Shown in pieces: positions 1-64,000 of a DNA stretch of 64,000 bases. The notes under the pieces are model-generated. The model did not search any database, was not told the origin of the DNA, and worked only from the letters and a program-made list of their open reading frames with translations. Source of the DNA: Planctomycetaceae bacterium (GTDB lineage: Bacteria > Planctomycetota > Phycisphaerae > Phycisphaerales > SM1A02); contig CANLMX010000002.1 in NCBI GenBank assembly GCA_947492385.1, forward strand, positions 40,992-104,991, given 5' to 3'. Every line of letters begins with the position of its first letter. Within the stretch, counting starts at the first letter, position 1. Both the position numbers and the translations under genes were made by a program.

Positions 1-2
1 GC

Positions 3-2057
3 ATGCCTTCGACTCGCCGGAGTGAGTCACCCTATCCTCTCCCGATGCCCCGCACGCAGGCCTCGAGCCGCAGCCGCTTCCGCGAGTACATGGCGCGCTT
101 CGAGGAAGGCCGCCGCAAGGCGCGTTCCGAGGGCACCACCGTGACCTGGCACGGCGAACGGAGCACGCGCCGCACGCGGGGGTTCGGGAGCCTGTTCCGG
201 GAATTCATCCGGCTCGCGTGGCCCTACCGCGCGCGGATCGCGTTCGCGCTGGGCACGCTCACCGTGTCGACGGTGCTGGGCCTGGTGTCGCCCGCGGCCA
301 CCAAGGTGGTGATCGACAACGTGCTCGGCGGGCAGCCGCTCGAAGGCGCATGGGAACGCGTGCTCGGTCCGCTGGCGACGTCGCGCGGGGCGCTGCTCGC
401 GTGGCTCGCGGCCACGGTCGTGGGCGTCAGCGCGGCGGCGACGCTCGTCGGCATGGCAGGCCGCTACCAGGCCACGCGCACGGTCAAGGTGCTGCAGACG
501 GCCATGAGGCGCCGGGCGTTCGCGCATGCCATGCGCCTACCGCTCCACCGCATCCAGGGCCTGCGCACCGGGCGGGTCGGGGCCGTGATCCGCGAGGACG
601 CCGGCGGCGTGGCGGAGCTGGTGTTCGCGCTCCTCTACAACCCGTGGCGCGCGATCATCCAGCTCGCGGGGATCCTCGCCATCCTGGCGCTCACCGACTG
701 GCGGCTGCTGCTCGGCGCCCTGCTCCTGGTCCCGGCGGTGACGCTCACCCACCGCACCTGGATCGGCCGGCTCCGGCCGCTCTTCCGCGACGTGCGGGCG
801 CAGGTCGGGGAGGTCGACTCGACCGCCACCGAGGCCTTCAGCGGGATCCGGGTCGTGCGGGGATTCGCGCGCCCGCGCTTCGAGTCCGTCCGGCACGGCA
901 CCTCGCTCGACCTGCTTGCGCGGCAAGAGGTGCTCACGTGGTGGTGGAGCCGCATCATCGAACTCGCGTGGCAGCTCCTGATCCCGATCGCGAGCGCGGC
1001 ACTCCTCTGGTTCGGCGGGATGCAGGTGCTGGCCGGCCGGATCACCACCGGCGAACTCATCATGTTCCTCACGTACCTCGTCATGCTGCTCGGGCCGCTC
1101 GAGGCGCTCGCCCAGAGCGCCACGGGGCTCCAGACGCACCTCGCGGGGCTCGATCGGACGCTCGACTTCCTCTCGGAGCCGGCCGAGATGCCCGACCGGC
1201 CCGGCGCCGTCCGGCTCGAACGATCGCAGGTCGAGGGCGCCATCGAACTGCGGGACGTCACCTACCGGTACCCCGGACGCGACGCGGCGGTGCTCGACGG
1301 AATCTCCTTCCGCACCCGGCCGGGCGAGATGACCGCCTTCGTGGGCGCCAGCGGCGCCGGCAAGACGACGCTCTGCAACCTCATCGCACGCTTCTTCGAT
1401 CCGACCGGGGGCGAGGTGCTCCTGGATGGGCGGGACCTGCGCGACATCGAGCTCGCGTCGTTCCGGAAGCTGCTCGGCATCGTCGAGCAGGACGTCTTCC
1501 TGTTCGACGGCACGGTGGCGGACAACATCCGCTATGCCGATCCAGCCGCAGACGACGCCCGCGTGGAGCGCGCCGCGCGTGCGGCGAGCGCGCACGAGTT
1601 CATCGCCGCGCTTCCCCAGGGCTATGCCACCGCGATCGGCGAGCGCGGCGTGCGCCTCTCGGGCGGCCAGCGGCAGCGCATCGCGATCGCGCGGGCGCTG
1701 CTCGCCGACCCGCGCATCCTCATCCTGGACGAGGCGACCTCGAACCTCGACACCGAAAGCGAGCGCGCCATCCAGGATGCGCTCCAGGGGCTGATGCGCG
1801 ACCGCACCAGCTTCGTGATCGCGCACCGGCTCAGCACCATCATGCACGCCGACCGGATCGTGGTGCTCAAGGACGGCCGCATCTCCGAGATGGGCACCCA
1901 CGACGAACTCATGGAGCGGAGCGGCCAGTACCGCCAGATGGTGCTCGTCCAGACCGCGCCGCCTGCGGCCCCGCGGGCGACGGAACGGCCTTCGCCGACA
2001 CGGCCGGCCGCCGAAGTCAGCCCGCCGTCCGGCCCTTCCACGCCCGCCGCTTCGTGA
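3..2057 (+). CDS. ABC transporter, fused permease/ATP-binding exporter (MsbA-like)
   Basis: TM domain followed by Walker [10 protein letters not shown], signature [16 protein letters not shown], Walker [13 protein letters not shown]. True start may be upstream of the window or at an internal ATG. Confidence 0.9.
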
Positions 2058-3201
2058 CGTGCAGCCACCAGCTGCGCCACTGGATGGCCAGGAGCAGCGC
2101 GATCGAGACAGGATGCAGCAGGACGCACACGGCCGGCTGCGAGAATCGCGCCGCCAGCATCGAGCGCTGCACGAGCTGCGCACCCACCGCGAACCACGCG
2201 AGCACCGTCGGCCCGAGCGGCATGCCGCCCGTCACCGCCGCCGCCACGAGCCAGGCCCACGGCAGCAGGATGCCGCCGGCCTCGAGCAGCGTGAACACGG
2301 CGAGCACCACGGGCGAGCCGAGGCCTTCATACGCATTCTTGGTGAACCCCCGCCACGTCTGGGCGGCGCCACGGTACATGCGGCAGCGCACCCCCTCGGA
2401 CCCGTCGTAGAGATCGCTCCGCAACCCCGCCCGCCGCACGTTGCGCGGGAGCCGGATGCCGTCGTGCATGCTGTCGCGGAACGCGGCATGGCGGCCCGCG
2501 GCATGCCACGCCTCACGGCGCACCAGCAGGAACTGGCCGCACCCCGCGCTCGTGGCCGGGTCGTTGGTCGTCCGCATCCGCGGCATCGGCAGCCAGCTGA
2601 ACAGCATCCAGTGGATGAGCGGCACGACCATCCGCTCGAGGAACGATCCGACCTCCTCGCGCGGGATGGTGCTGAGGAGGTCCGCACGCAGCCGGGAGGC
2701 TTCGTCGAGGGCGCGCACCAGGCAGTCCGGCGCGAAACGGACGTCGGCATCGGTGAAGAGCAGCCACTCGCCGCGGGCAGCCTGGCCCATGCGCTCGCAG
2801 CCCCACTGCTTGCCGTTCCAGCCCGCGGGGAGGGCCTGGGTCGGCACCGCGCGCACGCGTGCATCCTCGGCGCAGAGCCGGGCGAGGATGCCGGGCGTGC
2901 CGTCGGTGCTCTGGTCGTCGTAGACGAGCACCTCGACGTCGACGCCGCGACTCGCGAGCGCCCCGCGCACGACCGGGGCGATGTTCATCTCCTCGTTCCG
3001 CGCCGGGATGCACACCGAGACGCGAGGCAGCGCGCCCGGGCCGCCCGACGGCGGCGCGTCGCGAAGCGCTTCGGCTTCCGGGCGCGGGCGGCGGTAGATG
3101 CCGAGGTTGATCGCGGTCATCGTGAGCGCGATCGAGCTCACCAGCGCGCCGAACGCGGGCGACCACTCCCACGCACGCCAGGCAAGGTCGGATGCACTCA
3201 C
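2017..3201 (-). CDS. Family 2 glycosyltransferase, CrtQ-like (carotenoid glycosyltransferase candidate)
   Basis: RVSVCIPARNEEMNIAPVVRGAL, DDQSTDGTPGIL, FTDADVRF motifs and C-terminal TM helices; sits in operon with crtI/aldH genes; ATGA overlap with upstream gene. Confidence 0.8.
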   Translation of the reverse strand: MSASDLAWRAWEWSPAFGALVSSIALTMTAINLGIYRRPRPEAEALRDAPPSGGPGALPRVSVCIPARNEEMNIAPVVRGALASRGVDVEVLVYDDQSTDGTPGILARLCAEDARVRAVPTQALPAGWNGKQWGCERMGQAARGEWLLFTDADVRFAPDCLVRALDEASRLRADLLSTIPREEVGSFLERMVVPLIHWMLFSWLPMPRMRTTNDPATSAGCGQFLLVRREAWHAAGRHAAFRDSMHDGIRLPRNVRRAGLRSDLYDGSEGVRCRMYRGAAQTWRGFTKNAYEGLGSPVVLAVFTLLEAGGILLPWAWLVAAAVTGGMPLGPTVLAWFAVGAQLVQRSMLAARFSQPAVCVLLHPVSIALLLAIQWRSWWLHVTKRRAWKGRTAG

Positions 3202-4013
3202 GCGCGGCCTCCGCGCGGCGCGCGATGCGAGGTGTCGATCGACGTCCGGCGGCCCGTCAGCCGCAGGAACGCGTCGTAGGCCGGGTGAATCCGCCCGTCA
3301 CCGCCGCCGGCGACGGTGACGAAGCGCGAGGCATCCCGCGACATCACGCACTCCGCCAGCGCCGCAGCGTTGGCGTTCATCGCGCGCGAGATGGCATCCT
3401 GCCATGCGTGCGCCGAACCCGGGTCCATGGCAGGGGCGTCGACGCAGTCGGCGCGGAGGAACACCTCGGGGCGCTGGTCGACCCAGAACGCGTATTCGAT
3501 GGCCACCGCGATCACGGCCGCGCGCGGATGCCGCGCGGCGACCATGGCCGCACCGGGCCGCACCTCGACGGCGCGCCGGACATCGACGAACCGCCCCTGC
3601 GGGGTCACCATGAGCACGGTGCGCGGCGCGCGCGCGAACAGCTCGTCGACGTGGCGCGCGAACGCGCGCAGCCCCGTCGCGTCATCCGGATCGACTCCGA
3701 ACATCCCGAGCCTCCGGAAGAACCGGAAGTTCTCGAGCTGGGTGCGGTCGATCGGGCTCGCGACCGGGCGGTCGCCGAACCACCGGTCGTGCACGAGCAG
3801 CCCGACGAGCGGATCCCACCACGACTGGTGGTTCGCCACCAGCAGCAACGGGCCATCGTTCGACGCGGCCCGTGCCAATGCCGCCTCCGAGCCGGCCGCG
3901 AGGCGGACGGCATGGAAGCGGCGACCGACGAAACCGCGCATCCAGCGCACGAAGGCGCGCCGGAACCACGGCGTGTCGTTGCCGGGGATCAGCTCGCCCC
4001 GACCGGCTGCCAC
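3198..4013 (-). CDS. 1-acyl-glycerol-3-phosphate-type acyltransferase (PlsC family), CrtO-like candidate
   Basis: NHQSWWDPL (HX4D-type acyltransferase motif) and VTPQGRF; probable GTG start at 4013 overlapping the crtI-type stop. Confidence 0.7.
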   Translation of the reverse strand: MAAGRGELIPGNDTPWFRRAFVRWMRGFVGRRFHAVRLAAGSEAALARAASNDGPLLLVANHQSWWDPLVGLLVHDRWFGDRPVASPIDRTQLENFRFFRRLGMFGVDPDDATGLRAFARHVDELFARAPRTVLMVTPQGRFVDVRRAVEVRPGAAMVAARHPRAAVIAVAIEYAFWVDQRPEVFLRADCVDAPAMDPGSAHAWQDAISRAMNANAAALAECVMSRDASRFVTVAGGGDGRIHPAYDAFLRLTGRRTSIDTSHRAPRGGRA

Positions 4014-5602
4014 GCGTGGCGCCCCTTCAGGAGCCGCGAACCGGTGTCGCGCCCGAACCCGGGCGTCCCGTGCGGCGTGCGTGCGATGCCCAGGTCCTCG
4101 CAGACGGCGTCCGCGGCCGTCACGCCGCTCATGAGCACCATGGGCACGCCCGGCCCGGGGTTCGCGCTGCCTCCGGCCAGGTACAGGTTGCGGTAGATCC
4201 GGCTGCGGTTGCGCGGCTTGAACCCGCCCTTGAGGCGGCCATGGCTCGCCAGCCCGTAGATGGCACCGCCCTCGGCGTTGTACCAACGCTCGATCCCCTG
4301 GGGCGTGAGGTGGCGCTCGACGACGATGTGCCGCTCGAGATCCTCCATCCCCATGCGCTTCAGCTTGTCGATCAGCACCGGGCGGTACTGCTCCATCAGG
4401 CCGCCCGGGCCTTCCCAGCGCTGGCCGGGACGCATGTAGGGAGTGTGGATGAGCGCGTAGAACGCCTCGCATCCGGCCGGCGCCTGCGAGGGATCCGTGC
4501 GGCTCGGGACGCAAAGGTAGATCGTCGGATCGCGCGCCGGGATGCCCTGGCGGTAGATGTCGTCGAACTCGTGCTCGGAGTCCTTGGAGAACAGGAAGCA
4601 GTGGTGCAGCAGGTGGTCGTACTGGCGGTCGAGCCCCAGGTAGAGGACGACGCCGCTGCATGCCGGAACGTAGTCGCTGCCGATCCGGCGCTGCTCGGCC
4701 ATGCCCGCCGCCGAACCGTCGAGGTCGCGGTACGTGCGCTGGACGTCGCAGTTGGAGACGACCACGTCGGCCTCGAGCATCCGCCCGTCCTCGAGTTCGA
4801 CGCCGCGCACGCGCGGGCCGTCCGCGATCAGCCGCTTCACGGTGCAGCCGGTGAGGAGCTCGGCCCCCTCCTCCCGGAGGATGCGCTCGAGGGCCTGCGC
4901 CACCTTGCGCGTGCCGCCCATCGAGTACCAGCACCCCTCGTCAACCTGCGCCGACGCGATCAACGTGAGGATCGCCGGCGCTAGGAACGGGCTCGAGCCC
5001 ACGTACTGCAGGAAGTGCTCTGCCAGCTGGCGCAGGTGCGGTTCGTGCAGGTGCTTCTCGATCGTGCCGCCCACCGTGGAGTGCAGCCGCATCGCCAGCA
5101 CGTCGCGCAGCAGCCCGGGGTCGTTGGTCGGGGGCTTGCGCATCAGGTCCACCACGCCGCCGAGGTCCTTGAAGAAGAAGACCTTGTCGCTCAGGCGGTA
5201 CATCCGCCGGCTGTACTCGACCAGCTCCTTCCACCCGCGCCCGGCGCCGGTGCCCGGGAACTGGCGGTCCATCGCGGCCGCCATCTCCTCGGGCCGCTCC
5301 AGCAGGTCGATCACCGTGCCGTCCTCGTACATGCAGCGCCACTGCGGGTCGAGCCGCACGAAGTCGATGTAGTCCGCGACGTTGCGCCCGGTGCGCTGGA
5401 TGATCCCGCGCGCCACGTTCGGCATGGTCAGGATCGTGGGGCCCATGTCGAAGGTGAACCCCTGCTCCGACAGTACGTTCATCTTGCCGCCGAGGTGGTG
5501 GTTCCGTTCGACGACGGTCACGCGGAGGCCGCGCCCCGCGAGTTCCGTGGCCGCGGCGAGGCCCGCGAGCCCGCCTCCGATGACGATTGCCGTCGTGGTC
5601 AT
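3989..5602 (-). CDS. Phytoene/diapophytoene desaturase family FAD amine oxidase (CrtI/CrtN/CrtP-like)
   Basis: N-terminal GGGLAGLAAATELAGRGLRVTVVERNHHLGGK dinucleotide-binding motif, FDMGPTILTMP, C-terminal NLYLAGGSANPGPGVPMVLMSG. Confidence 0.9.
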   Translation of the reverse strand: MTTTAIVIGGGLAGLAAATELAGRGLRVTVVERNHHLGGKMNVLSEQGFTFDMGPTILTMPNVARGIIQRTGRNVADYIDFVRLDPQWRCMYEDGTVIDLLERPEEMAAAMDRQFPGTGAGRGWKELVEYSRRMYRLSDKVFFFKDLGGVVDLMRKPPTNDPGLLRDVLAMRLHSTVGGTIEKHLHEPHLRQLAEHFLQYVGSSPFLAPAILTLIASAQVDEGCWYSMGGTRKVAQALERILREEGAELLTGCTVKRLIADGPRVRGVELEDGRMLEADVVVSNCDVQRTYRDLDGSAAGMAEQRRIGSDYVPACSGVVLYLGLDRQYDHLLHHCFLFSKDSEHEFDDIYRQGIPARDPTIYLCVPSRTDPSQAPAGCEAFYALIHTPYMRPGQRWEGPGGLMEQYRPVLIDKLKRMGMEDLERHIVVERHLTPQGIERWYNAEGGAIYGLASHGRLKGGFKPRNRSRIYRNLYLAGGSANPGPGVPMVLMSGVTAADAVCEDLGIARTPHGTPGFGRDTGSRLLKGRHAWQPVGAS

Positions 5603-7023
5603 TGCATTGCTCCGTTTCGTTGGTGATCCATGGGTGCCCCGGGGCGCACGCGGCCGCCGTACGCAAGCCGCCTCAGCCAGTCCTTCGTCCTCGCCCCGGG
5701 TTCGTCGACGGGAGTCCGGAACATCGATCCGGTCGTCGAGACCGCAACCTCGCGGGTCAGCGCGAGCAGGCCCGCCGCACCGCGGCTCGGTCCCCATCCG
5801 CTGGGCCCGTGGCCCTCGATCGAGGTGCCCGGATGCACCGTGGGGAGGACTGCATCGTTGAACGTGACGACCGACGAGCCGAGCGCGGCAAGGAAGCCCG
5901 GGTCCCGGCGCAGCGCCCGCGCGTCGCGCGTGAACACGGCCGTCGCCAGGTGCTGCCCCACCGCGCGGTGGAGGGCAAGCGCGTCGTCGATCCCGTCCAC
6001 CTCGACGAGCGCAAGCGCGGGCCCGAAGTGATCGCCGGCCGCGAGCTCCGCGTCGCGCGGGCACGAGGCCACGCACACGGGGCGCATCGATGCGTCATGC
6101 GCGTCCTCGATGCTTCCGATCGCGCGGCCGCCCGCGGCGACCGCGGCGCGGGCCAGCGCAACGCAGCGCTCGGCCATCGTCCGGTCGGTCAGCCGCACCC
6201 GGCACCCGTGCTCGAACCGGCGGCCGATCGCCGCCTCGAAGGCGCGCGCGACCGACCGGTCGACCAGCACTCGCCGCGGTGCCATGCAGGTCTGCCCGGC
6301 ATTCATCGTCGATGCGAACCAGATGCTGTCGGCGGCCGCCCGAAGGTCGGCATCCGCCAGCACGATCGCGCTGTCCCGGCCGGACAGTTCAAGCGTCGTC
6401 GGGCAGAGCGTGCGCGCGCACGCCGCGGCGATCTCGCGCCCGACCGCGGTGGAACCCGTGAACACGACGTGGTCCCATCCGCCCTCCTCGATCAGCCTCC
6501 GACCCTCGTCCCGCGTGCCCGCGGCGCATCGCACGCTGCCCTCCGGCAGGCCCGCCGCCGCCGCACACCTCGCGGCCAGGTCCACGAGCATCGCCTGCGA
6601 CCGCGGCGAACGCTCGCTTGGCTTCACGGTCACCCGATTGCCCGCCATCACCGACTGCACCAGCTGGATTCCCAGGAGCTGCAGCGGGTAGTTCCACGTC
6701 GCGATCACCAGGACGCGCCCTGCCGGAACGCGCACCCCCTCATGCCGCTGGCCCATCAGCCACCATGGCCCACCGGCGATGCGGCGCGGGGCGAGCAGCC
6801 CCGGCACGTGCTCGGCGTGCCATCGGAGGCTCGCGACGAGGGGCATGAACTCCTGCGTGGCGCAATCCCACCGGGACTTCCCGATCTCCTCGCCGACGAG
6901 CCGGGCCAGTTCCGCCTCGTTGGCCACGACCGCCGCCTCGAACGCCTCGCACCACGCGAGCCTGGCCCGCAGGTCGGGCATCGCACAGGCGATGCGGGCT
7001 TCATGCGGTGCGGCAGGGTGCAT
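5599..7023 (-). CDS. Aldehyde dehydrogenase family protein (carotenoid aldehyde dehydrogenase candidate)
   Basis: VVFTGSTAVGREIA, ELSGRDSAIV, catalytic AGQTCMAPRRVLV; 4-bp overlap with downstream crtI-type gene. Confidence 0.85.
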   Translation of the reverse strand: MHPAAPHEARIACAMPDLRARLAWCEAFEAAVVANEAELARLVGEEIGKSRWDCATQEFMPLVASLRWHAEHVPGLLAPRRIAGGPWWLMGQRHEGVRVPAGRVLVIATWNYPLQLLGIQLVQSVMAGNRVTVKPSERSPRSQAMLVDLAARCAAAAGLPEGSVRCAAGTRDEGRRLIEEGGWDHVVFTGSTAVGREIAAACARTLCPTTLELSGRDSAIVLADADLRAAADSIWFASTMNAGQTCMAPRRVLVDRSVARAFEAAIGRRFEHGCRVRLTDRTMAERCVALARAAVAAGGRAIGSIEDAHDASMRPVCVASCPRDAELAAGDHFGPALALVEVDGIDDALALHRAVGQHLATAVFTRDARALRRDPGFLAALGSSVVTFNDAVLPTVHPGTSIEGHGPSGWGPSRGAAGLLALTREVAVSTTGSMFRTPVDEPGARTKDWLRRLAYGGRVRPGAPMDHQRNGAMQ

Positions 7024-7142
7024 GGGAACGGGAACGGCTTCGGGAATCGGGTGAATGCGGATTCGAATTCCGGACCGGAGGGTCCACGACTGGATATCTT
7101 CCCGAATCCGCGGCCCGCGTGGGGTCGAACCCGCCGGAGACC

Positions 7143-8792
7143 ATGGTGACCCAGCCAACCCCCGGCACCGTCGCGACCGCCCCGTGGCCCCGTACCTCGG
7201 CGGCCACCCCGCCCGGCCGTCCCAGCCCCCACGGCGGCGACGGGCGCTCGGTCGCCATCGTCGGCGCGGGTCCGGGAGGGCTCGCGACGGCCATGCTGCT
7301 GGCGCACGCGGGCTGGCAGGTCACCGTCTACGAGGCCCACGCCACGGTGGGAGGCCGGACGCGGCAGCTCGAGGTCGGTCCCTACCGCTTCGACTGCGGG
7401 CCAACGTTCTTCATGATGCCGTGGGTGCTCGAGGAGATCTTCGAGGCCACCGGCCGCAAGCTCGCCGACTACGCCGAGCTGCGCCGGCTCGACCCGATGT
7501 ACCGGCTGCTCATCGGCCAGCCCACGGGCGACCCGGTCGTCATCGACACGACCCAGGACATCGCGCGGATGTCGAGGCAGCTCTCGGCGATCGAGCCATC
7601 GGACGGTCCCGCGTTCGAGCGGTTCATCCGCGACAACCGCCGCAAGCTCGAGGTCATGACGCCGCTCCTGCGGCGCCCGATCCGCGGGCTGCGCGACCTG
7701 TTCTCGCTCGACGCGATGCGTGCGGGCCCCGCGCTCCGCCCCTGGCAGTCGCTGTACGACCACCTCAAGGGCTACTTCCGCCACGAGGGCGTGCGCCTGG
7801 CGATGAGCTTCCAGAGCAAGTACCTCGGGATGAGCCCGTTCGAGTGCCCCGAGCTCTTCTCGATCCTGCCGTTCATCGAGTACGAGTACGGGATCTGGCA
7901 CCCGATCGGCGGCTGCAGTGCCCTGATGCGTGCGATGGCCGACGCATGCACCGAGATGGGCGTCGAGGTGCGCTGCGGCGAACCGGTCGAGCAGGTGCTG
8001 TTCCAGGGCAAGCGCGCCAGCGGGGTGCGGGTCGCCGGCCGGCACGAGCGGCATGACCATGTCGTGGTGAACGCCGACGCCGCATGGGCCCTCAAGAACC
8101 TCGTCCCCTCCGAGGTGCGCCCGCGCGCCCTGAAGGACGATGCGCTCGACGCGAAGCGATTCAGCTGCAGCACGTTCATGATGTACCTCGGCATCGAGGG
8201 CACCGTCGACCTGCCGCACCACACGATCTACACGTCCCGTTCGTACGTCCGCAACCTGCAGGACATCTCGCGCAACGGCACGCTCAGCGACGACCCCTCG
8301 ACGTACGTCTGCAACCCGTCGCGCATCGACCCGACCCTGGCCCCGCCCGGGCACTCGTCGCTGTACGTGCTGGTGCCCACGCCGAACAACAAGAAGGGCG
8401 AATGCCAGGTCGACTGGCACTGGGCCCGGGGCGAGCTTCGCGAGCGCACGTTGCGCCAGCTCGAGGACGTGTTCGGCATCCGAGACATCCGCTCGCGCAT
8501 CCGCGCCGAGCACCTCGTCACGCCCGCCGACTGGCAGTCCGAGCGCATCGCGCACGGCGCGACCTTCAACATGGCCCACAACCTGGGCCAGATGCTCCAC
8601 CGTCGCCCGCACCACCGGGTGCAGGGCATGGACAACCTGTGGCTCGTCGGCGGCGGCACGCACCCGGGGAGCGGGCTCCCGGTCATCTTCCTGTCGGCCG
8701 AGATCACCTCGAGGTTGATGTGCGCCGAGGAAGGCCTTCCCGACCCGGTCGGGGCCGGCGCCACCGGACTGCGCGCGGCGACGACGGCCTGA
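7143..8792 (+). CDS. Second CrtI/CrtN/CrtP-type desaturase/oxidase
   Basis: VAIVGAGPGGLATAMLLAHAGWQVTVYEAHATVGGRTR, FDCGPTFFMMP, C-terminal NLWLVGGGTHPGSGLPVIFLSAEI; divergent from the aldH operon. Confidence 0.9.
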   Translation: MVTQPTPGTVATAPWPRTSAATPPGRPSPHGGDGRSVAIVGAGPGGLATAMLLAHAGWQVTVYEAHATVGGRTRQLEVGPYRFDCGPTFFMMPWVLEEIFEATGRKLADYAELRRLDPMYRLLIGQPTGDPVVIDTTQDIARMSRQLSAIEPSDGPAFERFIRDNRRKLEVMTPLLRRPIRGLRDLFSLDAMRAGPALRPWQSLYDHLKGYFRHEGVRLAMSFQSKYLGMSPFECPELFSILPFIEYEYGIWHPIGGCSALMRAMADACTEMGVEVRCGEPVEQVLFQGKRASGVRVAGRHERHDHVVVNADAAWALKNLVPSEVRPRALKDDALDAKRFSCSTFMMYLGIEGTVDLPHHTIYTSRSYVRNLQDISRNGTLSDDPSTYVCNPSRIDPTLAPPGHSSLYVLVPTPNNKKGECQVDWHWARGELRERTLRQLEDVFGIRDIRSRIRAEHLVTPADWQSERIAHGATFNMAHNLGQMLHRRPHHRVQGMDNLWLVGGGTHPGSGLPVIFLSAEITSRLMCAEEGLPDPVGAGATGLRAATTA

Positions 8793-8840
8793 CGGGCAGG
8801 CACGGCGGGCGCCCGGCGCCCCGCGCCTTCACCGGTCGAC

Positions 8841-9632
8841 TCACAGTGCGGTGCGGATGGCCCAGAGGTCGGGATACATCGGCGCAAACAGCGTGCCTCG
8901 CAGGTACTCCGCCCCGGAGGAACCGCCCGTCCCCTGCTTAAACCCGATGGTCCGCTCCACCATCTTCACGTGGCGGTACCGCCACTCCTGGAGTCCCTCG
9001 TCGAGGTCGATGAGCCGCTCGCACGTCGCGCGGACGTGCGGCAGCTTGCGGTAGACGCGCACCAGTTCCGCCTGCAGCGCGGCGTCGGCCGCGATCGGCT
9101 GGGTCACGTCGCGTGCGAGCAACTCGGGGGGAACGGCCACGCCGTTGGCGGCCAGCATCCGGAGGAAGGCGTCCCACACGGTCGGTTCGCGGAACTCGCG
9201 CTCAAGCGCAGCCCGTTCCGGCGACCCCTCGGCCTGGATGGCGATCACCCGGGGATTCTTCTTGCCGAGCAGGAACTCGAACGCACGGAACTGCCAGCTC
9301 TGGAAGCCCGACGCGCTCTCGAGGAACGACCGGAAGCTCAGGAACTGGACGGGCGTCATCGTCTCGAGCACGTCCACCTGCCCGACCATCGTCTTGAGGA
9401 TGACGAGCATCCGCCGAAGCGTCCCGCCCGCGGCAGGCAGGTCGTTCGCCGCCAGCGCCTCGCGGAGCCTCCGGCCCTCGTGGATCTGCTGCTTGAACCA
9501 CAGCTCGTACACCTGGTGGATGACGATGAAGAGCAGCTCGTCGTGCTCGGGCCCGTCCGACACCGGCCGCTGGATCGACAGGAGCTCGGGGATGCGAAGG
9601 TAGCTGCCGTACGTGATGGGGGTCCTGGTCAT
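8841..9632 (-). CDS. kynA: Tryptophan 2,3-dioxygenase
   Basis: TYGSYLRIPELLSIQRP, DELLFIVIHQVYELWFKQ, FLSFRSFLESASGFQSWQFR, GTGGSSGAEYLR. Confidence 0.92.
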   Translation of the reverse strand: MTRTPITYGSYLRIPELLSIQRPVSDGPEHDELLFIVIHQVYELWFKQQIHEGRRLREALAANDLPAAGGTLRRMLVILKTMVGQVDVLETMTPVQFLSFRSFLESASGFQSWQFRAFEFLLGKKNPRVIAIQAEGSPERAALEREFREPTVWDAFLRMLAANGVAVPPELLARDVTQPIAADAALQAELVRVYRKLPHVRATCERLIDLDEGLQEWRYRHVKMVERTIGFKQGTGGSSGAEYLRGTLFAPMYPDLWAIRTAL

Positions 9633-9717
9633 CGGTCTCGGTCCTGGTGTTCGTGTCCGCATCCGTGCCTTCGGCCGGGCCCGTCGCGCCGCGTGCGCGA
9701 CCGTTCCCGGCAGGGGC

Positions 9718-12700
9718 TCATCGCCCGATCGTGCCGCGGGCGCCCTCGACCGAGAGCGTGCCCTTCGCAAGGTCCCAGCGGAACGCATGGGCACGCGCCG
9801 GCGCCGCAGTCCCGCGCCGCACGACCGTCGCGAGCCGCCCGTCCCCGCCCCGAGCGAAGCCGACCTGCGTTGGCACGTCGAGGTCGAACTCGTTGGCCTC
9901 GACGTCGACGTCGCCGGTCCGCACGGTCACGCGACCGTCCGCACGCACGCGCGTGAGTTCGGCAGGTCCACCCAGCGACAGTCCCCCATCGGCCGGGCGA
10001 GCCGCGCCGCCGGCGTCGACCCCGCGGACGGTGGCGATCATCCGGTCGGCATTCACCGTTCCGGTGGCAGCCGTCGAATCGCCCAGGTGGTCCATCACCA
10101 CGTCGCGCTCCAGCGTGATGCGTGACGAACGGTCCGCCATGCGCTCGAGCGTCAGGGAACGCTTCCACGAGAAGCGCGTCGTCCCGTGGGGGCTGAACGG
10201 GCTCTTCGGGCCATCCGCGCGCGCAGGTTCGGGCGGCGGCGGCGGGTCGAACACCAGCAGCGTGCCCGCGCCGTCGGCCGACGCGCTCCCGGAGGGTCCG
10301 TCGTACGACACGTTCGGCGCGTTCATCCGGAACAGCCGAGGTTCGCCCTCGCGGCGCGCATCGGCCCACTGGCGCGCCTCAAGCCGGACGTTGCCGACGG
10401 CGCGCATCGTCCCGATGGCCTGCGCGTCACCCGCACCCGACGCGGCCGCCTGCACCGCGCGCGGCGCACCGCCGCGCGGCAGCAGCTCGATTTGCACCTC
10501 ATCCGCGTCGAGCGCCTCGGCCTCGCGCGCATCGCGCGAGGCGCGCACCCGCACCCCGCCCTGCAAGAGGAGCAGCCCCCGGTCGGGCGTCCCGTCGCGC
10601 GACTTCACCGCCCCGTCGGCGTAGGCGAGCGACTCGCGCCACGTCGCCTGCATGCGCGGGACGCCGCCGACCCGCGGGCGGCCCACGCGGCCCTCGGCCC
10701 GCGGCAGCACCTCATCGCGGAACCCGCTGGCACGTCCGGGGCCGAGCGCCCCGAGCCGGGCGGGCATCTCCTGCACGTTCACCTCGGCGAGCTGGTCGAG
10801 CACCAGGTTCCCACGGATGACCATCACGTCGGGCCCGACCAGCCGCGCGGAGCGGCCCGCGCCATCGCCCTCGAGCCGCGTCGCGAAGACGCGCGAACCG
10901 TCCGACAGCGCAAGCTCCACGGGTCCTTCGGCGACCACCTCGCCCACGTCGCTGCGCATCGCGCCGTCAGCGGGCGCCGCGGCGCCGGGCTTCGGCTCCA
11001 CGAAGGTGGCGCGCAGGCTCGACGCCCACATCGTCTGCGCATCATCGGCCGCCATCACGTCGCCCGTCGCCACCAGCGTGCGCGGCTGGGCGTCGCCGGA
11101 CGCGTTCGGGCTGAGCGCGATTTCCACCTGCTGCGCCTCGAAGCGCCCGCCAGACTCGCCGAGCCCACGCGCCCGCACGCCGCCTGCGGCCACGATCCGG
11201 CGCGGGACGTCCTTGCGTCCCTCGGGACGGGCCTCCACGGCGAGCGAGCCCGACTCAAGCTCGAAGTCCGTGCCACGCGCCTCGACGTCGCCTTCGAAGT
11301 CCGCACCCCGGAACGAACCTTCGGCATCCCCTGTGCCCGGTGCAAGCCGCAGCGACATGCGCCGCGCCCACGACACCACGAGGGGCTTCGATCCCGCGCC
11401 GCCCATCACGATCGTCCCGGGCCCCTCGCTGGATCCCGTGCCGGCCGCGCGGTCAAGCAGGAAGCGTGCCGCATCGAGCGTGAAGTCCGGATTGCGCACC
11501 GACGCGGGTTCCTCGACCGTGCCCTCGAGCTCCATGCGCTCGACCACCGACTCGAAGGTCGCGCGCCGCGCCACCACCACCGTCTCGGACAGCGAGTCCT
11601 CGATGCGCGCAGGCGTGCCCGTGACGGTCACGCGGACGGCATCCGGCGCGCCCAGCGCAGGCGTCGACGCGCCTGCAGGCACCATCACCAGCCGTCCCTT
11701 GAACTCGATCTCGACGAGGTCATCCTCATCCGCGCGCGCGCCCACGCCCAGCGCCGCCACCGCGACCTGCGCGCGGGGCGAACCGGCTCCGGCCGCTGCG
11801 TCCACCACCGCGGACCCCGCCGGCGCGGGCGCGTCGAACGGCCCCGGCTGCGCCGCAGCCACGCCGAGCCCCCCGCCTTGGCGCATGCGGAACACCGCGC
11901 GCACGGCATCGCCCGTGACGGTCGACACGCGGGTGCCCTCCCAGCTCGTGACCGAGACCCCACCATCCATCGTCAGTTCGAAGAGGCGTCCCTCGGCCGC
12001 AGGCGGCGGTGCAGCCGCGAGCGCCACCGCGGGCACCCAACCACCGTGCCGCACGGAGGCGATCGATATGGGTGCCCCCGGCATCGGCGCACCCGCCTCG
12101 ACACGGCGCGCCTTGCCCATGCCGGCCGCGGTCCGGTTGATCCGAAGCGGCGAGAGGGCACGGTCCACCACGAGCCGCTCGATCGACCCTCCGCCAGGCG
12201 ACAACGTCATCGAAAGCCCCTCGCCATCGAAGGACACGCTGTCGCCCAGGATCCGCACCTGCCGGTCGCACCGGACTTCCCCGCTCTCGGCATCGAAGGA
12301 CGCCTCGGGGCACTCGACCACCACCTCCGGCGCATCGGCGCGCAGGTCGACGGGACGTCCGTCGCGCGGACGGTAGATCCGGATCACGACGTTTCCGGTC
12401 AGCCGACCGCTCTCGAGCTCCCGTCGCGGCACGCGCGCCGTCATGGAATCGCCACGCATCGTGACGATGCGGCCGCCTTCCCCGTACAGCACTGCGCGCG
12501 GCGCATCCATCGACAGCCGCTTGTCCGGGAGCGGATCGATGCGGGCGGCGGTGTACTGCTGCTTGAGATTCCCCTTCGCGTCGGCCACCTGGACCCATGC
12601 ACCCTCGGTCAGGCGCACGGATTCCTGCGAGCCGAACTTGGGCCCCGAGCCCGAGCGCTCCTGTTCGGAGAGCGGAGTCGGGATCACCAGCTCGGTCACG

Positions 12701-12903
12701 GGTCCCGTGTGCCGCCTCGGCGTGCGCGTCGGTCCGGAGGAACGCGCGTCGTACAACCATGCCACCCCGACGATTGCGATCGAGCCGAGCACCGCGGCCG
12801 CGGTCCAGATGAACGGCCTCCGCCGGCGACGCGCCCACCGTCGCCCCGCGTCGGGGTCGACACGCGGGCCCTGCCCCGCGTCAGGCGCTTCGGGGCCGGT
12901 CAC
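9718..12903 (-). CDS. Large envelope protein with LptC-like N-terminus and OstA/LptA-like repeats (putative LPS transport bridge)
   Basis: N-terminal TM anchor; long beta-rich repeats with RVPRRELESGRLTGNVVIRIY, ASFDAESGEVRCDRQVRI; overlaps kdsC by 23 bp, as in kdsC-lptC-lptA order. Confidence 0.65.
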   Translation of the reverse strand: MTGPEAPDAGQGPRVDPDAGRRWARRRRRPFIWTAAAVLGSIAIVGVAWLYDARSSGPTRTPRRHTGPVTELVIPTPLSEQERSGSGPKFGSQESVRLTEGAWVQVADAKGNLKQQYTAARIDPLPDKRLSMDAPRAVLYGEGGRIVTMRGDSMTARVPRRELESGRLTGNVVIRIYRPRDGRPVDLRADAPEVVVECPEASFDAESGEVRCDRQVRILGDSVSFDGEGLSMTLSPGGGSIERLVVDRALSPLRINRTAAGMGKARRVEAGAPMPGAPISIASVRHGGWVPAVALAAAPPPAAEGRLFELTMDGGVSVTSWEGTRVSTVTGDAVRAVFRMRQGGGLGVAAAQPGPFDAPAPAGSAVVDAAAGAGSPRAQVAVAALGVGARADEDDLVEIEFKGRLVMVPAGASTPALGAPDAVRVTVTGTPARIEDSLSETVVVARRATFESVVERMELEGTVEEPASVRNPDFTLDAARFLLDRAAGTGSSEGPGTIVMGGAGSKPLVVSWARRMSLRLAPGTGDAEGSFRGADFEGDVEARGTDFELESGSLAVEARPEGRKDVPRRIVAAGGVRARGLGESGGRFEAQQVEIALSPNASGDAQPRTLVATGDVMAADDAQTMWASSLRATFVEPKPGAAAPADGAMRSDVGEVVAEGPVELALSDGSRVFATRLEGDGAGRSARLVGPDVMVIRGNLVLDQLAEVNVQEMPARLGALGPGRASGFRDEVLPRAEGRVGRPRVGGVPRMQATWRESLAYADGAVKSRDGTPDRGLLLLQGGVRVRASRDAREAEALDADEVQIELLPRGGAPRAVQAAASGAGDAQAIGTMRAVGNVRLEARQWADARREGEPRLFRMNAPNVSYDGPSGSASADGAGTLLVFDPPPPPEPARADGPKSPFSPHGTTRFSWKRSLTLERMADRSSRITLERDVVMDHLGDSTAATGTVNADRMIATVRGVDAGGAARPADGGLSLGGPAELTRVRADGRVTVRTGDVDVEANEFDLDVPTQVGFARGGDGRLATVVRRGTAAPARAHAFRWDLAKGTLSVEGARGTIGR

Positions 12904-13456
12904 TCCCGGCCTCCGGCGCGCGTCCGGTGCCGGCTGCAGGGTCGAACATGGCCAGCGCGTCGTTCCATCGGTCCTGGCTTCGGAGGAGGTGCTCCACCAC
13001 CTCGCGCACCGCGCCGTGCCCGCCGTGCGCGGAGGTCACGTACGCCGCCGCCGCGCGCACCTCGGGCGCAGCATCGTGCACCGCCACAGGGTAGCCACAG
13101 CAGCGCATGGCCGCGAGGTCGGGCAGGTCATCCCCCACGAACGCCACCTGGGACAGGGGGCATCCTGCGTCCCGCGCAACGTCAGCGATGGCGGAGGCCT
13201 TGTCGACCACGCCCGCGTGGAGCCGTCGAACGCCGAGCTCCTCGAGCCGATGGCGGACGGCAAGCCCCGCGCGGCCGGTGATCACCGCGACGTCGCCCCC
13301 GAGGCGGCGCCACACGGCGATGCCCAGTCCGTCCTTCACGTTGAATCGCTTGGTCTCGTGGCCCATGTCATCGAGGGCCACGGTGCCATCGGTCAGCACG
13401 CCGTCCACGTCGAGGCACAGCACGCGGATGCCCGCGGCGTGCCCGACGGCGCTCAC
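12881..13456 (-). CDS. kdsC: HAD-family KDO-8-phosphate phosphatase
   Basis: LCLDVDGVLTDGTVALDD, KRFNVKDGLGI, VITGR, VAFVGDDLPDLAAM; short HAD without cap domain. Confidence 0.85.
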   Translation of the reverse strand: MSAVGHAAGIRVLCLDVDGVLTDGTVALDDMGHETKRFNVKDGLGIAVWRRLGGDVAVITGRAGLAVRHRLEELGVRRLHAGVVDKASAIADVARDAGCPLSQVAFVGDDLPDLAAMRCCGYPVAVHDAAPEVRAAAAYVTSAHGGHGAVREVVEHLLRSQDRWNDALAMFDPAAGTGRAPEAGSDRPRSA

Positions 13457-13728
13457 TTCGCGGCGCCCTGCAGCGCCTTCAGCCGCTTGGTCAGCCGGCT
13501 CTTCTTGCGCGCCGCGGTGTTGCGGTGCATGGTCGAGGTCGACGACACCTTGTCGAGCACGGCGGCAACCTTGCGGAGCTCCGCCTCGGCCGCCTTCGCG
13601 TCGCGGTCATGGACCGCCTTGTCGAAGGCCTTGATCTGGTCCTTGACCCGGCGCTTGCGCCAGTTGTTGAGGGCGTTGCGCTTGGCGTTCTGTCGGACGC
13701 GCTTCTTGGCAGATTCGGTGTTCGGCAC
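13453..13728 (-). CDS. rpsT: 30S ribosomal protein S20 (probable GTG start)
   Basis: PNTESAKKRVRQNAKRNALNNWRKRRVK; MHRNTAARKKSRLTKRL typical of bS20. Confidence 0.92.
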   Translation of the reverse strand: MPNTESAKKRVRQNAKRNALNNWRKRRVKDQIKAFDKAVHDRDAKAAEAELRKVAAVLDKVSSTSTMHRNTAARKKSRLTKRLKALQGAAK

Positions 13729-13939
13729 GTGCTTCCTTGGGGTTCGGTCGAGCCGCACAGTATGCCACGATCCGCCGCCGTCGGCAACCGCCGTTCCGAG
13801 GCGCCGTCCCGCGCCGGTCGCGTCCCGTGCTCGGATAACCCGTGGCGTGCACCGGGTCACGGCAACCGCCCACCCCCACCGATGCGTAGTCTCCACTTGA
13901 CGCGGGCGCCCGGTTTCCGGACACTATCGCGTTCATCCG

Positions 13940-13960
13940 GCGCGGGCATCCTGCCCGCGC
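13940..13960 (+). other. Perfect 9-bp stem, 3-nt loop hairpin in the 5' region of the coiled-coil protein gene
   Basis: gcgcgggca-tcc-tgcccgcgc, 24 nt upstream of ATG 13985; RBS-like ttggagg follows. Confidence 0.5.
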
Positions 13961-13984
13961 CACGCCTTGGAGGTCCGTCAGACC

Positions 13985-15310
13985 ATGAATCAGCGCACGA
14001 CCGGCCTCGTGGTGGGCCTCGTCACCTTCGTCATCCTCACGGTCGGGCTGCTCGCCAGCACGATCTACTTCCACCTCGAGGCGCAGTCGGCGCTCGGCTC
14101 GAAGAAGCAGGCCGACGACGCCCGCGCGGCGGCGCAATCGGCCTCCACCAAGGCCGAGTCCGCCTACAAGCAGCTGGCCGGCTTCGTCGTGGGCGACGCC
14201 GAGATGACCCCGGGCGAGGACGCTCTTGCCAACATCAAGAAGGCGCTCGCCGCCGAGGACGTCGCCAACCTCAAGGTGGAGTTCGATTCGCTCCGCGCCG
14301 ACCGCGAGCAGCTCAAGCAGGACAACCAGAACCTCAAGGACCAGGTCGCCAAGGCCGAGTCGGCCGCCGACACCGCCCGCGCCGAGGCGGAGAAGTCCGC
14401 CGCCGCGGCGAACGCCGCGTCCAAGCGCGTCGACGCGGACCTCGGCACCTACCGAACCTCGGTCCAGAAGTACGAGACCGACGTCAAGAGCACCGTCGAC
14501 TCGATCAGCAAGCTGCAGGACGAGATCGACCAGCGCCGCCGCACCGAGGTCGCGGAGCTCCAGGAGAAGATCAACGCCGAGAGCGTCTCGAAGGCCACGC
14601 TGCAGACGCGCGTCGGTGAACTCGAGAAGACGGTCGACCAGTACCGCATCAAGCCGGAGAATGCCGCCAGCCTCGCGGACGGGCGCATCATCGACGTCGG
14701 CAGCCAGAACGGCGAGGTGTTCCTGTCGATCGGCTCCAAGCAGCGCGTCCAGCCCGGCATGACGTTCGACGTCTACGACTCCCCGGCTTCCATCCAGTTC
14801 AACCCGTCCAGCGGCGAACTGATCCCCGGCAAGGCCCGCGTCCAGGTCCTGAAGGTCGACGAGAACACCTCCACGGCCCGCGTCATCCCCGAGAGCCGCC
14901 GCACCGGCGCACGCACGCGCCCGGTGGTCAAGGACGACGTGATCGCCAACGTCATCTTCAGCCCCGACTACCGCTACAAGTTCCTCGTGCACGGCCTCTT
15001 CGACGTCGACAACGACGGCACGGCCACCGCCGCGGAGGCTGAGTTCGTCCGTGGGCGCATCAGCTCGTGGGGTGGCGAGGTCGTGACCGGCGATCGCCTG
15101 CGCGGCGACCTCGACTTCGTGGTCATGGGCGTGCGGCCGACCGAGCCGCTCGACCTGCCCGCCAACGCGGACGAAGGCCAGTACACGGCGCACTTCGACC
15201 TCAAGCGCGCGTACGAGACCTACAACGCACTCTTCAACGATGCGCAGGCCGCACGCGTCCCGGTCCTCAACTGGAACCGGATGCAGGTCCTGACCAACGA
15301 GGGTCGCTGA
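13985..15310 (+). CDS. Membrane-anchored coiled-coil protein with C-terminal beta-rich region, EF-hand-like loop and possible BRCT-like segment
   Basis: N-terminal TM helix, about 180 aa of coiled coil, DVDNDGTATAAE loop and IxxxGGxV...DFVVMG. Confidence 0.75.
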   Translation: MNQRTTGLVVGLVTFVILTVGLLASTIYFHLEAQSALGSKKQADDARAAAQSASTKAESAYKQLAGFVVGDAEMTPGEDALANIKKALAAEDVANLKVEFDSLRADREQLKQDNQNLKDQVAKAESAADTARAEAEKSAAAANAASKRVDADLGTYRTSVQKYETDVKSTVDSISKLQDEIDQRRRTEVAELQEKINAESVSKATLQTRVGELEKTVDQYRIKPENAASLADGRIIDVGSQNGEVFLSIGSKQRVQPGMTFDVYDSPASIQFNPSSGELIPGKARVQVLKVDENTSTARVIPESRRTGARTRPVVKDDVIANVIFSPDYRYKFLVHGLFDVDNDGTATAAEAEFVRGRISSWGGEVVTGDRLRGDLDFVVMGVRPTEPLDLPANADEGQYTAHFDLKRAYETYNALFNDAQAARVPVLNWNRMQVLTNEGR

Positions 15311-15329
15311 GCCTCCGGGCGCGGCCTCG

Positions 15330-16382
15330 ATGGGCGCCCGGCGCACCCTGCCCCCTCCCGTCCGCACGGCGGTCGCGTTGGCGCAGTACGGCGCCGCACG
15401 ATCGTTCGAGTGGCTGTTCGGTGCGTTCCCGCCGGAACAGAACCTCCGCACGGCGGGGGTCGTGGCGGACACGTGGGCCGCACTGAACCCGCACCGGCTC
15501 GCACGCGCCGCCGGCAACGTGCGGCGTGCATTCCCCGACCTTCCGGAACGGGACGTCGATGCGCTCGCCCGCGCCAGCGTGCGCTACATGTTCCGGACGT
15601 ACATGGTGGACGCGTTCCAGCTGCCGCGGCTGCTCACGGAGGAGACGTGGCCGCGCCACGTCGATCTCGACGAGGCCCGCCGCGGCATCGAGACGATGAT
15701 CGGCGATCGGCCCGCGATCTTCCTCGCACCGCATGCGGGCAACTGGGAGTTGCTGGGGTTCTTCCCGACCCTCATGGGGTTCCGGATGCATGCCCTCGCC
15801 CGGCCGCTCGACAATCCGTACCTCTGGGCATGGGCCCTCGGCAAGCGCCAGGCGCGCGGCATGCGCGTCATCACCAAGTACGGCGCGACGGATGAGCTGC
15901 AGCGCATCGTGACCGACGGCGGGCGCATCGCGTTGATCGCCGACCAGGATGCGGGCCAGGACGGCGTGTTCGTCCCGTACTTCGGCCAGATGGCGAGCGC
16001 CTACAAGTCGGTGGCGTTGCTCGCGCTGCGATACGAGCTGCCGATCGTGGTGGGCGTGGCGCTCCGCCATGGCCCCGGGTTCTCGTACCGGGTGCACACC
16101 ACCGATGTCATCCGCCCGCAGGACTGGGCCGACCAGGAGGACCCCGTCTTCTGGATCACGGCGCGCTATAACCACGCGATGGAGCGCGCCGTCATGCTCG
16201 ACCCGGGGCAGTACCTCTGGATCCACCGCCGGTGGAAGAGCCGCCCGCGCTGGGAACGCGACCGCAAGCCCATGCCGGAACGCGTGCAGGCGAAGTTGCG
16301 TGCGCTCCCGTGGCTTGCCCCCGGCACCGTCGACCGACTGGTCGCCGACGCGGCACGCGTGGCCGAGGGCGCGGCGGCGTGA
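15330..16382 (+). CDS. Lysophospholipid/lipid A acyltransferase (LpxL/HtrB-like)
   Basis: PAIFLAPHAGNWELLG (HX4D/E), ALARPLDNPYL, IALIADQDAGQDGVFVPYFG. Confidence 0.85.
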   Translation: MGARRTLPPPVRTAVALAQYGAARSFEWLFGAFPPEQNLRTAGVVADTWAALNPHRLARAAGNVRRAFPDLPERDVDALARASVRYMFRTYMVDAFQLPRLLTEETWPRHVDLDEARRGIETMIGDRPAIFLAPHAGNWELLGFFPTLMGFRMHALARPLDNPYLWAWALGKRQARGMRVITKYGATDELQRIVTDGGRIALIADQDAGQDGVFVPYFGQMASAYKSVALLALRYELPIVVGVALRHGPGFSYRVHTTDVIRPQDWADQEDPVFWITARYNHAMERAVMLDPGQYLWIHRRWKSRPRWERDRKPMPERVQAKLRALPWLAPGTVDRLVADAARVAEGAAA

Positions 16383-16765
16383 CCGGCCCGGGCGCGAGGC
16401 TCGAAGGTGTCCGCGTGCTGGTCGTCGACGACGACGCGGACATCCGCGAAGCGATGGGCCTCGCGCTGCGCTCCGAGGGTGCGACGGTCGAGGACGCCCC
16501 CGACGGGAGCGTCGCCTCGCACCTGCTGGCGGCCCGACGGCCCGATGCGATGGTGCTGGACCTGATGCTCCCCGGACAGAGCGGGTTCGCCGTGCTCGAG
16601 CGGGCGCGATCCGGCCCGTCCCCGGTGCCCGTCGTGATGGTGACGGCCAACCGCGGGCAGCGGCATGCCGAGATGGCCCGCTCGCTCGGCGCCGAGACCT
16701 ACCTGGTCAAGCCGGTTCCGCTCGCGCGCCTCGTCGACGCGGTCGCCGCCGCCGCAGGCAGGTGA
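16379..16765 (+). CDS. Single-domain response regulator (CheY-like receiver)
   Basis: VRVLVVDDDADIREAM, AMVLDLMLPGQSGF, VMVTAN, YLVKPV; GTG start overlapping the preceding stop (GTGA). Confidence 0.85.
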   Translation: MTGPGARLEGVRVLVVDDDADIREAMGLALRSEGATVEDAPDGSVASHLLAARRPDAMVLDLMLPGQSGFAVLERARSGPSPVPVVMVTANRGQRHAEMARSLGAETYLVKPVPLARLVDAVAAAAGR

Positions 16766-16826
16766 CGCCCCGGCCCGCACCCACTATCGTTGGTCGCCGA
16801 TCCCCCTCATCCCCCGGAACCGCACG

Positions 16827-17129
16827 ATGCCGATCGTCAACTACGCCATCCAGAACCGCACGAAGTCCGAGGACGGCGCGCTGCTGCCGATCGGGGCGCG
16901 CGCCGAAGTGCTGGCCGGGCTGGAATCCTGCAACACGGCGCCGGACCATGCCGGCGGGAATGTCCTGTACGGACCGGGGCTGCAGATCCACATGCTCCCG
17001 GGCGAGGACCCGATCCGGCAGATGAATCTCATCATCACGGAGCCGGACATCGCGTGGGAGGTCATCCTCCGCATGCGCGAACAGTTCCGCTGGCGATTCA
17101 CCGACCTCGAGACCGGCGATTCCCTGTGA
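16827..17129 (+). CDS. Hypothetical protein (100 aa)
   Basis: Complete ORF, high GC3, preceded by a gene on the same strand. Confidence 0.6.
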   Translation: MPIVNYAIQNRTKSEDGALLPIGARAEVLAGLESCNTAPDHAGGNVLYGPGLQIHMLPGEDPIRQMNLIITEPDIAWEVILRMREQFRWRFTDLETGDSL

Positions 17130-17144
17130 CGCCGGGCGGCAGGT

Positions 17145-17522
17145 TCACTCGAGCGGTTCGCTCTCGATCCCTGCATGCTCTCCGGCGCGATGCTTCTCGA
17201 CGTAGCGACGCACCCAGTTCTCCCAGGTCTTGCCGGCCGCCGTGTCCTTGCCGGTGAACTCGATGCGGCGCACGTCCGCGCACGCGATGGTGCGCTTGGC
17301 GCCGGTCGACGTCTCGATCACGCGCAGCGAGGCCCCTCCGGGAAGGTCGCGGTGATCGAACACGAAGCACTCGGTGCGTGATCCGTCCTCGAGCGTGAGG
17401 GTCACGTCGCCCCGGTAATCGAACGCCTCGCCGAACGCACGCGCCCGTCGGTCGGCAGGAATGGCGGACAGGTCGACGACGGCGCCTTGGCCGATGGCGT
17501 GCTCGGTGGTTTCCATGGTCAT
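17145..17522 (-). CDS. Hypothetical protein, ends ADVRRIEFTGKDTAAGKTWENWVRRYVEKHRAGE
   Basis: ORF coupled by 4-bp ATGA overlap to upstream ORF 17519..17905. Confidence 0.6.
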   Translation of the reverse strand: MTMETTEHAIGQGAVVDLSAIPADRRARAFGEAFDYRGDVTLTLEDGSRTECFVFDHRDLPGGASLRVIETSTGAKRTIACADVRRIEFTGKDTAAGKTWENWVRRYVEKHRAGEHAGIESEPLE

Positions 17523-17905
17523 GCTCCGCCCTTCGGGTGGGTCCGGCCGGCGCTGCGCCGCGCATCCTCGGCGGCCGCGCACAGCATCTCGTCGAGTTCG
17601 CGCATCAGCGACCGGGCCTCTGCCGCGGCCGCCTCGAGCGCCGTGCATCCCCGGATCTGGCGCATCGGGTCCACGCGGTGGGCGTCCGCGAGCCGGCGAT
17701 CCAGGGCCGCGGCCTCGGCCTCGAGCGCGGCCGCCACGGCACAGGCCGCGGAGAGCGCGGCCAGCCGAGGATCGTTCGACGGGAGGTCCGAGAGCGCGGA
17801 CGTGCCGGACAGGCGCAGGCGCGCGTCCGTGGCATGACCCTCGCCTTGAGGGGCGTTGGTCACGGGCTCGCGTTGCTTCGGGCGGGTCGGTGAGGCGATG
17901 TCCAT
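17519..17905 (-). CDS. Hypothetical Ala-rich helical protein (128 aa)
   Basis: ORF overlapping the downstream ORF start; GC3-rich. Confidence 0.5.
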   Translation of the reverse strand: MDIASPTRPKQREPVTNAPQGEGHATDARLRLSGTSALSDLPSNDPRLAALSAACAVAAALEAEAAALDRRLADAHRVDPMRQIRGCTALEAAAAEARSLMRELDEMLCAAAEDARRSAGRTHPKGGA

Positions 17906-18029
17906 GCGTGAACGACGGGTGCGGGGAAGCCCAGACGGGCTTCAACCTCCCGCCGTCCGTGGCGGGAAAGATGACTCATCATACGCATTCCCCCGACGAT
18001 TCCGCACCTGCTAACCTGCCGATAACACC

Positions 18030-19058
18030 ATGCATTGCCTCGTCACGGGAGCGGCCGGATACATCGGGTCCCACACCGTGCGCGAACTGCTCGCCCGGGG
18101 AGCCACGCGTATCGTCGCGGTCGATTCGCTGGAGCGAGGCCATCGCCGCGCCATCGAGGCCCTGGAACGGCTCGCTCCGGGCAAGGTGCGGTTCGCGCGC
18201 ATCGATGTCCGCGACCGGGCCGCCATGTCGGCGCTGATGCGCGAGGAACGCCCGGAATCCGTGCTCCACTTCGCGGCGCTCACGCTGGTCGGCGAGTCGG
18301 TCCGGCAACCTGCGGCCTACTGGAGCTGCTCGGCGGGCGGGACCGCCAGCCTGCTCGAGGCCATGCGCGACGCCGGGACGGAACGGCTGGTCTTCTCGTC
18401 GACGGCCGCCACGTACGGCATCCCCCAGTCGATGCCGATCACCGAGGACACGCCGCAGCAGCCATGCAATCCGTATGGATCGGCGAAACTCGCGTGCGAG
18501 ACGATGATCGCCGAGGAGGCCGAGGCCGCCCGCCGCGACGGTCGCGCGTTCGGCGCGATCCTGCTCCGTTACTTCAACGTCGCCGGCTGCGCCTCGGACG
18601 GGTCGCTGGGCGAGGACCACGATCCCGAGACGCACCTGGTGCCGTCCGCGCTGCAGGCCGCGCTGGGCGCACGCCCCGCACTCGAGATCTTCGGCACGGA
18701 TTACCCCACCCCGGACGGCACGTGCATCCGTGACTACGTGCACGTCGAGGACTTGGCCTCGGCGCACGTCGATGCGCTCCGCGCGCTCCGACCGCGCGAG
18801 TGCCGTGCCTTCAACGTCGGCATCGGGCACGGCTTCAGCGTGCGCGAGGTGCTCGACGCATGCGAGCGCGCGGTGGGGCGACCGATCCCCGCGAACGTGG
18901 CGCCCCGCCGGGAAGGCGACCCGCCCGAGCTGCGCTCGGACCCCGCACGCATCATGCGCGAACTCGGCTGGTCACCGCGCCACCGCACGCTCGCCCCGAT
19001 GGTCGAGAGCGCCTGGCGCTGGATGCAGGCCAATCCCCGCGGGTACGACGACCGCTGA
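18030..19058 (+). CDS. galE: UDP-glucose 4-epimerase
   Basis: CLVTGAAGYIGSHTVRELL, SSTAATYGIP, NPYGSAKL (YxxxK), LLRYFNVAG, GTCIRDYVHVEDLA. Confidence 0.92.
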   Translation: MHCLVTGAAGYIGSHTVRELLARGATRIVAVDSLERGHRRAIEALERLAPGKVRFARIDVRDRAAMSALMREERPESVLHFAALTLVGESVRQPAAYWSCSAGGTASLLEAMRDAGTERLVFSSTAATYGIPQSMPITEDTPQQPCNPYGSAKLACETMIAEEAEAARRDGRAFGAILLRYFNVAGCASDGSLGEDHDPETHLVPSALQAALGARPALEIFGTDYPTPDGTCIRDYVHVEDLASAHVDALRALRPRECRAFNVGIGHGFSVREVLDACERAVGRPIPANVAPRREGDPPELRSDPARIMRELGWSPRHRTLAPMVESAWRWMQANPRGYDDR

Positions 19059-19068
19059 ACGGCCGAGG

Positions 19069-19725
19069 TCAGAGCGCGAAGCTGAGGCCGACCCAGAAGT
19101 CGAGCCCGTTGAATCCGGGATTGTTGCTCGACGTCCCGGCGTTCGAGACGTGGTACCAGCGCAACGACACGTAGGCGCGCGTGCCCTCCCATGCGTCAAA
19201 CGTGACGCCGGCGCCTGCCGAGGGCGTGAAGTTGAAGTTGGTCCCGCCGACCGGCACCGGGCTCGACGAACCGATCATGCCGCACCCGCCGCTCACGAAG
19301 ATCGACCAGCGCTCGGCCGCAAACAGGTGCCAGCGGAGCTGGAGGTCGCCGCCGAACACGCCCGCTCCCGAGGCACCCGTCTCGGCCGCGTAGCCCGCAC
19401 TGCCGTAGAACGCGAGTTCGAAGTCATCGACGAAGAACCACGCGATGCCGATGCGACCCTGCCCGATGTTCGTGCCTTCGAAGTTGCCCGCCCAGTCCCC
19501 TTCCACGTTCAGGCGCAGCGAGTCCTTCGCGCCGAAACGGGCGGGTGCGGGTGCATTCGTGCGCGCAGGTTCGGGCGCGGGTGCACCGGCCTCGCCTGCA
19601 TCGGACCCGAGGAGCAGCGCGCGCGCGTCGACGCTCGCGGCGGCACAGGGCCCTGCCACGGAGAGCACGCATGCGGTTGCGAACGTCATTGCGCGATGGG
19701 CGCGGCACGCGGCGCGGATGAGCAT
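19069..19725 (-). CDS. PagL-like acyloxyacyl hydrolase/outer-membrane beta-barrel
   Basis: Signal peptide, amphipathic beta strands, C-terminal RWYHVSNAGTSSNNPGFNGLDFWVGLSFAL resembling the PagL HxSNAG...NPG region. Confidence 0.6.
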   Translation of the reverse strand: MLIRAACRAHRAMTFATACVLSVAGPCAAASVDARALLLGSDAGEAGAPAPEPARTNAPAPARFGAKDSLRLNVEGDWAGNFEGTNIGQGRIGIAWFFVDDFELAFYGSAGYAAETGASGAGVFGGDLQLRWHLFAAERWSIFVSGGCGMIGSSSPVPVGGTNFNFTPSAGAGVTFDAWEGTRAYVSLRWYHVSNAGTSSNNPGFNGLDFWVGLSFAL

Positions 19726-19767
19726 CCGTGAAGTATGCGCACCGCGCGTGTCGCACGCCACCGGAGC

Positions 19768-19807
19768 AAAAAAGCCGCCGTCGGACGCTCCGACACGTCC
19801 GACGGCG
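19768..19807 (-). terminator. Canonical rho-independent terminator on the minus strand, upstream of the pagL-like start codon
   Basis: Minus strand: cgccgtcggacg-tgtcggag-cgtccgacggcg-gc-TTTTTT; perfect 12-bp stem, 8-nt loop, 6-T run. Confidence 0.75.
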
Positions 19808-19971
19808 ACGGATCGACGGCCCCGGACGGATCCAGGACCGCGAAGAAGTGGCAGGCTCGCACAGGCCCCCGGGCCAGACGAACAGTATCGTTCAAACCGA
19901 ACCGCCCGCCCCGCTTTCCCGGCGGGATTTCCTGCGCGATTTCGCATTTCCGACAGTGGCCGGAAACCCCC

Positions 19972-20430
19972 GTGACCCCTTCCGCCCCGAAAAACCGCAT
20001 TCTGATCGCCGTGGCGGCCCTGGTGCGTTCTGGGCAGGCGGTCCCGGGAGGAAGCGGCCCCGAGGTCCTGATCGCCCTGCGCCACCCCAAGGCCATCCGC
20101 GGGGGGGTCTGGGAGCTCCCGGGCGGGAAAGCGTCGGCCGGCGAGTCCGCCTCCGAGGCGGCGGCGCGCGAACTGCTCGAGGAGACCGGGGTGGACGTCG
20201 ACCCGGCGACGGGCCGCGAACTCGGGACGGTGGAGCAGGACGACCCCACCCTGCCCGCGGAACGCTGGCTCCGGCTCACGCTGGTGGCGTTCGAGGCCCC
20301 ACCTGGTGCCGTTCCCCAGCCGCTGGCGGCGGTCGAGTGCCGGTGGGAGCGCATCACGGCGCTCGATCGTTACGAATGGCCCGCGGCGAACCGGACGCTC
20401 AACGCGATCCTCGCCGACGCGTTCCGCTGA
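19972..20430 (+). CDS. NUDIX hydrolase (MutT-like), probable GTG start
   Basis: Nudix box GGKASAGESASEAAARELLEETGV. Confidence 0.85.
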   Translation: MTPSAPKNRILIAVAALVRSGQAVPGGSGPEVLIALRHPKAIRGGVWELPGGKASAGESASEAAARELLEETGVDVDPATGRELGTVEQDDPTLPAERWLRLTLVAFEAPPGAVPQPLAAVECRWERITALDRYEWPAANRTLNAILADAFR

Positions 20431-20916
20431 TCACCTGGCCTCCGGCGTCGCCACGGGCCGCGGCGCCGGCGCGTCAGGCGCGACCGCAGGCATCGACTCC
20501 ACCGAGCGACGCGCAGCCCGCGCGCGGTCGAGCACGCCCGCATTCGCATCGGCGTCGGGCACCAGGTCGAAGTGCCAGCGCTCGAGCCGGTGCAGCTTCG
20601 CAGGAAGCACTTCGGCGACCAGGTCCGCGCCCATGAAGTCCCACGCCGGCATGTCCGTGGTGCCGCTCCCGGCCACCGACTCGTAGCCCTGCAGGCGCAG
20701 GCGGACGTCGTACGTGCCGTCGAAGGTGAACTGGATGCGGGCGGGCGTCCTGCCGACCTCGCGCCCGTTGAGCGTGAGGATGGCGCCGGGTGGCGTCGTG
20801 GTCACTTCGATCTCTCGGCGGACGCACCCCGCAAGCGACACGGCTCCCGTGAGCACGGCCAACTGCACCCCGCGGACGGGACGGCGAGGGGCGGCGGAGG
20901 GGCGACGCATGCGCAT
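20431..20916 (-). CDS. PEGA-domain lipoprotein
   Basis: Lipobox-like SLAGC; VTTTPPGAILTLNGREVGRTPARIQFTFDGTYDVRLRLQGYE. Confidence 0.75.
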   Translation of the reverse strand: MRMRRPSAAPRRPVRGVQLAVLTGAVSLAGCVRREIEVTTTPPGAILTLNGREVGRTPARIQFTFDGTYDVRLRLQGYESVAGSGTTDMPAWDFMGADLVAEVLPAKLHRLERWHFDLVPDADANAGVLDRARAARRSVESMPAVAPDAPAPRPVATPEAR

Positions 20917-20941
20917 CGCCGGAGGCTACTACACTCCTCCG

Positions 20942-21676
20942 ATGCCGTTGCTCGAAGCCGAAGGGCTCGTCAAGAGCTACAACGACCGTCGCGTGGTGGA
21001 CGGCGTCGGGTTCACCGTCGGCGAGGGCGAGATCGTCGGGCTGCTCGGGCGCAACGGCGCCGGAAAGACCACGAGCTTCCGGATGACCATCGGCATGATC
21101 ACCCCCGAGGCCGGGCGCGTCGCGTTCGCCGGTCAGGACGTGACCATGCTCCCGATGTACCGGCACGCGCTCGCGGGAATGGGCTACCTCGCGCAGGAAC
21201 CTTCGGTGTTCCAGCGCCTCACGTGCGAGGAGAATCTGCTCGCGATCCTCGAGCTGCAGCCGCTGACCAAGGCGCAGCGGAAGGAGCGCGCCCGGCAATT
21301 GCTCGCGCAGTTCCACCTCGAGCACAAGGCGGGCGAGGAAGCACGCACGTGCTCGGGCGGCGAGCGGAGGCGGCTCGAGATCGCGCGGGCCCTGATCAAT
21401 CGCCCCCGCATCCTGATGCTCGACGAACCGTTCGCCGCCGTCGACCCTCACACGGTCGAGGACCTCCAGGAGGAGGTGCGCAAGCTGACGTCCGAGGGCA
21501 TCTCGGTGCTGGTGACCGACCACAACGTCCAGCAGACGCTCCGGATCTGCGACCGCGCGTACATCATCCACGAGGGCCGCAACCTGCGGGACGGGCTGCC
21601 GAAGGAGATCATCAACGATCCCGTGGTGCGCAACGCGTACCTGGCGAGCACCTTCCGCGGCGACGAGTTCGGCTGA
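20942..21676 (+). CDS. lptB: LPS export ABC transporter ATP-binding protein
   Basis: LLGRNGAGKTTSFRMTIG, GMGYLAQEPSVFQRLT, CSGGERRRLEIARAL, ILMLDEPFAAVDP characteristic of LptB. Confidence 0.88.
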   Translation: MPLLEAEGLVKSYNDRRVVDGVGFTVGEGEIVGLLGRNGAGKTTSFRMTIGMITPEAGRVAFAGQDVTMLPMYRHALAGMGYLAQEPSVFQRLTCEENLLAILELQPLTKAQRKERARQLLAQFHLEHKAGEEARTCSGGERRRLEIARALINRPRILMLDEPFAAVDPHTVEDLQEEVRKLTSEGISVLVTDHNVQQTLRICDRAYIIHEGRNLRDGLPKEIINDPVVRNAYLASTFRGDEFG

Positions 21677-21714
21677 TCCCGCGGGTCCGCCGGGACCGCA
21701 CGGCGCGACCCCGG

Positions 21715-22986
21715 TCAGCCGCCGGCGGCCAGGCGTTCGACCCGGATGCGCTGGACCGCGGCGGGCGTGGCCTCGAGCACCGTGAACCGCATGCCCGACT
21801 CCGTGAATGCGTCGCCCGCGCGCGGAATCGACCCGAAGCGCGAGAGTACGAACCCGGCCACCGTCTCGTAGCCGTCGTCCTCGGGGATCTGGAGCGCCAG
21901 CGCGGAATTGAGGTCCGCCACCGGTGCGTGGCCGCTGGCCTCGATCGCGCCGTCCGCTGCGGTCCAGAGCGTGGGCGCTGAGTCGGAGGCCGGCTCGTGC
22001 TCGTCTCGGATCTCCCCGACGAGTTCCTCCAGGATGTCCTCGATGGTGACCAGGCCGGCGGTGCCGCCGAACTCATCCACCACGATCGCCACGTGCACCT
22101 TCGACTGCTGGAAGTCCCGGAGCTGCTCCTGGATGGGCTTTGACTCCGGCACGCGCATCGGCTGGCGCAGGAGCGGGCGAAGCCGGAAGTCCGAGCTCGG
22201 GCGCCCCAGGAAGCGCACCAGGTCCTTCACGTAGAGGATTCCCTGAACGTGGTCCAGGCTTCCCGAGTGGACCGGGATGCGCGAGTGCCCGCTGCCGATC
22301 GCGAACTCGCGCACGGACTCGAGGTCATCGGTGTAGGCGATCGCCTCGATGCGCGGTCGGGGCGTCATGACGCCGCCGACCGTGGCGTCGCCGAGCGTCA
22401 CGGCGTTCTCGAGGATCTCGGCCGCATGCTCGTCGATCAGGCCCTGCCGCTGGGTGTCCTCGATGGCGCTCACCAGCTCGTCCCCGCTGCGTTCGCCGGG
22501 ATCCGTGCGGCCGACCGACGATCCGATCGCCCGGTCCACCCCTCGCGCGAGCGCGCGCACCGGAAGGAGCGACGCGTGGAGCACGTGGAGCGGCAGCAGG
22601 AACCGTGCGATCACCGCGGCCGGGGCATGGCGCGCGAACGCGCCCGCCGCCACAGACGTGAACACCCACAGGAGGAGCACCGCCACCGCCCAGGCGGCGA
22701 CGAGGCGCTGGACGGTGAGGGGTTCGTCGAACCCGGCGAACGCGGCGAACACGCAGGCCACGAACCCGATGCGCAGCACCGTCCGCGCGAAGGCCACCGC
22801 CCACTCCACCTGCTCGAGGCGGCCGAGCATCCACGCCCCGCGCGCGGAGCGGCCGCGTGCCTCGAGCTCGCGCTCGAGCGCGCTCTCGCTGACCTGGACG
22901 AGCGACAGCCCAATGGAGGCGAGCACGCCCGCACACGCGAGGAGCGCAGCCGCAAGCGCGACCAGCACCGCGGTCGTCGTGCTCAC
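21715..22986 (-). CDS. CNNM/CBS-domain protein of the CorC/TlyC (hemolysin-related) family
   Basis: N-terminal TM segments, VMTPRPRIEAI, SRIPVHSGSLDHVQGILYVKDL, VAIVVDEFGGTAGLVTIEDILEELVGEIRDEHE. Confidence 0.88.
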   Translation of the reverse strand: MSTTTAVLVALAAALLACAGVLASIGLSLVQVSESALERELEARGRSARGAWMLGRLEQVEWAVAFARTVLRIGFVACVFAAFAGFDEPLTVQRLVAAWAVAVLLLWVFTSVAAGAFARHAPAAVIARFLLPLHVLHASLLPVRALARGVDRAIGSSVGRTDPGERSGDELVSAIEDTQRQGLIDEHAAEILENAVTLGDATVGGVMTPRPRIEAIAYTDDLESVREFAIGSGHSRIPVHSGSLDHVQGILYVKDLVRFLGRPSSDFRLRPLLRQPMRVPESKPIQEQLRDFQQSKVHVAIVVDEFGGTAGLVTIEDILEELVGEIRDEHEPASDSAPTLWTAADGAIEASGHAPVADLNSALALQIPEDDGYETVAGFVLSRFGSIPRAGDAFTESGMRFTVLEATPAAVQRIRVERLAAGG

Positions 22987-23459
22987 GACGTGCCCTCCCC
23001 CGCCTCGAAGAGGCGCCCGAACCCGGCGGCCTCGAGGATCCGATCCTCCTCGGCATGCATGCGCGCATGCGAGGCCGGGTCGCGATCGTCATGCCCGCAC
23101 GCATGCAGCAGCGCGTGCAGCGCGTAGAGCAGGATCTCCCCCCGCATGCCGTGGTCGAGGCATTCGCCCCGGCGCCTGGCCTCGTCGATGCACACGGCGA
23201 CGTCGGCGTCGATGGGTGCGCCGGGCGCGTTCTGCGCGAATGTCATGACGTCCGTTGTCTCGTCGATCGCCAGGTGGCGTGCATGGAGGGCGCGCATGCG
23301 CGCGTCGCGCACCAGCTCGAGCTCCGCGCGCGCCACCGGCACCGGCAGCAACGGCACCACCCGCGCCAGCGCGTCCTCGAGCCACGCGCGGTCGCCGGAC
23401 GACAGGGCCGCCAGCCCCTCGCCGCCGAACGCGATGCCGTCGGGAAGCGTGGCCACCAC
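22983..23459 (-). CDS. ybeY: rRNA maturation endoribonuclease YbeY
   Basis: DETTDVMTF, ILLYALHALLHACGHDDRDPASHARMHAEED, close to the usual YbeY H-x3-H-x5-H metal motif. Confidence 0.8.
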   Translation of the reverse strand: MVATLPDGIAFGGEGLAALSSGDRAWLEDALARVVPLLPVPVARAELELVRDARMRALHARHLAIDETTDVMTFAQNAPGAPIDADVAVCIDEARRRGECLDHGMRGEILLYALHALLHACGHDDRDPASHARMHAEEDRILEAAGFGRLFEAGEGTS

Positions 23460-23463
23460 CAGC

Positions 23464-24816
23464 TCAGCGCCCCGCCGCCGACACGTAGACCGGCACGAAG
23501 CGCGGCGAGACGCGCTTCTCGAACTCCGGCCGGAACTTGTTGACGATGGTCCGGATGGCCCAGTTGTTGCCGTCGGCGAGCCCGCAGATGGTTGTGCCCG
23601 GCGTCAGGCCCATCGAGCCCGCCACCTCAAGCAGCACGTCGAGGTCCTGCGTCGTGCCCGCGCCGCGTTCGATCCGGGTCAGGAGCTTCAGCAGCCAGCC
23701 GCTGCCTTCGCGGCATGGCGTGCACTGGCCGCAGCTCTCGTTCTTGAAGAACCGGCTGATGTTCCGGGCGACGGCCACCATGTCGGTGTCCTCGTCGAAC
23801 ACGGTCGGGCACGCGGTGCCAAGGCCCAGGACGTCGTACTTGCGGCCGATGTCGAAGTCCATCGGCGCGTCATACTGGTCGGTGCCCAGGACGCCCATCG
23901 AGACGCCGCCCGCGATCGCGACCTTGAAGCGCTTGCCGTTGCGCATGCCGCCGCAGTGCTTCTCGACCAGCATTCGCAGCGGGATGCCCAGCTCCAGCTC
24001 ATAGACGTTCGGCCGGTTCACGTGGCCGCTGACACCCATCAGCTTCGTGCCGTAGCTCGGCATGCCGCCGATCGTGCTCTCGATGCCGAGCTTCTTCCAC
24101 CAGTCGACGCCGTGCTCCACGATCGGCACGACGGCGGCCAGCGTCTCGACGTTGTTGATGATGGTGGGACGGCCGAACAGGCCCTTGACCGCCGGGAACG
24201 GTGGCTTCACGCGCGGCCAGCCGCGCTTGCCCTCGACGGCCTCCAGGAGCGCCGTCTCCTCGCCGCAGACGTAGGCGCCCGCGGACCGGTGCAGCACCAC
24301 GTCGACTGCGTGCGTGCTGGCACCGCGCAGCAGTCCCTGCTTCCCGAAGATGCCGTTGGCGTAGGCCTCGTCGATCGCCTTCTGGAACACCTTGGCCTGG
24401 TGGTGGTACTCGCCGCGGATGAAGAAGTACGCGACCTGCATCTGGCACGCGTATGCGGCGATCGCGATTCCCTCGAGGACGGAGTGCGGGTCGAAGTCGA
24501 CCAGAAGGCGGTCCTTGAACGTTCCCGGCTCGGCCTCGTCGCAGTTGATGGCCAGGTAACGCGGACCGCCGTCGGCCGGCGGCAGGAAGGACCACTTGAG
24601 CCCGGCCGGGAACCCGGCGCCGCCGCGGCCGCGAAGCACCGCACCCTTCACGAGCTCGACCACCTCGGACGGCTTCATCGAGAGGGCCTTCTCGAGGGTG
24701 CGGTAGCCGCCGGTGGCGACGTACTGCTCGTACGAGACGGTCGCCCTCCTGGAACGATCCTCGGGGATGCGCTTGGTGAGGACGGGCTCGGGCTTGAAGT
24801 CGGCTGCGGTGGGCAT
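23464..24816 (-). CDS. nuoF: NADH-quinone oxidoreductase subunit F
   Basis: RGRGGAGFPAGLKWSF, CNCDEAEPGT-like motif, GAGAYVCGEETAL-like motif, ESCGQCTPCREG Fe-S motif. Confidence 0.95.
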   Translation of the reverse strand: MPTAADFKPEPVLTKRIPEDRSRRATVSYEQYVATGGYRTLEKALSMKPSEVVELVKGAVLRGRGGAGFPAGLKWSFLPPADGGPRYLAINCDEAEPGTFKDRLLVDFDPHSVLEGIAIAAYACQMQVAYFFIRGEYHHQAKVFQKAIDEAYANGIFGKQGLLRGASTHAVDVVLHRSAGAYVCGEETALLEAVEGKRGWPRVKPPFPAVKGLFGRPTIINNVETLAAVVPIVEHGVDWWKKLGIESTIGGMPSYGTKLMGVSGHVNRPNVYELELGIPLRMLVEKHCGGMRNGKRFKVAIAGGVSMGVLGTDQYDAPMDFDIGRKYDVLGLGTACPTVFDEDTDMVAVARNISRFFKNESCGQCTPCREGSGWLLKLLTRIERGAGTTQDLDVLLEVAGSMGLTPGTTICGLADGNNWAIRTIVNKFRPEFEKRVSPRFVPVYVSAAGR

Positions 24817-24836
24817 CGGTGGTGCTCTGCGTTCGG

Positions 24837-25082
24837 TCAGGCGTTCGTGGGGCCGGCGTCGCCGGCTCCCTGCGTGCTCGGTGGCTGCGTGCCCGGGGGC
24901 AGCACCACCTCCTCGATCACCGTCCGGCGGAGCGTCACGCCGTCGGCGCGGGTCTCCTCGATGGTCTCGCGCCGGACCTCGGCCTTGGCGGGCGCGTTCG
25001 GGTCCGTGCGGACGGCGTCGACGATGTGCCCGAAGAAGGCGCCGATGCTCCGTGCGAGCGGCGGGTCCTTCGGGCGATCCAT
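24837..25082 (-). CDS. Small hypothetical protein (81 aa) inserted between nuoE and nuoF
   Basis: ORF tightly packed between nuoE (ends 25084) and nuoF; starts MDRPKDPPLARSIGAFFGHIVDAV. Confidence 0.6.
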   Translation of the reverse strand: MDRPKDPPLARSIGAFFGHIVDAVRTDPNAPAKAEVRRETIEETRADGVTLRRTVIEEVVLPPGTQPPSTQGAGDAGPTNA

Positions 25083-25083
25083 G

Positions 25084-25656
25084 TCAGTGATGGCCTCCGT
25101 GGCCGGCCGCATGCGCCGGCTCGGCACGGCGCGCTGCCTCGATGAGGCGATCGAGCGCCGCGACATCCAGGTTCTCGTGGAGCGTCTCGTTGAAGAGCGC
25201 GACGGGCGCGGTGTCGCAGCTGCCGAGGCAGTCCATCGCGATGAGCGTGAACTTCCCGTCCTCGGTCGTCTCGCCTGGGACGATCCCGAGCCGGTCGGAC
25301 GCGCGGTCGAGCAGCGCCTTGCTGCCGCAGCCGCACTGCTCGCAGGCGATCGAGTGGCAGACTCCGATCGTGACCACCCCGCGCTGCTCCACGGTGAATT
25401 CGTCGTAGAAGCTGACCGTGTCGAGCACCTCGGCGGGGCTGATGCCGAGGAACTGCGCCACCTCAAGCTGCGCCTGGTGCGGGACGTGGCGATAGGCGTG
25501 CTGCACGTCGTGCAGGATGGGCATGAGCGCGCCGAGGCGCGTCGCGTACTTCGGGAGCACGTGCTCCGTCCAGCGCTTCTTCATGGCGTCCGTGCAGAGC
25601 GAATGGTCGTACCGCTCGATCTGCATGGTGCCGGAGGGCTTGGTGGGCCAGGCCAT
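25084..25656 (-). CDS. nuoE: NADH-quinone oxidoreductase subunit E (2Fe-2S thioredoxin-like)
   Basis: LPILHDVQHAYRHVP, VTIGVCHSIACEQCGCGSKALLD, DCLGSCDTAPVALFNE. Confidence 0.92.
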   Translation of the reverse strand: MAWPTKPSGTMQIERYDHSLCTDAMKKRWTEHVLPKYATRLGALMPILHDVQHAYRHVPHQAQLEVAQFLGISPAEVLDTVSFYDEFTVEQRGVVTIGVCHSIACEQCGCGSKALLDRASDRLGIVPGETTEDGKFTLIAMDCLGSCDTAPVALFNETLHENLDVAALDRLIEAARRAEPAHAAGHGGHH

Positions 25657-25713
25657 GGGGTCCTCGTGTGGGGTCCGGGGTGGGTCGGTCGGCGAAGGGT
25701 CAGGCGTTCGAAA

Positions 25714-27060
25714 TCAGCGATCGAGCTCTGCGGCAATGACGTTGATCGATCCGACGACGGCGATGGCGTCCGAGACGAGGTGCCCCTCGACCAGTTTCGG
25801 CAGCACCGCGTAGTTGGAGAAGCACGGCGGGCGGGTGCGCACGCGCCAGGGGTACTTGGTGCCGTCGCCCACGAGGTAGTAGCCGAGCTCGCCGTTGGGG
25901 CTCTCGAAGCCGTAGTACGCCTCGCCGATCGGCACCTTCCAGCCCTTGTTCCACATCATGAGCTCGAAGTTCTCGATGACGCCCTCGATCGAGCCATAGA
26001 TGTTCGCCTTGCCCGGCTGCGTCACCTTTGCGGCGTCGGTCGGGTTGAACGGGCCCGCCGGGATGCGGTCGATCAGCTGGTTGATGATGCGCGCCGACTG
26101 CTTGATCTCCTCGACGCGCACCAGGTACCGCGCGAAGCAGTCGCCGGTCTGGCAGACCACGACGTCGAACTTGGGTGCCTCGGCGCCCTCGCCGTCCCAG
26201 TTGTCCGCATAGCAGAGCACCGGCTCGTCCTTCCGCAGGTCGCGGCGCACGCCGGCCGAGCGTGCCATCGGGCCGGTGAGGCCCCAGGCGATGGCGTCCT
26301 GCTTGCTGATGGCTCCGACGCCCTCGAGGCGGTCGATGAAGATGCGGTTGCGCGAGAGCAGCGTCTCCATGTCCTTCACAGCACGCGGCAGACGCTCGTT
26401 CACGAAGTGCTTCACCATGCGCTTGAACGTCTCGTCGCACGGGACGTCGCGCCAGGCGCCGCCGACACGCGTCCAGTCGGGGTGGAAGCGCTGGCCGCTG
26501 ATGTACTCGACGATGTCGTAGATGAACTCGCGCTCGTTGAACCCGTAGAGGAAGCCGGTGAAGCCGCCGAGGTCGAGCGCCGCGGCACCCACGCACAGGA
26601 GGTGGTTCTGGATGCGGCCGAGCTCGGCCATGATCGTGCGCACCACCTTGCAGCGCGGCGTGGGCTCGATGCCGAAGAACCGCTCCACCGACGTGTGGAA
26701 CGCGATGTCGTTGACGATCGGCGAGATGTAGTCCATCCGGCTGATCGTGCACACGTACTGGTTGTAATCGTGGTGCTCGCCCAGCTTCTCGAAGCCCGAG
26801 TGCAGGTAGCCGATGTGCGGCGTGATGCGGGCCACGCGCTCTCCGTCGAGCTCCATCACCAGTCGCAGCGTGGTGTGCGTGGCGGGGTGCTGGGGCCCGA
26901 TGTTGAGGATCCAGCGGTCGGGCACCTGGGCGTGGTTGCGCAGGTAGTCGGGCGAGTCCGAGTCCACGGTGATGGTGCCCTGCCCGGTCGCGGGACGCGT
27001 CCGGGCCTGCTCCTCGACTTCGAGACCGTATCCGTGGTCAGGCTGGAGGGTGTACGGCAT
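25714..27060 (-). CDS. nuoD: NADH-quinone oxidoreductase subunit D
   Basis: NIGPQHPATHTTLRLVMELDGERV, IGYLHSGFEKLGEH, C-terminal YPWRVRTRPPCFSNYAVLPKL, VVGSINVIAAELDR. Confidence 0.95.
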   Translation of the reverse strand: MPYTLQPDHGYGLEVEEQARTRPATGQGTITVDSDSPDYLRNHAQVPDRWILNIGPQHPATHTTLRLVMELDGERVARITPHIGYLHSGFEKLGEHHDYNQYVCTISRMDYISPIVNDIAFHTSVERFFGIEPTPRCKVVRTIMAELGRIQNHLLCVGAAALDLGGFTGFLYGFNEREFIYDIVEYISGQRFHPDWTRVGGAWRDVPCDETFKRMVKHFVNERLPRAVKDMETLLSRNRIFIDRLEGVGAISKQDAIAWGLTGPMARSAGVRRDLRKDEPVLCYADNWDGEGAEAPKFDVVVCQTGDCFARYLVRVEEIKQSARIINQLIDRIPAGPFNPTDAAKVTQPGKANIYGSIEGVIENFELMMWNKGWKVPIGEAYYGFESPNGELGYYLVGDGTKYPWRVRTRPPCFSNYAVLPKLVEGHLVSDAIAVVGSINVIAAELDR

Positions 27061-27126
27061 GGGGCAATAAGTATAGGAGGCGCGCGGGCGCACGGCCAGA
27101 TCCTCACGCCCCAGCCACGAAGTGAA

Positions 27127-27155
27127 CGCCCGGAGGCCATCTGGGCCTCCGGGCG
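27127..27155 (-). terminator. Perfect inverted repeat downstream of the PEP-CTERM-like gene (terminator-like hairpin)
   Basis: cgcccggaggcc-atctg-ggcctccgggcg: 12-bp perfect stem, 5-nt loop; no strong T run. Confidence 0.55.
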
Positions 27156-27188
27156 AGGAGCATTCAGGAGCCGGGGCGGCGCACGCGG

Positions 27189-27980
27189 TCAGGAGCGTCG
27201 GCGCCGGGAGCGGACCAATCCCGCCGCGCCCAGGAGGGCGATCGCGCCCGGGGCGGGCGTCGTGACCACGCTGAAGTCATCGAAGTGCAGGACGTGCGAC
27301 CCCGTCGAAGACCCGGTCGGCGAGGCTGAGCGGAAGGCGAAGAGATCGGCATCGCCGAAGTTCGTCGAGGTGAGGGCGTCGAATCCGGCGATCGCCGACG
27401 TGTTGATCCCCACGTCGTTGAAGTACCAGCGAAGCTTGCCGGCGCCATAATCGAAGTCGATCGAGACCTTGTACCACGTGTTCAAGGTGAAGCCCACGAT
27501 TCCGATCGACGCGCTCGACCCTGAATTGTTGAACAACGTCACCTTGCCGTCGCTGCCAAGACGGATCGCGCCCAGGCGATCCGTGCCGGCGGCGTCATAG
27601 GCATCGATGCCTGCCCCAGAGATCCGGGTGGCGCCAGAGGTCGCGCTGAACACCTTGACCCAGGCGGAGGCGGTGACGATGGGTTGCGAGGCAAGCTCCG
27701 CGGCGGTCTGGGGAGTGTCCTTCCAGCTCCAAGCCCCACCATTGCCCGAAAAATTGCCGGTGTTGACCGAAACGAACTGCGAGCCGGTCCGGGCTTGGCC
27801 CGCGGTGTTGCTTACGGAGAAACTATTCGAGAATCCACCTGCCGTCCACGTCTGCTGGCCAGGAAGGGCTCCGACCGTGAACGGCGACTCGAACGAAGTG
27901 GAATAGCTCAACGCCCCGGACGAGAGCGAGTTCAAGGCGAGCGTGAATGCGATGACTGCGGGCGCAATGCGCGTACTCAT
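27189..27980 (-). CDS. Secreted protein with PEP-CTERM-like sorting signal
   Basis: Signal peptide; lectin-like beta-rich body; C-terminus TPAPGAIALLGAAGLVRSRRRRS (PxPG + TM + Arg cluster). Confidence 0.75.
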   Translation of the reverse strand: MSTRIAPAVIAFTLALNSLSSGALSYSTSFESPFTVGALPGQQTWTAGGFSNSFSVSNTAGQARTGSQFVSVNTGNFSGNGGAWSWKDTPQTAAELASQPIVTASAWVKVFSATSGATRISGAGIDAYDAAGTDRLGAIRLGSDGKVTLFNNSGSSASIGIVGFTLNTWYKVSIDFDYGAGKLRWYFNDVGINTSAIAGFDALTSTNFGDADLFAFRSASPTGSSTGSHVLHFDDFSVVTTPAPGAIALLGAAGLVRSRRRRS

Positions 27981-28184
27981 GGGAACGACTCCTGCGAGAT
28001 TGGTCTGATCGATGCGGGGACAGGCGGGAGGGCACGAGCGACTGGATACGGATCAGTCGGAACGCACCCCCTTTCCAGTACGCACATGGGCACTGCAGCC
28101 CATCAGCCCTGATGAAGAATCGGCGAAGGTCTGGTAATGCCCACCTCCCCGCCGGGCCATTGGAACCGCGGTGGAGTGCCCGAA

Positions 28185-29894
28185 TCAGCCGCGGAACATG
28201 GCCCCCATGCGTCGCCCGATCAGGGCGCTCGCCCCGAGCAGCGCCACTGCCAGCAGCGCCATCGCCCAGACCCCCATCGCGCTGGCGATCCCCGGGCCGT
28301 CTCCCAGGCGTTCGTACAGCGAATAGATCGCCTTGGTCACCGGGAACTGGGCCTCGCGCTGGGCCAGCACCAGCCCGTCGCTCACCTCGAGCATGCTGAA
28401 GCTGAAGGCGAGCAACGCGCCCGCGACGAGGTTCGCCGCCACCAGCGGCGCCACCACGCGCCACTGCACGCGCCAGGGCGACGCCCCCGTCACGCGCGCC
28501 GCGTCCTCCAGTTCCTCACCGGACTGCTCGAGGCCGGCGGCGACGCTGCGGACCACGTACGGCAGGCGCCGCACGGCATACGCGGTCACCAAGAACGGGA
28601 ACGGGCTCGGATCGGCGCCCAGCACGCTCGCGAACGGGGCCAGCGGCGCCTCCGCTCCCCAGAACGGCCACCGGACGCTCATCGCGACGTAGCCGAACGC
28701 GAGCACGATCCCCGGGACGGCCAGCGGCAGCATCACGAGCGCATCGAGCGCCCACGCGCCGCGCGGCCGGTGCCGGACGAGGATCCGGGCGGCGACGAAG
28801 CCCACCGCAAGCGACAGCACCGTCGCGGCCAGCGACAGGCCCAGCGAGGTGCGGATGCTCCCCGCCGCGAGCGGGTGCGAAAGCGCGTTGACGTAGTGAT
28901 CGCCCGTGAACGCCGCGGGCAGCACCGTGCCGTACCACTGGCCGGGGACGGTCACGCTTGCGAGCACGACGCCGAGCGCAGGCATGCACGCCACGCCGCC
29001 GACCGCCGCGAAGAGCGCACCCGCGGCACCCGCGCGCCACCCCGAGAGGCGGCGTTCCTCGCGAGCGACCGACGCCTTGCCGGTCGACGCCGGCGGGACC
29101 CGGCCGAGTGCCCACTTCCCAAGGACGTAGAAGCCCACGCTGCACGCAAGCATGACCGCCACCAGCGCATACGGCCGGCGGCTGGCCTCGACCTCGCGGA
29201 TCCCGTTGAACACCTGCACCGCGGTGGTCTCGTGGAAGTCGAGCATGAGCGGGGTTCCCAACTCGGTGAACGCCCAGATGAAGACGATCGTCGCCCCCGC
29301 GAACGCACCCGGACGGATCATGGGAAGCGTCACGCGGCGGAACCGACGCCAACCGCCCGCGCCCCCGCAGCGCGCCGCGTCCTCGAGCGAAGGGTCGAGG
29401 TTCGCGAACGCCGCAGACAGGTTCAGGTACATCACCGGGTACAGCGCGAATGCCTGCAGCACCACGATCGCCCCGATGCCGCCGTCCCCGAGCCAGTCGA
29501 CGTCGGTGCCGAGCGCGGCGTTGAGCGCTCCCATGCGTCCAAGCACGTGCCGGAGCCCGATGGCGCCCACGAACGGTGGCAGCACCAACGGCACCAGCAC
29601 CAGCGCGGTGAGCGCACCCTTGCCCGCGAACGAGCACCGCGTGCCGACCGCGGCGAGCGGCGTCGCGATGGCTGCGGCCAGCGCGGTGGTGAGCGCCGCG
29701 ATCAGCGTGGAGTTGCCGAGCCCGCGCAGCGTGGCAGGGTCATCCAAGACCGCACGCACGTGCGCGAAGGTCAGGCCGCCGGACGAATCGGCGAAGGCCG
29801 CGCCCACGGACAGCGCCAACGGGTACAGCAGGCCGAGCCCGAGGGCGGCCACGACGATCGCCAGCATCGCATGCATGCGGAACCGGGCGGGCAC
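28185..29894 (-). CDS. ABC transporter permease with two permease domains (FbpB/ThiP-like)
   Basis: About 12 TM segments, two EAA-like loops (LEDAARCGGAGGWRRFRRVTLPMIRPG and LEDAARVTGASPWRVQWRVVAPLV). Confidence 0.85.
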   Translation of the reverse strand: MPARFRMHAMLAIVVAALGLGLLYPLALSVGAAFADSSGGLTFAHVRAVLDDPATLRGLGNSTLIAALTTALAAAIATPLAAVGTRCSFAGKGALTALVLVPLVLPPFVGAIGLRHVLGRMGALNAALGTDVDWLGDGGIGAIVVLQAFALYPVMYLNLSAAFANLDPSLEDAARCGGAGGWRRFRRVTLPMIRPGAFAGATIVFIWAFTELGTPLMLDFHETTAVQVFNGIREVEASRRPYALVAVMLACSVGFYVLGKWALGRVPPASTGKASVAREERRLSGWRAGAAGALFAAVGGVACMPALGVVLASVTVPGQWYGTVLPAAFTGDHYVNALSHPLAAGSIRTSLGLSLAATVLSLAVGFVAARILVRHRPRGAWALDALVMLPLAVPGIVLAFGYVAMSVRWPFWGAEAPLAPFASVLGADPSPFPFLVTAYAVRRLPYVVRSVAAGLEQSGEELEDAARVTGASPWRVQWRVVAPLVAANLVAGALLAFSFSMLEVSDGLVLAQREAQFPVTKAIYSLYERLGDGPGIASAMGVWAMALLAVALLGASALIGRRMGAMFRG

Positions 29895-29948
29895 CGCCGG
29901 ATCGTAAGGTCGCGCGCGACCGTCACGTCGCGCGTGACCGGCGCCGGG

Positions 29949-31553
29949 TCAGCCCCAGTTGCCGAGCAGGATGCCCAGGTCGATGCCGTCGACCGTGGAA
30001 TCGCCGTTCAGGTCCGCGGGGCCGTCGGCTCCCCAGCCGCCCAGCAGGATGCCCAGATCCTGGCCGTCGACGAGGCCGTCCCCGTTGAGATCGCCGACCA
30101 CACCGGGCTGCTCATCGATGATCCAGCTCACCACCGCGGCGTTCGAGACGGTCGTCAGGGCATCCTCGCGCGTCACGCTCAGCAGGTAGCTGCCCGGGTC
30201 GAGCCCGCGGATCCAGAGGTGCTCGATGTTGTCGACCGCGCTCGCGCTGACCACGTTGCCCGAGTCGAAGACCGTCGCGCCCGAGTCGCCGGAGATCGGG
30301 TTCGCCGCGCCCGCCTCGATGCGCTTGAGCTCGAGCCGCAGGTTCGCGACGCCGGGCGCGGCGGTCGACGCCGTGGTGAGCGACGTGCTCAGCGGCGACC
30401 GGTTCCACGTGACCAAGAAGCTGGCATCCGCCGAACCGACGAGGTCGATTCGGTAGTGGCGCTGGACCGAGGGGCTCGAATAGACCTCGTAGTCCCAGCC
30501 CACCGTCGGGTGCGAGGCGCCCGCAATGGCGTTGGCGGCCGTCGACTGGCCGATGATCTCGTTCGACGTGATGATGCGGTGCGCGCGGTCGACGTTCAGC
30601 GTGCCGCACCCGAACACGGGATCGATCGGGCGGGCCGTGATGCCGCGGCTGCTGCCGGACGCGGGTGCGCCGTTCGACCACGACTCGCCGTGCGTCGCGC
30701 CGCAGAGGAGCGCGCTCTTGATCGCCACGCCGGTGCGACGGTTGATGTTCTGGCTGTAAGGGAGCTCGTTGGCCACCTGGTAGAGCAGCGCCGCGCCCGC
30801 GCTGACGATCGGGGTGGAGAAGCTCGTGAAGTCCGCGGGCGCCACGATCTCGGGCTTCATCCGGCCCGCGACGTCCGCGATCGCGGGCGTGTTCGCGGCG
30901 GAGTGGCCGCCCGACGTCAGGCCGACCGCGATGCCGTTGTAGCCGCACGCCATCAGCGGGAGCAGCGCGCTGCCCGCGCCGTTGTTCACGCCATTGATGA
31001 AGAGCGTGTTGTCGCGGTTCATGGCGTAGTCCGCGCGGCGAAGCGTCTCGAAGTTGAACGGGGCGTTCGCGCCCGTGAGCTCGCCGATCCAGCTGCTGCT
31101 GAAGATCCGCACGCGGTCCGTCGTGGTCGGTCCCGCAGGATTCAGGGGCAGCGCACCCACGCCGGAGCCGAGCCTGAGGTAGCCGGCCTGGATGAACGAG
31201 TTCGCCTCGTACAGGTGGATCTGGGTGATGCCGGGCGCGATGCTGGTGCCCGAACCGTAGAACGCCTGGGCCACGGTGGTGGCATGGCCGCTGACCGATG
31301 CGGCGCCGCTCATCGCGCTGAACGACTTGCCCGCGAACGGCGTGAGCGCCTGGTTGGGTCCGTAGTTGGCGGCGACGCCGCCTTCCTGCGCCTCAACCTG
31401 CGCCACGCGAACCCCGGCGCCCGTGGGCACGCTGCCCGCACCCAGACGTGCGACCAGCGCGTCGTAGCCGACGTCCTGCGCATGGGCGGGCGCGACGACC
31501 GCAAGGGCCGCGGCAGCCAAGGTCACGAACGTGCCGGATGAACGGGTCTGCAT
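29949..31553 (-). CDS. Secreted S8/subtilase-like protein with C-terminal dockerin-like repeats
   Basis: Signal peptide; GHATTVAQAF and TSFSTPIVSAGAALL subtilase-like motifs; DLNGDGLVDGQDLGILLGGWG and DLNGDSTVDGIDLGILLGNWG. Confidence 0.65.
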   Translation of the reverse strand: MQTRSSGTFVTLAAAALAVVAPAHAQDVGYDALVARLGAGSVPTGAGVRVAQVEAQEGGVAANYGPNQALTPFAGKSFSAMSGAASVSGHATTVAQAFYGSGTSIAPGITQIHLYEANSFIQAGYLRLGSGVGALPLNPAGPTTTDRVRIFSSSWIGELTGANAPFNFETLRRADYAMNRDNTLFINGVNNGAGSALLPLMACGYNGIAVGLTSGGHSAANTPAIADVAGRMKPEIVAPADFTSFSTPIVSAGAALLYQVANELPYSQNINRRTGVAIKSALLCGATHGESWSNGAPASGSSRGITARPIDPVFGCGTLNVDRAHRIITSNEIIGQSTAANAIAGASHPTVGWDYEVYSSPSVQRHYRIDLVGSADASFLVTWNRSPLSTSLTTASTAAPGVANLRLELKRIEAGAANPISGDSGATVFDSGNVVSASAVDNIEHLWIRGLDPGSYLLSVTREDALTTVSNAAVVSWIIDEQPGVVGDLNGDGLVDGQDLGILLGGWGADGPADLNGDSTVDGIDLGILLGNWG

Positions 31554-31730
31554 GGGGCGATCGCCTCTTCCATTGGTCGCAACGCGGGCCGGCCAGCCTT
31601 CGGGTCCGCCCGACGAGGACGGCCCACCCGCAATCATGATCCACCTTATGCGCCGATGCAAGCCCCGGGTTCGGCAACCCGCGGGGATTCCCGGCCAAGG
31701 TCCGAAATTCCCGTACCCTTCCCCACCCCC

Positions 31731-35947
<4,217 letters not shown>

Positions 35948-35955
<8 letters not shown>

Positions 35956-37732
35956 ACGAATGGAGTCCCGCGATCACGAAATTGATCACGATCCAGTTGA
36001 AGAGCATCACCGCGGCACCGGCCACCGCGAGCACGGCGGTCCACAGGCCCTTGTCGCGCACCTTCCATCGCACGTGGATGAGGAGCGCGAAGATCACAAA
36101 GGTGTTCAGCGCGAACACCTCCTTCGGGTCCCAGCCCCACGGCCGGCCCCAGCTGTGGTCGGCCCAGATGGCGCCCATCACGATGCCCGCCCAGAGCATG
36201 ACGAAGCTGACCTCCGTGAGGAGCATGGTCACGCCGTCGAGGGTCTCGCCGAGGGACGCACGCGCGGGCGCATTCGGCGCACCCGCGGCGCCGCTTGCGG
36301 CGGACGCATCGCCCGCCGCCATCTCGATCGCGGCGCCCGCCCCGCCCACCCGGGCATGGGCCGGCCCGTTCCCGAGCGCCCGCCAGGCAAGGTAGGCCAT
36401 GGCCGTCACCGCGGCCATGAAGATGAGCGCGTAGCTGAAGATGATCACGTTCGTGTGGATGTAGAGCCACAGGTCGTGGAGCACCGGCATCATGTTCGAG
36501 ATGTTCGGGTTCAGCTGCACCGGAAGCAGGTACGCGGCCATCAGCGCCACCATGCTCGCGACCGATCCGCCCAGCGCGAGGAGGCCGCGCATCGCGGTGC
36601 GGCGGAGGAAGAGTTCGGCCACGAACGCGGCGAAGGTGCCCATCCAGGCGGCGGTCGTCACGGCCTCGAACATGTTCGAGTTCGGCCACCGCCCCGAGAT
36701 GTACCAGCGGAGCATGACCGCGAACGTCTGCATGCCCAGCGCGATGCCGAACGTCACCATGCCGGCCTTCATCGACCACGGCCACCGGTACACGAGGGCC
36801 AGCAGCAGCAGCACCGTCGACACGAGGTACAGCAGCCACGTCCGGCTCAGGTTTCCGTTGCGGAAGTACCAGCCTTCCCACGAGAGCCGTTCGGTCGACG
36901 GGTAGGCCGACGGGACGAGCGCGGGAAGCCCCGCCGCGAGCGACCGCACGGCCGCGTTCACGCCCTCGGCGTCGCCCTTGTTCCATGCCGAGACCATCGC
37001 GCGCCAGTTGGCGGCCACGGCGCGCTGGCGCGCCTCGTCGATCCCGGGCAGTGGCGCCTGCGGACGCTCGCGCGCCTGCTCGGGAAGCGTCGACGGGTCC
37101 GCGCCCAGCAGCATCACGTCGCCGATCGACGCCCACGGCCGGTCCGGGGACCCGTCGCCCGGCGGGATCACCCGCAGCGACGAAAGCAGGAACGCCGGAT
37201 CCTTGACGGACAGCGCGCCCTTCAGCGAATCCATCTCCTTCGCGGTGCGGATCAGGTCGGCTTCCATCGCTCGAAGTTCGGCGCCCACGCCGGGAAGCAT
37301 CAGTGCCGCCTCGGAGACCAGACCGCTGGACCCGAACGCGGCCATCTCCTCGCCGCGCGACAGGTCCGCGCGCAGCACTGCGTCGGAGATGCGTGCGCGC
37401 ACCTGCTTGTTCTTGACGTAGAGCAGCGCGGCGCCCTCGTACGCCTTCGGCCGGAACATCAGGTCGAGGTACGTGAAGTCCGAGGGCTGCCCCGCGACCC
37501 GTCGCGGGCCGGTGACGAACTGCATCTGCGTGTTCGCGAAGGAGCCGAAGCTCTTGAGGCGACCCTCGGTGAAGACGGCCACCGAGTCGAGCGGGCGCAG
37601 GTCGACGAGCTCGTGGAACGGGCGCCCGGAGGGGGCCTGCGCAGGCGCGGGCATCGCGAATCCGAGCATCGCGGCGAGCGCCAGCACGAAGTGGATCATC
37701 CGGGTGCTCGCTGCATCGGTCATGTCACGCAT
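35948..37732 (-). CDS. ccsA: Cytochrome c biogenesis protein CcsA (System II) with N-terminal periplasmic region
   Basis: WADHSWGRPWGWDPKEVFALNTFVIFALLIHVRW (WWD-domain type) and TM helices. Confidence 0.88.
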
Positions 37733-40193
37733 GGACGGACTCCGTGAGGTCGTGCGGGAAGCGCGGCGCGCGGCCCTCGGCCTTGGCGCGCGCGATTTCC
37801 TCGAGGACGAGCCGCCGGTTGCGGCGCTTGATGACGGGCTTCACGTAGAAGGCATACGCCATTCCGGCGCATGCGATCACGCATCCGGCCAGCTGCGTCC
37901 ACACGCCGTGGCGGTTTCCCACGCCGAGCACCGTGTAGTTGAGGCCGGCGCTTGCGAGCCGGCCGTCGCGCGCCTCGTCGGGCGGGTCCCACTGGCTCTG
38001 GAAGTACGAGAAGCCGCCGAACTCCGCGGGCTCGTTGACGCTGACGGGCATCGGTGCGCCCCACTCCCCCTTGGGGTCGCGGAACCGGATGACGCTCGTG
38101 TAGTTGCGGATGCTCGAGGACTGCCCCGAGAACCCGCCCACATGCGTCGCGAGCTCGAAGGTGTCGAGCGCCACGGGGGCAGGCAACGGCAGGCGCTGGC
38201 GCGAGAACAGCACCTCGAGCTCGCTTCCGTCGGGGAGCTTGAACCGCGACGGGCGGAACCAATAGCGACGCAGCACGTCCTGCGGGGTGTCGAAGACGTA
38301 CGGGTGATACTGCAGCCACTCGCCCGCCGCGTCGCCGGGGTTCGAGAGCCGCATCATGGCGAACAGCTCGCGCGCGTCGCGCTGGCGCTGCTCCGCGGGG
38401 ACCACGAACGGGCGGGTCTCCTCGACCGCGTTCGGAAGCCACTCCGTGACCGTGAGGCTCACGCCGGCCGCGAGCGCCAGGGCCCGGCCCGGCTCGACGT
38501 CGAGCACGCGCGCCTCGGTCCGGCCGAGCGAGTCGATCAGGCGGAGCCGCCCGTCCTCGGGACCTGCCACGAGCAGCGCGAGCGCCAGCCCGTTTCCCGG
38601 CAGGTACTCGACCTCGACCGAGGCGTCGATGAAGCTCTCGCCGCCGCGCTTCATCGCGGCCATCGGATCCTCCCCCTCGCGGAGGTCACGGCTCATCGTC
38701 GGGTCGCTGAAGGCCCAGCGCCGGAACTCGCCCGCCGGCGTCCGAAGCTCGAGGATCGCGACCGAGACCTCGCGTCCTGCGATCGCAAGGTCGTCCTGCA
38801 CGGCGACGACGCGGTACCCGTAGCCCGAGTCCGGCGCGCCGATCGGTCGCCACGGTGCGTCCTTGTCGGCGAGCGCGGCATCCTTCACGGTCTCGAGGAG
38901 GTCGATCCCCTTCGCGGGAACGCGCAGGCGCAGCGACGGCTGCGCCATGAACGCACGCATCTGGTCCTCGTCCGACACCTGTCGCAGTGCCAGGACCCCA
39001 CCGTCGGCGCTGCGCTTCTGTGGGTCGCGGGACTCCAAGCGGTAGCTCATGGCACGTCCCTCGCGGTCGGCCACGCTCACCGCAGCCACGGCGTTCGGCG
39101 CATCGCCGGGGCCCCCGGCGCGCCAGCGCGAACGTGACTGCGCATACCGCAGGTACCCCGTCGCCTCGAGCGTCACGCCGGGCGCAGGGTCGCCCTCGGC
39201 CGCCGGCGGGATCGCGACGCGGATCGGGTGCGGGGCGATCGCGTCGCTGCCCGAGGCAAAGACCTCGCCGGGATCGCCGACGCAGTCGTTGTAGAGCGGA
39301 AGCCCGTGCACCGGTCGCTGCACCCACTTCGCCTCGCCGGGCCGGCGGACGTAGAGCGCCCAGCTCTTCTCGAGATCGTTCTTCAGGTAGAAGCGATCGG
39401 CCGGACCGTAATCGAGCGCGGCGAACAGCCGTTCGTCGACGAGGGGCTTCCCGGTCTCCTTCACCGCGCGCTTCACGGGCTGCTTCGGGTCCTGCGTGAA
39501 GACCATGTCCTCGGTGTAGTGGGGACGCCCCGCCACCAACTGACGGATGAACCGCTGCCCGGGACCGACCACCGACAGGTTCACGCTGTAGGCGCGCGCG
39601 CCCCGGTCGTCGCCCGAGAGCATCTCCCACTCGGGGTCGATCGACTGCACCTCGACCTCGTAGCGGTCGGCGCCCTCGCCCACGGTGACGCGGTTGCCAG
39701 GCATCGCCAGCATCGTCGCCTCGGCGACCAGTTCGCCGGCTCCGCCGCCCGCGGGGGCGGCGAGGATGCCCACCGTCACCGAGCGTCGCGGAACGGGCAC
39801 CTCCCCCTCGACCTTGGTCCCGAAATAGATCACGCTGCCCACGACGAGCACGATGATGCCCGAGTGGATCATCCACACGCCGTAGTTCACCGGCCGGAAC
39901 GGGATGCGACGAAGGGTCGTCACCGCGAGGTTCGCGCACAGCAGGCCGAGCAGCACGTCGAACGGCCACCAGTGGAACCACTCGAACTCGGTCATCTCGA
40001 AGGGCCGCCACTGGCGCACCTGCGCATGCACCCAGGCGTCCGGATGGAACACGTTGGGGTGCACCGGGTAGACGATGCCCGCGCTGCCCACCGACATGTA
40101 CACGAAGAGCACGGCGAGGATGACGATCCCGAAGCGAACGCTGCTGAAGAGGTCGAGGATCGCGCGGATCGGCGTCGGCATGGGACCGGACAT
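37725..40193 (-). CDS. resB: ResB-like cytochrome c biogenesis protein (System II)
   Basis: FSSVRFGIVILAVLFVYMSVGS, WMIHSGIIVLVVGSVIYF, C-terminal TM after large periplasmic region; adjacent to ccsA. Alternative start 40181. Confidence 0.8.
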   Translation of the reverse strand: MSGPMPTPIRAILDLFSSVRFGIVILAVLFVYMSVGSAGIVYPVHPNVFHPDAWVHAQVRQWRPFEMTEFEWFHWWPFDVLLGLLCANLAVTTLRRIPFRPVNYGVWMIHSGIIVLVVGSVIYFGTKVEGEVPVPRRSVTVGILAAPAGGGAGELVAEATMLAMPGNRVTVGEGADRYEVEVQSIDPEWEMLSGDDRGARAYSVNLSVVGPGQRFIRQLVAGRPHYTEDMVFTQDPKQPVKRAVKETGKPLVDERLFAALDYGPADRFYLKNDLEKSWALYVRRPGEAKWVQRPVHGLPLYNDCVGDPGEVFASGSDAIAPHPIRVAIPPAAEGDPAPGVTLEATGYLRYAQSRSRWRAGGPGDAPNAVAAVSVADREGRAMSYRLESRDPQKRSADGGVLALRQVSDEDQMRAFMAQPSLRLRVPAKGIDLLETVKDAALADKDAPWRPIGAPDSGYGYRVVAVQDDLAIAGREVSVAILELRTPAGEFRRWAFSDPTMSRDLREGEDPMAAMKRGGESFIDASVEVEYLPGNGLALALLVAGPEDGRLRLIDSLGRTEARVLDVEPGRALALAAGVSLTVTEWLPNAVEETRPFVVPAEQRQRDARELFAMMRLSNPGDAAGEWLQYHPYVFDTPQDVLRRYWFRPSRFKLPDGSELEVLFSRQRLPLPAPVALDTFELATHVGGFSGQSSSIRNYTSVIRFRDPKGEWGAPMPVSVNEPAEFGGFSYFQSQWDPPDEARDGRLASAGLNYTVLGVGNRHGVWTQLAGCVIACAGMAYAFYVKPVIKRRNRRLVLEEIARAKAEGRAPRFPHDLTESVHA

Positions 40194-40252
40194 CCTATGC
40201 ACGCAATGCGTATCATTCGCGCCCCGACCCCGAAGCCCAACGGAGAACCCGA

Positions 40253-41014
40253 ATGCACGCTGCCCGACGCATGTCCGTCCCCGCCCTTCTCGCACTCTCC
40301 GCCGCGTGCACCGCGCTCGCCCAGGACCCCGCGCCCGCCACGGCGCCGGCGGCCCCCGCGCCCGCGCAGGCCGTTGCGGCGCCGACTGGGCCGGTGTTCG
40401 TCAAGCTCGCGACGTCGAAGGGCGACCTCCTCCTCGAACTCGACCCCGCGAAGGCCCCCATCTCGGTCGAGAACTTCGTGAAGTACGTCAAGGACGGCTA
40501 CTACGACGGCACCGTGTTCCACCGCATCGTGCCCGGGTTCGTCGTGCAGGGCGGCGGGTTCGACCTCGCGCTCGTCCAGAAGCAGACCCGTCCCCCCATC
40601 AAGAACGAGTGGACCAACGGGCTCAAGAACTCCAAGGGAACGATCTCGATGGCCCGCATGCCGTCCCCGGACAGCGCGACGAGCCAGTTCTTCCTGAACC
40701 TGAAGGACAACCCTGCCCTCGACGGCGCGAACGGGCCCGGCTACGCGGTGTTCGGCAAGATCGTCGTCGGCCTCGACGTGCTCGACGCGATGGGCAAGGC
40801 GCCGACCACGCGTCGCGAGGCCACCGACCAGTCGGGCACCAAGCGGTTCTTCTCCGACGTCCCCGCCGAGGACATCAAGCTCACCAAGGCGTCGGTCGTC
40901 GAGCCCTCCGAGGCCGCGGCCATGATCGAGGCCGCGAAGGCCGCCGCGCCGGCACCCTCGCCTGCGGCGCAGCCCGCGCCGGCCGCACCCGCCGCCCCCG
41001 CCGGAGCGAAGTGA
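40253..41014 (+). CDS. Exported cyclophilin-type peptidyl-prolyl cis-trans isomerase
   Basis: Signal peptide; VENFVKYVKDGYYDGTVFHRIVPGFVVQGGGFD; SQFFLNLKDNPALD; GYAVFGKIVVGLDVLD. Confidence 0.93.
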   Translation: MHAARRMSVPALLALSAACTALAQDPAPATAPAAPAPAQAVAAPTGPVFVKLATSKGDLLLELDPAKAPISVENFVKYVKDGYYDGTVFHRIVPGFVVQGGGFDLALVQKQTRPPIKNEWTNGLKNSKGTISMARMPSPDSATSQFFLNLKDNPALDGANGPGYAVFGKIVVGLDVLDAMGKAPTTRREATDQSGTKRFFSDVPAEDIKLTKASVVEPSEAAAMIEAAKAAAPAPSPAAQPAPAAPAAPAGAK

Positions 41015-41018
41015 ACCC

Positions 41019-42584
41019 ATGGCCAACGACCCACTGAAGTCCCTCGGCATGGCGCGCGACCCGCGACTCCTCGCACGAAGCGCGCGCACCGCGACGCTCC
41101 TCGCAGAGGGCAAGGCCGTCGACAGCCTCGACCCCGCGACCGGCAAGGTGCTGGGCACCGTGCGCCTCGACGGGGTGAAGGAGTACGAGCGCACGGTGAA
41201 GGCCGCGCAGGCGGTGCAGCACGAGTGGGCGATGCTGCCCGCGCCCAAGCGCGGCGAGATCGTGCGCCTCATGGGCGAGGCGTTCCGTGAGCACAAGGAC
41301 GGGCTCGGCGAGCTGGTCACGCGCGAGATGGGCAAGATCCTGCCCGAGGGCCTCGGCGAGATCCAGGAGTGCATCGACATCGCGGACTTCGCGGTGGGCC
41401 TCTCGCGCCAGCTGTACGGCCTCACGATGCACAGCGAGCGCACCCGCCATCGCATGTACGAACAGTGGCACCCGCTGGGGACCGTCGGCATCATCACGGC
41501 GTTCAACTTCCCGGCCGCGGTGTGGGCCTGGAACGCGATGATCGCGGCCGTCTGCGGCGACACCATGGTGTGGAAGCCCTCGCTCGTCACCCCGCTCACC
41601 GCGATCGCGATGAACCGGATCGCGCAGGACGTCATGCGCCGCCAGGACGTATTCGCGCCCTCGAAGGGACGGCCCGAGGACGTGTTCGGCCTGGTGATTG
41701 GCAACGACGCGGACGTCGGCGAGACCATGATCGCCGACCGCAGGCTGCCGCTCATCAGCGCCACCGGCAGCACCCGCATGGGGCGTCGCGTCGGCCAGGT
41801 GGTCGCGGGACGCCTCGGCCGCGCGCTCCTGGAGCTGGGCGGCAACAACGCGATCATCGTGATGCCCGACGCAGACATGGACCTCGTCGTGCGGGCGGTG
41901 CTCTTCGGCGCGGTCGGCACCGCGGGCCAGCGCTGCACCACCACGCGGCGGCTGATCGTGCACAAGGACGTCGCGGCCGAGCTCACCAAGCGCCTGGTCA
42001 AGGCGTACCGCACCGTGCCCATCGGCGACCCGATGCGCAAGGGAACGCTCATGGGTCCGCTCATCAATGCCCGCGCGGTGCAGTCGATGCGCCAGGCGAT
42101 CGAGCACGCCGAGCGCGACGGGTGCAAGGTGCTCGCGGGCGGCGCGAAGGGCATCGAACGCTTCGCGCGCAAGGCGGGCAACTTCGTCGAGCCGACGCTC
42201 ATCGCGGTCCCGAAGGGCCGCGTGCCGACGATCTGCTGCGAGGAGACGTTCGCACCCATCCTCTACGTGTTCACGGTTGACTCGCTCGACCAGGCGATGG
42301 CCATCAACAACGGTGTGGACCAGGGCCTCTCGAGCGCCATCTTCACCGACAGCGTGCGCAGCGCCGAGCGCTTCCTCAGCCACGAGGGCAGCGACTGCGG
42401 GATCGCGAACGTGAACATCGGCACAAGCGGTGCCGAGATCGGCGGCGCGTTCGGCGGCGAGAAGGACACGGGCGGCGGGCGCGAGTCCGGCTCGGACAGC
42501 TGGAAGCAGTACATGCGCCGGCAGACGTGCACCGTCAACTGGTCCAAGGAGCTGCCGCTGGCGCAGGGAATCGTCTTCGGCTGA
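41019..42584 (+). CDS. Aldehyde dehydrogenase, ALDH7/aminoadipate-semialdehyde dehydrogenase-like
   Basis: [81 protein letters not shown]. Confidence 0.92.
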
Positions 42585-42663
42585 CCGGACGGCGGCGCGC
42601 CGCAGGCGCTGGGCAGCACGCAGGCACCAGGCAACACGCAACGCGAACCCCGAGCATCCACCC

Positions 42664-43326
42664 ATGCCACTCGACCGCAACCAGCTCGCGAAGCGCGCCT
42701 CGCAGGAACTGCGCGACGGCTTCTACGTGAACCTCGGGATCGGCATCCCCACGCTCGTGGCGAACCACGTGCCGGCGGGCATGCAGGTGTGGCTCCAGTC
42801 GGAAAACGGGCTCCTCGGCATGGGACCCTTCCCCACCGAGGCCGAGGTGGACGCCGACCTCATCAACGCGGGCAAGCAGACCGTGACCGCGGTGCCGGGC
42901 GCCAGCTTCTTCTCGAGCGCCGACAGTTTCGCGATGATCCGTGGCGGCCACATCGACCTCGCGATCCTGGGTGCGATGGAGGTGAGCGAGCGCGGCGACC
43001 TGGCGAACTGGATGATCCCCGGAAAGCTCGTCAAGGGCATGGGCGGCGCGATGGACCTGGTCGCCGGGGTGCAGCGCGTGGTGGTGGTGATGGAGCACTG
43101 CAACAAGAAGGGCGAGTCGAAGTTCCTGCCCGCCTGCACCCTGCCCCTCACCGGCCGCGCGTGCGTGCACATGCTGATCACCGACCTCGCGGCGTTCGAG
43201 CTCGACCGGGCGCACGGCCTGTTCCGGCTGATCGAGACCGCCCCGGGCGTGACGGTCGATGAGGTGAAGGCGAAGACCGCGGCCAGGATCCTGGTCGACG
43301 GTGCGGTGAAGACGATGGACGTGTGA
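42664..43326 (+). CDS. 3-oxoacid CoA-transferase subunit B
   Basis: [57 protein letters not shown]. Confidence 0.93.
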
Positions 43327-43502
43327 GCGTCGCCCAACTCAGCGACCGGAGCGCGGGGCCGGGGGTTCGGCCCGCGGCTCCGAAGACGGCGAGGCACGCG
43401 CATGATGCCCCGGGTGGCGCGGGCCGTTCCACGTGCCGAGCCCGTGTTCGATGAGTCCGAGCGAAACCTGGTGGAGCGAGGACGTCCGCGGGGCGGACCC
43501 CC

Positions 43503-43612
43503 GGCCCCGCGCGGAGGGAGCGGCGCGGGTTACCCGGGCGCGCGACCGGCGCGGGCCCCCGGCCCCGCGCGGAGGGAGCGGCGCGGGTTACCCGGGCGCG
43601 CGACCGGCGCGG
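43503..43612. repeat. Direct tandem repeat, 58-bp period, about 1.9 copies
   Basis: ggccccgcgcggagggagcggcgcgggttacccgggcgcgcgaccggcgcgg begins at 43503 and again at 43561. Confidence 0.9.
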
Positions 43613-43633
43613 CCCCCAGGCTCCCCAAAGCCA

Positions 43634-43660
43634 CGCGCCCCGCGGTTCACGCGGGGCGCG
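43634..43660. terminator. Bidirectional terminator-like hairpin between convergent genes
   Basis: cgcgccccgcg-gttca-cgcggggcgcg, perfect 11-bp stem, between CoA-transferase (+) and fliA (-) 3' ends. Confidence 0.6.
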
Positions 43661-43693
43661 GGCGCTCGGAAGATGGACCCTCCGGCAGGTGGT

Positions 43694-44779
43694 TCAGAAG
43701 TCCTTCAGGCGGTGCTGCATCTGCGCCTTCAGGCGCGCAAGGATGCTCGAGTGCATCTGGCTGACGCGGCTCTCGGAGAGGTCGAGCGTGAGCCCGATCT
43801 CCTTCATCGTCATCTCCTCGTAGTAGTAGAGGATCACGATCAGCCGTTCGGAGCGCGACAGGCCCTTGGTGATGAGGTGCTGCAGGTCGCCGCGCTGGAC
43901 GATCTCGGCCGGGTTGGGCTGCCGGCCGTCCTCGATGACGTCGACCTCGCGGACCTCGCGGCTCGAGTCGCTCTCGAACGCCTTGCGGTCGAGGCTCACC
44001 ACGCCGACGGGACGCGAGTCCTTCGAGAGCTTGTCGTACTCGGCACCGCTCACCTGCATGATCGAGGCGATCTCGTCGTCGGTGGGGCGACGGCCGTGCG
44101 TCAGCTCGAACTCCTTGCGGACCTTCTCGACCTTGGCGGTGCGGCTGCGCACCAGGCGCGGCACCCAGTCCATGTTGCGCAGCTCGTCGAAGATCGAGCC
44201 CCGGATGCGCGGCGCGCAGAAGGTCTCGAACTTGACCCCACGCGCCGGGTCGAACGAATCGATGGCGTCCATCAGCCCGAACAGGCCAGCGCTGATGAGG
44301 TCGTTCACGTCCACTTCGCTGGGGAGGCGCGTGTGCAGGCGCTCGGCCGTGAACCGAACCACCTCGTAGAACCGCTCGATCAGGCGGTTGCGAAGATCCT
44401 CGCGGCGCACCTTGTCGCCACGATCGCTGGCGTCGCGGTAGGCGGTCCAGAGCGCGTCATGCGTCGAGGGCATGCGAGCCGGTGCAGACACCTCGACGAC
44501 ACGGGCGACGGGCATGACCGGGTCCGCCGGACGAGGCGCCACCGTGCGCGCGGGGCTGGCCGCGCGCGACGCCGCGGGGCGCGATGCGGTCGACCCGGAC
44601 CGAGCCCCGGCCGACGGTCGCCGGGCAGGCACGGTGGGGGAAGTGGACGGCCGCGCTCCGGTTACACCGCGCTTCGCGGGCGCTGGAACGGTGCGAGTCG
44701 GGGACGAGCCCTGGGACAGACGCTTGGTGGCTGGGGTGGGTGCCTGCCGTGACACCGCCCGCGCTTTGCTCTTCGACAT
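43694..44779 (-). CDS. fliA: RNA polymerase sigma factor FliA/WhiG family with long basic N-terminal extension
   Basis: DVNDLISAGLFGLMDAIDSFDPARGVKFETFCAPRIRGSIFDELRNMDWVPR; LYYYEEMTMKEIGLTLDLSESRVSQMHSS. Confidence 0.9.
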   Translation of the reverse strand: MSKSKARAVSRQAPTPATKRLSQGSSPTRTVPAPAKRGVTGARPSTSPTVPARRPSAGARSGSTASRPAASRAASPARTVAPRPADPVMPVARVVEVSAPARMPSTHDALWTAYRDASDRGDKVRREDLRNRLIERFYEVVRFTAERLHTRLPSEVDVNDLISAGLFGLMDAIDSFDPARGVKFETFCAPRIRGSIFDELRNMDWVPRLVRSRTAKVEKVRKEFELTHGRRPTDDEIASIMQVSGAEYDKLSKDSRPVGVVSLDRKAFESDSSREVREVDVIEDGRQPNPAEIVQRGDLQHLITKGLSRSERLIVILYYYEEMTMKEIGLTLDLSESRVSQMHSSILARLKAQMQHRLKDF

Positions 44780-44971
44780 CGGTCGCTCCTTGACCTGCGA
44801 GAAGAGAGTGCAGTACGCACGCTGGACGAGCCGAGCGGATCCCCGCCGCGGCGCGTCCTGATGAAGGAGCCGACGCCCCACCGAGTGGGCTCGACGAACT
44901 CCGTTGATCCCCAGCATCCTTGCCGGGGTGCCGCTGCGTCATCGATCCGTGACGAACGCGTTGGCGGGTCC

Positions 44972-45001
44972 AATATAACAGCCTGCCAGCGACCTCCGCA
45001 A
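44972..45001 (-). promoter_or_regulatory. Candidate sigma70-type promoter upstream of fliA
   Basis: Minus strand TTGCGG-18 bp-TATATT in the 252-bp gap between flhG and fliA. Confidence 0.35.
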
Positions 45002-45031
45002 GGCCTTTCGTCGCCCGATTGCGAATTATTT

Positions 45032-45985
45032 TCACCTCGCGAGCGCACCACCCACCGAGGCCACCGTGGCCGCGGCCGCGGCCGCCGAACCGCTCCAACG
45101 CCCCGCCAGCCGGGCCAGGAATCCGGCGCCGACCGAGGTTGGCGCGGGTTCGACACCGGAAAGCCGGGACTCGAGCCCGCGGATCGCGCGCGCCGCAGGA
45201 CTTCCCGGAGCAGCCGCAAGCACCGGCCGCGATGTACGCACGCTCGAGCGAACGGCATCGTCATCGGGAACGGCACCCACGAACTCGGGGGCCACGCCGA
45301 GGTGCCGACGTGCGGTGAGCGCCAGTCGCTCGCAGGCGCGCGCGCCGTCGTCGCCCCGCGCCATCGACGCAGCACAATGCCAACCGTCGCGCCGCCCACG
45401 CCGCGTGCACGCCTTCATGAATGCATAGGCGTCCGCGAGCGACGTGGGCTCGGGCGTCGTGACCACCAGCACGCGGTCGGCCGCGCACGCCAGGTCCAGC
45501 GTTCCCGCGCCGATGCCAGCACCGAGATCGATCACCAGTCGGTCGACATGCGAGGCGATGCGCGCAAGCCCACCGAGGAGCCGCGTGCGTTGCGCCGCGT
45601 CGAGGTCGGCCATCCGTGCGATGCCCGACGCGCCCGCAAGCAGCCACGTCCGTGGTGCGACGCGGACCATGCAATCGCTGAGCTGCACGCGCCCCGCGAG
45701 CCACTCGGCGACCGAGTGCTTCGCACGCACGCCCGCGAGGATGTCCGCATTCGCCATCCCGAGATCCGCGTCCACGAGCACGGTGCGAACGCCGCGCTCT
45801 CCGGAAGCCATCGCGATCCCGAGCGCAACCGTGCTCTTGCCCACCCCGCCCTTGCCGCTTGCGACCGCGATCGTGCGCGCAAGGCTCGCCGCCGAAGGCA
45901 TGGGGCGCGCCGACGCAGGCACCGGCGGCCCGATGCCTGCCGCAGCCGCACGCGCGCGCAGTGCCTCGGCCTGGCGATCCATCAT
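45032..45985 (-). CDS. flhG: MinD/ParA-like flagellar number regulator FlhG/FleN
   Basis: IAVASGKGGVGKSTVALGIAMA, VLVDADLGMANADILAGV, LVIDLGAGIGAGTLDLA; follows flhF. Confidence 0.88.
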   Translation of the reverse strand: MMDRQAEALRARAAAAGIGPPVPASARPMPSAASLARTIAVASGKGGVGKSTVALGIAMASGERGVRTVLVDADLGMANADILAGVRAKHSVAEWLAGRVQLSDCMVRVAPRTWLLAGASGIARMADLDAAQRTRLLGGLARIASHVDRLVIDLGAGIGAGTLDLACAADRVLVVTTPEPTSLADAYAFMKACTRRGRRDGWHCAASMARGDDGARACERLALTARRHLGVAPEFVGAVPDDDAVRSSVRTSRPVLAAAPGSPAARAIRGLESRLSGVEPAPTSVGAGFLARLAGRWSGSAAAAAATVASVGGALAR

Positions 45986-47076
45986 GCAGCGCCCGCCGTC
46001 CCTTCCCCGCGACCGAGGATCCTCCGTGCGAACTCCGCGGCATCGGCGCGCTCGATGTCGTCCGGCACTTCCTGTCCGTCGGTGAACCACGCCGCGGGAC
46101 ACGCGCTGCGCCGCACGGCCCCGACCAGCGCGCCGAGCCCTTCGCTCTCGTCGAGCTTCGTCAGCACGGTGCGCGTCGGCGCGGTCGGCCGGAACGCGTC
46201 CACCGACTCCTCGAGCGCACGAGCCGAGGACGCACCCGGCAGCACCAGGAGCGTCTCGTCGACGTGCACCGCGCGAAGGACCGCGGCGATCTCCCCGATG
46301 CGGGCCGCATCACGATGCCCGCGGCCCGGCGTGTCGACCAGCACCACGTCGCGGTCGGACATGCGGGCGAGCGCCTCGGCCGCCGCGGACGGGCCTTCGG
46401 ATGCATGCACGGCGACGCCGAGGATGCGGCCGTACGTGCGGAGCTGCTCCACCGCGCCGACCCGGTACGCGTCGGCCGCGATGATCCCGACGCGCAGTCC
46501 CCGGTCGATCCGCCAGATGGACGCGAGCTTCGCGAGCGTGGTCGTCTTGCCGACGCCCGTCGGGCCCGCCACGCCGATGACGAGGGGACGCCCCGTGGCC
46601 GCCGCACCGCGGGGCGCAATCGGCTCGGACACCGGCATCAGCGCGGTCAGCGCCGAGAGCGCGGCCGCGTGCGCGATCGCATCCATCTCTTCCGCGGCGG
46701 CGGCGTCGAGCCGGCCACGCACCGAGGCGATCACGTGGGCGACCAGGTCCTCGGGGAGCGACTGCGCCCGGAGGCGTGCCGCCAGCCGCGCCAGCGCTCC
46801 CGCATCGCGGGCGCCCGGGTGCGCGGCCTCGAGGGTTCCGGTGGCCTCGCGCGCGGCGATGCGCGCCGCCATCACCGCGCGGGCGAGGGCCGCACGTGCC
46901 GCACGACGCGACGCCGTCGCCGTCACCCTGGCCTCGACCACAACCTCGAACGCCATGCGACGGCCGCGCGAGGCACGCGGCCCCGCGCGGAGCACACGCA
47001 CGTCCATGCCGTGGTTGCGCCGGGCCGCGAACATTGCCTCGGCCATCGAATCCGCGATGTACCTGACCGTCGTCAT
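45982..47076 (-). CDS. flhF: Flagellar SRP-like GTPase FlhF
   Basis: VIGVAGPTGVGKTTTLAKLASIW, GIIAADAYRVGAVEQLRTYGRILGV, VVLVDTPGRGHRD, VLTKLDESEGLGAL. Confidence 0.92.
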   Translation of the reverse strand: MTTVRYIADSMAEAMFAARRNHGMDVRVLRAGPRASRGRRMAFEVVVEARVTATASRRAARAALARAVMAARIAAREATGTLEAAHPGARDAGALARLAARLRAQSLPEDLVAHVIASVRGRLDAAAAEEMDAIAHAAALSALTALMPVSEPIAPRGAAATGRPLVIGVAGPTGVGKTTTLAKLASIWRIDRGLRVGIIAADAYRVGAVEQLRTYGRILGVAVHASEGPSAAAEALARMSDRDVVLVDTPGRGHRDAARIGEIAAVLRAVHVDETLLVLPGASSARALEESVDAFRPTAPTRTVLTKLDESEGLGALVGAVRRSACPAAWFTDGQEVPDDIERADAAEFARRILGRGEGTAGAA

Positions 47077-49274
47077 GCCGCTGCCTCCGCAGAGCCATCG
47101 ATGAGTTCCGCGTCGCCGACGCGCTCGACGTCGATGCCGCGCACGAGTTCGTCATAGGCCAGCACGGCGCTGCCCGGGATGTGCGGCGCCAGGAGCCGCG
47201 CAAGCGCAGCCCGCGCACCGCGCGACGCCAGCACCACGACCGGCAGGCCCGACTCCGCGAGGGGACGTGCTGCCGCGGCCACCGCGCGCACCACGCGCGC
47301 CGCATCCGACGCCGCCATCGCGATGGCGGGTTCGCCATCCGTCTCCCGCACCGCGCCCGCCACCGCCGCGTCGAGCCGGGGACCCGCGGCGACGCACGAG
47401 AGCACGGGGCGGCCGTCGACGTCGGGACGTGCGTACTGCTGGCAGATCGTGCGCCGGAGCGCCGATCGCGCCGACTCGGCAAGCGACCACGGGTCGCGCG
47501 TGCGTCGCGAGGCGTCCGCCACCGACTCGAGCACCGCCTCGAGGTCGCGCACGGGGACGCGCTCACGCAGCAGGCACTGCATCACGCGCTGCAGCTCTCC
47601 GGGCCGGATGCACGCGGGCACCGTGTCCTCGACCAGGCGCGGTGCGCGGCGGCCAAGCTCGCTCAGGAGGTCGGCCACGTGCTCCCGCGTGAGAAGCTCG
47701 TCGGCGTGCCGACGGACCACGGTGGCGAAATGCGCGCCAAGCACGGACTCGGGGGCCGCCACCGCGCATCCCCGCCCTTCGGCCAGCCCGCGCAGCGACG
47801 AGGCGATCCACAGCGCGTCGAGCCCGAACGCCGGCTCGCGCACGCGGATCCCTGGAAGGTCCGGGAGCTGGCCGTCCCCGGGCATCGCAAGCAGCTCACC
47901 GAGCCGCAGTTCACCCTCGCCGACCGCTGCACCGCGGATGCGGATGCGGTATCCGCCCGCCGGAAGCGTGCGCTCGTCGCGGACGCGCACGGGGGGCACG
48001 ATGATGCCGAGGTCCTGCGCAACCTGCCGCCGGACCACTTCGATCCTCCGCAGCACCGGCGACCCGTCGCCCTCGCGCACCAGTTCGACAAGCCGGGCTC
48101 CGACCTCGAGCTCGATGGGCTCAACCGCGAGCAGCGCGCCGATCTCCCGTGCGCGCGCCGCAGCGGGCGTCTCCGGACCTTCCTGGCCGCTGCCAGCACC
48201 CACCGACAGCGACGGCCGCCGTGCCGGAACCCGGAGGGCCGCGCTGCCGGCAGCCGACGAACCACGCGTGGCCGTGGCCGACCGCGAGCGCCGCCCCATG
48301 GCCCACGCACCCGCGGCGGACACCGCGGCACCGACAAGGAGCGGCGCCGCAGGAAGCGGCGTGAGCGCAAGCGCCGCCAGGAAGCCGGCGAGCATCCAAA
48401 GCGTGCGCGGCCCGCCGACCAGCTGTCCGGGCACCGCCTCTCCGAGCGTGCGTCCGCCGCCGACGCGCGCGGTGACCAAGCCCGCCGCGACGGCGATGAT
48501 GAACGCAGGGATCTGCGCGGCAAGCCCGTCACCGATCGTCAGGATCGTGATCGCGCGCGCCGTCTCCGCGAACGTCCATCCCTTCTGGACGACACCGACG
48601 AGCAGGCCGCCCACGAGATTGACGCCCGTGATCACGAGCCCGGCAACCGCGTCGCCGCGCACGAATCGGCTGGCACCGTCCATCGCGCCGAAGAAGTCCG
48701 CCTCGCGCGCGAGCGCCGCGCGCCGACGCCGTGCCGCGCGCGCATCGATGGCTCCCGAGGCCACGTCGGCGTCGATGGCCATCTGGCGCCCGGGCAACGC
48801 ATCGAGCGCGAACCGTGCCGCGACCTCCGCCATGCGCGAGGCGCCCTTCGTGATCACCACGAACTGCACGATCACGAGGATCGCGAACACCGTCGCTCCC
48901 ACCACGAGGTTGTTGCCGGCCACGAGCCGCCCGAAGGACTCGATCAGCGATCCAGCCACGCCCTGCGCCTCGGCGGGGGTGGCCGCGTCGGCGCCGAGGA
49001 TGAGGCGTGTCGACGCAACGTTGATGACGAGCCGGAAGAGCGTGGTCCCGAGCAGCAGCGCCGGGAACGCGCTGAACTCGAGCGGACCGCGAAGCGACGA
49101 GGCTCGCACGAGGACGAGCACCGCGAACGCGAAGTTGAGCGCCACCAGGGCATCCATCGCGGCCGGGCCCAGCGGCACCACGAGCACCGCCACCATGGCG
49201 AGGAAGGCCGCAGGCAACGCGAGTGCGCGGTGCTCGGCGAGGAACGACGCGATCCGGTCAAGCAGCCTCGGCAC
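47073..49274 (-). CDS. flhA: Flagellar biosynthesis protein FlhA
   Basis: MDALVALNFAFAVLVLV, FPALLLGTTLFRLVINVASTRLIL, FVVITKGASRMAEVAARFALDALPGRQMAIDADV, ITILTIGDGLAAQIPAFIIAVAAGLVTAR. Confidence 0.95.
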   Translation of the reverse strand: MPRLLDRIASFLAEHRALALPAAFLAMVAVLVVPLGPAAMDALVALNFAFAVLVLVRASSLRGPLEFSAFPALLLGTTLFRLVINVASTRLILGADAATPAEAQGVAGSLIESFGRLVAGNNLVVGATVFAILVIVQFVVITKGASRMAEVAARFALDALPGRQMAIDADVASGAIDARAARRRRAALAREADFFGAMDGASRFVRGDAVAGLVITGVNLVGGLLVGVVQKGWTFAETARAITILTIGDGLAAQIPAFIIAVAAGLVTARVGGGRTLGEAVPGQLVGGPRTLWMLAGFLAALALTPLPAAPLLVGAAVSAAGAWAMGRRSRSATATRGSSAAGSAALRVPARRPSLSVGAGSGQEGPETPAAARAREIGALLAVEPIELEVGARLVELVREGDGSPVLRRIEVVRRQVAQDLGIIVPPVRVRDERTLPAGGYRIRIRGAAVGEGELRLGELLAMPGDGQLPDLPGIRVREPAFGLDALWIASSLRGLAEGRGCAVAAPESVLGAHFATVVRRHADELLTREHVADLLSELGRRAPRLVEDTVPACIRPGELQRVMQCLLRERVPVRDLEAVLESVADASRRTRDPWSLAESARSALRRTICQQYARPDVDGRPVLSCVAAGPRLDAAVAGAVRETDGEPAIAMAASDAARVVRAVAAAARPLAESGLPVVVLASRGARAALARLLAPHIPGSAVLAYDELVRGIDVERVGDAELIDGSAEAAA

Positions 49275-50022
49275 GCTGGTCCCTCCGGCGGGCCGAGCCC
49301 GCGATCATGGTCCGTCCTGCGGCACGTCGCCGCGCGCGCAGCGACGGATCACCGTCCTCGAGCCGCCGCTCCTCGCGTGCCTCGGCCGCCGTCATGCGGG
49401 CCGCGTGCGCCCAGCGCCACCGTGCGATCATGACGTCGACGACGGCGAAGGCCGCGCCCGACGCCAGCGCCGCGAGCACCGCATCGAGCACGATGGCCCC
49501 CGCGGCCTGCACCCCGTCGCGCAAGGGCATGGCCGGCATCGCGGCCAGCCGCCCGGCGTGAAGCGACAAGGCAGCGGCCGCCGCGCCCATCATGGTCACC
49601 GCCCACAGCGCGCGCGCCGCAGCACCGCACGCAGCCGCGGCCGAGGGTCCCCGGGAGCGCCCACGGCGCAGCACGCGCCATCGTCCGGCGCCCTGCACGA
49701 ACGCACCGAGCCACGCGCCTGCGGCCGCGCCCACGCACGCCGGCCCGGCGAGCCGCAGCGACGCGAGCACCGCTTCACGGAGGCCACCCACGCCATCGAT
49801 CCCTGAACCATCGATCGCATTGCCGACGGCCCCTGCCGACGACAGCGAACGAGCAACGAGATCGACCGCCGAGGCGGCCGTACCGCCCCACCACAGCCCG
49901 ACGGCGCCGCCGACCAGCGCCAGCGCCCCGATCGGCGACGACCGGACCGGCGCCCCGAACTCGTCACGGATCCGCTCGAGCCGGCGGGCCCCGGGCAGCA
50001 CGTCACGGTCCCCGTCGCTCAT
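49258..50022 (-). CDS. flhB: FlhB-like membrane domain protein lacking the C-terminal NPTH autocleavage domain
   Basis: Operon position between fliR and flhA; hydrophobic helices; RMTAAEAREERRLEDGDPSLRARRRAAGR matches the FlhB linker, then stops after about 16 residues. Confidence 0.75.
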   Translation of the reverse strand: MSDGDRDVLPGARRLERIRDEFGAPVRSSPIGALALVGGAVGLWWGGTAASAVDLVARSLSSAGAVGNAIDGSGIDGVGGLREAVLASLRLAGPACVGAAAGAWLGAFVQGAGRWRVLRRGRSRGPSAAAACGAAARALWAVTMMGAAAAALSLHAGRLAAMPAMPLRDGVQAAGAIVLDAVLAALASGAAFAVVDVMIARWRWAHAARMTAAEAREERRLEDGDPSLRARRRAAGRTMIAGSARRRDQRAEAA

Positions 50023-50795
50023 GCCGAACCCCCTGCGACCATGCGCATGCGGTCGAGCATGGAGGCCACGGCGCCCTGCATCGAGGACTGCATCGCGGCG
50101 GCACCGGCGACCAGGCCCGCAAGGCCCACGAGCACCCGCACCGGGAACCCGAATGCAAGCGGCGACATGCCCGGGACGCTCCGCGCGACGAATCCGCCGA
50201 CCAGCGCCTCGGCCACAAGGAGCGCCGTGACCGGCAGTGCCACGCGGAATGCGAGTTCGCTCGCCGCGAGCGCGGCACCCGTCACGGCGGGGACCGCGCC
50301 CTCCGCCGACCATGCACCGACCGGCGCATGCTCAAACGTGCGCATCGCGGCCAGCGCGACGGCATCAAGCCCACCGCACCAAGCAAAGAGCGCCACGCCA
50401 GCCGCAGCCATGAGCTGCGACGCAGCATCACCTTCCGCGTCGCCGGAGTCCGCGTCGTATACGCCCCCGAACCCAAGTCCCATCTGCACGCCCGCAAGCG
50501 CCCCCGCGGCCCGGAACGCGGCGACCGGCAACAACGCCACCACGCCGAGCGCCGCACCAAACGCGAACTCGAGCGTCGCCGCCGGCAGCATGCGCCACGG
50601 CTCCGCCAGCGCCGACGCCGGCAGCGCAGCCGTTCCGGCGGCCGGCATGGCCGCGATCGCGATCACCGCCGCCACCGCGACGCGGAACCGCACGGGAAGT
50701 GCCCCACCGGCGAGCATCGGGGCGAAGGTCGCCAGACCTGCCACGCGGGCGCAGCCGAGCGCCGGGCCGGCGAGCGTTTCCCATGCGGGCGGCAT
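50019..50795 (-). CDS. fliR: Flagellar biosynthesis protein FliR
   Basis: Polytopic; RVAGLATFAPMLAGGALPVRFRVAVA, FEFAFGAALG-like, AGVQMGLGFGGVYD; synteny. Confidence 0.85.
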   Translation of the reverse strand: MPPAWETLAGPALGCARVAGLATFAPMLAGGALPVRFRVAVAAVIAIAAMPAAGTAALPASALAEPWRMLPAATLEFAFGAALGVVALLPVAAFRAAGALAGVQMGLGFGGVYDADSGDAEGDAASQLMAAAGVALFAWCGGLDAVALAAMRTFEHAPVGAWSAEGAVPAVTGAALAASELAFRVALPVTALLVAEALVGGFVARSVPGMSPLAFGFPVRVLVGLAGLVAGAAAMQSSMQGAVASMLDRMRMVAGGSA

Positions 50796-51049
50796 CAGGG
50801 CACCCCCGCGAACATGGACTGCGCGAACGACACCAGCTTCGTCACCATCCAGCCCGCGAGCACGAGGAGCGCGATCGCGCACGCCACCAGGCGCGGGACC
50901 GCCGAGACCGACTGGTCCTGCACCTGCGTCGCCGACTGCAGCACGGCCGTGATGAGGCCCACGGCCACCGCAACGGCGAGCACGGGCAGCGACACCACCA
51001 ACGCCACGACCAGCGCCTCGCGCAGGAGTTCGACGGGCGCCTCGGTCAT
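50795..51049 (-). CDS. fliQ: Flagellar biosynthesis protein FliQ
   Basis: 84 aa, two TM helices; LREALVVALVVSLPVLAVAVAVGLITAVLQSATQVQDQSVSAVPRLVA. Confidence 0.92.
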   Translation of the reverse strand: MTEAPVELLREALVVALVVSLPVLAVAVAVGLITAVLQSATQVQDQSVSAVPRLVACAIALLVLAGWMVTKLVSFAQSMFAGVP

Positions 51050-51786
51050 GGCATCGCCCCCGAGATGCCGCCCAGCAGCGATCCGACCACGAGGGCCCAT
51101 CCGTCCGCGAGCACGAAGAGGAGCAGCTTCATCGGAAGCGACACGAGCGACGGCGGGACCATGAACATGCCCAGGCCCACCAGGATGCCCGCGACCACGA
51201 GGTCGATCACGAGGAACGGCAGCATCACGCGGAACCCGATCAGGAAGGCCACCTTGAGTTCGCTCAGGACAAACGCGGGCACCAGCGTCGCCATGTCGAC
51301 GTCGGCACGGGTGAGCCGCGAAGGATCGGAGACGTCGATGCCGCGATGCCCGAGCAGCATGTAGACGGTGTCCCAGTTCCCCGCGGCATCGATCTGCGCG
51401 AACATGAAGTCGCGGACCGGCTGCCGCGCGGCGACCCACGCGTCCTCCGTCGATGCGACCGTGCCATCCATGTAGGGCTTGATGCCCGAGGACCACGCGC
51501 GATCGATGGTGGGCGCCATGACCGCGAACGTGAGGAGGAGCGAGAGCCCCACCGTCACCTGCGCAGGCGGCATCGACTGCGCGCCCACGGCCTGCCGCAG
51601 AAGGCCGAGCACCACCACGATGCGCGTGAAGCACGTGCACAGGAGGAGCAGCGCCGGCGCCAGCGAGAGCACCGCAAGGAGCACCACCATGTCCGCGGCG
51701 CCCCGGAACCCCGCACCAGCCGGGAGCGCATCCGCCGCTCCCGCGACCAGCGTCACCGGATCAAGTCCACCGTCGGGCGGGTTCAT
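51046..51786 (-). CDS. fliP: Flagellar biosynthesis protein FliP
   Basis: LAPALLLLCTCFTRIVVVLGLLRQAVG, LVPAFVLSELKVAFLIGFRVMLPFLVIDLVVA, MVPPSLVSLPMKLLLFVLADGW. Confidence 0.95.
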   Translation of the reverse strand: MNPPDGGLDPVTLVAGAADALPAGAGFRGAADMVVLLAVLSLAPALLLLCTCFTRIVVVLGLLRQAVGAQSMPPAQVTVGLSLLLTFAVMAPTIDRAWSSGIKPYMDGTVASTEDAWVAARQPVRDFMFAQIDAAGNWDTVYMLLGHRGIDVSDPSRLTRADVDMATLVPAFVLSELKVAFLIGFRVMLPFLVIDLVVAGILVGLGMFMVPPSLVSLPMKLLLFVLADGWALVVGSLLGGISGAMP

Positions 51787-52310
51787 GTGGACCCCCGTTC
51801 GCGACGCAGGTCGATCACGCGCTCACCCTGATCGTCAGGGGCCACCGGGCGTCCCGCGGGCTCATGGACCTCCGCGAGCGTCCGAAGCCCGTCCCTCGAC
51901 TGCTGGACGCACAACAGCTTGGGACCGAAACGCATCACGAGCACGTGCTGGCCGCGCCCCACGGGCTGGCGCGATAGCACCTCGACGCGACCGACGCCTG
52001 CCCCGGCGACGATGGCACGCGCCGCGCCGCTTCGCACGAACCACCAGCGTGCCGCGAATGCCAGACCGACCACGGCTGCGAGCGCACCCCCCACGCGGAC
52101 GGCCTCGCCCCAGGCGCCCGCGGCGGGCACCGGCGCGCGCGCGGCGGGCGCACCAAGCGGCGCGCGCTCCGCATCCTGCGCAACCGCATGCCGCGCGAAC
52201 AGCGCTGCGATGACCACTGCAACGGCCACTGCCACGCGTGCGCGCGAGGTGCGTCGACGCATGGCGGCATGGATCAAGACCCAACGATCGGCAGGCAACG
52301 TGGTGGCCAT
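51783..52310 (-). CDS. fliO: FliO/MopB-like flagellar biosynthesis protein
   Basis: TM segment then VGRVEVLSRQPVGRGQHVLVMRFGPKLLCVQQS; immediately upstream of fliP. Confidence 0.75.
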   Translation of the reverse strand: MATTLPADRWVLIHAAMRRRTSRARVAVAVAVVIAALFARHAVAQDAERAPLGAPAARAPVPAAGAWGEAVRVGGALAAVVGLAFAARWWFVRSGAARAIVAGAGVGRVEVLSRQPVGRGQHVLVMRFGPKLLCVQQSRDGLRTLAEVHEPAGRPVAPDDQGERVIDLRRERGST

Positions 52311-52380
52311 CCGTGGCTCCGTCTCACGTCATCGGCGTACGATCGGCAATTTCTGCAGATTGCCGGCAATCCCTGCCGGA

Positions 52381-53328
52381 TCAACCCCCCGCGCCGCGCA
52401 TGTCGAGCAGGCAGGTCGCGCCCGGGCGAACCCGCACCACGGCTTCGCGGGCGGGCCCTCCCGGCACGGGATCGCCGTCGGCCTGGAGGTGCACCGGACG
52501 GTCGAACCCGAGTTCCCATGCCTCGGCCCGTCCTCGGCGTGCCTCCGGCGGCAACGGCAGGCGCAGCAGGCACCGCGCCACCCACGCCAGCATGGCGCCA
52601 CCCGTGCGGGCTGCCAGCGACACGCCGTCCAGCGCGCCGTCGGACGGATCGGCATCGTGCGCGGGGTTCATCCGAAGCGCATACTCGCGGGCGTTGGCGA
52701 TGACCACGGTGCCGGCGAATGCGTCGCGCCGGGCGACGAGGCCCGTCCCGATGCCCCCGGTCATGCCCGGCGCGGGACCACCGCCCACTGGCCGAACCTC
52801 GATCCATGGCGCCCGCCAACCGCGGATCGCCCGCAGGATCGGCCCCATGTACGTTCGGTGCGAGATAGGCCCCGTGCGTCCTGCCTGGACCCGCGCCACG
52901 ACCTCGGCGTCGAACCCGGCGGAGGCCATCACGACGAAGGGGTGCGGCGCCCGCCCGGGAACCACGACCTCGCCGAGGTCGACCTGACGACGCGACCCGC
53001 GCACCACGGCCTCGGCAAGCCGGCGTGCCGAGCACCGGAATCCGAACGCGCGTGCGGCCAGGTTCTCGGTTCCCGTCGGAACGATCGCGATCGGTACGCC
53101 CGAACCGGCCATCCTCGCCGCGAGCGACCGCACCGTGCCGTCGCCCCCGACCACCACCACGGCACGCGCACCCGCAACCGACGAACGCACGTCCTCCTCC
53201 GGGGCGTCCAGCGCGATGCGCACGGGCACCAGTCCCACGCGCACGAACTCGCCGCACGCACGGTCGGCGGCCCGCACCGCGCGTCCGCGGCCCGAGGCGG
53301 GGTTGAGCATCACTGCGACGTGCACCAC
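52381..53328 (-). CDS. Diacylglycerol kinase catalytic-domain protein (probable GTG start)
   Basis: MLNPASGRGRA, VVVVGGDGTVRSLAARMAGSGVPIAIVPTGTENLAARAFG. Confidence 0.85.
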   Translation of the reverse strand: MVHVAVMLNPASGRGRAVRAADRACGEFVRVGLVPVRIALDAPEEDVRSSVAGARAVVVVGGDGTVRSLAARMAGSGVPIAIVPTGTENLAARAFGFRCSARRLAEAVVRGSRRQVDLGEVVVPGRAPHPFVVMASAGFDAEVVARVQAGRTGPISHRTYMGPILRAIRGWRAPWIEVRPVGGGPAPGMTGGIGTGLVARRDAFAGTVVIANAREYALRMNPAHDADPSDGALDGVSLAARTGGAMLAWVARCLLRLPLPPEARRGRAEAWELGFDRPVHLQADGDPVPGGPAREAVVRVRPGATCLLDMRGAGG

Positions 53329-53377
53329 CGAAGGGTACGGGTGCCGCGGAAGGTCCGGGAACGGATACGATCCAATC

Positions 53378-54508
53378 GTGCGTCGCCGTGCCACGATCCT
53401 CGCGCTCGTCGCCAGCCTGCTGGGCGCGTCCGCGCATGCGCAGCAGGAGTTCAAGCTCGACGACCGCGACCAGTGGCGCGAGCAGGACGCGCCGGCCCCC
53501 GGGTCCCCGGCGGCGGTGATCCGCATGGCGAAGCTTGCGCTTGCCAAGGGAGAGCCGAAGCGCGCGAAGGCACTGATGGACGCCTGGCTCGAGCGCTTCC
53601 CCGCCGACCCGCTGCGCGCCGAGGCACTGCTGGCGCGCGGCGACGCGCGCAATGCGCTCGGCGAGGAGTATGAAGCGCTCTTCGATTTCGAGGAGGTCGC
53701 GCGCCGCCATCCGTCAAGCGCGGCGTTCGTCCCGGCGCTCGAGCGCGAGTACGACATCGCCATGCGGTACGCCGGCGGGCTCAAGCGGAAGTTCTGGGGG
53801 ACGTTCCGCGTCGTGAACACCGACGACGACACGCAGGAGATCCTGATCCGCATCCAGGAGCGCCTCCCCGGGAGCGCGCTCGCCGAGAAGGCCGGCATGT
53901 CGCTCGCCGACTTCTATTACGACCGTCGCGACATGGAACTGGCGGCGGACGCGTACGACCTCTTTGTGCAGAACTACCCACGGTCGAGCCTTGCCGACAA
54001 GGCACGCCTGCGCCTGATCGCCGCGTACTGCTCGGGCTACAAGGGGCCCGAGTTCGACGCGCGCGGGCTGGCCGAGGCGTCGGTGAAGCTCCGTGAGCTG
54101 CAGGCCACCGAACCACTCCTTGCGAAGCAGATCGGCGCCGAGGCGATCCTCCTGCGCGTCTACGAGAGCGAGGCGGACAAGCGCCTGACCACGGCGAACT
54201 GGTACTGGAACACCAACGATCCCATCAGCGCCGAGCGCGAGATCCGCGCGCTCGTGAAAAAGTATCCCCGCAGCGTGGCCACGCTGCAGGCCCTGCGCGT
54301 GATCGACGACGTGCTGGCGAAGCTTCCTGAGTCGGTCCGCAAGACCGCACCCGATTACGCCGGCATCCGACGCGAGCTGCTCCGCAATTCCCCCGTGGCC
54401 CAGACGACGCTCCCGCCAGAGGCACCGCGAGTCGACGAGAAGCTGATCTCCGAGGTCGCGCCGGCAGAGGCGCCCGCGCCTGCACCCGCACCGGCACCAA
54501 AGCCATGA
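53378..54508 (+). CDS. Outer membrane assembly lipoprotein BamD/YfiO-like TPR protein (GTG start)
   Basis: TPR-like helices (ELAADAYDLFVQNYPRSSLADKARLRLIAAY), exported N-terminus, coupled to lptE-like gene. Confidence 0.7.
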   Translation: MRRRATILALVASLLGASAHAQQEFKLDDRDQWREQDAPAPGSPAAVIRMAKLALAKGEPKRAKALMDAWLERFPADPLRAEALLARGDARNALGEEYEALFDFEEVARRHPSSAAFVPALEREYDIAMRYAGGLKRKFWGTFRVVNTDDDTQEILIRIQERLPGSALAEKAGMSLADFYYDRRDMELAADAYDLFVQNYPRSSLADKARLRLIAAYCSGYKGPEFDARGLAEASVKLRELQATEPLLAKQIGAEAILLRVYESEADKRLTTANWYWNTNDPISAEREIRALVKKYPRSVATLQALRVIDDVLAKLPESVRKTAPDYAGIRRELLRNSPVAQTTLPPEAPRVDEKLISEVAPAEAPAPAPAPAPKP

Positions 54509-55041
54509 CCACGCACCGCCCCATCGCCGCGGCATGCCTCGTCCTCGGCGCGCTTGCCGCGGGCTGCGCATCGGACGGCCCTTCGCCGGATGCCCCCGGA
54601 TACGCGGTGAAGAACCGGTACCCGAAGGAGTACCGCACGGTGGCGGTCAACGTGTTCCGCAACGACACGTACGACCGCCCTCTCAACGGCCAACTCACCG
54701 AGGCGCTCATCAAGGAAGTCCAGGCGGTCACGCCGTACCGCATCGCCAGTGAGTCGCGCGCGGACACGCTGCTGCGCGGCACGGTCCGCCGGCGCAACGT
54801 GCGCGAGCTCTCCAAGAGCCGCAGCACCGGCCTCACCGAGGAGGCGCTCTACGAGGTGACCATCGACTGGGAGTGGGTCGACCAGCGCACCGGCAAGGTG
54901 ATCGTCGCACGCAACGGGTTCACCGCAAGCGCGCTGTTCGTCCCCAGCCGCCCGTCCGCGGAACCCACCGAGATCGGTCGGTTCGCGGTCGTCCAGAACC
55001 TGGCCACGGACGTCGTCGCGAACATGCAGGCCACCTGGTGA
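54505..55041 (+). CDS. LptE-like LPS assembly lipoprotein
   Basis: Lipobox LAAGC; YRTVAVNVFRNDTYDRPLNGQLTEALIKEVQAVTPYRIASESRADTLLRGTV typical of LptE. Confidence 0.8.
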   Translation: MTTHRPIAAACLVLGALAAGCASDGPSPDAPGYAVKNRYPKEYRTVAVNVFRNDTYDRPLNGQLTEALIKEVQAVTPYRIASESRADTLLRGTVRRRNVRELSKSRSTGLTEEALYEVTIDWEWVDQRTGKVIVARNGFTASALFVPSRPSAEPTEIGRFAVVQNLATDVVANMQATW

Positions 55042-55084
55042 CCTCCCGGGGACCGTCGGCGCGCATATCGTTCACTTTCCCCCC

Positions 55085-57160
55085 ATGCATTCCATGACGA
55101 ACGCCGAACGACTGCCCGACGCCTCCGCCGCCCATTTCGCTGACGAGGGGCCGCGCGGACGCGAGCCGCAGCGCGAGACGCCGAGCCGTGGCCCGGCGCC
55201 GGGTGCGCCCAGGCGCGGCGGGGCGCTCACGGCGATCATGCTGGTCGCGCTGCTCGGGCTCATCGTGGTGGTGCTGACCTCGAGCGGGCCACAGGGAGAG
55301 CGCATCTCGTGGCAGCAGCTCATGAGCTACGCCAAGGAGAAGAAGCTCGCCGGCGAGGTCGAGATCTCCGAGGGTCAGGCGTCCGCCCGGCTCAAGCCCG
55401 GCAGCGTGCCCGGAGTCACCGCCGAAGCCGCCCCGACGACCGTCACCGTCGCCATCGACCCGCGCGCGGTCAACTTCTACCTGTCACAGCTCGACGCCGA
55501 GGGCGTCCCGTTCGTCTCGAACGTGGGCAGCTCGTTCATCGGCCAGCTCTTCCTGACGATCATCGGGCCCCTGCTCCTCTTCGGGCTCCTCATCTTCTTC
55601 CTCTCGCGGTCCATGCGCGGCGCCGGCGGCGGCCCCGGAGGCATGCTCGGCAGCTTCGGGAAGAGCCGCCACCGGGTCCAGACCAAGGAGAGCGTGAACG
55701 TCACGTTCGCCGATGTCGCCGGCATCGAGGAGGCGAAGGAGGAAGTCACGGAGATCGTCGAGTTCCTGAAGAACCCCAAGCGGTTCCAGAAGCTCGGCGG
55801 GCGCATCCCGCGCGGCGTGCTGCTCGAGGGCCCCCCGGGATGCGGCAAGACGCTGCTCGCGAAGGCCATCGCAGGCGAGGCGGACGTCCCGTTCTTCTCG
55901 ATCTCGGGCTCGGACTTCGTCGAGATGTTCGTGGGCGTGGGCGCCAGCCGGGTGCGCGACCTCTTCAAGCAGGCCAAGGAGAACTCGCCCTGCATCATCT
56001 TCCTCGACGAGATCGATGCGGTCGGACGCCGCCGCGGCGGCGGGTTCACCACCGGCGGCCACGACGAGCGCGAGCAGACGCTCAACGCCATCCTGGTCGA
56101 GATGGACGGCTTCGAGGCCAGCGACCAGGTCATCGTCATCGCCGCGACGAACCGCGCGGACGTGCTCGACCCCGCGCTCACGCGGCCGGGCCGCTTCGAC
56201 CGCGTCGTGGGCGTGAGCCTGCCCGACGTCGTCGGCCGGCGCCAGATCCTCGGCGTCCACGCACGCAAGGTCAAGCTCGCGCCCGACGTGGACCTCGACC
56301 GGCTCGCGCGCGCGACGCCGATGTTCAGCGGCGCGGACCTCGCGGCCCTCATCAACGAGGCCGCGATCATCGCGACCATGGCCGACAAGGACATGATCGA
56401 GATGGTCGATCTCGAGGAGGCGCGCGACAAGGTCCGCTACGGCCGCGCCAAGCGCAGCAAGCGCATCGAGGAGCAGGAGCGCGTCGCGACCGCGTACCAC
56501 GAGGCCGGCCACGCGGTGGTGCAGATGCTGCTGCCCGACGCCGACCCGCTGCACAAGGTCACCATCATCCCCCGCGGGCAGGCGCTCGGCACGACGTTCA
56601 GCCTGCCCGAGAAGGATCGGTACGGGTACGGGCGCCGGTTCTGCGACGCCACGATGCGCGTCCTGTGCGCGGGGCGCATCGCCGAGCAGCGCAAGACCGG
56701 CGACATCTCGAGCGGCGCGGGCATGGACATCAAGATGGTCACACGGCTCGCGCGCGCCATGGTGCTCGAATGGGGCATGAGCGAGCGGCTCGGCTTCGTC
56801 AGCTACCGGGGCGAGGACAGCCGCGAGACGTTCATCCCCGAGAAGGACTACTCGCCGGAGACGGCGCACCTCATTGACGAGGAGATCCGGCGCCTCGCGG
56901 ACGAGGCCTTCACCGATGCGAAGCGGCTGATCGACTCGCGGTGGGACCAGGTGGTCGCCGTGGCCGAGTCGCTCCTCAAGTACGAGACACTCACGAAGGA
57001 CGACGTCGACCGAGTGATGCGGGGCGAGCCGCCGATGAAGCCGACCGTCGCCGACCTGCTCGGCGCCGAGATGGCGAAGCCGTCCGCGAAGCCCGCGCTG
57101 CCGTCCGCGAAGCCCGACGAGGGGGCGGCGCCCGGCGGCGCAGTGCCGAGCCCGGCGTGA
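55085..57160 (+). CDS. ftsH: ATP-dependent zinc metalloprotease FtsH
   Basis: [49 protein letters not shown] region, [11 protein letters not shown] (HEXXH). Confidence 0.98.
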
Positions 57161-57181
57161 GACTCGCGCCCCGCGGCGGCG

Positions 57182-58534
57182 TCACTCGCGTCCTAGCGTC
57201 CGGTTGCGCCGAAGCACGTGGTGGTAGCGGCGTGCGAATCGGTGCGCCTCGTCACGGATCGCCTGGCAGAGCCGGAGTCCAGCGTTGTTGCGGGCCAGAC
57301 GGATCGGCTCGCTCTCCCGCTCGACGTGGATCAGCTCCTCCTTCTTCGCGAGGCTGATCACCATGGCCGGGCGGTCGGGGAACTCCGCCAGCGCCTCGAG
57401 CGCCGCATGGAGCTGGCCGAGGCCTCCGTCGATGAGCAGCACGTCCGGCAGCAGTTCCCGGTGCTCCTGCGCATCCTTCCATCGCCGGGCGACCACCTCG
57501 CGGATCGCACGGTAGTCGTCGTTTCCAGCCGTCGTGATCCGGTAGCGGCGGTACGCGTCCTTGAACGGCTTGCCGTCGACGAAGCAGACCTTGCTCGCCA
57601 CCGTCTCCTCGCCGCCGAGGTGCGCGATGTCGATCGCTTCCATGCAGCGGATCGTCCGGTCCATTCCGAGCGTGCGCTGCAGGCTGCGCGCACCCACCGC
57701 CGGGTCGCCCGCGAACACCATGAGCTCGGGTTGCCAGTCGTACTCCTCGCCGCGCCGGGTCTCGCGATCGTCGAGCTTCGAGAGCGCGTGGACCTGGTCC
57801 CGCAGCACCGCCGCGTCCTCGAAGCGCCGCTCCGCGGACGCCCGCTCCATCTCTCCCTGCAGCTCGCGCACCAGCACGCTCCGGCGCGAGCCGAGGCAGC
57901 GCAGGAAGCGGTCCACGTCGCGGCGGTACCGATCGGGCCCGACGCGGTTCGCGCACGGCGCCGTGCACTGGCCGATCGAGTGGAGGAGGCACGGCCGGAA
58001 CCGCCGATTCGCGGGGTCGTCGGACCGGATCGCAAGGTCGCAGGTGCGGAACTGGAACGCGCGCTGCATCACGGTGATGGCGCTGCGGAGGGCGTGCACG
58101 CTCGTGAACGGACCGAAGATGCGGGCACCGGCGAAGCGTTCGTCCGATGGGTTGCGCGTGACGTAGACGCCGGGGAACTCCTCGCGCACGGTCACCGCGA
58201 GGTACGGGAAGGTCTTGTCATCCTTCAGGAGCTCGTTGAAGCGCGGGTGGAGGTCCTTGACCAGCCGGGCCTCCAGGAGGAGCGCCTCCCACTCGGCCTC
58301 GCACTCGAGCACCTCGACGTCCACGACCCAGTCGAGCATCGGCTGCTTCCGGGCACCGAGGTCGGCGCTCGGCACGAAGTAGCTGCTCACCCGGTCCGGC
58401 AGGCACACCGCCTTCCCCACGTACAGCACCCGGCCCTCGGCGTCCTTCATGAGGTACACCCCGGGCACCTTCGGGAGGGCCCGGGCCTTCTCGGACAGCC
58501 GTTGCAGGCGCTCGGACCGCGATTCTGCGGACAT
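57182..58534 (-). CDS. uvrC: Excinuclease ABC subunit C, short form without C-terminal HhH region
   Basis: GVYLMKDAEGRVLYVGKAVCLPDRVSSYF (GIY-YIG), UVR region, EAIDIAHLGGEETVASKV, LLIDGGLGQLHAAL, ends IRDEAHRFARRYHHVLRRNRTLGRE. Confidence 0.9.
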   Translation of the reverse strand: MSAESRSERLQRLSEKARALPKVPGVYLMKDAEGRVLYVGKAVCLPDRVSSYFVPSADLGARKQPMLDWVVDVEVLECEAEWEALLLEARLVKDLHPRFNELLKDDKTFPYLAVTVREEFPGVYVTRNPSDERFAGARIFGPFTSVHALRSAITVMQRAFQFRTCDLAIRSDDPANRRFRPCLLHSIGQCTAPCANRVGPDRYRRDVDRFLRCLGSRRSVLVRELQGEMERASAERRFEDAAVLRDQVHALSKLDDRETRRGEEYDWQPELMVFAGDPAVGARSLQRTLGMDRTIRCMEAIDIAHLGGEETVASKVCFVDGKPFKDAYRRYRITTAGNDDYRAIREVVARRWKDAQEHRELLPDVLLIDGGLGQLHAALEALAEFPDRPAMVISLAKKEELIHVERESEPIRLARNNAGLRLCQAIRDEAHRFARRYHHVLRRNRTLGRE

Positions 58535-58572
58535 TGCGGGAAATCCTACGGAGCAAGGGCGCGTTCGACCCG

Positions 58573-58578
58573 TATAAT
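58573..58578 (+). promoter_or_regulatory. Perfect -10 hexamer TATAAT upstream of the Cys-rich lipoprotein gene
   Basis: cccgTATAATcctcc, 60 nt upstream of ATG; no clear -35. Confidence 0.4.
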
Positions 58579-58637
58579 CCTCCTCCCGGCCCCCAATCGG
58601 CGGCCGGACACCGAACACCCCTTACGGAGAACCCGCC

Positions 58638-59099
58638 ATGAAGAAGTTTGCCTTCCTGACCGCCGGCCTGGCCGCCTCGCTCTTCCTGACCGCCTGCGAC
58701 TGCACCGAGAAGCAGAACACCGCGGCGGGCGCGATGGGCGACAAGGCCGCCTGCTGCTCGACCGACAAGAAGTGCGACGCCAAGTGCACCGGCGACGCCA
58801 AGAGCTGCGCGAAGACCGATTGCTGCCAGAAGGCCGATGCCAAGACGGCGGCCCCCGGCGCCGTCAGCGACAAGAAGGAGGGCGGCTGCTGCTCGTCCAC
58901 CAAGACCTCGGCCAAGTCCGACTGCGCGACGACCTGCCCGGCCACGAAGTCCGAGTGCTCCACCAAGACCGATGCGAAGGCCTGCCCGGCCACCTGCCCC
59001 ATGACCGGCACCTCCAAGGATGCCTCGATGGGCGCGGTGAGCGAGAAGAAGGAAGGCGGCTGCTGCAAGAGCCAGTCGTCCTGCACCAAGCAGGGCTGA
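58638..59099 (+). CDS. Small cysteine-rich lipoprotein with internal repeats
   Basis: Signal peptide with lipobox LFLTAC; 19 Cys in 153 aa, many as CC pairs; repeats GAVSDKKEGGCCSS / GAVSEKKEGGCCKS. Confidence 0.8.
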   Translation: MKKFAFLTAGLAASLFLTACDCTEKQNTAAGAMGDKAACCSTDKKCDAKCTGDAKSCAKTDCCQKADAKTAAPGAVSDKKEGGCCSSTKTSAKSDCATTCPATKSECSTKTDAKACPATCPMTGTSKDASMGAVSEKKEGGCCKSQSSCTKQG

Positions 59100-59142
59100 G
59101 CCCCGCGCGGGCCTCCGCGCCCGCCGATCGACCGTGATTCCC

Positions 59143-59169
59143 GCACGCCCGCCTCCCAGGCGGGCGTGC
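59143..59169 (+). terminator. Strong terminator-like hairpin downstream of the Cys-rich lipoprotein gene
   Basis: gcacgcccgcct-ccc-aggcgggcgtgc perfect 12-bp stem; weakly T-rich downstream (gtgctttc). Confidence 0.6.
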
Positions 59170-59250
59170 GTGCTTTCGGGCCCGGCGCATGAACCGCGCG
59201 ATCGCGCCCGGCACCGGCACCCCGCGCGCGGCGGGTACCCTTCCCGCCCG

Positions 59251-60543
59251 ATGGCCACCACCCTCCTGCGCGGCGGACGCGTGATCTGCTCCGCTTCCGG
59301 ACTCGATGCGACCGCCGACGTGCTGCTGGCCGATGGCCGCGTGGCGGCGGTGTCGCGCACCCGAGGCGAACTGCCGGCCACGGGCGCAGAGGTCGTCGAC
59401 TGCGAGGGGCTCCTCGTCGTCCCCGGCCTGATCGATCCCCACGTGCACCTGCGCGAACCGGGCGGCGAGCACAAGGAAACCATCGCCACGGGCGTCGCGG
59501 CCGCGATCGCCGGGGGGTTCACCAGCGTCTGCTGCATGCCCAACACGCAGCCATGCCTCGATTCGGCGCCACTGGTCGAGTTCGTGCGCATGCGCGCCCG
59601 GGAGGCGAACCTGGCGCGCGTGTTCGTCGCGGGCGCCGCGACCGTCGGCCGGGCGGGCGAACAGCTCGCGCCCATGGCCTCGATGGCGAACGCCGGTGCC
59701 GTGGCATTCACCGACGACGGCGAGGGTATCGCCAGCGCGCAGGTGATGCTGCGCGTCCTCCAGATGGCGAAGGCCGTCGGGCGCCCATTCATGCAGCACT
59801 GCCAGGAGCCGACGCTCACGCAGGGTGCATCGATGAATGCCGGACCGCTGCAGGCGAAGCTCGGGCACGGCGGCTGGCCCGCCATCGCCGAGGAGCTGAT
59901 GCTGGAGCGCGACGTGATGCTGAACCGGGGCGTCGGGGCGCGCTACCACGCGCAGCACCTGTCGGCCGCAGGGAGCGCGGACATCCTGCGGCGCGCACGA
60001 GCCGCGGGGCAGCCCGTGAGCGGCGAAGCCAGCCCGCATCACCTGCTGCTGACCGACGCCGAGTGCGCGGGCGACCGCACCGACGCCAAGATGAACCCGC
60101 CCCTGCGCACGACGTCCGACGTCCAGGCGCTGCGCCAGGCGGTGGCCGAGGGAGTGATCGACGTGCTCGCCACCGACCACGCACCCCACTCGCCTGCAGA
60201 GAAGGCGCGGGACTTCGCGAGCGCACCCTTCGGAATCATCGGGCTCGAGCATGCGCTGCCCCTGTATCGCGAGGCGCTGGTCGACAGCGGCGCCATCGGC
60301 TGGGCGCGGCTCATCGAGCTCATGACGCTGCAGCCTGCGCGCCTGCTCGGCCTCGAGACGATGGGGCTCGGCACGCTGCGCATCGGTGCGCCCGCGGACG
60401 TCACGGTGATCGATCCCGAGGCCCGCTGGACGGTCGATGCCGGCGACCTCCGCTCCAAGAGCAGGAACACCCCCTTCGCCGGCCGCTCGCTGCGCGGGCG
60501 TGCCGCGGCCGTGTACGTCGACGGCGTGCGGAAGCGCGCGTAG
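59251..60543 (+). CDS. pyrC: Dihydroorotase
   Basis: VPGLIDPHVHLREPGGEHKETIATG, EASPHHLLLTD, KMNPPLRT, DVLATDHAPHSPAEK. Confidence 0.95.
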   Translation: MATTLLRGGRVICSASGLDATADVLLADGRVAAVSRTRGELPATGAEVVDCEGLLVVPGLIDPHVHLREPGGEHKETIATGVAAAIAGGFTSVCCMPNTQPCLDSAPLVEFVRMRAREANLARVFVAGAATVGRAGEQLAPMASMANAGAVAFTDDGEGIASAQVMLRVLQMAKAVGRPFMQHCQEPTLTQGASMNAGPLQAKLGHGGWPAIAEELMLERDVMLNRGVGARYHAQHLSAAGSADILRRARAAGQPVSGEASPHHLLLTDAECAGDRTDAKMNPPLRTTSDVQALRQAVAEGVIDVLATDHAPHSPAEKARDFASAPFGIIGLEHALPLYREALVDSGAIGWARLIELMTLQPARLLGLETMGLGTLRIGAPADVTVIDPEARWTVDAGDLRSKSRNTPFAGRSLRGRAAAVYVDGVRKRA

Positions 60544-60552
60544 CGGCTGACT

Positions 60553-61686
<1,134 letters not shown>

Positions 61687-61793
61687 GGGGGTGGAAACCT
61701 GTGCTGGGACGGAGGTTGCGGGGGCGCCGAAATTCTTCTCGGTCGATGCGGTTCCGGGCGAACCCGGAGGCGGGGAGAGATCGTAGCACGGGC

Positions 61794-62651
61794 ATGACGA
61801 CCCTTGCCGCGACCGTCGAATCTGCCACCTGGGCCGGGCTGGACGCCTGGCGGGCGGCCGACTCGATGGTCGAAGCGTTCGCGGGGCTCGACCGGCGCAT
61901 CGCAGCGAAGCTGCAGCGGCTGGTCGAGGTGTCCGACCTCTCGAAGGCGATGGAACGCCCGAGGGGTACGATCCCGGCCGCGCGGCCCGTCGCCGCACGG
62001 TCCGAGCCCCGCCCCATGGTGACCGCCGCCGAGCGATCAGACGAGACGCTGCTTTCGGACTACCTGTCCGGGGACCGTGCCGCGTTCGCGGCGCTGGTGG
62101 AGCGGTACCGCCGCGAGCTTCACGGCTTCCTCGCCCGGTTCCTCGGCTCCAACGCCGCGGCGGACGACGTGTTCCAGGAGACGTTCCTCCAGGTCCACCT
62201 CGCCGCCGACACGTTCGACCGTGCGCGTGCGTTCAAGCCGTGGCTCTTCACGATCGCAGCCAACAAGGCCCGCGACTGGCACCGACGGCAGAAGCGCCGT
62301 CGCGCACTCAGCCTGGACGCCCCCACCGGCTCGGACGCGGAAGGCGCCCGGATGGTGGACCTGATGGACGGCGGCGCCCCCGCACCCGATGCCTCGCTCG
62401 AGGGGGCCGAAGTGCGCGCACAGGTGAAGGACGTGGTGGACGCCATGCCCGCCATCTACCGCGAGGTGCTGCAGCTGAACTACTTCCAGCGGATGAGCTA
62501 CCAGCAGATCTCCGAGGTGCTGGGCATCCCGCTCGGGACCGTGAAGAGCCGCATCCACGCGGCGACCGCGACCTTCGCGGACCAATGGAAGTCGGTCGCG
62601 TCGCGTCCGCAGCGCACCAGCCCCCGTGCCGACAAGGAGTCCAAGGCATGA
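61794..62651 (+). CDS. ECF-type RNA polymerase sigma factor with about 75-aa N-terminal extension
   Basis: FQETFLQVHLAADTFDRARAFKPWLFTIAANKARDWHRRQ (sigma2), YREVLQLNYFQRMSYQQISEVLGIPLGTVKSRIH (sigma4). Alternative start 62016; the extension keeps high GC3. Confidence 0.88.
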   Translation: MTTLAATVESATWAGLDAWRAADSMVEAFAGLDRRIAAKLQRLVEVSDLSKAMERPRGTIPAARPVAARSEPRPMVTAAERSDETLLSDYLSGDRAAFAALVERYRRELHGFLARFLGSNAAADDVFQETFLQVHLAADTFDRARAFKPWLFTIAANKARDWHRRQKRRRALSLDAPTGSDAEGARMVDLMDGGAPAPDASLEGAEVRAQVKDVVDAMPAIYREVLQLNYFQRMSYQQISEVLGIPLGTVKSRIHAATATFADQWKSVASRPQRTSPRADKESKA

Positions 62652-63748
62652 CCGAGCCTCCCCTGCCGCCGCCCCGCGGCGAGCCCACCCTCTGCGACGC
62701 AGACATGCGCGTGCTCGACTTCATTGCCGAGCACGGCTTCGACGCATCCCGGGTGAACGAGCTCCCTGAGGAGGACCGCCCGCGTGCGATGGCGCTCATC
62801 CGGCAGATGGGCGTGCTTGATGCGTATCCCGCCGACGACGCGGGCGATGCGCTCGTCGACGCCACGCTCGCGCGAATCGACCGGTACGAGGAAGCGCTCG
62901 CGGAGGCTCGCCGGATCACGCCGCGCCACGTGCCGACGTTCCGCCTGTCGAGCATCATCGGCGTGGCTGCGCTCGTGATGCTCGGCGTCGGCACGGCCAT
63001 CCCGATCGTCGCGGAACTGCGTCGCCAGAGCCTGGTGACCCTCTGCGGCAACAACCTGCGCTCGGTGCACGGGGCGCTCAGCGCCTACGCCGGCGCGAAC
63101 GACGGGTCGCTTCCGCTCTCCGCGTCGATCGGCGACTTCACCAGCATGTTCGGCCGCCGCGGTGCGACGGGCGACGTCGCCCGTCGCGGCATGCAATCGA
63201 TCCCCGGCCCGCAGGCCCCGCCGACGTCAGGCGCGGTCCGCCCGCAGGTGGTCATGCAGATGTGGTTCGACGTTCCGAGCAGGACGGTGTTCGTCGTGCA
63301 GGGCGTGCGCACGTGGTCGGAGTCCCACCACAGTGCGCACCTCGACGGGCTCGTCGAGGGCGGGTACGCGTCCCATGACGACCTGCGCTGCCCCGCGTGC
63401 AGCCAGGGCCGTCCGTGCTTCGCGTACCGCGTGCCGGCGCGCGGCCAGCGCTTCATGCTCGACACCCCGTACCGCACCGTCCAGGTCGCCGACGCGAACC
63501 CCATGATCGAGGACCATCGGCTGGGGCTTCCGACCGAACGCCGCGCGCTCAACTCGCGCAACCATGCCGAGGCGGGCCAGAACGTGCTCTTCTCGGACGG
63601 TGCCGTCGAGTGGCGGCTGTCGCCGATGATCGTGACCGGCCAGGACCTGGTCGACAACATCTGGCTGCCCCGCGACGACCATGGACGCGAACAGCTCCGA
63701 TTCCGCTCGTGGGCTGCGGGCCCCGACGACAACTTCGTGGCGCAGTGA
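62648..63748 (+). CDS. Membrane protein coupled to ECF sigma: helical N-terminus, single TM, pseudopilin/DUF1559-like extracytoplasmic region
   Basis: ATGA overlap with sigma gene; TM IIGVAALVMLGVGTAIPIVA; CGNNLRSVHGALSAYAGANDGSLP and NHAEAGQNVLFSDGAVEWRLS. Confidence 0.7.
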   Translation: MTEPPLPPPRGEPTLCDADMRVLDFIAEHGFDASRVNELPEEDRPRAMALIRQMGVLDAYPADDAGDALVDATLARIDRYEEALAEARRITPRHVPTFRLSSIIGVAALVMLGVGTAIPIVAELRRQSLVTLCGNNLRSVHGALSAYAGANDGSLPLSASIGDFTSMFGRRGATGDVARRGMQSIPGPQAPPTSGAVRPQVVMQMWFDVPSRTVFVVQGVRTWSESHHSAHLDGLVEGGYASHDDLRCPACSQGRPCFAYRVPARGQRFMLDTPYRTVQVADANPMIEDHRLGLPTERRALNSRNHAEAGQNVLFSDGAVEWRLSPMIVTGQDLVDNIWLPRDDHGREQLRFRSWAAGPDDNFVAQ

Positions 63749-63806
63749 AGTGCGCCGACCTGGCGCCCGCCGGCCAAGCCAATAACGCGGCCGGACGCTG
63801 CGGGGA

Positions 63807-63835
63807 TTGAAGGCCCACGGGGATTGCGCTATCCT
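63807..63835 (+). promoter_or_regulatory. Candidate sigma70 promoter for rpmI
   Basis: TTGAAG-17 bp-TATCCT upstream of the rpmI start, in the gap after the preceding gene. Confidence 0.5.
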
Positions 63836-63882
63836 GTGCGATTCTCCGCCCGCACGGGCGGCCGAACCGAACGGACCACGCC

Positions 63883-64000
63883 ATGCCCAAGCAGAAGTCA
63901 CACCGCGGCCTCCTCAAGCGCATCAAGCTCACCAAGAGCGGGAAGGTCCGCTTCAAGGCGCCGAACAGCCGCCACATCAAGAGCAACAAGACCGGCACCC
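63883..64000 (+). CDS. rpmI: 50S ribosomal protein L35 (partial, cut by window end)
   Basis: MPKQKSHRGLLKRIKLTKSGKVRFKAPNSRHIKSNKTGT. Confidence 0.9.
   Translation, partial: MPKQKSHRGLLKRIKLTKSGKVRFKAPNSRHIKSNKTGT

Follow-up and report, generated by a model that had tools for sequence, protein, structure and literature searches.

An overlapping gene pair proposed to form an autoregulated envelope switch

The window, i.e., the whole 64,000-nucleotide stretch of planctomycete DNA analyzed here (from a draft genome of 2.07 Mb that is 69% complete), carries an ECF sigma factor gene and the gene of a membrane partner. We propose, with a probability of roughly 0.8, that the two form an autoregulated switch in which the N-terminus of the partner inhibits the sigma factor, a pseudopilin-type domain outside the membrane acts as the sensor, and a signal drives release. 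Computational analysis reveals the gene pair, the homologies of its domains, a missing prepilin processing site, a promoter motif, and the linkage of the two genes in relatives, most of which are metagenome bins labeled Phycisphaerales, Phycisphaera or Planctomycetota. The sigma gene occupies 61794–62651 on the forward strand (285 residues when read from ATG 61794), and the partner gene, encoding a putative membrane anti-sigma factor with a pseudopilin-type C-terminus, lies at 62648–63748 on the same strand (366 residues), a position 3′ of sigma that is conserved. The two share a 4-nt ATGA overlap, as a sequence-only reading of the window had pointed out; the strings which that reading quoted from the partner, CGNNLRSVHGALSAYAGANDGSLP, NHAEAGQNVLFSDGAVEW and CPACSQGRPC, are all present in it.

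On the 5′ side, a divergently oriented radical-SAM gene (60553–61686, reverse strand), putatively HpnH-like, adjoins the sigma gene in most relatives of the family. Downstream, rpmI (ribosomal protein L35, window 63883–64000) follows the pair in the family and a part of the order, mostly at a distance of 50–330 nt, and it is the next gene in nearly all of the first 30 family loci; given this position, the sigma operon might run on into ribosomal protein genes. An Rfam scan of the operon gave no match. Further upstream, a small cysteine-rich, lipoprotein-like open reading frame with CC and KKEGGCC repeats (58638–59099, forward strand) is unlike its surroundings.

Linkage of the pair across the phylum

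The linkage between sigma factor and partner is far beyond chance. Among the 189 fetched proteins that lack a prepilin site and have enough upstream sequence (five more lie at contig ends), 185 have a sigma gene immediately upstream, compared with 0 of 16 ordinary pseudopilins that carry the site. The sequence-only reading had staked its proposal on conserved linkage in relatives, and these counts bear it out. Of the four exceptions, L245 consists of a pseudopilin alone. Three full-length partners (L068, L173 and L285) have no sigma gene detected upstream despite sufficient sequence, for which loss, divergence or assembly error are possible explanations.

A partner homologue occurs in 172 of the 181 genomes of the taxonomic family, and in the first 30 family loci the sigma gene lies upstream wherever the contig is long enough, often with the ATGA overlap. 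A 21-member profile finds matches in all 298 class genomes (298/298), some of which may be ordinary pseudopilins, and loci from other orders of the class again have a sigma gene just upstream. We considered whether the distant class matches were all ordinary pseudopilins and rejected this, since they adjoin sigma genes and their anti-sigma N-terminus is clearer; the N-terminus of the distant member L189 (DEAKLVDFLTGSCDEQQSRDIHRRLSQDAEFRRLHDELSNTFAAMDLLPEAEPPEDLTQRTIARV) is textbook anti-sigma-like. Outside the class, a phylum-wide search returned mostly ordinary pseudopilins, together with full-length pairs in several other families. The pair is an old, phylum-wide system and not a local one, and its conservation in a large part of the phylum suggests that it probably serves an ancient form of envelope sensing. 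One genome from another family of the class (G278, loci L176 and L182) carries two copies of the pair.

The predicted ECF sigma factor and its N-terminal extension

ECF sigma factors are defined by the presence of regions 2 and 4 only, without region 3. The sigma protein matches Pfam Sigma70_r2 (PF04542, 1.9e-19) at residues 101–169 (62094–62300, forward strand), Sigma70_r4_2 (PF08281, 6.8e-14) at residues 210–257 (62421–62564, forward strand), and the NCBIfam model sigma70-ECF (3.3e-30), a domain content that places it in the ECF class. Judging from these matches, it is a standard ECF sigma factor.

The conserved sigma core starts near ATG 62017, and residues 1–74 (61794–62015, forward strand) represent either a fast-evolving N-terminal extension or, if ATG 62017 is the start, an alternative leader. 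Between close relatives, substitutions in the extension fall on the three codon positions as 13/9/11, i.e., without codon-position bias, compared with 6/1/40 in the sigma core, and further pairs of close relatives show little or no such bias in the extension. This missing codon constraint suggested a start at 62017 rather than 61794, a reading weakened by two further results. Length changes in the extension keep the frame across relatives, and a start codon located 6–12 nt after the −10 element shares the reading frame of the sigma core in 55 of the 62 relatives examined, where one third would be expected, giving extensions of 4 to 126 codons. We consider that 61794 is probably the correct start, with a translated, fast-evolving extension and ATG 62017 as an alternative start. 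ATG 61794 sits only 8 nt past the predicted −10, so the sigma mRNA may be almost leaderless. Extensions of 50–100 residues are found in the window's family and are absent from most loci of distant class families.

A candidate ECF promoter upstream of the sigma gene

Without any prior motif, GAAC-N15..18-CGTA emerged as the top-enriched two-block word 5′ of the sigma gene, present in 76 of 156 relatives versus 2.5 expected from Markov shuffles, a count that overstates independence since the 156 upstream sequences are related. When GATC is also allowed (GAWC), the motif occurs in 99 of the 156 regions, mostly with a spacer of 16–18 nt, and it is also found in distant families, there at a different distance from the sigma gene. 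In the window, the predicted promoter (CGAACC and CGTA; 61759–61785, forward strand) has GAAC at 61760–61763, an 18-nt spacer, and CGTA at 61782–61785. This two-block layout is the typical shape of an ECF promoter, and its position in front of the sigma gene implies, at the level of sequence, that the sigma factor controls its own operon. In the window's own genome, the strict form (CGAACC-N-TCGTA) has a single occurrence, at the sigma promoter, and in a regulon search with this strict motif across six genomes of the genus no site other than the sigma factor's own promoter rose clearly above the control counts; a looser motif may mark further targets.

The partner N-terminus as a putative divergent anti-sigma domain

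Searched by itself, the window partner has no match in Pfam, NCBIfam or PDB sequences, and its nature was therefore read from its relatives. In 35 of 64 class relatives, the N-terminus is recognized by the NCBIfam model NF052375 ("anti-sigma factor"; best 1.6e-16, the matches shown lying below the curated cut-offs), and in 18 of 64 class members by PRK13920 ("putative anti-sigmaE protein"). These matches cover the approximately 90 N-terminal residues and extend into the membrane helix. An AlphaFold model built from a 64-sequence alignment (the window partner and 63 relatives) shows, with high confidence, four N-terminal helices at residues 17–28, 33–38, 41–59 and 67–87, followed by a single helix at 100–150 that contains the membrane segment and by a mainly beta domain (mean pLDDT 83 for the whole model), in keeping with the helical cytoplasmic N-terminus and single transmembrane segment proposed from sequence. 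We assign the putative cytoplasmic anti-sigma domain to residues 15–88 (62690–62911, forward strand), with helix 4 at about 67–87. A Foldseek search of the whole partner model against the PDB gave no meaningful match.

The zinc motif HxxxCxxC, present in only about half of known class I anti-sigma factors and not required, is absent from residues 1–95 of the window partner; the four-helix N-terminal domain of the AlphaFold model and the adjacent cognate ECF sigma factor are the features expected of class I. In one sister family of the same order (L087, L091, L095, L143 and other loci), the partner N-terminus apparently contains a tandem-duplicated anti-sigma-like module.

Predicted contact between the sigma factor and the partner N-terminus

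At one locus (L015), sigma and partner genes lie in the same frame, separated by a single stop codon, and we folded the read-through chain using AlphaFold with an alignment that also contained 13 further read-through chains and 76 rows from single genes. The model has a pTM of 0.77 and a pLDDT above 90 for both domains, bearing in mind that tethering in one chain favors a predicted contact. In a Foldseek search, its first match was SigW of the SigW-RsiW complex (TM 0.84–0.86 over the target), with CnrH-CnrY at 0.80, RpoE-NepR at 0.76–0.78, and sigma factors in the holoenzyme at 0.35–0.45. In the model, the two sigma domains thus appear to take the anti-sigma-bound arrangement, an agreement that concerns the arrangement of the sigma factor and is no proof of contact. 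The E. coli SigmaE-RseA complex fits poorly (0.45–0.46), and because of this poor fit the predicted binding mode is not of the RseA type.

Co-variation was assessed by mean-field direct coupling analysis of 151 pairs, which amount to an effective 116 sequences for 488 columns, making the analysis weak. The 25 contacts common to solved complexes of ECF sigma factors with class I anti-sigma factors (table 2 of PMC7406223) were transferred by alignment. In this weak analysis they score above shifted controls, with a mean percentile of 0.64 versus 0.50 (P 0.043) and P 0.011 for local maxima. Of the top 100 inter-protein couplings, 43 fall in the anti-sigma domain, compared with 26 expected, and the distances of this domain correlate with those of the sigma factor more closely (0.78) than those of the outer domain do (0.66). 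The read-through model, the couplings and the distance correlations are each modest, and all agree on an interaction between the sigma factor and the partner N-terminus. The interaction on which the sequence-only reading depended is thereby predicted and, weakly, co-varying.

Pseudopilin homology of the membrane helix and outer domain

The remainder of the partner is homologous to ordinary pseudopilins of the class. Pfam PF07596 (DUF1559) matches 21 of 64 class members and TIGR04294 (H-X9-DG) matches 6 of 64. The partner profile aligns with two ordinary prepilins of the same class, L248 and L249 (GFTLIELLVVIAIIAMLMAILMPALG...; E 6e-41 and 7e-39), over a stretch that runs from the membrane helix almost to the end. 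The likeness to DUF1559 and type II pseudopilins recognized in the sequence-only reading is thus borne out, and its proposal that an anti-sigma factor has been fused to a pseudopilin-like domain is supported, given also the NF052375 matches of the relatives. The boundary requires revision: the pseudopilin-like region had been placed after the transmembrane segment, but the homology includes the membrane helix itself. We delimit a predicted pilin-type alpha-1 helix, comprising the membrane segment and its extracytoplasmic continuation, at residues 98–150 (62939–63097, forward strand), based on the AlphaFold helix, the prepilin profile match and column statistics, and a predicted extracytoplasmic domain of the DUF1559/H-X(9,10)-DG type at residues 151–366 (63098–63745, forward strand), where ordinary pseudopilins match the same columns. 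This domain contains a D-A-N-P motif at residues 282–285 (63491–63502, forward strand; D 96% and P 99% conserved among 151 relatives) and the NHAEAGQNVLFSDGAVEW motif at residues 305–322 (63560–63613, forward strand), the latter common to the partner and ordinary pseudopilins. The C-terminal motif is here H-X10-DG, exceeding the named H-X9-DG by one residue, a difference that may account for the weak family-model matches. A PF07596 search of the window's own genome gave no match, and the control genomes likewise gave none.

The predicted helix at 100–150 (51 residues) is as long as the alpha-1 helix of pilins. When aligned on pilin Pro22, the window partner has Pro119 at this position, Cys133 at position 36 and Ser102 at the position of Glu5, and partners in general keep a basic residue (Arg/Lys) at position 28 and a cysteine at position 36. 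Position 5 is Asp or Glu in 76% and Asn or Gln in 21% of 139 unique partners, and it is the sole clearly acidic position of their membrane segment. A prepilin-peptidase site consists of a Gly at −1, which is needed, an aromatic residue at +1 and a short leader. Gly occupies −1 in only 13% of partners, arginine being commonest there, and none of the sigma-linked relatives shows the complete pattern of the site; the place of the prepilin leader is taken by the anti-sigma domain of approximately 97 residues.

The cysteines of the outer domain point to a structural role. The CPACSQGRPC string highlighted in the sequence-only reading is present in the window (63389–63418, forward strand), but as a cluster it is not conserved: among relatives, its first cysteine, Cys248, is kept in 90% and Cys251 in 17%. 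Cys133 (63044–63046, forward strand) and Cys248 occur together in 132 relatives, one without the other in 4, and neither in 14, and because the two are present or absent together, the simplest reading suggests a disulfide that links the beta domain to the helix where its outer part begins. The sequence-only reading put forward a zinc or redox role of the cluster for testing. That the cluster is such a sensor, controlling the anti-sigma domain, is extremely unlikely even though several members of the genus carry it as the window does, since class-wide the only conserved cysteine of the cluster tracks Cys133, and ordinary pseudopilins share both cysteines and the same CP motif.

Discussion

By comparison with the class I anti-sigma family, from which inhibition, topology and release by proteolysis are drawn, we envisage the following model. 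The ECF sigma factor would be kept inactive at the inner membrane by the cytoplasmic N-terminal domain of the partner, a putative divergent, zinc-free class I anti-sigma domain that would place helix 4 on sigma region 2 and direct helices 1–3 towards region 4. The long alpha-1 helix would span the membrane and continue outside into a beta-rich, presumably disulfide-stabilized domain. With no prepilin-peptidase site and a putative anti-sigma domain in place of the leader, the partner should stay tethered to the membrane as a pilin that is not assembled. When the outer domain senses a change, the sigma factor would be freed, most likely because the partner is proteolyzed, and would then transcribe its own operon from the GAAC-N16..18-CGTA promoter. 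The genome encodes homologues of M50 site-2-type proteases and of T2SSF, the platform protein of type II secretion and type IV pili, which makes it possible that release occurs by intramembrane proteolysis and also that a secretion machine is sensed.

This last option has a specific form, in which the partner would be a decoy pilin that, being unprocessed, docks among real pseudopilins of the inner membrane via its pilin helix, whose position 5 is acidic in most relatives, and thereby informs the sigma factor of how the secretion or pilus machine is faring. To our knowledge, sensing of this kind has not been described for any anti-sigma factor, and we regard it as unlikely. Still less likely is that the partner is a positive cofactor, or a pseudopilin-like structural protein merely co-transcribed with the sigma gene. 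The failure of the window partner itself to match any anti-sigma model would be compatible with this, but its relatives do match such models at their N-termini, the linkage to a sigma gene is near-absolute across many families and has no counterpart among ordinary pseudopilins, and an operon of this layout is the usual arrangement of sigma and anti-sigma genes (PMC7406223).

A different question is whether the pair belongs to an already defined planctomycete ECF group with a recognized anti-sigma factor, so that only the sensor domain would be unnamed. This is a possible but less likely reading: the definitions of Planctomycetes ECF groups cited in PMC8103513 drew first on nine genomes and later on more than 100, and an existing NCBIfam anti-sigma model reaches these proteins; the sigma factor may already have an ECF group number. 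Against it, the literature searched, a body that lies outside the main ECF classification papers and the surveys of Planctomycetes ECF factors, contains no description of an anti-sigma factor with a pilin or DUF1559 domain. Under the autoregulated switch, our preferred reading, the sigma/anti-sigma pair is familiar, but its proposed phylum-wide pseudopilin sensor is not.

Planctomycetota have unusual envelopes and encode tens of DUF1559 pseudopilin paralogues whose function is obscure. In Planctopirus limnophila there are 68 such paralogues, two of which are essential (PMC10632474). A pseudopilin acting as the sensor of a conserved sigma/anti-sigma pair would provide a handle on the role of the DUF1559 family and on envelope sensing in planctomycetes, and the pilin fold would join the known sensory domains of anti-sigma factors.

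Among known systems, SigW/RsiW, SigK/RskA and RpoE/RseA resemble the present pair in combining, within one operon, a sigma factor and a single-pass anti-sigma factor with a cytoplasmic four-helix domain, and in autoregulation; with SigW/RsiW the likeness extends to the fused L015 model, whose sigma arrangement resembles that of SigW held by RsiW. The present system differs from all three in its pseudopilin outer domain, in the lack of HxxxCxxC in the window protein, and in an anti-sigma domain that, in the window, is too divergent for detection by Pfam. PMC8103513 cites ECF groups of planctomycetes that have N-terminal extensions or partners of an unusual kind, and the sigma factor described here is likewise extended in its family. 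With the DUF1559 (PF07596)/H-X9-DG (TIGR04294) pseudopilins of Planctomycetota, the partner shares the alpha-1 helix with the equivalents of Pro22 and Cys36 and the motifs F-x-CP, A-D-x-N-P, N-H-x-x-x-G-Q-N-V-L-F-x-D-G-x-V-x-W and D-N-I-W; unlike them, it has no prepilin-peptidase site, carries a putative anti-sigma domain in place of the leader, and is nearly always encoded beside a sigma gene.
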